Source: Candidatus Cloacimonadota bacterium
GTDB taxonomy: Bacteria > Cloacimonadota > Cloacimonadia > Cloacimonadales > Cloacimonadaceae
Direction: 5' to 3'
Assembly (NCBI GenBank): GCA_028695495.1
Contig: JAQVIX010000020.1
Coordinates: 1-34,168 of the forward strand
DNA: 34,168 bases
Shown here: piece by piece, positions 1 through 34,168 of the stretch
Numbering within the stretch: the first letter of the stretch is position 1
Layout: the number at the start of each line of letters is the position of its first letter
Program-made: the position numbers and the translations under genes
Notes under the pieces: model-generated
What the model saw: only the letters and a program-made list of their open reading frames with translations
What the model was told of the DNA's origin: nothing
Databases searched by the model: none

Positions 1-94
1 GAGTCATTTTCGTCTCCTTGTTCTTTAGTTTTTTGTCTTGAAAACCATTAAAACAAAGAACGGATTTGGCTCAACCTTTTTCTTCAAAAGGCGC

Positions 95-1570
95 TTACCA
101 ATTTACACCACTCTTTGAGACACTACCCGTTGTACTTTGTCCGGGCAATGTATCTATTTTTATGAGATATACACCACTTGGCAGTTTGTTTTGCATCGCA
201 TCTCTTCCATCCCAGTGGAATACTCCGGAACCATGTACTTCTGTCCGCAAGATTTTCTGCCCCCGCAGGTTATAGATAGTTAGCTGGGATACACCCTGTT
301 TATTGGGGATGTCGTAAGAGATATCAAACCCTTGCTGAGACGGGTTGGGATAACATTGAATTCTATTAGTGATTGAAGGTATCACCTCATCATGGATTGA
401 AACGGGTGTCTGAGAAAAATTACCGCTTCCATCGTTATAGAGAATTGTCAGATTGTTTTCGGGTGCTGTGTCTCTGGCAATGGCAATATCGCAAAATGGA
501 TCATCATCAAATAAAGCCAAACAGCTTTTTTGATGATGTTCGCCATAGAAAGGAAAGGGTACTATATGCTGTTCCATAGTCCAATTATGCAGATTAATGT
601 AAACGCCAAATGTTGATCCTCCAAGTGTACATACTATATCAGGATATGAATCATTGTTCAAATCGGCAGAAGATAGAGTCCCCATATAGTGTTCATAATA
701 ACTATCGTGGATCACGAAACCGTTTCCTGGGACATTCTCAAGATAGTAATGGTGGTTTATTGATCCACCTTCCCAAGCATTTGTTACCAGATCTATATCT
801 CCGTCCTGATCAAAATCGATGGCGAGAATTCCTCCGCAATGTGATGCAGGCAGTGCTTCATAATTATAGAAGCCAGTTCCAGTGCTATAATATATCTGAA
901 TCGAGGAAATTGTAAATGCCACATCATCCAGATTATCTTCGTTAAAATCCCCGACTGCCAAACCACTATAGGCAGAATAAACACACTGAGTATATGTTGG
1001 CACCGAAAACTGACCATTGCCCAGATTATACATATAGCACCAGAAAACCCGATTTGTAGAAATCTCAACAAAACCTGTAAGCACTATATCCTAGAGCCCA
1101 TCATTGTTAAAATCGCCATGGGCATATTTGAAAGTGTGATGTGGCTTATAGTTACCAGAGAAGGGTATTATAATGGGGTCAGAGAAATTACCGTTATAAT
1201 AGCACTCATACTGGATTGGAGTTCCCGCACTGTCTCCTAAACAGCGAAGCACAACTATATCATCTCCGGCAATGTTATCTAATTGGCAACATGCCACTAT
1301 ATCAACTATACCAGAAATGATAAGCTCATAAGGTGCAAACGTGCCATCTCCATTGTTGAATAGGGCACATAAGCCTTCCGAAGTAAGAACGATGAGATCA
1401 TTTCTTCCATCATTATTGATATCACAAGTATCTATCTTCCATGGGTAATATGGAACAGTGTAATCAATTGCATTCAGAGGAATAAAGAAAAATAATAGCG
1501 CACAGAACCAGCACCCATGAGAGAGTGAACTACGAACTAATTCAGAGATTCTAAAAAGAATCTTAACCAT
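95..1570 (-). pseudogene. Secreted FG-GAP/VCBS repeat protein with sorting domain, interrupted by an in-frame amber codon
   Basis: The gene starts at 1570 with a GAGGTAA ribosome binding site and a hydrophobic export segment near residues 18-35. Calcium-loop style FG-GAP repeats follow, for example DINNDGRND, DFNEDNLDD, DFDQDGDID and DLNNDSYPD, which normally build a beta-propeller. The C-terminal 85 or so residues (YPNPS, IYNLRGQK, WDGRD, SGVYLIKI) are a FlgD-like/type IX sorting domain. A TAG at 1091-1093 splits the frame after DFNNDGL, and DIVLTGF continues in the same frame with no base gained or lost. The stop therefore sits inside a repeat motif that otherwise reads straight through. 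The two pieces would be 159 and about 330 residues. The extreme C-terminus (after IKIDTL) is unlike the usual lysine-ending sorting signal, so it may also be degraded. Likely once a surface or secreted binding protein; its ligand is unknown. Readthrough or a sequencing error cannot be excluded. Confidence 0.8.
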
Positions 1571-1722
1571 ATTTACCTCAATATCTTAGCTGTAAATCAA
1601 AACGGCAGTTTGCTGCATTCTCAAGACATCAATGCAGGTATATACAAACAAAATAAGCAGTTTTCCGCCGAAACCAAATATTTTAGGCCTTTGTGTAGCC
1701 GTGGAGTTCTTGGCGGCAAAAT

Positions 1723-1839
1723 ATGTATGCAATTATCGGGATTTATGACCGCCAGGGACTTAAGGTACCTTGATACAAGCCTGTGCTTCCACCACTTGAA
1801 GTCAATGTCGCTTTCCTGGGGTGTCATACTCCGCTTTGA
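1723..1839 (+). pseudogene. Decayed copy of a short ORF family (relic 1)
   Basis: Reading from an ATG at 1723, the frame gives a short peptide with an internal TGA at 1771-1773 and an end at 1837-1839. The stretch KPVLPPLEVNVAFL aligns without gaps to KLVFQPLEVYAAIL in the frameshifted ORF at 25261-25477, and the underlying DNA (CCACTTGAAGTC) is also shared. I read this as a broken relative of that family. The rest of the 302-base gap between the FG-GAP gene and the metallopeptidase gene (1571-1872) shows nothing else recognisable apart from the ribosome binding site at 1574-1580. Confidence 0.4.
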
Positions 1840-1872
1840 CACAAGCAGTGTAGAGAAGCGGAACTGCTTATC

Positions 1873-3600
1873 TTAAAAGGGACTGCGTCCCACCCGCCAA
1901 ATCGGTTTTGGCTGCCCAGAGGTAAGACTACCTCCCCCTTCATCTCTGCCATCAAAAATCCACTCCCCGCGCTTGCAGCTAAAATCTCCCTGTCCCAATA
2001 TCTTCGGTTCCGGATCTGTCTCATACACATACCAATCCTGGGGACCATGTCGGATGCCGCCTTTCATAGCTGTAATGCTTTGGGCAGTATAAATTGCCAG
2101 ACCCAGCTCAGAATTGAGAGGATTGGGCAGGCAAACTGCGAGGCGGAGATTTGTACCTGGATATTCTTTGTCGGCAATGATCTTGTCAGCCAGGATTTGG
2201 AAGGGAGCTTTGGGTAAGTGTTTGTTCAGCCAGAGGTTGCTGCCCCAGGCTCCAAAAGCGCAGATGTTTTGCTCGTTGAGATCCAGTTCGAGGGCTTGGG
2301 TATCGGTATAGGCTGTAGCATGCAGGCGTTCGATGAGGATATTGACGGTGGGGATAATGAACTCATTTACGCCCTCCACTCGCTTAGGGTCTGGATAGAT
2401 CAAGGTGACGGGATACATGCGCGCGGTATTTATGGGACCTTTGAAGCCAATCAAATCGCGCAGTTTCTCTGGGGAGAGTTCTTTAACGGCAGCAAATCTT
2501 TGCATCAGCCGGGGAAAGTATTCATCATAGCGGATGCCGGTTTCGCGGCGAGCTTGTTCATATTCGAGCACGGCATTATAGATTGTATCCAGATAGATAA
2601 AGCCTTCATTAATATGCCATTGGATGGAAGACCCACGTATTTCCCGCGAGAAAAGAAGTTGCACGAGACGGGCTTCTGAGGCGCGCACAAAGTGTTCAAC
2701 CACCGTTATCCACCAGTTAGGATAAGCTTGCCTATCCATCTTATTCTTGATGGGTTCAAATAGCTCAGAGCGGTCTTTTATCATATCGAAATACTTATCC
2801 ACCAGCGGATTTACGTAGGGATGCGAGAATTCGTGAAAGATCATATCTGTCAAATTCAGGATGGTATCGGCAGGGTTTTCGCTGGCATCGAAACTGGTGA
2901 CGCAATACAGGGTGCTCTTATTTTGCCTGTCCACGAGGCTGGGACCATAGCCGCCATCCACAAGTAAAGAGATAATGAAGGTATAATCATCGTGGCTATA
3001 ACCATACCAATCAATGAGAAGACAGATCATATCATCCTTGGTAGCAAGCAGAGAAGCGGCAACGGAGACGGTCTTTTCCAAATATGGACGCTGGGATTCA
3101 AACCAGCCACCAAAATCGCTGATCTGAACGAAGTCGTTGACCGCAGCGTAAAACTCTTCCAGAGAGCCTCCTTGGGCGGCTTCCTCCATGCGAGCTTCGT
3201 CCATCTCTTTCGCATAGCCGCTCCAGCTACGGGTTTGCTCGCCCAAAGGAACTCCATCAAAGCGCAAAAAACAGCTCACTGGCAGGTCATAGCTAAAACC
3301 GTGTTCCTCCAGGCTTTGGAGCCGGGACAGCACCGGATGGGATTTGAAATCTGCAAACCAGGCATTTATAGACTCGGCATATCCTTCGGAATCGAAAGAA
3401 GTCATTTTGCTGCCGCAAAGGTGTTGGAGCACTGCCAAAAGTTCCAAGCGTGGATCAATAGTGATATTAAGCAAGCCCTGGCGTGTGGAAACGGGCTTGA
3501 TCCGGTTTGGTGCAGAAGTTTCGCTGCAAAGAGCACATAGAGATATTGGCAACAGGCACAGCAAATAGGCTATTACAAGGGCGAGCATAACTGTAGTCAT
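1873..3600 (-). CDS. Secreted DUF4932-type putative zinc metallopeptidase
   Basis: This 575-residue protein starts at the ATG at 3598-3600, preceded by AGGAGGAACCC. The open frame extends 30 codons further upstream, but those codons lack a ribosome binding site and would bury the signal peptide (MTTVMLALVIAYLLCLLPIS). The central HEFSH motif (about residues 256-260, in MIFHEFSHPYVNPL) is an HExxH zinc-binding and catalytic signature. A downstream helix containing VEHFVRASEARL could supply the third ligand. Length and layout fit the DUF4932 family of predicted metallopeptidases; the substrate is unknown. It stands alone between two gene-free stretches. The last 20 or so residues, rich in Gly, Arg and Pro, are read from DNA containing a GGGAC-GCA-GTCCC hairpin, so the native C-terminus may have been extended into a repeat. 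Confidence 0.75.
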   Translation of the reverse strand: MTTVMLALVIAYLLCLLPISLCALCSETSAPNRIKPVSTRQGLLNITIDPRLELLAVLQHLCGSKMTSFDSEGYAESINAWFADFKSHPVLSRLQSLEEHGFSYDLPVSCFLRFDGVPLGEQTRSWSGYAKEMDEARMEEAAQGGSLEEFYAAVNDFVQISDFGGWFESQRPYLEKTVSVAASLLATKDDMICLLIDWYGYSHDDYTFIISLLVDGGYGPSLVDRQNKSTLYCVTSFDASENPADTILNLTDMIFHEFSHPYVNPLVDKYFDMIKDRSELFEPIKNKMDRQAYPNWWITVVEHFVRASEARLVQLLFSREIRGSSIQWHINEGFIYLDTIYNAVLEYEQARRETGIRYDEYFPRLMQRFAAVKELSPEKLRDLIGFKGPINTARMYPVTLIYPDPKRVEGVNEFIIPTVNILIERLHATAYTDTQALELDLNEQNICAFGAWGSNLWLNKHLPKAPFQILADKIIADKEYPGTNLRLAVCLPNPLNSELGLAIYTAQSITAMKGGIRHGPQDWYVYETDPEPKILGQGDFSCKRGEWIFDGRDEGGGSLTSGQPKPIWRVGRSPF

Positions 3601-3759
3601 GGGTTCCTCCTGATGGGGTTTTGTAGTGGATGAGCTTGTAGAGCATCCAAAGGGTAGGTGCAAGGATTTTGAGCCGGTATGATCCGTCAATCACAATGTT
3701 TTGTTACGTAGGCAGGTTTTTGAAGTGATCGATGTGGCATCTTGCAGCATGGGTTATTT

Positions 3760-3831
3760 AAATACAGCAGGATGCCGTATTTCCCTTCAAGCGACAAGAT
3801 ATCGCTTCTACTTTCAAGATGTCGCTTCTAC
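3760..3831. repeat. Cluster of mini-hairpins of the N5-AAGAT-N5' type
   Basis: Three small structures lie in a row. AAATAC at 3760-3765 pairs with GTATTT at 3777-3782. GCGACAAGATATCGC lies at 3791-3805. A 17-base near-direct repeat, CAAGATATCGCTTCTAC then CAAGATGTCGCTTCTAC, lies at 3795-3811 and 3815-3831. The same design recurs at 28043-28085. No coding potential is apparent. Confidence 0.6.
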
Positions 3832-3871
3832 GTTGGTTTTCCCCGCACCTTTCTCGTGTGATACCGTGATG

Positions 3872-3916
3872 ATGCCCTCGCCTCTCCCCGCAAATTCTGG
3901 GGAGGCACGAGGGCAT
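3872..3916. repeat. Dispersed palindromic element, copy 1 (ATGCCCTCGCC family)
   Basis: ATGCCCTCG at 3872-3880 pairs with CGAGGGCAT at 3908-3916, with a further inner pairing of CTCCCC with GGGGAG. A second, better-paired copy lies at 27153-27199. Homology continues past the hairpin into a GCGAG-GAGAG tail in both copies. Confidence 0.65.
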
Positions 3917-4038
3917 TGCGAGGGAGAGTATATAGGAAGGCGCTGGTGTTTTTTCTGTTCTTGTTCTTTGATGGTGGCTAATCAACAATTGATATGGATG
4001 CTATTATATCCTAAGATATGTGGACACTAATACAGTCT

Positions 4039-4054
4039 TGTCCCGTTAGGGACA
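4039..4054. repeat. TGTCCC-GTTA-GGGACA hairpin
   Basis: A 6-bp stem with a four-base loop. The surrounding GTCTTGTCCCGT...AGGGACA also occurs at 9557-9580, where the stem is 10 bp. This is a small dispersed repeat rather than a terminator, since no T tract follows and no gene ends nearby. Confidence 0.5.
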
Positions 4055-4090
4055 GTGGTTTAGATAGCCCATGGTGTGCTTGCCTAAAAC

Positions 4091-4164
4091 GAGCTTGCGA
4101 GTTTGGGCAAGATCACCCTGGGTAATGGTTTCGTTTTGATGAGTGCTTTTTATCCTCCAGCCCC
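4091..4164. repeat. Dispersed repeat shared in inverted orientation with 27412-27485
   Basis: GAGCTTGCGAGTTT, then GGCAAGATCACCCTGGGTAA, then a diverged middle and CCAGCCCC are all found in the same order on the opposite strand at 27412-27485. The spacing between the end blocks is the same in both copies. The end of this repeat merges with the left arm of the palindrome at 4155-4228. Confidence 0.65.
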
Positions 4165-4228
4165 TCCCCTCAGATTTACTCCCCAAAAACATGTTTTTGG
4201 GGAGTAAATCTGAGGGGAGGGGCTGGAG
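4155..4228. repeat. Perfect 74-bp palindrome
   Basis: The 37 bases beginning CTCCAGCCCCTCCCCTCAGA are the exact reverse complement of the following 37, with centre AAAAACATGTTTTT and no spacer. No ORF of interest crosses it. As RNA on either strand it would form a very long uninterrupted stem. Its outer GGGGCTGGAG edges match the edge of the dispersed repeat at 4091-4164 and 27412-27485. Confidence 0.9.
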
Positions 4229-4399
4229 TTTTGTTTTATGTCTTTTTCTGAGACACTCCAAGCTACCTGAACTTTCGCTGATTCGAAACTAACACGGCAG
4301 GCATGTTGCAAGCATTTCCGGACAGCCTCAAGTTTGGCTGCAAACCCACAATTTCGGTAAAATACTTGCCCCCCAATTATTAATGTTGCACCCACCACA

Positions 4400-4470
4400 T
4401 TTGAACAAGCTCCAAAAAATCTTAGAATACCTGCACATAAAAATCTTGACAAAAAACAAGCTTGTTCAAA
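4400..4470. repeat. 12-bp inverted repeat upstream of the CapA-like gene
   Basis: TTTGAACAAGCT at 4400-4411 is the exact reverse complement of AGCTTGTTCAAA at 4459-4470. The right arm overlaps a 12-bp palindrome, AACAAGCTTGTT, that sits directly between the proposed -35 and -10 boxes. This could be a pair of operator sites. The remainder of the 939-base gap (3601-4539) holds only the repeats listed separately. Confidence 0.4.
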
Positions 4471-4474
4471 GTAT
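4446..4474 (+). promoter_or_regulatory. Possible sigma-70 promoter for the CapA-like gene
   Basis: A perfect TTGACA lies at 4446-4451. With a 17-bp spacer the -10 position reads AAGTAT (4469-4474), a poor match. The weak -10 and the palindrome inside the spacer would suit an activator- or repressor-controlled promoter. Confidence 0.35.
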
Positions 4475-4539
4475 TGCATTAGGTGCAAAGTTCATAAACC
4501 ACCTGCCTGCAAATACGGTTTTACAAAAGGAGAAACGCC

Positions 4540-7500
4540 ATGAAAAATGCTTTTTATCAAGCGCAGATACGAATAATGGATCTATACATGTCTTTTATCC
4601 CAGCGCGCTTATCAGCCGCAATCCTACTGGGCATTTTCCTGTTTTCCTACGCCTTTTTATCCGCCGGCGGGCAGCGCTACAGTAGCATTGAAGATTTTGA
4701 AAGCGGGCAGGTAAATCTCATTTCCTATAGTGATCAAGACCTTCAGCCAAACGCTTGGGAACTCATCTCCACGGGCACATATCAAAACAGTGCGTGGTCG
4801 CTAAGGCTTTATGGAAACGTGCGCAAACAGCAGATGATTTCGCCCGTGGTGGTGGATTCTCATGCCGTATTTCAGGTAGCAGCCAAATGCAGCTACGGTG
4901 CTCAGGTGCAGGGCATCGGCTTTTCAGACGGGCAAAACGCACTGTTTTATTCGTTTTCCGGCACGCAAATCATGGATCTGGAAACCTGGATACCCGTTTA
5001 CCAGGGCGCCTTTACTGCCGGTGTGTGGAATGAATACAAGCTGCCTATTGCCGATGACTGGTATGCTTTTTTTGACTATCTGCCCCTAATCAACTCTTTG
5101 GTATATATAAACGATACGGGCGGGGGCGGGCAGAGCAATTTCTGGTTGGACAATATTTACAATATCTCGGATGAAATCACCCTTCCGCCGCAGGTGAGCG
5201 TATCATATCAGATTACAAATCAAGGTTTTAAGGGCGGCTTGAATAGGCAGGTAGGGGTACAGTTTTATTCTCAGGTGATAGATGATAGCTCAGTTGATTT
5301 CAGCTACGAATGGGATTTTGGGGATGGGGAGACAAGCGAAAACGCAAATCCGTACCATACATACACCGTAAATGATGCGCATCCCTATCGCGCCACTTTG
5401 AAAGTGATAAATGATAGCGGGAAATGGGGCTTGGCTTCGGCGCTTGTGGAGGTGGATGCGGGAGAGAGCAGCCTGCCCCTCAGGATGAACTTCGTGGGAG
5501 ATATCATGCTCGCCCGGCGCTATGAACAAGGCGGCGGCATCATTCCCACAGAGGGCGTAAACGCTATCTTTGCACCTACTTTGAATATCTTGGGCAATGC
5601 CGCGGATATCACGGTGGCAAATCTCGAAGTAGCGCTTACAAATCGCGGACAGGCGCATCCCACCAAAAGCGTGGTTTACCGGGGAAATCCCAATAATGTA
5701 AGCGGGCTGGTTTACGCCGGCATAGACAAGGTATGTTTGGCAAATAACCACACTCTGGATTATGGGCTGCCGGGGATCTTGCAAACCATGGAAGTATTGG
5801 ATGATAACGGTATTATCCATAGCGGTGCGGGAGCGGATTCATACGCTGCTTACACTCCTGCCTTTATAAATACAAGCGGACTTAATATCGCTTTTTTGGC
5901 ATCCAGCGACCGCACCGGGCAATACAACAACGCCCAGCCCTATCTGCATGCGGGCTACAATAAATTTGGCTTTGCCTATATGACGCCGTATTACATTGGG
6001 CAGCAAATCCAGGCGGTGGAAGGCGTGGCGGATTTAATAATCGTGGAAATGCACGGCGGCAGCGAATATTCGCTAACGCCTGGCAGCGGTTATGACAAAT
6101 ACAATCCCTTTTGGGGAGACGATGAAGATGAGGACTACTGCCATCGTACAGATGTACCGCACATGTGGGATATTGCCATTCGCCACCACGCCATCGATGC
6201 CGGGGCAGACCTGGTAATCGTGCATCACCCGCACATCATCCAGGGTTTGGAACTATATGAAGGCAAGGTAATTGTGCACTCGCTGGGCAATTTCATCTTC
6301 GATCTGGATTATCCGGAAACCATGCCAAGCATGATATTTTACGCAGATGCAGACCACTCCGGCTTTTCGCGCTATCAGGTGCGACCGGTGTTTATCGATA
6401 ATTACATCCCCGTGGCGGCAACTGGAAAGCTGGGGCGCTACATTTTGGACTACCTCGCCATGCGAAGTACCGAGCTAAATACAAAGCTGATGATAGACTA
6501 TCAAAATCTCATTGCTACGGTTTTAACAGATGATTTTCAGGCGGAGCTTAATACCCAGCATTTCACGCAAAACGTGTTACTTAGCCCAGACGGGAGCGGG
6601 TGGCAAGAGAGCGGTCTGCTTACGCTTCCGCGCTTTGGTAGCATCACTTCGGTGGATGGTATCGAACCGGTGCAAGACGGGGAATACCGTATGGGCAGCG
6701 AGTGTGTATGGTTTGGAAACTTTGAAGACGATGGCTGTAGCCTTTGGGAAGCGCCGGAATATGAATATCGAGACTCCCTGGAAGGTGCACGCAGTGCCCG
6801 TTTGCAGCCTGCAGTGGGCCAAAACCTGCAGGTAACCTTTAAAAGACGCTGCAAACTGTATGATAACAGCAAAGAATACACTCTACACGGCTGGATGAAA
6901 ACCTCGAATGTGACTTCTGCGAATATCCAGATACGTTTTTACAGTACTCGCACAAGCCCGGCGGTATATACCGAATATATCACGGCAAATCTCAGCGGCA
7001 ATAACGAGTGGCAATTCTTTGCCAAAGAGCTTATGCTGCCCAGCTCCGCCTGGTATTACGATATCAGTTTGATGTGCGCAAATAGCGGCGGGCATAGCGG
7101 ATATGCACTTTTTGATAAAGTGGGACTGATGGAGTGGACACCCTGGACGGCTGTGGCAGAGCGCGCCAGCATCCCGCACCCGAATAATTACTATTATTTG
7201 CAGCTGCGCACGGCGGAGATTCCCAAATCCCTAAACTTGCATTTCACAGAGCAAAGCTATACGCCATACCGCGAGAATCGCAGCGTAGCGTCCGCACTCC
7301 AGCCACATCTGAAAAGCTATCCAAATCCCTTCCGGAGCGAGCTAAAGATCGATTTTGAAGCCGATGGCAAGGCGCCGGTTCAATTGGCAATTTACAACCT
7401 GCGCGGGCAAAAGGTGCGGGAACTGATTTCGGGTGAAGTGCCCAAAGGCAAACATCAGATTTCCTGGGATGGCAAAGATAAGCGCGGTAAAGCTGTGGCG

Positions 7501-7572
7501 GCTGGAGTTTTCATTGTAAAATACTCTTCCGGATCTAAAAGCGCAATGCGTAAAGTGATCTACTTGCGTTGA
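4540..7572 (+). CDS. Secreted CapA-like metallophosphoesterase with PKD and type IX sorting domains
   Basis: Starts at an ATG preceded by AAAGGAGAAACGCC. A hydrophobic export segment lies near residues 22-42. Then, in order: a jelly-roll-like region (about 46-215), a PKD domain (about 219-307, YEWDFGDGE), a CapA/PgsA-type domain (about 315-630), a second jelly-roll-like region (about 721-865) and a FlgD-like sorting domain (about 925-1010, SYPNPF, YNLRGQ, WDGKD). CapA family marks are NFVGDIML (Asp321), NLE (363), ANNH (402-404), EMHGG (503-507), VHHPH (561-565) and SLGNF (581-585), the metal-site motifs of this calcineurin-like fold. Classical CapA/PgsA proteins take part in poly-gamma-glutamate synthesis or handling and are membrane-bound. 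This one appears built for export through the outer membrane, so a role on an external polymer is more likely. No capB or capC lies nearby. Confidence 0.85.
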   Translation: MKNAFYQAQIRIMDLYMSFIPARLSAAILLGIFLFSYAFLSAGGQRYSSIEDFESGQVNLISYSDQDLQPNAWELISTGTYQNSAWSLRLYGNVRKQQMISPVVVDSHAVFQVAAKCSYGAQVQGIGFSDGQNALFYSFSGTQIMDLETWIPVYQGAFTAGVWNEYKLPIADDWYAFFDYLPLINSLVYINDTGGGGQSNFWLDNIYNISDEITLPPQVSVSYQITNQGFKGGLNRQVGVQFYSQVIDDSSVDFSYEWDFGDGETSENANPYHTYTVNDAHPYRATLKVINDSGKWGLASALVEVDAGESSLPLRMNFVGDIMLARRYEQGGGIIPTEGVNAIFAPTLNILGNAADITVANLEVALTNRGQAHPTKSVVYRGNPNNVSGLVYAGIDKVCLANNHTLDYGLPGILQTMEVLDDNGIIHSGAGADSYAAYTPAFINTSGLNIAFLASSDRTGQYNNAQPYLHAGYNKFGFAYMTPYYIGQQIQAVEGVADLIIVEMHGGSEYSLTPGSGYDKYNPFWGDDEDEDYCHRTDVPHMWDIAIRHHAIDAGADLVIVHHPHIIQGLELYEGKVIVHSLGNFIFDLDYPETMPSMIFYADADHSGFSRYQVRPVFIDNYIPVAATGKLGRYILDYLAMRSTELNTKLMIDYQNLIATVLTDDFQAELNTQHFTQNVLLSPDGSGWQESGLLTLPRFGSITSVDGIEPVQDGEYRMGSECVWFGNFEDDGCSLWEAPEYEYRDSLEGARSARLQPAVGQNLQVTFKRRCKLYDNSKEYTLHGWMKTSNVTSANIQIRFYSTRTSPAVYTEYITANLSGNNEWQFFAKELMLPSSAWYYDISLMCANSGGHSGYALFDKVGLMEWTPWTAVAERASIPHPNNYYYLQLRTAEIPKSLNLHFTEQSYTPYRENRSVASALQPHLKSYPNPFRSELKIDFEADGKAPVQLAIYNLRGQKVRELISGEVPKGKHQISWDGKDKRGKAVAAGVFIVKYSSGSKSAMRKVIYLR

Positions 7573-7617
7573 GGTGCCCTTGGCAGCCCCAATTCGCAAG
7601 AACTCATACTCTTAGCC

Positions 7618-7710
7618 TCAATTTAGTAAAACCACCTTTCTGCCTACACTCCGGCTTCCTTGGCTAAGCCGCAGCACATAGATGCCGGAGGCAAGGCGCA
7701 TTCCCTTTTC
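7618..7710 (-). pseudogene. Residual C-terminus of a lost sorting-domain gene
   Basis: On the minus strand, the frame ending in TGA at 7618-7620 reads MRLASGIYVLRLSQGS followed by RKVVLLN. This is the typical end of the FlgD-like/type IX sorting domain (SGIYVLRL then basic residues and hydrophobics). Only about 30 residues are recognisable. Nothing of the rest of the gene is visible between here and the gene at 7793-9250, which lies upstream on this strand. I take it as the leftover 3' end of a deleted secreted-protein gene. Confidence 0.6.
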
Positions 7711-7792
7711 ATAATAAACTCCTTAGGTTTGCTTACTATTTTATTCACGCTGCCAGTATCTTAATGTATCCATTTTCTGTAAATCCTCACCA

Positions 7793-9250
7793 TTAGGGCA
7801 CGTTTTTCACCGCTTTAATGCGGAAAAAGCCGGTATTCTCAAGCGTATCCAACGGCAGGCTAAAGCTATTGGTAGGGCTTTGCCCCAGCGTTTGATAAGT
7901 GCCGTTTGGCACATCAGAATACTCGATAATATAGTAATCCACAGTGATGGGTGCGCCGGCAAAACTATGGGTTACCGCATCCCAATCCAGCAGCAGCATA
8001 TCATCCACCACCTGTATATCCAATTGTTCGGGGTCGCTCAATTTACGAACGTAATTGAAATAGTAATAAGGGCTTTCTTCATACACGCCGGTAGCTACTT
8101 CGGTGCGGGCTTTTAGACCTTGATTATCGCCTTCCGGAAAGCTTACTTTCAGGTTACTCGTGCGGTAAATACGGGTGGTAGCAGTTTCGGGGTCTATGCT
8201 TGTCATATTGAAGTTTCTGCCATCTGTAGAATGCAGGCTCATACCCAGAATATAACGATTTTCGGGTTTATTTAGAACCGCTTCAAAGTGCATATTGGAT
8301 GCGCTGTTATTCATTTGCAGGCTGTTAAGCGTGTACAAAGGCTGATCGTAATCCACATAAAGCGGGCTAAGATTGATACGGGCGCCGCTTGAATAATCCA
8401 TTTGGGTTACTACAGGAGTCAAGCCAGAGAGTGCCATTTTATTTATCAAGGATAAAAAGCCCACTCTGGGGTTATCGGGGTTGTAAAATGCCTGAAAATC
8501 CGGATCGCTCAGCAGAACGGAGAGGTCGCAGCTCATTACCAGGGTATTTGTAGCGGTATCGATGCTACTTTGGATGGAGGCGATGCGGGTAATATCGCTG
8601 GTACTGGTGCCGGTTATTTTGTACAAGCCCGCGGTATATGATAATAGTGATATATTTACATAATGCAAAGCCCAGGCTACGGCGCCGGGAGCGTAAGGAT
8701 CGTCCAAAGCGGGGTCGGCTACACCCACCATATAAGAGTAAAAAGGTCCCAAAAAACCGCCACTGGTAGGGAATCCGCCGCCGCGGGTTTTAAGCCCCAC
8801 GATGAGCTTGGTATCTGTAAGAGTTACGTAATCTGAGATGATATCGCAATGGTTTGGGATGTCGTTATCAACGGGGCTATCGGACACCTTGGTAAGTAGT
8901 GCGGGTGCAGGCAAGCCCGTTCCGCTATAGCGCACCGGCAAGATTTCCGGCAATTCACTGCCAATGGATTTCCTCAGCCCATAGTAAACCCTGCCGGTGC
9001 CGGCATTTACCTGCGCCTGATAGCTGCGGGTTGTTGCATTAAAAAGCGTGAGGTCTGTCTCGGATATACCCGTGCCATTTTGGTAAAGAATCTTGTTTTG
9101 AGTGATGTTGTTTTGATTGATCTCGGTACGCATATTCACTTTGGAATCTGCACCTATACCGCTAAAACGGATGTTTTGCCAAGCATCAATGCTCAAAGCA
9201 GATGTGCTACATAGAATTGATAAGAACAGGATTGTGCAAAAGTGTTTCAT
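7793..9250 (-). CDS. Unrecognised secreted protein with C-terminal fibronectin-III-like domain
   Basis: 485 residues, starting at an ATG preceded by GAGGTAACACC. Residues 1-20 (MKHFCTILFLSILCSTSALS) are a Sec signal peptide. The body is rich in Ser, Thr, Asn and Tyr and poor in charged residues, as in an exported beta-sheet protein. The last 90 or so residues (VDDMLLLDWDAVTHSF... YYIIEYSDVPNGTYQTLG... FFRIKAV) have the WD..., YxIEYS and GFFRIKAV spacing of a fibronectin type III fold. I do not recognise the middle region. It lacks the FlgD-like sorting tail of its neighbours. The remnant just downstream (7618-7710) reads on the same strand and might once have ended a neighbouring gene. No function is proposed beyond a secreted or envelope protein. 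Confidence 0.7.
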   Translation of the reverse strand: MKHFCTILFLSILCSTSALSIDAWQNIRFSGIGADSKVNMRTEINQNNITQNKILYQNGTGISETDLTLFNATTRSYQAQVNAGTGRVYYGLRKSIGSELPEILPVRYSGTGLPAPALLTKVSDSPVDNDIPNHCDIISDYVTLTDTKLIVGLKTRGGGFPTSGGFLGPFYSYMVGVADPALDDPYAPGAVAWALHYVNISLLSYTAGLYKITGTSTSDITRIASIQSSIDTATNTLVMSCDLSVLLSDPDFQAFYNPDNPRVGFLSLINKMALSGLTPVVTQMDYSSGARINLSPLYVDYDQPLYTLNSLQMNNSASNMHFEAVLNKPENRYILGMSLHSTDGRNFNMTSIDPETATTRIYRTSNLKVSFPEGDNQGLKARTEVATGVYEESPYYYFNYVRKLSDPEQLDIQVVDDMLLLDWDAVTHSFAGAPITVDYYIIEYSDVPNGTYQTLGQSPTNSFSLPLDTLENTGFFRIKAVKNVP

Positions 9251-9556
9251 GGTGTTACCTCAAATCAATTTTTACCAATCCACCAGAAGGCAATATTTTG
9301 TCAAGGGGAAAAGAGAAAGTGCAGGTATTTTAAGAATTTTTAGAATCAAACTCGCCTTTGCTGACTATCTATGCTGTATTTAGCAGATTCTCGTGTTCGT
9401 TTGGCATTTTGGGTCAACGCTAAGGGCGAAGGGCATAGAGCAATTCTATACTCTAAGCCCTTTGCCCTAAACACCTTTTGGCTCACTTTCAAACTTGGTT
9501 GGTAGCCATCGAATATATTGGATGCGGTTATTTCCCAAAATGATGGCATCATAGCT

Positions 9557-9580
9557 GTCTTGTCCCGTCAGGGACAAGAC
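9557..9580. repeat. Perfect GTCTTGTCCC-GTCA-GGGACAAGAC hairpin
   Basis: A 10-bp perfect stem with a four-base loop, related to the shorter copy at 4039-4054. The surrounding gap (9251-9702, 452 bases) is AT-rich and shows no gene. Neither side of the hairpin has the T run needed for a confident intrinsic terminator. Confidence 0.6.
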
Positions 9581-9702
9581 CTTTACACAGCTTGAATTTG
9601 AAGCCATCTTAGGCTTCATTTTCTCTGCATTAGTTCATTTTTTTTACCCACTATATTTGAAAGTAAGCTTTTTTTATTTTGGGATGCTTAAAAGGCTATA
9701 AC

Positions 9703-10467
9703 TCACAGCACCTTATAGCGCAACCAGATTTTATCTTGATACAGAGTTTTCATGTCCAAAAGCTGGAGCTTGTTTGGAAGGTTATCTGGCCAATGCGGCT
9801 CCGGAGAGCTAAAGAGTGTGGGAATGCTGTATCCGCCTATCACCAGAGGGCTGAAAAGGATATTAATTTCGTCCAGAAGTCCCTGCCGGATCAGTGCGCC
9901 GCTCAGTTTGCCTCCCGAGCTGGTGACAATCGTATGCACTCCCAGTTTGTTTTTCACTTTTGCCAGCATTCGGGGCAGATCAACCCTATCTTTGCCTTGT
10001 ATCAAATAAGGGATCTTGCGGCTTTTGAGAAATGCCAGATATTCCGGAGGGGCAGTTTCAGCAGTAAGATGCAGCATATAGGTATGGGGATCATCGCAGT
10101 CTGCGGTATAGCCATTGCGAAATCTCCCTCTGCCATCCACCACCGAAGTCCAGGTGTTTCTACCAGGGCGATTCAGAATGTCCTCTGGTAAAAAGTCTTT
10201 GTAAAGTGTTTTTGGATTCCCTGTAAAAGGGGGAAGCTCTGGCGGTGTTTGGATTTCGGAAATCAGCATATTGGAACCTTCCAAATACATATCCGGTTTG
10301 TAAAGCTCAAATACAGCTTGTGTAAAGCCTTCCCACTCGCCTGGGTACGACATCATGGCAAAAAGCTCTGGCTGTTTGAATGCGTCAAACATTGTAGAAT
10401 TGGGCGCAAAGGTAATTCTGCCATCCAGCGATGCGCTTACATATAGAAACACTTTGGGTCTGTCCAT
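9703..10467 (-). CDS. RibD C-terminal-domain (dihydrofolate-reductase-like) NADPH reductase family protein
   Basis: The likely start is the ATG at 10465-10467, preceded by GGGAGGATACA. The frame extends 14 codons upstream without a ribosome binding site. The 254-residue product has the RibD-C fold signatures: an N-terminal strand and loop, VFLYVSASLDGRI, and near the C-terminus TSSGGKLSGALIRQGLLDEI followed by SPLVIGG. In the riboflavin enzyme RibD this domain reduces the ribosyl group of the pyrimidine intermediate with NADPH. Here the deaminase domain is absent and no other rib genes are near, so the substrate is open. It lies 66 bases downstream of glmS on the same strand and is probably the last gene of that operon. 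Confidence 0.85.
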   Translation of the reverse strand: MDRPKVFLYVSASLDGRITFAPNSTMFDAFKQPELFAMMSYPGEWEGFTQAVFELYKPDMYLEGSNMLISEIQTPPELPPFTGNPKTLYKDFLPEDILNRPGRNTWTSVVDGRGRFRNGYTADCDDPHTYMLHLTAETAPPEYLAFLKSRKIPYLIQGKDRVDLPRMLAKVKNKLGVHTIVTSSGGKLSGALIRQGLLDEINILFSPLVIGGYSIPTLFSSPEPHWPDNLPNKLQLLDMKTLYQDKIWLRYKVL

Positions 10468-10533
10468 TGTATCCTCCCGTGTGGGGCTAATGCGAAGAGC
10501 AGAGAGCAACTAACCAGGCAACTGCGGACGATG

Positions 10534-12369
10534 CTATTCCACAGTTACACTCTTTGCCAGATTGCGCGGCTGATCCACATCCAAACCTTTTAGCTCTGCT
10601 ACGTGGTATGCCAAAAGCTGCAAGGGGATTACCGTAAGCAGCGGTTGCAAATTATTCATGGTATCCGGTATGTAGATCACCTTTTCGCTTATCTTGCTTA
10701 GCTCGGTATCGCCTTGGGTGGCGATGGTGATCAGCCGGGCTTTGCGTGCTATCACTTCCTGAAGGTTTGAGTGAATCTTATCATATAGCGGGTCGCGGGT
10801 GGCAATGGCGATTACCGGCATGTTTTCATCGATGAGGGCGATGGGACCGTGTTTCATCTCGGCAGCGGGATAGCCCTCGGCATGGATGTAGGAAATCTCT
10901 TTTAGCTTCAATGCGCCTTCGAGGGCAACGGGATAGTTTACCCCGCGTCCCAAATACAGAGCGTGGTCGCTATCTTTGATGGTTTGCGCAATCTCGCGAA
11001 TAGTACCGTCCAGCTTCAATATCTCTTCCACTTTGGCGGGGATTTCTTCCAGCGCCTTGATGTATTCGATGCCGTCCGGATGCGAAAGGTGGGTCATTCT
11101 GCCCAGATAAATCGCCAATAGGCTAAGGATAGTCACCTGCGAGGTAAAGGCTTTGGTAGAGGCTACGCCTATTTCGCTGCCGGCGTGGATGTAGGTGCCG
11201 CCATCGCTTTCGCGCGCCACGGTGGAGCCCACCACATTGGTAATGCCCAATACTCTGGCACCTTTGGCTTTGGCTTCGCGCATTGCCGCCAGGGTATCGG
11301 CAGTTTCACCGGATTGGCTAATGGCAAATACCAGGGTATCTTCCGGAATGATGGGATTGCGATAGCGGTATTCGCTGGCATATTCGGCATGCACGGGGAT
11401 GCGCGCCATATCTTCGATGATGTATTTGCCGATAAGCGCTGCGTGGTATGAAGTTCCGCAGGCGATGAGATGGATTTGCTTCACCTTGCGCAATTCAAAA
11501 TCTTGCAGGTTCAAGCCCCCCAAGCGGGCGGTGCCCATGGCGTCATTGATCCTGCCGCGGAAGCCGTTTTCGATGGTGATGGGCTGTTCAAAGATTTCCT
11601 TCAGCATAAAATGCGCAAAATCTCCCTTTTCGATGGCGGAAATATCCCAATCCACCAGGCTGATCTGCGGGATTACCGTGGCTTTATCCAGGGTGCTTAG
11701 TTCAAAGCCATCAGCGCGCACGATTGCCAGCTCACCATCTTGCAAGTAAATTACGCGTTTGGTATGGTTTACAATAGCGCTTACATCGCTGGCGATAAAG
11801 TGTTCATTTTCCGCAATGCCGATAATCAGCGGGCTACCTTTGCGCACGGCGATCAGGCGATCCGGATGCTCTTTGCTGATTACCACCAGCCCGTAAGTGC
11901 CTTCGATGCGCTTCAATGCTTCGCGCACGGCATCTTCCAAGCCTAAACCGGTGCCCAGATATTGGTCTATAAGGTGTGCTATTACCTCGGAATCTGTTTC
12001 GCTGCTAAACTGATGCCCAAGCTCTATCAAACGCTGTTTCAAGAGCTTATAGTTTTCGATAATGCCATTGTGCACGATGGCGAGATTGCCCTCGCAATTT
12101 GTATGCGGGTGGGCATTTATCTCGTTTGGCTCACCATGCGTAGCCCAGCGGGTGTGGGAGATCGCCACGCTGCCAGAGCATTTGGAAGGTTCGGGCAGGC
12201 TGCGTTCCAGCTCGATAATTCTACCTTGTTTTTTATAAACCTGTAATTCGTTTTCGTGGATCAATGCCGCTCCGGAGGAGTCATAACCTCTGTATTCCAG
12301 GCGCTTTAATGCCTCCACCACGATGGGCAGGGCATTGCGTTTACCGATGTATCCTACGATTCCACACAT
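10534..12369 (-). CDS. glmS: Glutamine--fructose-6-phosphate aminotransferase (isomerizing)
   Basis: 611 residues, the usual length. The enzyme makes glucosamine-6-phosphate from fructose-6-phosphate and glutamine, the entry step to UDP-GlcNAc for peptidoglycan and lipopolysaccharide. After the initiator Met the protein begins CGIVGYIG, giving the N-terminal nucleophile Cys of the class II glutaminase domain (about 1-220; HTRWATHG and HNGIIENY are visible). Two SIS sugar-isomerase domains follow (SQSGETADT, and then the EISYIHAEGYPAAEMKHGP region). The C-terminus DQPRNLAKSVTVE is canonical. The start codon lies inside the end of the permease gene (16-base overlap), and its AGGAGGTAATGA ribosome binding site is also within that gene, which indicates translational coupling. 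No glmS ribozyme is possible in this coding overlap. Confidence 0.97.
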   Translation of the reverse strand: MCGIVGYIGKRNALPIVVEALKRLEYRGYDSSGAALIHENELQVYKKQGRIIELERSLPEPSKCSGSVAISHTRWATHGEPNEINAHPHTNCEGNLAIVHNGIIENYKLLKQRLIELGHQFSSETDSEVIAHLIDQYLGTGLGLEDAVREALKRIEGTYGLVVISKEHPDRLIAVRKGSPLIIGIAENEHFIASDVSAIVNHTKRVIYLQDGELAIVRADGFELSTLDKATVIPQISLVDWDISAIEKGDFAHFMLKEIFEQPITIENGFRGRINDAMGTARLGGLNLQDFELRKVKQIHLIACGTSYHAALIGKYIIEDMARIPVHAEYASEYRYRNPIIPEDTLVFAISQSGETADTLAAMREAKAKGARVLGITNVVGSTVARESDGGTYIHAGSEIGVASTKAFTSQVTILSLLAIYLGRMTHLSHPDGIEYIKALEEIPAKVEEILKLDGTIREIAQTIKDSDHALYLGRGVNYPVALEGALKLKEISYIHAEGYPAAEMKHGPIALIDENMPVIAIATRDPLYDKIHSNLQEVIARKARLITIATQGDTELSKISEKVIYIPDTMNNLQPLLTVIPLQLLAYHVAELKGLDVDQPRNLAKSVTVE

Positions 12370-14360
12370 TCATTACCTCCTGTATGTTTGTGAAATAGAT
12401 ATATTGCTATGCTTAAAATGATGACGGCAGGGGCTGCCAGCCAATAGTGTAATTCCTCGCTGGTTCCCAGATATTTCATCCAGGGGGCTTTCGCGAAATG
12501 CATGATGAAGACCGCCAAACTGTTATTTACGGTATGCGAGAGCATGGAAAGATAGATGGAGCCGCTCTTGAGGGTTTGATATCCCAAAAGGAGTCCCAGT
12601 AAGAATACCGGCACAAAGCGGAAAGGGTCCAGATGGAATGCCGCAAAGAGCAGCGCCGTGATGATGATATTCATCCGCATGCCATAACGCTCGAAAAAGC
12701 GGGGCATGAGCCCTCTAAAGAGGATCTCTTCGCAGATGCCCGGCGCCACGGCAATCACCAAAAAGCTTTGCCAGAGAGGGATATCCAGCTTAAAGAGCTG
12801 AGAAAGATTTTCTAAATACTGCGAGGGGAAAGGGAATATTCTATTGATAAGCTGCCCGATAATCGCCGCCAGGATAGCCCCGGGTATCGCCATAAAGATT
12901 ACCAGGAGCGTGTCCAGCACCTTCGGAGCCTTTAGCCGCAACGTGCTATTAAGGTCTTGCTTCAGAAGCCTTAATAGTAGCACTACAGGCAAAAGAATGA
13001 TAAAGATTTGGGTATAAAGCAGTCCCTTATACAGCTCCTTGCTCTGCATATAAGAGCCCAGGTAGAAGAGGGCTACAAGTGCAATGCTGAAATATATCAA
13101 GCCATAATATGGGCTAAAGAAATTGCGTTTATTCTTCTTTACGCTCTTCAGGCTGCCGCTATCATCCTCGGTGCGAAAGAGTATGCCCTCGGCATTAAAG
13201 AGCCGGATGCTGCCCCAGATGGCTGCAACATCCAGTACTAGCGTGCTGATGATGGTGATGATCAAGTGGCTTAGCTGATAATCCTCTACCATTACCGCTT
13301 TGAATAGCAAGGCGATATTTACCACTGGGATGAGGGACATCAGGTTGTTCATCTCAATAGCCGGTAAAAAGCTAATCATCCCCAGCATCATGGAAATGAA
13401 TAAAAGGGGCTGTTCGTAAGAGCGCGCTTCCTTCATATTGCGGCTAAAAGTAGAGATGGAGAGCAAGATGGCAGAAAAAAGCGTGGCAAGGGGCAGCATC
13501 GCCGCCAAGAGGATAAAGATGGCTTTCAGCGGCATTTGTGCGCCTTCCATATTTATACCGGCATTACTAAGCATAAACTTGAGCGAAAAGCTTACACTAA
13601 AGAGGTTTATAATCAGATTCAGCATCCCCATCGTGATGATGGTAAGGTATTTGCCAATTACGATTTCCTTGCGTCCAATGGCTGCCACCAAAAGGGTTTC
13701 CAGGGTCTTACGTTCCTTCTCTCCGGCTACGAGGTCTGCCGCCACTACCGAAGCGCCACCCAAGAGCATCATGATCATGATATAGGGCAAAAAGGTTCCC
13801 AAGAGCATGCCCATCCGGCGTTGCGAGCTGGAAGTATCCAGCTCCGTAATACTGATGAGGCTCAAGATTCCGGTATCGATGCTTCTTATTTCCAATTGCT
13901 CTTGAATCAGGCGTTTTTCGCTGCTCTTCAGGCTTTGTCTGAGCTTGGAATAAATCAATTGCCCGCGCTCATTTGCCGCATCGTATTGGATATAAGCTTT
14001 GAAGCTGTGGAGACCGGAAGCGCTTACCGAATCTGCAATGGATATAATCGCCTGTATGTCTTTAGATTCATAGAGGCTTTGGGCGTTTTCTGCCGCGGGG
14101 ATTATAGTGTAATGCTCTATCTGGGAAAGGTCAGTAATAATGGCTTGCGAGCTGGCGCTACTAATGCTATCGCTTACCGCTACGGTGGCGCCTTTTTCTT
14201 CCAATACTCCGGCTTGCCGCATCATGATGGTATTTAAGCCGATGATCAATACGGGATACAGGATTACAGGTAATACCATTACGGTAAATACGGTGCGTTT
14301 ATCCCGCATTACCTCCATGAACTCCTTGAAGAATACTACTTTTACTTTCTTAAAATTCAT
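12354..14360 (-). CDS. ABC-2 (NatB-type) permease fused to a CPBP intramembrane protease
   Basis: A 668-residue inner-membrane protein. The N-terminal part (about 1-400) is an ABC-2/NatB permease: FFKEFMEVMRDKRTVFTVMVLPVILYP, a large soluble loop, then GEKERKTLETLLVA and several membrane helices. The C-terminal part (about 440-668) is a CPBP (Abi) domain with its three motifs: EEILFRG (Glu544, Glu545, Arg549), FHLD (His576) and HTVNN (His609, Asn613), so the protease site looks intact. The chosen ATG at 14358-14360 has GAGGTA nine bases upstream. A GTG five codons earlier is possible. It overlaps the ATPase gene by 11 bases. It probably works with that ATPase in Na+ or drug export, with the CPBP part acting on membrane substrates, as Rce1-like proteases do. 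Confidence 0.9.
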   Translation of the reverse strand: MNFKKVKVVFFKEFMEVMRDKRTVFTVMVLPVILYPVLIIGLNTIMMRQAGVLEEKGATVAVSDSISSASSQAIITDLSQIEHYTIIPAAENAQSLYESKDIQAIISIADSVSASGLHSFKAYIQYDAANERGQLIYSKLRQSLKSSEKRLIQEQLEIRSIDTGILSLISITELDTSSSQRRMGMLLGTFLPYIMIMMLLGGASVVAADLVAGEKERKTLETLLVAAIGRKEIVIGKYLTIITMGMLNLIINLFSVSFSLKFMLSNAGINMEGAQMPLKAIFILLAAMLPLATLFSAILLSISTFSRNMKEARSYEQPLLFISMMLGMISFLPAIEMNNLMSLIPVVNIALLFKAVMVEDYQLSHLIITIISTLVLDVAAIWGSIRLFNAEGILFRTEDDSGSLKSVKKNKRNFFSPYYGLIYFSIALVALFYLGSYMQSKELYKGLLYTQIFIILLPVVLLLRLLKQDLNSTLRLKAPKVLDTLLVIFMAIPGAILAAIIGQLINRIFPFPSQYLENLSQLFKLDIPLWQSFLVIAVAPGICEEILFRGLMPRFFERYGMRMNIIITALLFAAFHLDPFRFVPVFLLGLLLGYQTLKSGSIYLSMLSHTVNNSLAVFIMHFAKAPWMKYLGTSEELHYWLAAPAVIILSIAIYLFHKHTGGNECVES

Positions 14361-15117
14361 GAGCCAATACCTCACTTTCCATCGCGGTTTGATTTACATA
14401 ATGGATAAAGATGTCGTCCAGATCGTGCTCGGAAGTGCTATCCCGCAATTCCTCCAAGCTTCCTTCTGCCAGTAGCTTGCCCCGGTGAATCATCACGATG
14501 CGATCTGCCAGGCGCTCGGCTTCTCGCATGATGTGGGTGCTAAAGAGCACGCATTTGCCGCGTTCTTTGCAGCTGCGGATGAAGGACACGATATTGCGGG
14601 CGGTGAGGATATCCAGTCCGCCGGTAGGTTCATCGAAGATCATTACCGGCGGATCGTGGATTATCGAACGCACTATAGAAACCTTTTGCTTCATGCCGGT
14701 GGAGAGGAAATCTATCTTCTTATCCAAAAACTCGTGCATATCCAAAAGGTCTGCCATTTCATTGATACGTTGAGAGATCAAAGCTTCGTCCAGGGAGTAA
14801 AGCCTGCCAAAATAGCGGATAAACTCACTCGCTCTAAGGCGGTTGTAAAGCCCGGTATCGCCAGAGAGAAAGCCCAGGTTTTCCCGCACCTTCTGTGGAG
14901 ATTTGTTTATATCCCAGCCCTGCACCTCGGCAGAGCCGCTACTTGCCTTTAGCACGGTGGAAAGCACGCGCATGGCGGTGGTTTTACCGGCGCCATTTAC
15001 GCCCAAAAGGCATACAATCTCGCCATCCTGCGCCTCAAATGAGATATCGTCCACGGCGTGAAAGAAGCTGCCATCCCGTTTGGGAAAAGACTTTACCAGG
15101 TTTTGTACTTTGATCAT
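14350..15117 (-). CDS. NatA-type ABC transporter ATP-binding protein
   Basis: 255 residues with all ABC ATPase motifs in order: Walker A GVNGAGKT (about 39-46), signature LSTGMKQKVS, Walker B VMIFDEP followed by TGGLD, and the switch histidine in FSTHIMREAERLADR. The last motif matches the NatA/CcmA-like subfamily that pairs with ABC-2 permeases. The ribosome binding site is GAGGAACTAAG. The gene begins 12 bases after the GcvT-like gene and overlaps the permease-protease gene, so the two certainly form one transporter. The transported ion or compound cannot be read from sequence; Na+ is the precedent from NatAB. Confidence 0.93.
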   Translation of the reverse strand: MIKVQNLVKSFPKRDGSFFHAVDDISFEAQDGEIVCLLGVNGAGKTTAMRVLSTVLKASSGSAEVQGWDINKSPQKVRENLGFLSGDTGLYNRLRASEFIRYFGRLYSLDEALISQRINEMADLLDMHEFLDKKIDFLSTGMKQKVSIVRSIIHDPPVMIFDEPTGGLDILTARNIVSFIRSCKERGKCVLFSTHIMREAERLADRIVMIHRGKLLAEGSLEELRDSTSEHDLDDIFIHYVNQTAMESEVLAHEF

Positions 15118-15129
15118 CTTAGTTCCTCT

Positions 15130-16521
15130 TTAGAGGTTTTGAATGTTTTTTAAGGCTTTGGGTGCTGTGGCAGGGGTAATGCCTTCCTGAGTGATGTAGC
15201 CCAATACGGCGCTGCCGCTGGGATTTCCCTCGGCATCTTCCCGGAAAAACTCCACCTTAATGCGGATGGGCTGCCCCTCGGCTTCCACTATGTCCTTACC
15301 CTCGGCGTCCACGGCAAATACCTTGTCTTCCAGCCATGCCAAACCGATGGCAGCGGTGCCGTGCTCTTCATTTACGTTCTTGCGTTTGGAGCCAATTGCC
15401 TGTCGCTGTTCCAGCGATAGATTCGGTGAATTGATGCTGGAGCTTACCTTGCCAATGCGCTTGCCCTCTAAATATACGCCGCGTCCGGAAACGATGCCTT
15501 CGCTTACGATGATATTAAGGCGCTTGGCTACACCCGCGGCAAAGGCTTTTACCAGAGCGGCTTTGCCGATGAAATCCTCTTTGCCCATATCCACCGCCGC
15601 ATCAAAGAGCGGGGCATTGATGGGGTGCTGGGCAGGAGTATATTCCTGACCCATCAGGGGCAAACCGAAGGCGCCGGCGGAGATGCGGTTTTCATCGCGT
15701 CCGCCCAGCCCTACCAAAAGCCCGCCCAAATCCAGCGCATAGCTTACGATCTTCTTAAAGTCCTCAGTGGCTTTGGCTTTGGGGATGTAGCATTCCCAGC
15801 CCCAGCGATTGGTATAACCGGTGCGGCTGAAGTAATAGCTTTCGCCATCTATCACCACTTCGTTGAAGCTAAAGAAGCTCATAAACTTCTCTGGATTATT
15901 GCGGTTCTTTAGCACATCTTCGCCATAAACCTCTTTGATTACCTTAAAGGAAAGGGGACCCTGGATATCTACTTTTACCAGTTCATCGGAGATATCTTCG
16001 GCGATTACCTCTTCACCCTCGCGCTTCTGACGCATGATGCGATCGATATCGGCGATGTATTCATGCGCTTTGCCGTCTATTTCCACCGTAGCGGTAATAT
16101 CGTGCCCGGCATTGATTACCAGGATGAAGGTAGTGTCGTCCACGCGCATAAGGATCATATCATCTTCCACGCCGGCGTTTTCATTCAAAAGCAGGGTATA
16201 TTTGCAGCTTCCCACCTTCATATCGCTTATATTGCCCGCCAGAGTGCGGTTTAGTAATTGGGCGGCGTCTTTGCCGCTAAACTTTAGCTGCGCCATGTGG
16301 TCTATATTGTAAATCGCCACTTTGTTTACCGCTGCGGCTTCTTCCAATACGCTGCTAAGGTAATTTACCGCCATGTCGTATTGACCAAAATTATTACGCT
16401 TGATGCTGGAAGGCTCCATGCCCTTGCGCGCTGCCAAAAGCGGCTGATACCAATTCTCTTCCAAATCGTAGAGGAAGGTTTTGCGCAAGCTTTGAGGGAA
16501 ATCAAAACCGTAGTTTTTCAT
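15130..16521 (-). CDS. GcvT-family (aminomethyltransferase-like) folate-binding protein
   Basis: 463 residues, roughly 100 longer than a typical glycine cleavage T protein. The additions are an N-terminal lead of about 50 residues and a longer middle. GcvT features are visible: AIYNIDHMAQLKFSGKDA, YTLLLNENAGVEDDMIL (the DD pair includes the catalytic Asp position), LVINAGHD, then RTGYTNRWGWECYIP and GLGGRDENRISAG, followed by a C-terminal barrel with SGRGVYLEGKRIGKVSSS. Family members move one-carbon units to tetrahydrofolate from aminomethyl or methylated substrates. No gcvH or gcvP is present here, so a different demethylation or amino-acid role is possible. Its ATG follows AGGAGAAACCAGC. 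It is the first gene of the operon that continues into natA, the permease-protease, and glmS. Confidence 0.85.
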   Translation of the reverse strand: MKNYGFDFPQSLRKTFLYDLEENWYQPLLAARKGMEPSSIKRNNFGQYDMAVNYLSSVLEEAAAVNKVAIYNIDHMAQLKFSGKDAAQLLNRTLAGNISDMKVGSCKYTLLLNENAGVEDDMILMRVDDTTFILVINAGHDITATVEIDGKAHEYIADIDRIMRQKREGEEVIAEDISDELVKVDIQGPLSFKVIKEVYGEDVLKNRNNPEKFMSFFSFNEVVIDGESYYFSRTGYTNRWGWECYIPKAKATEDFKKIVSYALDLGGLLVGLGGRDENRISAGAFGLPLMGQEYTPAQHPINAPLFDAAVDMGKEDFIGKAALVKAFAAGVAKRLNIIVSEGIVSGRGVYLEGKRIGKVSSSINSPNLSLEQRQAIGSKRKNVNEEHGTAAIGLAWLEDKVFAVDAEGKDIVEAEGQPIRIKVEFFREDAEGNPSGSAVLGYITQEGITPATAPKALKNIQNL

Positions 16522-16604
16522 GCTGGTTTCTCCTGAATATATTTTTTCTTTCCAAGATATATTTTAGCGGGTTTTTGTAAAGTAATTTTTCCCCAAGCCG
16601 TTCA

Positions 16605-16634
16605 CAAAAGAAGCCTCTCCCATTAGGAAGAGGC
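16605..16634 (-). terminator. Intrinsic terminator of groL
   Basis: On the minus strand, GCCTCTTCC-TAAT-GGGAGAGGC (one G-T wobble) is followed by TTCTTTT, about 25 bases after the groL stop. This separates groL from the GcvT-like operon downstream. Confidence 0.85.
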
Positions 16635-16658
16635 TCTGTATGTGGTTGGATGGATTTC

Positions 16659-18308
<1,650 letters not shown>

Positions 18309-18331
18309 TCAATTATTTTACAAAGCTTAAT

Positions 18332-18358
18332 TTAGCAGTCTTTGCTATTGAGTGCTAA
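18332..18358 (-). promoter_or_regulatory. CIRCE operator (HrcA site) of groL
   Basis: On the plus strand, TTAGCAGTC, nine bases, then GAGTGCTAA. This matches the CIRCE consensus TTAGCACTC-N9-GAGTGCTAA with a single change. It begins four bases downstream of the -10 box and therefore covers the transcription start, the expected position for repression by HrcA. Confidence 0.93.
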
Positions 18359-18362
18359 TCTA

Positions 18363-18391
18363 ATTATAAGCCGTTTTATGTCAAGTGCAAA
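18363..18391 (-). promoter_or_regulatory. Sigma-70 promoter of groL
   Basis: On the minus strand, TTTGCA (18386-18391), a 17-bp spacer, then a perfect TATAAT (18363-18368), directly followed by CIRCE. A second possible -35 (TTGACA) lies inside the spacer, too close to the -10 to be used with it. Confidence 0.7.
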
Positions 18392-18401
18392 TTTCTTTTT
18401 T

Positions 18402-18660
18402 AGGTGTTAGGCGATAGGTGTTAGGTGTTAGGGCTTCGCGGATTTCGAAGCTATTTGTTTTACAGATTAGCATTTTGATTTGTTAAAAAGTTCAAGTTTA
18501 TCTCAGGAATGAACCTGAGTTATTACGCTCTTTTTCTCAAACATCACGTTTGAATACTCTCTATCCAGTCTCAAAGTCTCATATTCTCTTAGTCCATCGC
18601 TAACAAGCGCATATCACCTCAGCGCCAGCCCTATCACCTAACACCTATCGCCTATCACCT
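18402..18660. repeat. 259-bp element bounded by 32-bp heptamer-based inverted repeats
   Basis: The left arm (18402-18433) and right arm (18629-18660) are reverse complements at 30 of 32 positions. Each arm is itself built of seven-base steps of the form CCTA(A/T)C(A/G). Inside lie the hairpins GCTTCG/CGAAGC (18433-18451), CTCAGG/CCTGAG (18502-18519) and CAAAC/GTTTG. The right arm runs into the end of the lipoprotein gene and supplies its stop codon. The same heptamer string occurs in the tandem array at 28133-28461. Apart from the groL control region, this is all that the gap 18288-18654 contains. Confidence 0.7.
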
Positions 18661-19665
18661 CAAAATATGCACCTGCGCCATCTTTTCCGTTCTTCGCTTC
18701 GGATCGCTTTTTGCCAGCCAGCTTTGAAAGAGGATAAAGCTCTCTTCGCCGGCGCTAAATACGAAATTCTGGGAATTGCGGTTGCTGCGAAAGTCTTCCC
18801 AGCCAGCGATGGGATCCAGAGAAAAGACAAAATACAGGGTTTCGATGCTATAATCCGAATTCTCATCGCAAACTGCGCTAATAGTTTGTTCCCACTTCTC
18901 CCCCGCCTCCAGGTAGTTATCCAGATAATCCAAATTGGGCGCCACCAGCGCCACGCTGCCATCAGACAGGAAATTGAAGAAATAGAAATAGCCAGCCTTA
19001 TTTGAGCTAAGGCTTAGCTTAAATGTTTCCCCATCTTTTAGCAAGCTATTACTTAGCTTTAGTTTTAGCTCCATAGATGGATTATAGATTCTTTCCTGGG
19101 GCAAGATCTTGGCGCGGTAGTGCATGCGATAGATGAGGCTATTTATCTTGCTATCATAGATAGCATCTTTCTTGAGGAACTCCTCTTCCAAAAACCTGCC
19201 TGCCGAAGAGGACATCATAAATACTCCCATGGCAATGCTTTCATCGAAGTGAGCACCGCGTTCCACCTCCATCAAAGCGGTCATATTGCTGATAAATACA
19301 TCTTCCGGCTGCGCCTTTTCCAAAGCCAGGCGCCTTACCAGCTCGCGGGTTTTGCTTTCCGCCTCCTGAATGCTTACCCCATAGTTAAAGACCAGAAAGG
19401 TATCTATTTCCACCACCACTGTCTCGCCCAGCTGCATTACTTTTGTTTTATTCATACGAATATCCAAAGCAGGGGCATTTTCTCTTGCCTGGCTAAATTG
19501 CGGTGCATCCTTTTCTGCAAATATTGCGGTGGAGCGGCTGCGTAGCTCTGCCTGGCTGGCATCTTTTGGAACTTGCGTTTGCGGCAGCGCCTGAGTTTTG
19601 GTTTTGGCACAAGCGCCCAGTATCAATGCCAAACATAGTATTCCCCATACAAAACGATTTACCAT
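18655..19665 (-). CDS. DUF4384-type lipoprotein, last gene of the caspase/FGE-like cluster
   Basis: 336 residues. The N-terminus MVNRFVWGILCLALILGAC ends in a good lipobox (LGAC, lipid-modified Cys19), so it is anchored in the envelope. Residues from about 215 (LKDGETFKLSLSSNKAGYFYFFNFLSDGSVALVAPN) match DUF4384, a beta-rich domain often encoded with bacterial caspases and surface proteins. The central part (about 60-200) is unfamiliar. The start codon overlaps the caspase stop in ATGGTAA, with GGGAGATAGTAAA as ribosome binding site, so translation is coupled to the caspase. A role as sensor, scaffold or target of the caspase is inferred from context only. The stop codon lies in an inverted-repeat arm, so the C-terminus may have been trimmed. 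Confidence 0.8.
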   Translation of the reverse strand: MVNRFVWGILCLALILGACAKTKTQALPQTQVPKDASQAELRSRSTAIFAEKDAPQFSQARENAPALDIRMNKTKVMQLGETVVVEIDTFLVFNYGVSIQEAESKTRELVRRLALEKAQPEDVFISNMTALMEVERGAHFDESIAMGVFMMSSSAGRFLEEEFLKKDAIYDSKINSLIYRMHYRAKILPQERIYNPSMELKLKLSNSLLKDGETFKLSLSSNKAGYFYFFNFLSDGSVALVAPNLDYLDNYLEAGEKWEQTISAVCDENSDYSIETLYFVFSLDPIAGWEDFRSNRNSQNFVFSAGEESFILFQSWLAKSDPKRRTEKMAQVHILR

Positions 19666-21851
19666 TTTACTATCTCCCTTGCCGTGTCTTTACTTTGCAA
19701 TTCCGGCTCCTGCATGCGCCCCATCCGCCGCGCCTGGCTGCTTACCTCTTCGCGGATATATTCCTGCAATTCCTTTTGGCTTAGCTTGCAGTCTTTATTA
19801 GTATCTGCCTCGCCGCGTAAACCTTTCATCAGAAAATAGCTAAAAAGCCCGTGCTGCATATCGGAGAATGCACTGGAGATTTGCGAGCCGCTGGAGGCGG
19901 AAAATACGGATATCTTGGAATGCTGCGCCTGCGGATTGGCGGTGATAAATATCGGACGCGCATCTGCTAAGATAATCTCGTTATCCCTATTTGCCCCGCT
20001 AAAACAGCTATCCAAAAAGAGGGTGATGTGTTTGGCAGGCAGTGAACTGAGGTTTTCATACAGATGGCTCAGGTCATAAGCGCTATTCGCCGCAAAATTG
20101 GGATTCCCATCATAAGGCAAGAGATACGCCGCCTTGCCATCCGGCGCCGGCACCCCATGCCCGCTGAAATAGATAAAGACCTCATTATCTGCACTTCTTA
20201 CATTGCTGCTCAGCCAACCCCGTGCATCAAAAAGGCTCTTAAATTCCCCCAAAGAAGCGCCATCATCCAGCGCCATATAGATGTTTTCAGCTTTTATTCC
20301 CAAAACCTTTATGAAATACTCTTTCATTATTTCCGCATCGCGGCGGGCAAAACGCACCGGGCTTACGTTGCGGTAATTCTCAATGCCGATAATGATGCCC
20401 CATTTATTTTTATCCGGCTTTGCCAAAGTGGGGATATCCTTTTCGATATCGATGGAAAGCGCCGGCGCCTGCGCTACCCGCTCTTGCTGCTGCGGCGTAG
20501 TAATCCCGCTTACCACCATCTGGTCTGCCGTGCGCTCCACCCTGTGAAAAGCCAAATCCAGCGCTTTGCCAATCACGTTATATTGCGAACGGCTTTCTCT
20601 GAGATCCAGCTTGATATCCAGCTTCGTGGCGGTATTTGCGCTTACGATATCAAAGCTGATATCCTGATATTCTCCGGGCGCCATATTGCCCAGATTGAAG
20701 CTGGAAGGGCTATTGCCATAGAAATATAGGTCTGCGCCCAAAACCACACTTGCGAGCAGGTTGCGCGATGCTCCCATACCGCGATTGTGCAATCTTACCG
20801 TAAGTTTCACCGTCTCCCCCGGTTCTATTTTGAAATTACGGTTAAAATCCTCTATTCCGATATCCGAAATCTGAATCTCTGGCGGCAAAGAGGAACGCGT
20901 GGCAAATCTCAAATCTATATCCTTGGGTGGAAAGCCGTTTTTCTCGCTGAAACTAATCCTTAATTCCGCATTCCCATCCCGAATATCAGAGCCTGCCACC
21001 AGATTCAAGCTTTTGCTTATTCTTTCGCCGGGTTTGATCTCGCCAAAAAAGAGATTGCGGCTAAAGCTGATCCCCGGCGCATTTTTAAGCTCAAAAAAGG
21101 CTTCCAGCATATTGGCGCTGCCCTTGCCACGATTGATTATTTCGATATGGATTTCTGCTCTTTCCTCCGCATCCAGCATCTTATTTCCACTGGGTTCATT
21201 AAAAGCAACCGTGGCTGTCAAATCGGGCGGGATTAGCGCCACTCTGTGGGTATCGGGTGCTTTATCTGTAGAGCTAAAAGACCCCAGATTTCCTTCCAGC
21301 CTGGCTTCCAGATATTCCCACTCAAAATCTTCGTTATATTGCCGCGTAAGCAGAAGCTGATAGTTTTTGATATCGTCTTTTACCATTGGTGCTTTCTCGA
21401 TGGGTACTATTACATCAAAGTCTTTCCCCTCCTGGCTTCGCAGCTTGAAGCTCTGTTTATTGGCATCATAATTGCCGATAAGCCAAAAATCCATGCTTTT
21501 GGTTTCGCGGCTAAGATTCAATAGCTCTTGCAAGCGCAGTCTCAGCTTGCCTTGATATTGCTCATGCTGCGCTTTTGCCTTTTTGATCCGCTGTTCATAA
21601 TCCAGGTCCAGATCTGCCATGCGCCGCAGGGCGTCCAGCTTGCGCTCTTCAAATTGCGCATTTGTTTCATATTCGCCCCTTTTCAGATTCAGCAGCCCCA
21701 TTTTCTCTGCCTGTTTTTGTTGCAGCAATTCTTGCGCCGAAAACTTGAGCTGCAGCGATTGCTTGATGGCTCTCGCTTCGTCCAGATTATTTGCATATAT
21801 TGCCAAAGAGATAAATAGCAACACAGATACCAGATAGATACGGATTCTCAT
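19659..21851 (-). CDS. Secreted caspase-family (C14) cysteine peptidase, downstream paralogue
   Basis: 730 residues from the ATG at 21849-21851 (GGGAGAAGAA upstream; a TTG four codons earlier is less likely). A signal peptide covers about residues 1-21. An Ala/Glu/Gln-rich helical, probably coiled-coil region (about 22-110) follows, then beta-rich Ig/CARDB-like segments (about 200-445, for example KIEPGETVKLTVRLHNRG), then the caspase domain from about 483. The catalytic dyad is His565 in YFSGHG and Cys616 in LFLDSCFSG. DTNKDCKLSQKE (683-694) fits an EF-hand loop, suggesting calcium dependence. It lies 80 bases after an FGE-like gene and overlaps the lipoprotein gene by seven bases. The catalytic half is nearly identical to that of the paralogue at 23002-25197. 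Confidence 0.9.
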   Translation of the reverse strand: MRIRIYLVSVLLFISLAIYANNLDEARAIKQSLQLKFSAQELLQQKQAEKMGLLNLKRGEYETNAQFEERKLDALRRMADLDLDYEQRIKKAKAQHEQYQGKLRLRLQELLNLSRETKSMDFWLIGNYDANKQSFKLRSQEGKDFDVIVPIEKAPMVKDDIKNYQLLLTRQYNEDFEWEYLEARLEGNLGSFSSTDKAPDTHRVALIPPDLTATVAFNEPSGNKMLDAEERAEIHIEIINRGKGSANMLEAFFELKNAPGISFSRNLFFGEIKPGERISKSLNLVAGSDIRDGNAELRISFSEKNGFPPKDIDLRFATRSSLPPEIQISDIGIEDFNRNFKIEPGETVKLTVRLHNRGMGASRNLLASVVLGADLYFYGNSPSSFNLGNMAPGEYQDISFDIVSANTATKLDIKLDLRESRSQYNVIGKALDLAFHRVERTADQMVVSGITTPQQQERVAQAPALSIDIEKDIPTLAKPDKNKWGIIIGIENYRNVSPVRFARRDAEIMKEYFIKVLGIKAENIYMALDDGASLGEFKSLFDARGWLSSNVRSADNEVFIYFSGHGVPAPDGKAAYLLPYDGNPNFAANSAYDLSHLYENLSSLPAKHITLFLDSCFSGANRDNEIILADARPIFITANPQAQHSKISVFSASSGSQISSAFSDMQHGLFSYFLMKGLRGEADTNKDCKLSQKELQEYIREEVSSQARRMGRMQEPELQSKDTAREIVKW

Positions 21852-21931
21852 TTCTTCTCCCAAAAAACCTTGTCTTTCTTTATTGTTTTTACTTGATAAT
21901 CTTGCACACTCATTGTTTTCACCAAAAGCTC

Positions 21932-23008
21932 TTAATAAGCGGATCTACATACCCGGAAACCCAGATTCGAGTATTTATCATTGGCATCTGTATGATCACG
22001 GTAGCTTACAGACCAGGTATAGGCTCTTTGCTTTCCGCTACCGCCGCGTATCACCCGCTCCTGCGAATGATATTTTGATCTGGGATCTACCTGCTTTTCC
22101 TTGCTATAAGAGACAAGGGAATCCCACACCCATTCCCACAGGCCCCCGCTCATATAGTATATTCCCAGCTCATTGCCTTTATTAAAACCAGAGGGAGATA
22201 GAAAGGAAACCACGGGTATCAAGTTCAAAAGCCAACCATATTTATCATCAAAGCCACTATATTCGTTGCCCTTGCTATGAATGCCGCCTCGCGCAGCAAA
22301 TTCCCATTCTGCTTCAGTAGGCAATCTATAGCCATTGGCGTTCCAATTACATTGGATACTGGAGCCGCTTCCGCTATAGCAGGGATTAAGCCCTTCCTGG
22401 ATGCTACGCTTATTGCAATATTCAATCGCGTTGTACCAGCTTACCTTTCTTACAGGCAAATCTCCCGATTCCTCAGAATAAGACGGATCCTGGTCCATTA
22501 CGCGTTTCCATTCGTTTTGCGAAACCTCATATTTGCCAATGAAAAAAGAAGATACCGTTACGCTATGCACAGGTTTTTCGTTACTCCACCCCTTTTTATT
22601 GCCCATCATAAAGCTGCCGCCTTCTACAAAAGCCCATTCCGTTGCTTTTGCCTTGATATCAAATTGCCAGTCTCCGGTGGCTGCATCATCCAAAAAATGG
22701 AACCAATAGAGCTTGAGATCCTTCTTTTCCGAAACGGGAGCTTTGATTCCGGCGCCAAAAACAGCCTTGACGTTTTCCAGCCTTGTATCCCCTTGATGTG
22801 GTATTACCCTAAGATAATAAGCTCCCCCCTTATTTCCGCTCAAATCATAAGTAATAATATAATACTCATCAGCAGAATAATATTCTACCCTTATATTGCT
22901 TATCTCTTGGGTAAAAGCTTGCGAGGCAAATACCATCCAGCATAAAAGCATTATCAGCTTGTATGGCAAGCTTGGCACTGGATTTTTTCTGCCAAATATC
23001 CTTACCAT
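21932..23008 (-). CDS. Exported FGE/SUMF1-fold protein lacking the oxidase cysteine pair (first module)
   Basis: 358 residues, with a hydrophobic export segment about residues 16-33. Residues about 35-125 form an N-terminal domain shared only with the paralogue at 25603-26670 in this window (SNIRVEYYSADEYYIITYDLSGN). From about 125 comes the formylglycine-generating-enzyme fold: FVEGGSFMMGN, GKYEVSQNEWKRVM, PVRKVSWYNAIEYCNKRS, NGYRLPTEAEWEFAARGG, GLWEWVWD and LGFRVCRS. The catalytic cysteine pair of true FGE, expected before SYRDH, is replaced by AYTWSV, so sulfatase activation is unlikely. Its ATG overlaps the upstream caspase stop in the same ATGGTAA arrangement as the lipoprotein gene. I infer a structural or ligand-binding partner of the caspase. 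Confidence 0.88.
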   Translation of the reverse strand: MVRIFGRKNPVPSLPYKLIMLLCWMVFASQAFTQEISNIRVEYYSADEYYIITYDLSGNKGGAYYLRVIPHQGDTRLENVKAVFGAGIKAPVSEKKDLKLYWFHFLDDAATGDWQFDIKAKATEWAFVEGGSFMMGNKKGWSNEKPVHSVTVSSFFIGKYEVSQNEWKRVMDQDPSYSEESGDLPVRKVSWYNAIEYCNKRSIQEGLNPCYSGSGSSIQCNWNANGYRLPTEAEWEFAARGGIHSKGNEYSGFDDKYGWLLNLIPVVSFLSPSGFNKGNELGIYYMSGGLWEWVWDSLVSYSKEKQVDPRSKYHSQERVIRGGSGKQRAYTWSVSYRDHTDANDKYSNLGFRVCRSAY

Positions 23009-25197
23009 GCTATCAGCGCTTTGGATGAATCCTTGCTTTGCAATTCCGGCTCCTGCATGCGCCCCATCCGCCGCGCCTGACTGCTTACGTTTTCGCGGAT
23101 ATATTCCTGCAATTCCTTTTGGCTCAGCTTGCGGTCTTTATTAGCATCCGCCTCGCCGCGTAAACCTTTCATCAGAAAATAGCTAAAAAGCCCGTGCTGC
23201 ATATCGGAATAGGCACTGGAGATTTGCGAACCGCTGGAGGCGGAAAATACGGATATCTTGGAGTGTTTCGCCTGCGGATTGGCGGTGATAAATATCGGAC
23301 GCGCATCTGCTAAGATAATCTCGTTATCTCTATTTGCCCCGCTAAAACAGCTATCCAAAAAGAGGGTGATTTGCCGCGCCGGCAGTGCGCCGAGATTCTC
23401 ATACAGATGGTTCAGGTCATAAGCGCTATTCTCTGCGAAATTGGGATTCCCATCATAAGGCAAGAGATACGCCGCCTTGCCATCCGGCGCCGGCACCCCA
23501 TGCCCGCTGAAATAGATAAAGACCTCATTATCTGCACTTCTTACATTGCTGCTCAGCCACCCCCGTGCATCAAAAAGACTCTTAAATTCCCCCAAAGATG
23601 CGCCATCATCCAGCGCCATATAGATATTTTCCGCTTTTATTCCCAAAACCCGGACGAAATACTCCTTCATTACTTCCGCATCGCGGCGGGCAAAACGCAC
23701 CGGACTTACATTGCGGTAATTCTCAATGCCGATAATTACGCCCCAGCGATTCTTATCCACCTTTGCCAAAGCAGGGATGTCTTTTTCGATATCGATGGAA
23801 AGCGCCGGCGCCTGCGCCACCTGCTGCTGGGTAGCTTTGCCGCTTATCACCATCTGATCCGCCGTGCGCTCCATGCGGTTGAAAGCTAAGTTCAGCGCCT
23901 GACCCATTTTGCTAAATTGCGTGCGGCTCTCTTTCAAATCCAGCTTGATATCCAGCTTCGTAGCGGTAAGTGCGCTTACGATATTGAAGCTGATATCCTT
24001 GTAAGAACCAGATTCCATATTGCCCAGGTTAAAGCTGGAAGGGCTATCGCCAAAAAGAAATACCCCTTCACTCAAAAGCAAGCTTGCATTTAAGTTCCGC
24101 GCCGCACCCAAACCGCGGTTGTGCACCCGCACCGTCACCTTCACCTGCTCCCCCGGTTCTATCTTGTTATTACGACTAAAGTCTTCAATCCCAATATCCG
24201 CAATATAGATATCCGGCATTAAAAGAGCATGGGTATCAAAGCCCAAAACCACGTTATTGGGCGGAAAGCCATTCTGCTCTTTGAAGCTGATCTTTAGCTC
24301 GGCGCGCCCATTTCGGGTATCTGCACCCGCTACTAAGTTCAGGCTCTTTCGGATGGTCTCACCGGCTTTTACTTCACCAAAATAAAGATTGCGGCTAAAG
24401 CTGATGCCCGGGGCATTGTTTAGTTCAAAGCTGGCTTCCAGCATGTTGGCGCTGCCCTTGCCGCTATTTTTGATTTCGATTTGCAGCTGTGCCGTTTCTT
24501 CGGCGTCTAAGATATTATTGCCGCTGGGTTCGCTGAAGCTTACGGTAGCGCTAAGGTTGGGTGGAATCAGCGCGATGGAAGAGGCTGCGCCTGTTTTAAG
24601 TGCAGGCGCCTTATCGGTGGAAGCGAATGTACCTAAAGAACCCTCCAATTTTGCTTCTAAGTAATCCCACTTAAGGTCTTCATTGAGTTGACGCGTAACT
24701 ATAAGTTGGTAGCTTTTGATGCTTTGTTTTACGCTGGGCGCTTTGTCCAGGGGGACGGTGATATCAAAGGTTTTTTCAGAAACTTTTACTTTATATCGCT
24801 GCGTATCAGCATCATAATTCCCGATCAAAGAGAAATCTTGTTTAACGCTTTCCCGGCTTGTGGCGAGTAATTCCCTTAGACGCGTGTTTAGTTTTCTTTT
24901 CGCTTCCTCATGCGCCGCTCTCGCATCCTGAATCCTTTGAGCATAATCTCTTCCAATTGCCGCCTTTCTTGCTGCCCCATCTTGTCTGCGCTGCTCAAAC
25001 TGCGCTGAGGTTTCAAACTCTCCTTTTACGGGGTTAGTTATCTCAACTAATATATTATCTCTTTCTACTTCCAGTTTCTTGGCTGAAAATGGCATATTTA
25101 GCATTGCTTTGATTGCTCTTGCCTCGTCCAGGACATCGGCAGACAAAAAGCCGGCAAACAATAGCATTATCACCGATATATAAATAAAAGCTTTCAT
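23002..25197 (-). CDS. Secreted caspase-family (C14) cysteine peptidase, upstream paralogue
   Basis: 731 residues, with GGAGGAAAGCC before the ATG. The layout equals that of its paralogue at 19659-21851: signal peptide (MKAFIYISVIMLLFAGFLSA), helical region with VLDEARAIKAML and many charged residues, two or more beta-rich CARDB-like segments, then the caspase domain. Catalytic His566 (YFSGHG) and Cys617 (LFLDSCFSG) are present, and DANKDRKLSQKE (684-695) is an EF-hand-like loop. By eye the two caspase domains differ at roughly one residue in ten, while the N-terminal halves agree at only about half of positions. It overlaps the downstream FGE-like gene by seven bases. As a C14 peptidase it would cut at specific basic or acidic residues; the specificity and target are unknown. 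Confidence 0.9.
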   Translation of the reverse strand: MKAFIYISVIMLLFAGFLSADVLDEARAIKAMLNMPFSAKKLEVERDNILVEITNPVKGEFETSAQFEQRRQDGAARKAAIGRDYAQRIQDARAAHEEAKRKLNTRLRELLATSRESVKQDFSLIGNYDADTQRYKVKVSEKTFDITVPLDKAPSVKQSIKSYQLIVTRQLNEDLKWDYLEAKLEGSLGTFASTDKAPALKTGAASSIALIPPNLSATVSFSEPSGNNILDAEETAQLQIEIKNSGKGSANMLEASFELNNAPGISFSRNLYFGEVKAGETIRKSLNLVAGADTRNGRAELKISFKEQNGFPPNNVVLGFDTHALLMPDIYIADIGIEDFSRNNKIEPGEQVKVTVRVHNRGLGAARNLNASLLLSEGVFLFGDSPSSFNLGNMESGSYKDISFNIVSALTATKLDIKLDLKESRTQFSKMGQALNLAFNRMERTADQMVISGKATQQQVAQAPALSIDIEKDIPALAKVDKNRWGVIIGIENYRNVSPVRFARRDAEVMKEYFVRVLGIKAENIYMALDDGASLGEFKSLFDARGWLSSNVRSADNEVFIYFSGHGVPAPDGKAAYLLPYDGNPNFAENSAYDLNHLYENLGALPARQITLFLDSCFSGANRDNEIILADARPIFITANPQAKHSKISVFSASSGSQISSAYSDMQHGLFSYFLMKGLRGEADANKDRKLSQKELQEYIRENVSSQARRMGRMQEPELQSKDSSKALIAW

Positions 25198-25260
25198 GGC
25201 TTTCCTCCATTTTGGCGTTTCATTGCTTTCTCAAAGCACGATTTCGTTATGTGCATTTTA

Positions 25261-25477
25261 TTACAAAATCCTGTCTTCAGGTATTTCTATCATCCTGTAG
25301 CTGTGGGCATCTAAGCCCTTGGAGTTTATGACGCTTATCCGCCTTCTACCTGAACTGCGCATTAAGATAGCGGCATAGACTTCAAGTGGCTGAAACACAA
25401 GCTTACGCATTAGTTCGTGAAGTCCATGGGATATCTCCCGTATCATGGTTAAATCTTACTAACATCAATCTATACAT
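25261..25477 (-). pseudogene. Frameshifted short gene, best-preserved member of the relic ORF family
   Basis: An ATG at 25475-25477 is preceded by AAGGAAGACGAT and reads MYRLMLVRFNHDTGDIPW before going out of frame. A plus-one shift near residue 16 joins it to HGLHELMRKLVFQPLEVYAA, then RRRISVINSKGLDAHSYRM, ending in PEDRIL at 25261. The span is 72 codons plus one base, as expected for a single-base insertion. Pieces of the same sequence recur at 1723-1839, 26744-26870, 27785-27900 and 27962-28013. I do not recognise the protein. The downstream piece alone is open for 61 codons, but its own ATG has no good ribosome binding site. It lies in the 405-base gap between the first FGE-like gene and its caspase. 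Confidence 0.45.
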
Positions 25478-25501
25478 ATCGTCTTCCTTGCTACGCGGCG
25501 G

Positions 25502-25523
25502 GCAGGGGGATAAATCCCCCTGC
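25502..25523. repeat. GCAGGGGGA-TAAA-TCCCCCTGC hairpin
   Basis: A perfect 9-bp stem with a four-base loop, in the gap between the FGE-like gene and the caspase gene. Neither strand has a T tract after it, so it is not a convincing terminator. It could still trim or stabilise the mRNA between the two genes. Confidence 0.6.
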
Positions 25524-25602
25524 ACCCCCGTCTGGTTCTAAATGCATACATCGTCCCTTCGACCTGAAATTTGCAAAAGGCAAAAAGAACAAAAAACACA
25601 AA

Positions 25603-26670
25603 TCAAGGGGAAACCCTAAGACAGCGAAAGCCGATACTGCTGCCGCTAATAGCCGCATAGAAGTTGCTCCGATACGAAACGGTGCAATAACTGGCACTAT
25701 TGCTCCAGCTACCGCCGCGTACCACACGGCTAGACCCGCTCGATGCGCCATGCGGATTAGTCTGTGCACCGCTGGGATAGGAGCCATAAATATCCCAGCA
25801 CCATTCCCAAACGTTGCCGCTCATATCGTAAATGCCAAGCTCGTTCGGAAGCTTGCTGCCCACTGTGTGTGTAGTATTACCAGAATTGGAATCATACCAC
25901 GCCACGGCATTGATATCGTTACTGCCAGAATAAGTGTAGCCCTGGCTTTGGTTCCCACCTTTAGCGGCATACATCCATTCCATCTCCGTCGGCAGCCGGT
26001 AGCCATTCGCGGTCCAATCGCAATTGACATTGGTGTGGTTATTATAATTGCCCTTCCAGCCATTGGGCCAGTTAGAGGGATTAGTATCATAAGTACCATA
26101 GCTGTAGCAAGGTGTAAACCCTTCCTGCAGGCTGCGCCGGTTGCAGTATTCTATGGCATCATACCAGGATACCTTGTAAACTGGATAGTTCGCACCTACT
26201 CCATAGCCTGAGGCTGGATTGCTCCCCATCACCGCCTGATATTCAGCCTGCGTAGTCTCGTAGTTTGAAATGTAAAAACTGGAAAGAGTCACATTGGATG
26301 TGCCGTTATTAAAGGAACCGCCTTGAACAAGTATCATGTTTGATTTAGATGCCGTTATTCTAAATCTCCAGTTCCCGGATTCTACTCCTTCTAATAGTGG
26401 GTGCCAGAATACTTGTAGGTTTTTTGCGGGTTTTACGCTACGATCAATTCCAGCGCCTGTTGTAGCAATGGGATTTTTGATGTCTTTTGTGTCCCAGTAA
26501 GGATTAAGTGTCACTAAATACGTATCATTGGCTTTACCATTCAAATCATAAGTAATAATATAATATCCCCCCGTAGGCTCGTATTCAGCCCGGATATTGC
26601 TCACTTCCTGAGCCAGTGCCAGCGCCGTAAAAGCCAGCATAAGTATAAGCGCAATCACCTTTTTCTGCAT
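25603..26670 (-). CDS. Exported FGE/SUMF1-fold protein, first gene of the caspase/FGE-like cluster
   Basis: 355 residues from the ATG at 26668-26670 (GAGGAAAGC upstream; the frame opens ten codons earlier without a ribosome binding site). Signal peptide MQKKVIALILMLAFTALALA. The N-terminal domain of about 95 residues (SNIRAEYEPTGGYYIITYDLNG) is homologous to that of the other FGE-like protein. The FGE fold follows: VQGGSFNNGT, SNYETTQAEYQAVMG, PVYKVSWYDAIEYCNRRS, NGYRLPTEMEWMYAAKGG, MSGNVWEWCWD, RVVRGGSW and GFRCLR. Only the second cysteine of the catalytic pair remains (SASYCTVSYRSN); the earlier position is Ser or Asn. Catalytic oxidation of sulfatase cysteine is therefore unlikely. No sulfatase gene is present in the window. 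Confidence 0.9.
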   Translation of the reverse strand: MQKKVIALILMLAFTALALAQEVSNIRAEYEPTGGYYIITYDLNGKANDTYLVTLNPYWDTKDIKNPIATTGAGIDRSVKPAKNLQVFWHPLLEGVESGNWRFRITASKSNMILVQGGSFNNGTSNVTLSSFYISNYETTQAEYQAVMGSNPASGYGVGANYPVYKVSWYDAIEYCNRRSLQEGFTPCYSYGTYDTNPSNWPNGWKGNYNNHTNVNCDWTANGYRLPTEMEWMYAAKGGNQSQGYTYSGSNDINAVAWYDSNSGNTTHTVGSKLPNELGIYDMSGNVWEWCWDIYGSYPSGAQTNPHGASSGSSRVVRGGSWSNSASYCTVSYRSNFYAAISGSSIGFRCLRVSP

Positions 26671-26700
26671 GCTTTCCTCATTAAATATCTCTTGAGACAA

Positions 26701-26728
26701 AGAATATAAACCCTTGTTTTCCTGTCAA
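26701..26728 (-). promoter_or_regulatory. Sigma-70 promoter of the caspase/FGE-like cluster
   Basis: On the minus strand, a perfect TTGACA (26723-26728), a 16-bp spacer, then TATTCT (26701-26706). It lies about 30 bases before the proposed start of the first FGE-like gene, leaving a short leader that carries the ribosome binding site. It is the only good promoter seen for the five-gene cluster. The gap before the first caspase may hold another that I cannot make out. Confidence 0.55.
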
Positions 26729-27152
26729 TCTTTTTGTTGCGAAGCCTTTTGGACTTCTGCCGCTTATCCGCCTTCAATCACCACCAACGCCCTATACAAG
26801 CGAGCAGGAGTTCAAAGGGCTTTACCAGATTCCATACACCATACGCCAGCCTGGTGGATTCGACACGTCACGTGTCGAGCGAGGCTGTCCAATAATACGA
26901 AAAACAACACAACAACAAGAAATGTACACACCTGAAATGTAGGGGTTCAAGGCACCCAAACCCGCCGAAAATTACATGCAAAAGCTAATCATTACGGACT
27001 CAGTATCAATTTATTACGGTGTGCGCTTTGCGCACGCTTTATTAAAAACGGGCGCAAAACCTTGCGCCCCTACATTCCCAATGTGGCAAATATCTTGCTT
27101 GCTTTTGGCATTTCGGGACAGCGTTGCCTGCATCCCCGTCTGTTGCCCTTAC

Positions 27153-27199
27153 AATGCCCTCGCCTCTACCGGTAAATTCGGGGTAGAGGTGAGGGCATT
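27153..27199. repeat. Dispersed palindromic element, copy 2 (AATGCCCTCGCC family)
   Basis: AATGCCCTCGCCTCTACC (27153-27170) and GGTAGAGGTGAGGGCATT (27182-27199) pair along 18 bp with one G-T. The loop is 11 bases and contains AAATTC, as in copy 1 at 3872-3916. It lies inside the larger inverted repeat. Confidence 0.75.
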
Positions 27200-27357
27200 G
27201 CGAGAGAGGCATACGGGAAATGGGCGGAAAAATTGTCCCGTGCGAAATTGCTTGATCCCAAAAATGAGCCAAATGAGCTGATTTATGTTTAGTAATAGTC
27301 TAAGAAATATTGCGGTTACAAATAATCATAAAACGCGTATAAAATGGAGAGAACAAA

Positions 27358-27462
27358 ATGTCTAAACTATCCGATATTTTGAACATGTCTGCCGAGCAGA
27401 ACCCGGTTAGGGGGGCTGGGGTTTTATTTCCATATTTAAACGCGTTTCTTTACCCAGGGTGA
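27358..27462 (+). pseudogene. Possible truncated gene start cut off by a repeat
   Basis: ATG at 27358 is preceded by TATAAAATGGAGAGAACAAA, a good ribosome binding site. It reads MSKLSDILNMSAEQNPV, a plausible gene start. From about 27409 the frame runs into the dispersed repeat at 27412-27485 and stops at 27460-27462 after 34 codons. I read it as the 5' stub of a gene whose body was replaced by the repeat. Too short for certainty. Confidence 0.3.
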
Positions 27463-27485
27463 TCTTGCCTAAAACTCGCAAGCTC
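27412..27485. repeat. Dispersed repeat, inverted copy of 4091-4164
   Basis: Reading the minus strand from 27485: GAGCTTGCGAGTTTTAGGCA, then AGATCACCCTGGGTAA, a diverged middle, then CCAGCCCC. Block order and spacing equal those of the copy at 4091-4164. Here the CAGCCCC edge is not followed by the long palindrome. Confidence 0.65.
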
Positions 27486-27826
27486 ACTGGCTGCGCAAGC
27501 GCAGCAATGAAAAATGAAGGATGAATAATGGCGGGAGGCTGTCCAGAAATGCCAAAACCAAGCACGATATCCAACGAAATGGGAGTGTAGGGGCGCAATG
27601 CTTTGCGCCCGCTTTTAACAAAGCGTGCGCGCAGCGCACACCGTAATAAATTGATGCACAATCCGTAATGATTACCTGTTGCGTGTAATTCTCGGCGGGT
27701 TCAAGGCATTGAACCCCTACATTTCAGGGGTGGACATTTCTTGTTGTTATGTTGTTTTTCGTATTACTGGACAGCCTCGTTAATTTGACGCTTACGCATG
27801 GTGTGTGGAATTGGGGAAAGCCTTTT

Positions 27827-28013
27827 GAAGTCAATGGCGCTTGTGAAAGGCGGTGGTAGAGCAAAAGGCGGATAAGCGGCAAGAAGTCCAAAGGGCTGGC
27901 TTAATTTGTGATAATTTGCGTTAATCTGTGGACAAAAAAAGCCAAAGGCATTGCAGTTCGTGAAGTCAGTGGCGCTTGTGAAAGGCGGTGGTAGAGCAAA
28001 AGGCGGATAAGCG
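27827..28013 (+). repeat. 52-bp direct duplication
   Basis: 27827-27878 and 27962-28013 differ at a single position (GAAGTCAATGG against GAAGTCAGTGG). The first copy is the outer end of the right inverted-repeat arm, so part of that arm was duplicated again. Both copies read KRRIS in the frame of the short relic ORF family. Confidence 0.85.
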
Positions 28014-28042
28014 CCATTAACTCCACGCCTGCTGTAACAATA

Positions 28043-28085
28043 GCGACAAGATGTCGCTTATACAATCAAACGGCAAGATGCCGTT
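28043..28085. repeat. Pair of N5-AAGAT-N5' mini-hairpins
   Basis: GCGAC-AAGAT-GTCGC (28043-28057) and AACGGC-AAGAT-GCCGTT (28069-28085) share the AAGAT loop but have different stems. The loop is conserved while the stems covary, here and at 3791-3805. Confidence 0.6.
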
Positions 28086-28132
28086 CCCACTCTCTGCCAA
28101 ATCGGAGTTTGACAGCCCAAATTTCAGTGCGT

Positions 28133-28461
28133 GCGCAGCGCCTGCCACCTGCCACCTGCGACCTGCCAAAATGTCTATTCCAAAACAAATATCTCCGAAC
28201 CGAGCGCAGCGCCTAACACCTATCCCCTATCACCTAACACCTCGCGCAGCGCCGCGCAGCCCTGCCACCTGCAACCTGCCAAAATGTCTATTCCAAAACA
28301 AATATCTCCGAACCGAGCGCAGCGCCTAACACCTATCCCCTATCACCTAACACCTCGCGCAGCGCCGCGCAGCCCTGCCACCTGCCAAAATGTCTATTCC
28401 AAAACAAATATCTCCGAACCGAGCGCAGCGCCTAACACCTATCCCCTATCACCTAACACCT
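28133..28461. repeat. Tandem repeat array, three units of about 106-113 bp
   Basis: The landmark ATGTCTATTCCAAAACAAAT begins at 28171, 28284 and 28390, giving periods of 113 and 106. Each unit contains a GCCACCTGCCA-type run, the landmark, GAACCGAGCGCAGCGC, and the heptamer string CCTAACACCTATCCCCTATC. The units lack stops in two frames, but the translated products are low-complexity and carried wholly by the repetition. Units are near-identical throughout, so there are no variable spacers and this is not a CRISPR array. Confidence 0.9.
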
Positions 28462-28469
28462 AAAAAGTA

Positions 28470-28498
28470 TTCGCTTTGGCAGGAAACTTGCATATAAT
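28470..28498 (+). promoter_or_regulatory. Probable promoter of the C25 peptidase operon
   Basis: A perfect TATAAT at 28493-28498, with a weak -35 (TTCGCT, 28470-28475) at 17 bp. It begins immediately after the tandem array. A TTAGGC-GGA-GCCTAA hairpin (28517-28531) lies in the presumed leader. Confidence 0.45.
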
Positions 28499-28575
28499 AT
28501 ATAAGGTAATAGATATTTAGGCGGAGCCTAAGCATAAATAATTAAAAAATATGATAGATAAATAATGGAGAATGA

Positions 28576-31500
28576 ATGAAGAAGCAATTCACTATCTTTC
28601 TGTTGCTGGTGTTAGTGGCTGTATTAAGTGCCGGTAGCATTAGCCTGCAATCCTTGGCTGCGGAAGCGGAAATCTTGCGTAGCACATCCGAGGGCATGAG
28701 CCTGCGCTTTGCCATCGATAGCTTTGAATACCAAAATATCGAGACTAAGGAAGGCGTTTTCAGCCGCCTGAGCGCAGAGACTTTTACCACTACAAACACC
28801 GTAGGCGAGCCGGCTTTGCCGCTTTTGAGAAGAATTATTTCGGTGCCCTTAGGAGCCACCTTGAAATACAAGATGCGCAATGTATCCCGCCAAAACATCG
28901 CTTTGAGCGAAGCGGGAGTGCACTATCCCCTAATGCCTTATCAGGAATCCGTATCCAAAAGTGCAGACCCCGAAACCCTGCCTTTTGTAGTAAACCGAGA
29001 TTTTTACAACGGCACTAAAGCCACCCACGAAGCCACCATTCAGCTTAGCGAGCTGGGAATGATGCGGGGCGAGCGCCTTTTTGCCGTGGACTACGTTCCG
29101 GCAAATTACAATCCGGCTACCCGGAGCTTGGATGTAGTACACAGCCTGGATGTGGATATCGTATTTGAAAATGCGGATTATGCCGCTACCAATGCGCTAA
29201 AAGCCAAGACGCAATCTGTAGCTTTTGATACTGCCTTTGCAGCCAGCGTTTGGAACTATAATAGCAACCGCAGCAATGTATTTCTGCGGCATCCCACCGG
29301 CTATGTAATCATTACTCCCCAAAGCTTTATGAGTGCCTTGCAGCCTTTTATAGATTGGAAGCGTCAGGAAGGCTATTTGCTTACCATTGCCACTATTGAA
29401 AGCATTGGCAATAATGCCACAAACATCAGGAACTATATGCAAAGCCTCTGGAGCGCCGCCACGCCAGAAAACCCTGCCCCCAGCTACCTGCTGATAGTGG
29501 GCGATGTGGCGCAAGTAGTTTCCAATAGCGGCAGCACCGGCAGCCATCCTACAGACCTGAACTATGTGCGCCTGGAAGGCTCAGACTATATGCCGGAAAT
29601 GTATTTTGGGCGCTTTTCTGCCACCACACCGGCGGAAGTGACAAATCAGGTAAATAAAACCCTCGTGCACGAAAAATACACAATGCCAGATGATAGCTAC
29701 CTGATAAATCCCGTAATGATTGCCGGCGTTGATGACAACTGGGCAAGCACCCACGGCAATGGACAGATCAATTATGCCACGCAAAATTACTTTAATAATG
29801 CCCATGGCATTACGCCATATACTTACCTTTACCCCGCTTCGGGCAGCTCTGCCTCGCAAATAGTAGGCAATGTATCTGCCGGCAGCGGTTATGTAAATTA
29901 TACCGCTCATGGAGACGTAACCTTCTGGCACAGTCCCAGATTTGACATCAGCAATATAAACAACCTACAAAACTATAATAAATACTCTTTTGTGGTGGGA
30001 AATTGCTGCCTTACCAGCAAGTTTGACCACGGTATTTGCTTTGCCGAAGCCTGGCTGAGAGCAGAAAACAAAGGCGCCGTAATATATATTGGCGGCACCA
30101 ATAGCACCTATTGGAACGAAGACTATTGGTGGGGCGTGGGCTTCAAAGGCAGCGCCACAGGGAGCGCTCCGCCATATAACGCCAATAACCTGGGTGTATA
30201 TGACGCCATTTTCCACGATCACAATGAACCTTTTGCCAAATGGGCAGGTTCGGCAGGCGCCATGGTAGCCGCTGGGAATCTTGCCGTGGTGCAAAGCAAT
30301 AGCAATATCATCAATATGTATTGGGAAATCTATTCCATCATGGGCGATCCCTCGCTGGTTCCCTATCTGGGCATTCCGGCGGATAATTCCTTTAGCCCTC
30401 CGGAAACCATCTTTTTGGGTATGGGCGCCCTTGAGATAAATGCCGATCCTTACAGCTATGTAGCCATTTCCATGAATGGCGAGCTGCACGGTGTGGGGCT
30501 TACCGATGCCAATGGCTATCTGAACCTGGAATATGCACCATTTGTAGAACCCGGCATGGCGCAAATCGTGCTTACGCGCTCCATGCGCAAGCCCATGATC
30601 TCCCATGTAAGCGTAATACCAAATGACGGAGCTTATGTAACCGTGGGTCTTTTGGGCTTTGAGGATGATAATGGCATTGCCGAAGCGGGAGAAAGCCTGC
30701 CGCTAAACTTAAGCTTTAATAACGTGGGCATTTTGGCAGCCGAAAACCTCACGGTAAATGTGGATAGCGAAAGCCCCTGGGTATATTTTGATACCAAAGA
30801 GGCGCAGATCGATGATATTCCGGCAGATACTGAGGTAAATATCTCCGGACTTTTTACCCTGCATATAGATCAAGGCGTGCCGGACCAACACCGCGCCAAT
30901 ATCCGCTTTAGCGTAAGCGATGGCAGCCACACTTGGGAAACGCGCCGCTATATCGATATAAACGCACCGAACGTATATATCGCTTCTACCACTTACTTTG
31001 ATCCTAATAATAACGGCGCTTTTGAGCCGGGAGAAACCATCAATATCACCCTGGACATAGCCAATAACGGACACATGGCGGTGGAAAGCGGCAATCTGAG
31101 ATTGATCTTAAATAGCGAATACGCCAGCCTGCTGGCAAATCACTTTACCTTGCCCGGTATTCCCATTGGCGGCAATATCCCCATCTCGCTGCACCTTAGC
31201 ATTTCTCCAGATGCGGAAGAAGGCAGCGTAATCCCCTTGGGAGTAGCGCTGGATATGGGTGCGCAGATGATAAATCATAGCATAATAGTTCCCGTAGGCG
31301 CCGTAATGGAAGCCTTTGAAAGCGGAAACTTCAATGTATTTCCCTGGATAAATAATAGTGCGGTGCCCTGGACTATCTCCACCGATGCCTATAGTGGCAG
31401 CTATTCCGCCCGCAGCGGCGCCATTGGCAACAACACCAATAGCAGCCTATCGATAAGCATGAACGTAAGCGCAGATTCCGAGATTAGCTTTTTCCGCAGA

Positions 31501-32352
31501 GTATCCTCGGAAAATAACTACGACTTCCTGCGCTTTTATATAGATGATAGCCCCGTGGGTGCCTGGAGCGGAAACGTAAGTTGGAGCCAGGTAAGCTTCC
31601 CCGTTAGCGCCGGACTGCGCACCTTCAAATGGAGCTATATAAAGGACTATAGTGTATCCAGTGGCTCCGATGCCGCCTGGATAGATAATATCGCCTTCCC
31701 GATAAGTAATGATACCGATATTCCCCTGCTCTACACCGGCATTGAAGGCATTCATTTTGATAATGTATTGCCAAATAGCACAAACACCCAAAACCTGGTA
31801 ATCCGAAACCTGGGCGCCGGAACCCTCAGCGGTGTGCTCTCCATCCCCCAAAGCTTTACGCTATATAGCATGGGTGAATATCTGCCAAATGATAGCGGCT
31901 TTGAAATCCCTGCCACCGAATCTATAAGCTATGTAATAAGCTATGTAGCGGGCGAAACCGTAACGGACTTTAACGATGTAATATATATTATGAGCAACGA
32001 TCCGGATTTGGCGGAACTAACGATTCCCATCTCCGTTACCGGCAAAATGGCAAATAACGATGTAATAAACCCCGTAATGACCGCACTGAAGGGCAACTAT
32101 CCAAACCCCTTCAATCCGGAAACTTCCATTCGCTTTAGCCTGAAGGATGCCGGCAGAGTAAAGATTGCGGTATATAACCTGAAAGGACAGATGGTAAGAA
32201 AACTCATCGATCGCGAGCTGGATTCCGGCTTCCACAGCGTGGTATGGGATGGACGCGATGAAAGCGGCAAAAACGTAGCCAGCGGCATTTATTTCTATCG
32301 CATGGAAAGCGATAGCTACACGGCAAATCGCAAGATGATGCTAATGAAATAG
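28576..32352 (+). CDS. Gingipain-like C25 cysteine peptidase with adhesin-type and sorting domains
   Basis: 1258 residues, with GGAG five bases before the ATG. Order: signal peptide (about 1-19), propeptide-like region (about 25-235), C25 peptidase (about 241-600), beta-sandwich repeats with E-P-G-E-T-I-N loops (about 690-900), a cleaved-adhesin-like jelly roll (about 909-1045, AFESGNF... DAAWIDNIAFP), an Ig-like domain, and a FlgD-like sorting domain (about 1172-1258, NYPNPFNPETSIRFSL, YNLKGQMV, VVWDGRDE, ASGIYFYRM). The catalytic His is His445 (NYTAHGD) and the Cys is most likely Cys478 (VVGNCCLTSKF), by alignment with the gene downstream. Both active-site neighbourhoods are less canonical than there. 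It should be exported by type IX secretion and act on protein outside the cell. It is the first gene of a two-gene operon. Confidence 0.92.
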   Translation: MKKQFTIFLLLVLVAVLSAGSISLQSLAAEAEILRSTSEGMSLRFAIDSFEYQNIETKEGVFSRLSAETFTTTNTVGEPALPLLRRIISVPLGATLKYKMRNVSRQNIALSEAGVHYPLMPYQESVSKSADPETLPFVVNRDFYNGTKATHEATIQLSELGMMRGERLFAVDYVPANYNPATRSLDVVHSLDVDIVFENADYAATNALKAKTQSVAFDTAFAASVWNYNSNRSNVFLRHPTGYVIITPQSFMSALQPFIDWKRQEGYLLTIATIESIGNNATNIRNYMQSLWSAATPENPAPSYLLIVGDVAQVVSNSGSTGSHPTDLNYVRLEGSDYMPEMYFGRFSATTPAEVTNQVNKTLVHEKYTMPDDSYLINPVMIAGVDDNWASTHGNGQINYATQNYFNNAHGITPYTYLYPASGSSASQIVGNVSAGSGYVNYTAHGDVTFWHSPRFDISNINNLQNYNKYSFVVGNCCLTSKFDHGICFAEAWLRAENKGAVIYIGGTNSTYWNEDYWWGVGFKGSATGSAPPYNANNLGVYDAIFHDHNEPFAKWAGSAGAMVAAGNLAVVQSNSNIINMYWEIYSIMGDPSLVPYLGIPADNSFSPPETIFLGMGALEINADPYSYVAISMNGELHGVGLTDANGYLNLEYAPFVEPGMAQIVLTRSMRKPMISHVSVIPNDGAYVTVGLLGFEDDNGIAEAGESLPLNLSFNNVGILAAENLTVNVDSESPWVYFDTKEAQIDDIPADTEVNISGLFTLHIDQGVPDQHRANIRFSVSDGSHTWETRRYIDINAPNVYIASTTYFDPNNNGAFEPGETINITLDIANNGHMAVESGNLRLILNSEYASLLANHFTLPGIPIGGNIPISLHLSISPDAEEGSVIPLGVALDMGAQMINHSIIVPVGAVMEAFESGNFNVFPWINNSAVPWTISTDAYSGSYSARSGAIGNNTNSSLSISMNVSADSEISFFRRVSSENNYDFLRFYIDDSPVGAWSGNVSWSQVSFPVSAGLRTFKWSYIKDYSVSSGSDAAWIDNIAFPISNDTDIPLLYTGIEGIHFDNVLPNSTNTQNLVIRNLGAGTLSGVLSIPQSFTLYSMGEYLPNDSGFEIPATESISYVISYVAGETVTDFNDVIYIMSNDPDLAELTIPISVTGKMANNDVINPVMTALKGNYPNPFNPETSIRFSLKDAGRVKIAVYNLKGQMVRKLIDRELDSGFHSVVWDGRDESGKNVASGIYFYRMESDSYTANRKMMLMK

Positions 32353-32376
32353 CTTGCCATAAATGGAGAAATAATC

Positions 32377-34168
32377 ATGAAAAAGATAATGATAATCCTT
32401 AGCCTCTTTCTGGCGCTAATGCTGGGAGCGGAAAACGTGGTATTAAGCAACTTGGCAAACCAGATAAGCCTGATAGAAAGCGGCGAAAACTACAGCCGCC
32501 TGCAAATGCAGCTTGGCTCTTTTGAGCAGGAGATAGTAAAGATAGAGGGCGAAAATTGGTATCTGCCCACTCTCGCCAAAGCGGGCATTACCCTGGAAAG
32601 CGGAATGCCGCAGCTGCCGGTAATGGCAGCCAGCGTAATCATTCCCGCCAATGCACGGATGCAGATGCAGATAGTGGAAAGCGAATATATCGAGCTAAAG
32701 CTGCCCATCGCACCCTCCAAGGGAAATCTTACCCGCGATATCGATCCCGCCAATATCCCCTTTACTTTTGGCGATTTTTACAAAGGTGAAAGCAGCTATC
32801 CGGCGGAGATCGCATATCTTACAGACCCCTTTATCCTGAGAGACTATCGCGGCATTACGGCGCGCTTTCAGCCCTTTGTATATTATCCTGCCACGGGGAT
32901 TACCCGCATCTATACCAAGATCGTGGTAGATGTTACGCAAAACGGAACCGATACTCTGAACCTGCTCAGCGCAGCCAAAAATAGCTATGCACCGGAGTTT
33001 AGGGATATCTACGAAAATATGTTCCTGAACTTTGCCGATACCAGATACCCCTCTTTGGATGAAGAAGGGCGCATCCTGGTAATTACCCACTCCATGTTCA
33101 ATGACGCTATCCAGCCCTGGGTAGCTTGGAAACGCCAGATTGGCTATACCGTGGATGTGGTGGATGTAACGGTGGCAGGACCCAGCGCTGCCAATATCAA
33201 AACTTATGTGCAAAACGAATATAACCTGAATAACGGGTTGAAGTTTTTGCAGATAATGGGCGATGCGCCGCAAGTGCCATCCTTGAGCAGCGGCGGCGGT
33301 GGCAGCGACCCCTCCTACTCGCTTTTGGCGGGAAACGATAACTACCCGGATATCTATGTGGGACGCTTTAGTGCCCAAAGCGTGGCGGAAATGAATATCC
33401 AGGTAGAAAAAGCGGTGTTTTACGAGCGTGATGCCGGCGCTACCGATGTGTGGGCGCAAAAAGCCATGGGCATCGCTTCCAATGAAGGCGGCGGCGGACA
33501 GGGCGATAACGGCGAAAGCGATCAACAGCACATGGAGATAATCCGCGGCAAGCTCTTGAACTATGGCTACACCAGCGTGGACCAGGTATATCAGGCGCAG
33601 GGTGCTACCGCAGCACAGGTAACGAACTATCTGAGTGATGGACGCGGCTTTATAAATTACGTTGGGCACGGCTCGGATACCTCCTGGGTTACCACCGGAT
33701 TCAATATCAACAACGTAAATGCCCTTACAAACGATTACAAGCTGCCGGTAATTGCCTCCGTGGCGTGCGTAAATGGCAATTTTGTAAGCCAAACCTGCTT
33801 TGCCGAAGCCTGGCTGAGAGCCAAAAATAGTAGCACAGGAAATCCTACCGGTGCCGCGGCGATGTATGCCTCCAGTGTAAACCAAAGCTGGGCACCGCCG
33901 ATGCGCGCACAGGATGAATTTACCGATCTCTTAATAGCCGAAGCCAAAAGCACTATTGGTGGCATCTTTTTCAATGGCTCTTCCAAGATGACTGAGGTAT
34001 ATGGCACAAACGGCGCCAGTGAGTTTAAAAACTGGCATATCTTTGGTGATGCTTCCATGATGATGCGTAGCAAAACCCCTACTCAGATTACAGCCATTTA
34101 CGAACCGGTACTATTGATTGGCATGAATAGCCTTTTGGTACAAAGCGAAGCTGGCGCCAGGATGACGC
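32377..34168 (+). CDS. Second gingipain-like C25 cysteine peptidase, 3' end beyond the window
   Basis: Starts at 32377 with TGGAG ten bases upstream, 24 bases after the previous stop, and stays open to the window edge (597 codons). Signal peptide MKKIMIILSLFLALMLGAEN, then a propeptide-like region with MPQLPVMAASVIIP, then the C25 domain from about residue 230. Active-site motifs are classical: YVGHGSDTSW (His431) and ASVACVNGNF (Cys464), followed by CFAEAWLRA, as in Porphyromonas gingipains. HIFGDASMMMRSKTP near the edge marks the end of the catalytic domain, so Ig-like and sorting domains should follow outside the window. It shares layout but only moderate identity with its upstream neighbour, so this is an old tandem duplication. 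Confidence 0.93.
   Translation, partial: MKKIMIILSLFLALMLGAENVVLSNLANQISLIESGENYSRLQMQLGSFEQEIVKIEGENWYLPTLAKAGITLESGMPQLPVMAASVIIPANARMQMQIVESEYIELKLPIAPSKGNLTRDIDPANIPFTFGDFYKGESSYPAEIAYLTDPFILRDYRGITARFQPFVYYPATGITRIYTKIVVDVTQNGTDTLNLLSAAKNSYAPEFRDIYENMFLNFADTRYPSLDEEGRILVITHSMFNDAIQPWVAWKRQIGYTVDVVDVTVAGPSAANIKTYVQNEYNLNNGLKFLQIMGDAPQVPSLSSGGGGSDPSYSLLAGNDNYPDIYVGRFSAQSVAEMNIQVEKAVFYERDAGATDVWAQKAMGIASNEGGGGQGDNGESDQQHMEIIRGKLLNYGYTSVDQVYQAQGATAAQVTNYLSDGRGFINYVGHGSDTSWVTTGFNINNVNALTNDYKLPVIASVACVNGNFVSQTCFAEAWLRAKNSSTGNPTGAAAMYASSVNQSWAPPMRAQDEFTDLLIAEAKSTIGGIFFNGSSKMTEVYGTNGASEFKNWHIFGDASMMMRSKTPTQITAIYEPVLLIGMNSLLVQSEAGARMT

Follow-up and report, generated by a model that had tools for sequence, protein, structure and literature searches.

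Based on sequence comparisons, we consider it probable that a minus-strand operon of a Candidatus Cloacimonadota bacterium encodes a two-part exported sensor-protease system, in which a hypervariable sensor, FGE1, is paired with a caspase. Comparison across the phylum establishes that FGE1 bears the signature of a target of a diversity-generating retroelement (DGR), that the operon is conserved, that a partner domain found on FGE1 is linked to caspases, and that caspases are fused to variable domains in two relatives. The operon lies in the window, by which we mean the whole 34,168-nucleotide stretch of DNA that was analyzed; the host MAG comprises 2.7 Mb in 155 contigs and is 95.3% complete.

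Organization and conservation of the caspase operon

Five genes follow one another on the minus strand in the order FGE, caspase, FGE, caspase, DUF4384 lipoprotein, an arrangement already described in the initial annotation and on which open reading frames and Pfam agree. FGE1 (25603..26670, minus strand; Pfam FGE-sulfatase 6e-45; PDB 2Y3C), a TvpA-like DGR variable protein, consists from N- to C-terminus of a signal peptide, a beta partner domain and a C-type-lectin/FGE fold. Downstream, likewise on the minus strand, are caspase 1 (23002..25197; Pfam Peptidase_C14 7e-15 plus CARDB), FGE2 (21932..23008; FGE-sulfatase 1e-41), caspase 2 (19659..21851, with TTG at 21863 as an alternative start; Peptidase_C14 4e-15 plus CARDB) and the DUF4384 lipoprotein (18655..19665; DUF4384 4e-07). 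In agreement with the earlier description, each of the five N-termini was judged by eye to be a signal peptide or, on the lipoprotein and likewise on its relatives, a lipobox (LGAC), and we therefore predict that all five products are located outside the cytoplasm.

Both caspase stops overlap the next start within the same ATGGTAA, at 23002..23008 for FGE2 and at 19659..19665 for the lipoprotein (both minus strand), as had been noted, and the latter overlap is kept in relatives. Translational coupling had been claimed for the entire module. This holds for two of the four junctions; because FGE1 and caspase 1 are separated by 405 nt and FGE2 and caspase 2 by 80 nt, coupling of the whole operon is rejected. 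The 405-nt spacer (25198..25602, no strand) contains no TR here, and its position is the site of avd-RT-TR in relatives G022 and G049 and of the TR in G011. Promoter and terminator matches at the locus were at chance level. Repeats are also present in the surroundings: the apparently non-coding region upstream of FGE1 (26880-27779) holds large imperfect inverted repeats with arms of 164 and 74 nt, a repeat of ~113 nt is present in three tandem copies at 28148-28479, and GATAGGTGTTAGG-like text similar to this repeat occurs at about 18620-18660, past the lipoprotein gene. Further upstream of the module, in divergent orientation, is a gene for a C25 (gingipain-type) protease with a propeptide and a type IX secretion tail (28576-32352).

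Both caspases have the p20 domain and His-Cys dyad of peptidase family C14/orthocaspases. The dyad, which had been recognized earlier, consists of H566 (FSGHG) and C617 (LDSCFSG) and is also kept in two relatives. An EF-hand-like loop, likewise pointed out before, is present in both (DANKDRKLSQKE in caspase 1, at 23113..23148 on the minus strand, and DTNKDCKLSQKE in caspase 2); it is degenerate and lacks the usual Gly at position 6, Pfam does not call it, and it is better preserved in relatives (DANGDKKISQQE); calcium binding by the loop and the calcium response proposed initially are putative. In a structural model of the caspase (pLDDT 69), the N-terminus is helical, and the rest consists of an alpha/beta domain, two Ig-like (CARDB) domains and the C14 domain; structure matches of the model were to Ig-like folds only, such as integrin legs, with TM-scores <0.4. 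Among PDB sequences there was no relative of the caspase and no convincing one of the DUF4384 protein. PADLOC called no known anti-phage defense system; the window proteins match its generic caspase model at ~40 bits.

Across 125 genomes of the phylum, caspase relatives reach 62% identity, and most of their neighborhoods contain a single set of FGE, caspase and DUF4384 lipoprotein. The FGE-caspase-DUF4384 order recurs throughout the phylum, and of the 11 genomes that show the caspase/DUF4384 junction, 9, among them the host genome, have the 7-nt overlap; together, these recurrences make the layout more than a product of chance. The close caspase is patchily present, even inside the genus. The proposal of a conserved exported caspase module built of separate subunits is therefore upheld by the gene order kept in relatives. 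The alternating duplication, which had been taken for the layout itself, is confined to the host genome, and the supposedly different N-terminal recognition parts of the two FGE proteins turned out to be one and the same domain.

The two caspases are about 49-65% identical at the nucleotide level in their N-terminal half, with third positions near saturation, and mostly 90-97% identical in the catalytic half. This step in identity leads us to read the pair as an old duplication followed by gene conversion of the catalytic domain. Such an old FGE-caspase duplication would have left the second, non-variable pair in the host genome. A DGR-type variable region was sought in FGE2 by the adenine-bias test and not found (mismatches at 22/50 A versus 43/97 non-A positions, p=0.58). 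Judged by these features, FGE2 is a fixed paralogue that shares the partner domain and the FGE fold of FGE1, for which it serves as an internal control.

FGE1 and diversity-generating retroelements

By homology, FGE1 is a TvpA-type DGR variable protein with a C-type-lectin fold and a hypervariable C-terminus, and the 'FGE-like' identity assigned to it initially has to be revised: it is a DGR-diversified variable protein, not a formylglycine-generating enzyme. Its best PDB match is 2Y3C, TvpA from Treponema denticola (E 1e-44), compared to ~1e-14 for true FGEs, and the alignment with 2Y3C extends through to GFR; Pfam, 2Y3C and the position of the variable region (VR) agree on a CLec/FGE fold with a C-terminal VR. 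An AlphaFold model of FGE1 from a three-sequence input was poor (pLDDT 47) and was left unused.

The VR core, at 25624..25722 on the minus strand, was compared with the TRs of two genomes of the host's genus, G038 and G039, which read KRGGSWNNNANNCTVSNRNNNNATNSNNNIGFR where FGE1 has VRGGSWSNSASYCTVSYRSNFYAAISGSSIGFR at the matching place. The AAY codons are changed in 13 of 14 cases, and the pyrimidine third base is kept in 14 of 14. Measured against these TRs, the differences fall mainly at adenines (21/44 A versus 13/86 non-A positions, p=1e-4); as the TRs come from other species of the genus, 13/86 non-adenine mismatches are left, which speaks against the DGR reading. Three more genes of the host genome, on contigs C96, C149 and C110, have a 180-bp end that is 77% identical to the FGE1 3' end, and their mismatches to same-genus TRs are also adenine-biased (p=4e-7, 9e-7 and 5e-4, respectively). 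Differences among the host VR copies sit in NNY codons inside otherwise constant sequence. Between FGE1 and the C96 gene, the upstream 58 codons differ 5/5/11 times at codon positions 1/2/3, and the last 37 codons, which constitute the VR, differ 14/12/4 times. The four host VRs have long stretches of constant bases in common that continue past their stop codons, a sign that homing was fairly recent.

The three FGE variable-region genes that the host has besides FGE1 carry chitobiase-C-like/Fn3 modules (L083:4910-7498, L084:7007-8197 and L091:1112-2734) and are probably remote DGR targets, with no adjacent caspase. A protein kinase-FGE fusion (L086:7137-9383, G000:C40) has no DGR signature.

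We searched the relatives for pairs of repeats whose mismatches concentrate at adenines and found that the orthologous caspase operon of G022 is a complete DGR, in the order FGE-VR, avd, RT, TR, caspase, DUF4384 lipoprotein, LPP20-like lipoprotein, FGE-VR. Here, TR-VR mismatches affect 17/38 A versus 2/78 non-A positions, and for the other VR 14/38 versus 2/78; bAvd and RVT_1 were confirmed by Pfam. The order in G049 is avd-RT-TR-caspase, the TR of G011 immediately precedes the caspase and sits at the end of a contig, and in G110 a DUF4384 gene follows the TR. A DGR-type RT ([IVL]GNxxSQ) together with Avd is thus found in the orthologous loci of G022 and G049. At a cut-off of p<1.3e-3 for 38 tests, adenine bias was significant for the caspase-linked FGEs of G030, G041, G021, G022 (both), G019 (fgeB), G010, G074, G111 and G115; it was suggestive only for G020, G092 and fgeA of G019, and not significant for G014 and G110_C74. 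Many DGR targets in the phylum occur without a caspase.

Neither the window nor the rest of the MAG yielded a cognate DGR-type RT and Avd for the FGE1 VR. When a TR of FGE1 was sought in the host genome by DNA search, by two motif searches and by BLAST of the RT contigs, only VRs came up, and no Avd above the Pfam cut-off was found in the MAG, where weak matches occur on C29 and C134. Two RTs, on C105 and C89, resemble those of group II introns. The other two, on C48 and C71, were rejected as a source of FGE1 variation, being part of phage-like DGRs with other targets. These two DGRs (L081:8032-9508, G000:C48; L082:7550-9019, G000:C71) consist of an RT with IGNYxSQ, a TR and a VR that lies in a tail-fiber-like gene, with 18/19 and 12/13 mismatches at TR adenines. 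Since no cognate RT or Avd was found, we classify FGE1 as a DGR target and do not classify the window locus as a complete DGR. The RT and TR of the host are either absent from the assembly or lost.

In the latter case, the VR pattern could be an old scar, left by a DGR that has since disappeared, with FGE1 now fixed in a lineage that no longer diversifies it. This variant concerns the state of the system and is compatible with our preferred explanation; we regard it as possible, if somewhat doubtful. The lack of an RT, TR or Avd for the FGE1 VR in a 95.3% complete assembly speaks for it, as does G019, a 98% complete genome that has the VR signature and only a weak, non-DGR-like RT match. Against it, the DGR loci of G022, G049 and G011 lie at contig ends, which makes loss during assembly plausible, and the constant sequence that the four host VRs have in common past their stop codons points to homing in the not too distant past.

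The partner domain and a possible mechanism

The N-terminal ~90-aa beta domain of FGE1 (26335..26610, minus strand), a putative caspase-partner domain, has its counterpart in FGE2 (22652-22909, minus strand) and is also found on the FGEs that neighbor caspases in relatives. It is absent from DGR targets that carry chitobiase or PEGA modules or are fused to a caspase. The domain additionally occurs on non-FGE proteins whose genes end 3-32 nt before more distant caspases (the host's own on C96, and in G014 and G032); in these, it is followed by PEGA-like parts and, by eye, a barrel-like C-terminus. In a search of the phylum with the domain, 15 of the 18 matches at E<=1e-20, a count that covers strong matches only, with further weaker ones below this cut-off, lie on a contig with a caspase module nearby; the chance that a random place falls within 5 kb of such a caspase is ~0.0016. 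The three exceptions are in G011, where the locus is cut by the contig end, and in G037 and G025, which have a partner-domain FGE with no caspase in reach. Three genes of G034 and one of G032 encode C14 caspase-FGE fusions that have a matching VR and are themselves the targets of DGRs. Three lines of sequence evidence thus link the variable protein to the caspase, namely the operon, the fusion and the partner domain.

The three fusions of G034 (L148:10370-15664 and L149:206-1786; G034:C7) are arranged round one avd-RT-TR cassette. The host genome has a third caspase (L034:4365-8001, G000:C96), and the protein preceding it has the partner domain, with a barrel-like head that replaces the FGE fold.

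From this distribution we infer that the ~90-aa domain could be a docking part on which sensor heads are exchangeable. The C-terminal tip of FGE1 was rewritten by a DGR, as shown by its adenine-codon signature and by the intact DGRs that relatives carry in this operon. We propose that the hypervariable tip would bind a ligand in the periplasm or at the cell surface, and the binding signal might pass through the docking domain to switch the partner caspase. A probable role of the DUF4384 lipoprotein is to anchor the caspase at the outer membrane or to regulate it there. Once switched, the caspase would cleave an envelope substrate. The likely outcome would be a response to foreign or neighboring cells or to phages that is possibly self-damaging; defense, kin recognition and adhesion-linked processing are all possible. 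In its most general form, which we put forward tentatively and at a little less than even confidence, this would be DGR-based, NTPase-free extracytoplasmic recognition, in which a hypervariable secreted sensor plugs into an exported caspase via a common partner domain and the sensor heads are interchangeable, one type being a DGR-diversified lectin fold and the other resembling an outer-membrane barrel. Such a bacterium could anticipate ligands that it has never met on the surfaces of phages, rivals or kin, and answer them by envelope proteolysis.

Alternatively, FGE1 might be a DGR-diversified surface adhesin or particle-binding protein, and the caspase of the operon a protease that matures surface proteins or has a housekeeping function on them. 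According to Roux 2021 (PMC8144416), cells mostly use DGRs to diversify exported binding proteins, the other VR genes of the host with chitobiase-like/Fn3 modules have no adjacent caspase, and the C25 protease encoded in the window has a type IX secretion tail. The partner domain, however, is found largely on neighbors of caspases, caspases are fused to VRs in G034 and G032, and the caspase lies inside the DGR operon of G022 and G049 and behind the TR in G011, and we regard this reading as unlikely. It is highly improbable that the FGE-like proteins act as formylglycine-generating enzymes, or as related oxidoreductases, on a cysteine of a partner: despite the Pfam FGE-sulfatase match, their closest structural relative is TvpA, not FGE, the C-terminus is hypervariable, and of the catalytic/copper cysteine pair near the C-terminus (Cys336/Cys341 in human FGE) FGE1 retains one (SYCTVSYR, with R at +5) and FGE2 none (YTWSVSYR), so that true FGE chemistry was rejected on the 2Y3C match and the missing cysteines.

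Comparison with known systems

TvpA and other DGR variable proteins (2Y3C) resemble FGE1 in their FGE fold, C-terminal VR, AAY-coded variable positions and export. Unlike TvpA, FGE1 is joined to a putative caspase-partner domain, and its operon also encodes a caspase and a DUF4384 lipoprotein. For multicellular bacteria, conflict systems have been proposed that couple DGR-diversified FGE/CLec sensors to peptidase effectors (PMC10907252; PMC7159879). The DGR antigen-sensor conflict systems (PMC10907252) and the VMAP ternary systems (PMC7159879) are similar to the present locus in combining an FGE/CLec sensor and a peptidase effector, of the trypsin or caspase type, with a DGR. In contrast to these STAND/VMAP systems, the window module occurs in Cloacimonadota, its parts are all predicted to be exported, and neither a STAND or MoxR NTPase nor a vWA or EAD adaptor was found in the five proteins and ten further window genes scanned, among which the sole ATPase is an ABC transporter beside its permease.

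Cyanobacterial DGR variable proteins carry N-terminal orthocaspase domains (PMC7517822) and, like the fusions of G034 and G032, combine a caspase and a DGR-variable domain in one protein. They are mostly predicted to be cytosolic, whereas caspase and variable protein of the window appear to be subunits of their own, both exported and accompanied by a lipoprotein and a common partner domain. In the relevant passages on orthocaspases (PMC7475262, PMC6426788, PMC8283722), DUF4384 is mentioned together with caspases that likewise have a C14 domain and a His-Cys dyad; compared to the proteins described in those passages, DUF4384 is here on a separate lipoprotein encoded by an overlapping gene, and the caspase has CARDB domains. 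In the open-licence literature, a search for DGR and Cloacimonadota returned no paper, and one for DGR and Cloacimonetes only PMC8144416, where the phylum is placed under FCB. The initial annotation had stated that no system with this layout was described. Within that literature, this holds for the exact layout; it does not extend to the underlying principle, as caspases fused to DGR-variable proteins, or located next to them, have been described in cyanobacteria and multicellular bacteria.

With our analysis, what was annotated as 'FGE-like/caspase' becomes a hypothesis, open to testing, about what cellular DGR-diversified proteins recognize and what their binding triggers. Most of the DGR sensor systems proposed so far come from multicellular bacteria and depend on NTPases. 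The candidate sensor and effector of the present locus belong to a widespread anaerobic phylum; both are small exported proteins with a gene each, and a single shared partner domain marks the pair. The partner domain also provides a sequence handle to find the sensors of other exported caspases. The kind of system is already known, with representatives that are NTPase-based or mostly predicted to be cytosolic. The present version has three components and a common partner domain, is exported and does without an NTPase, and within the open-licence literature we regard this form as what is new.
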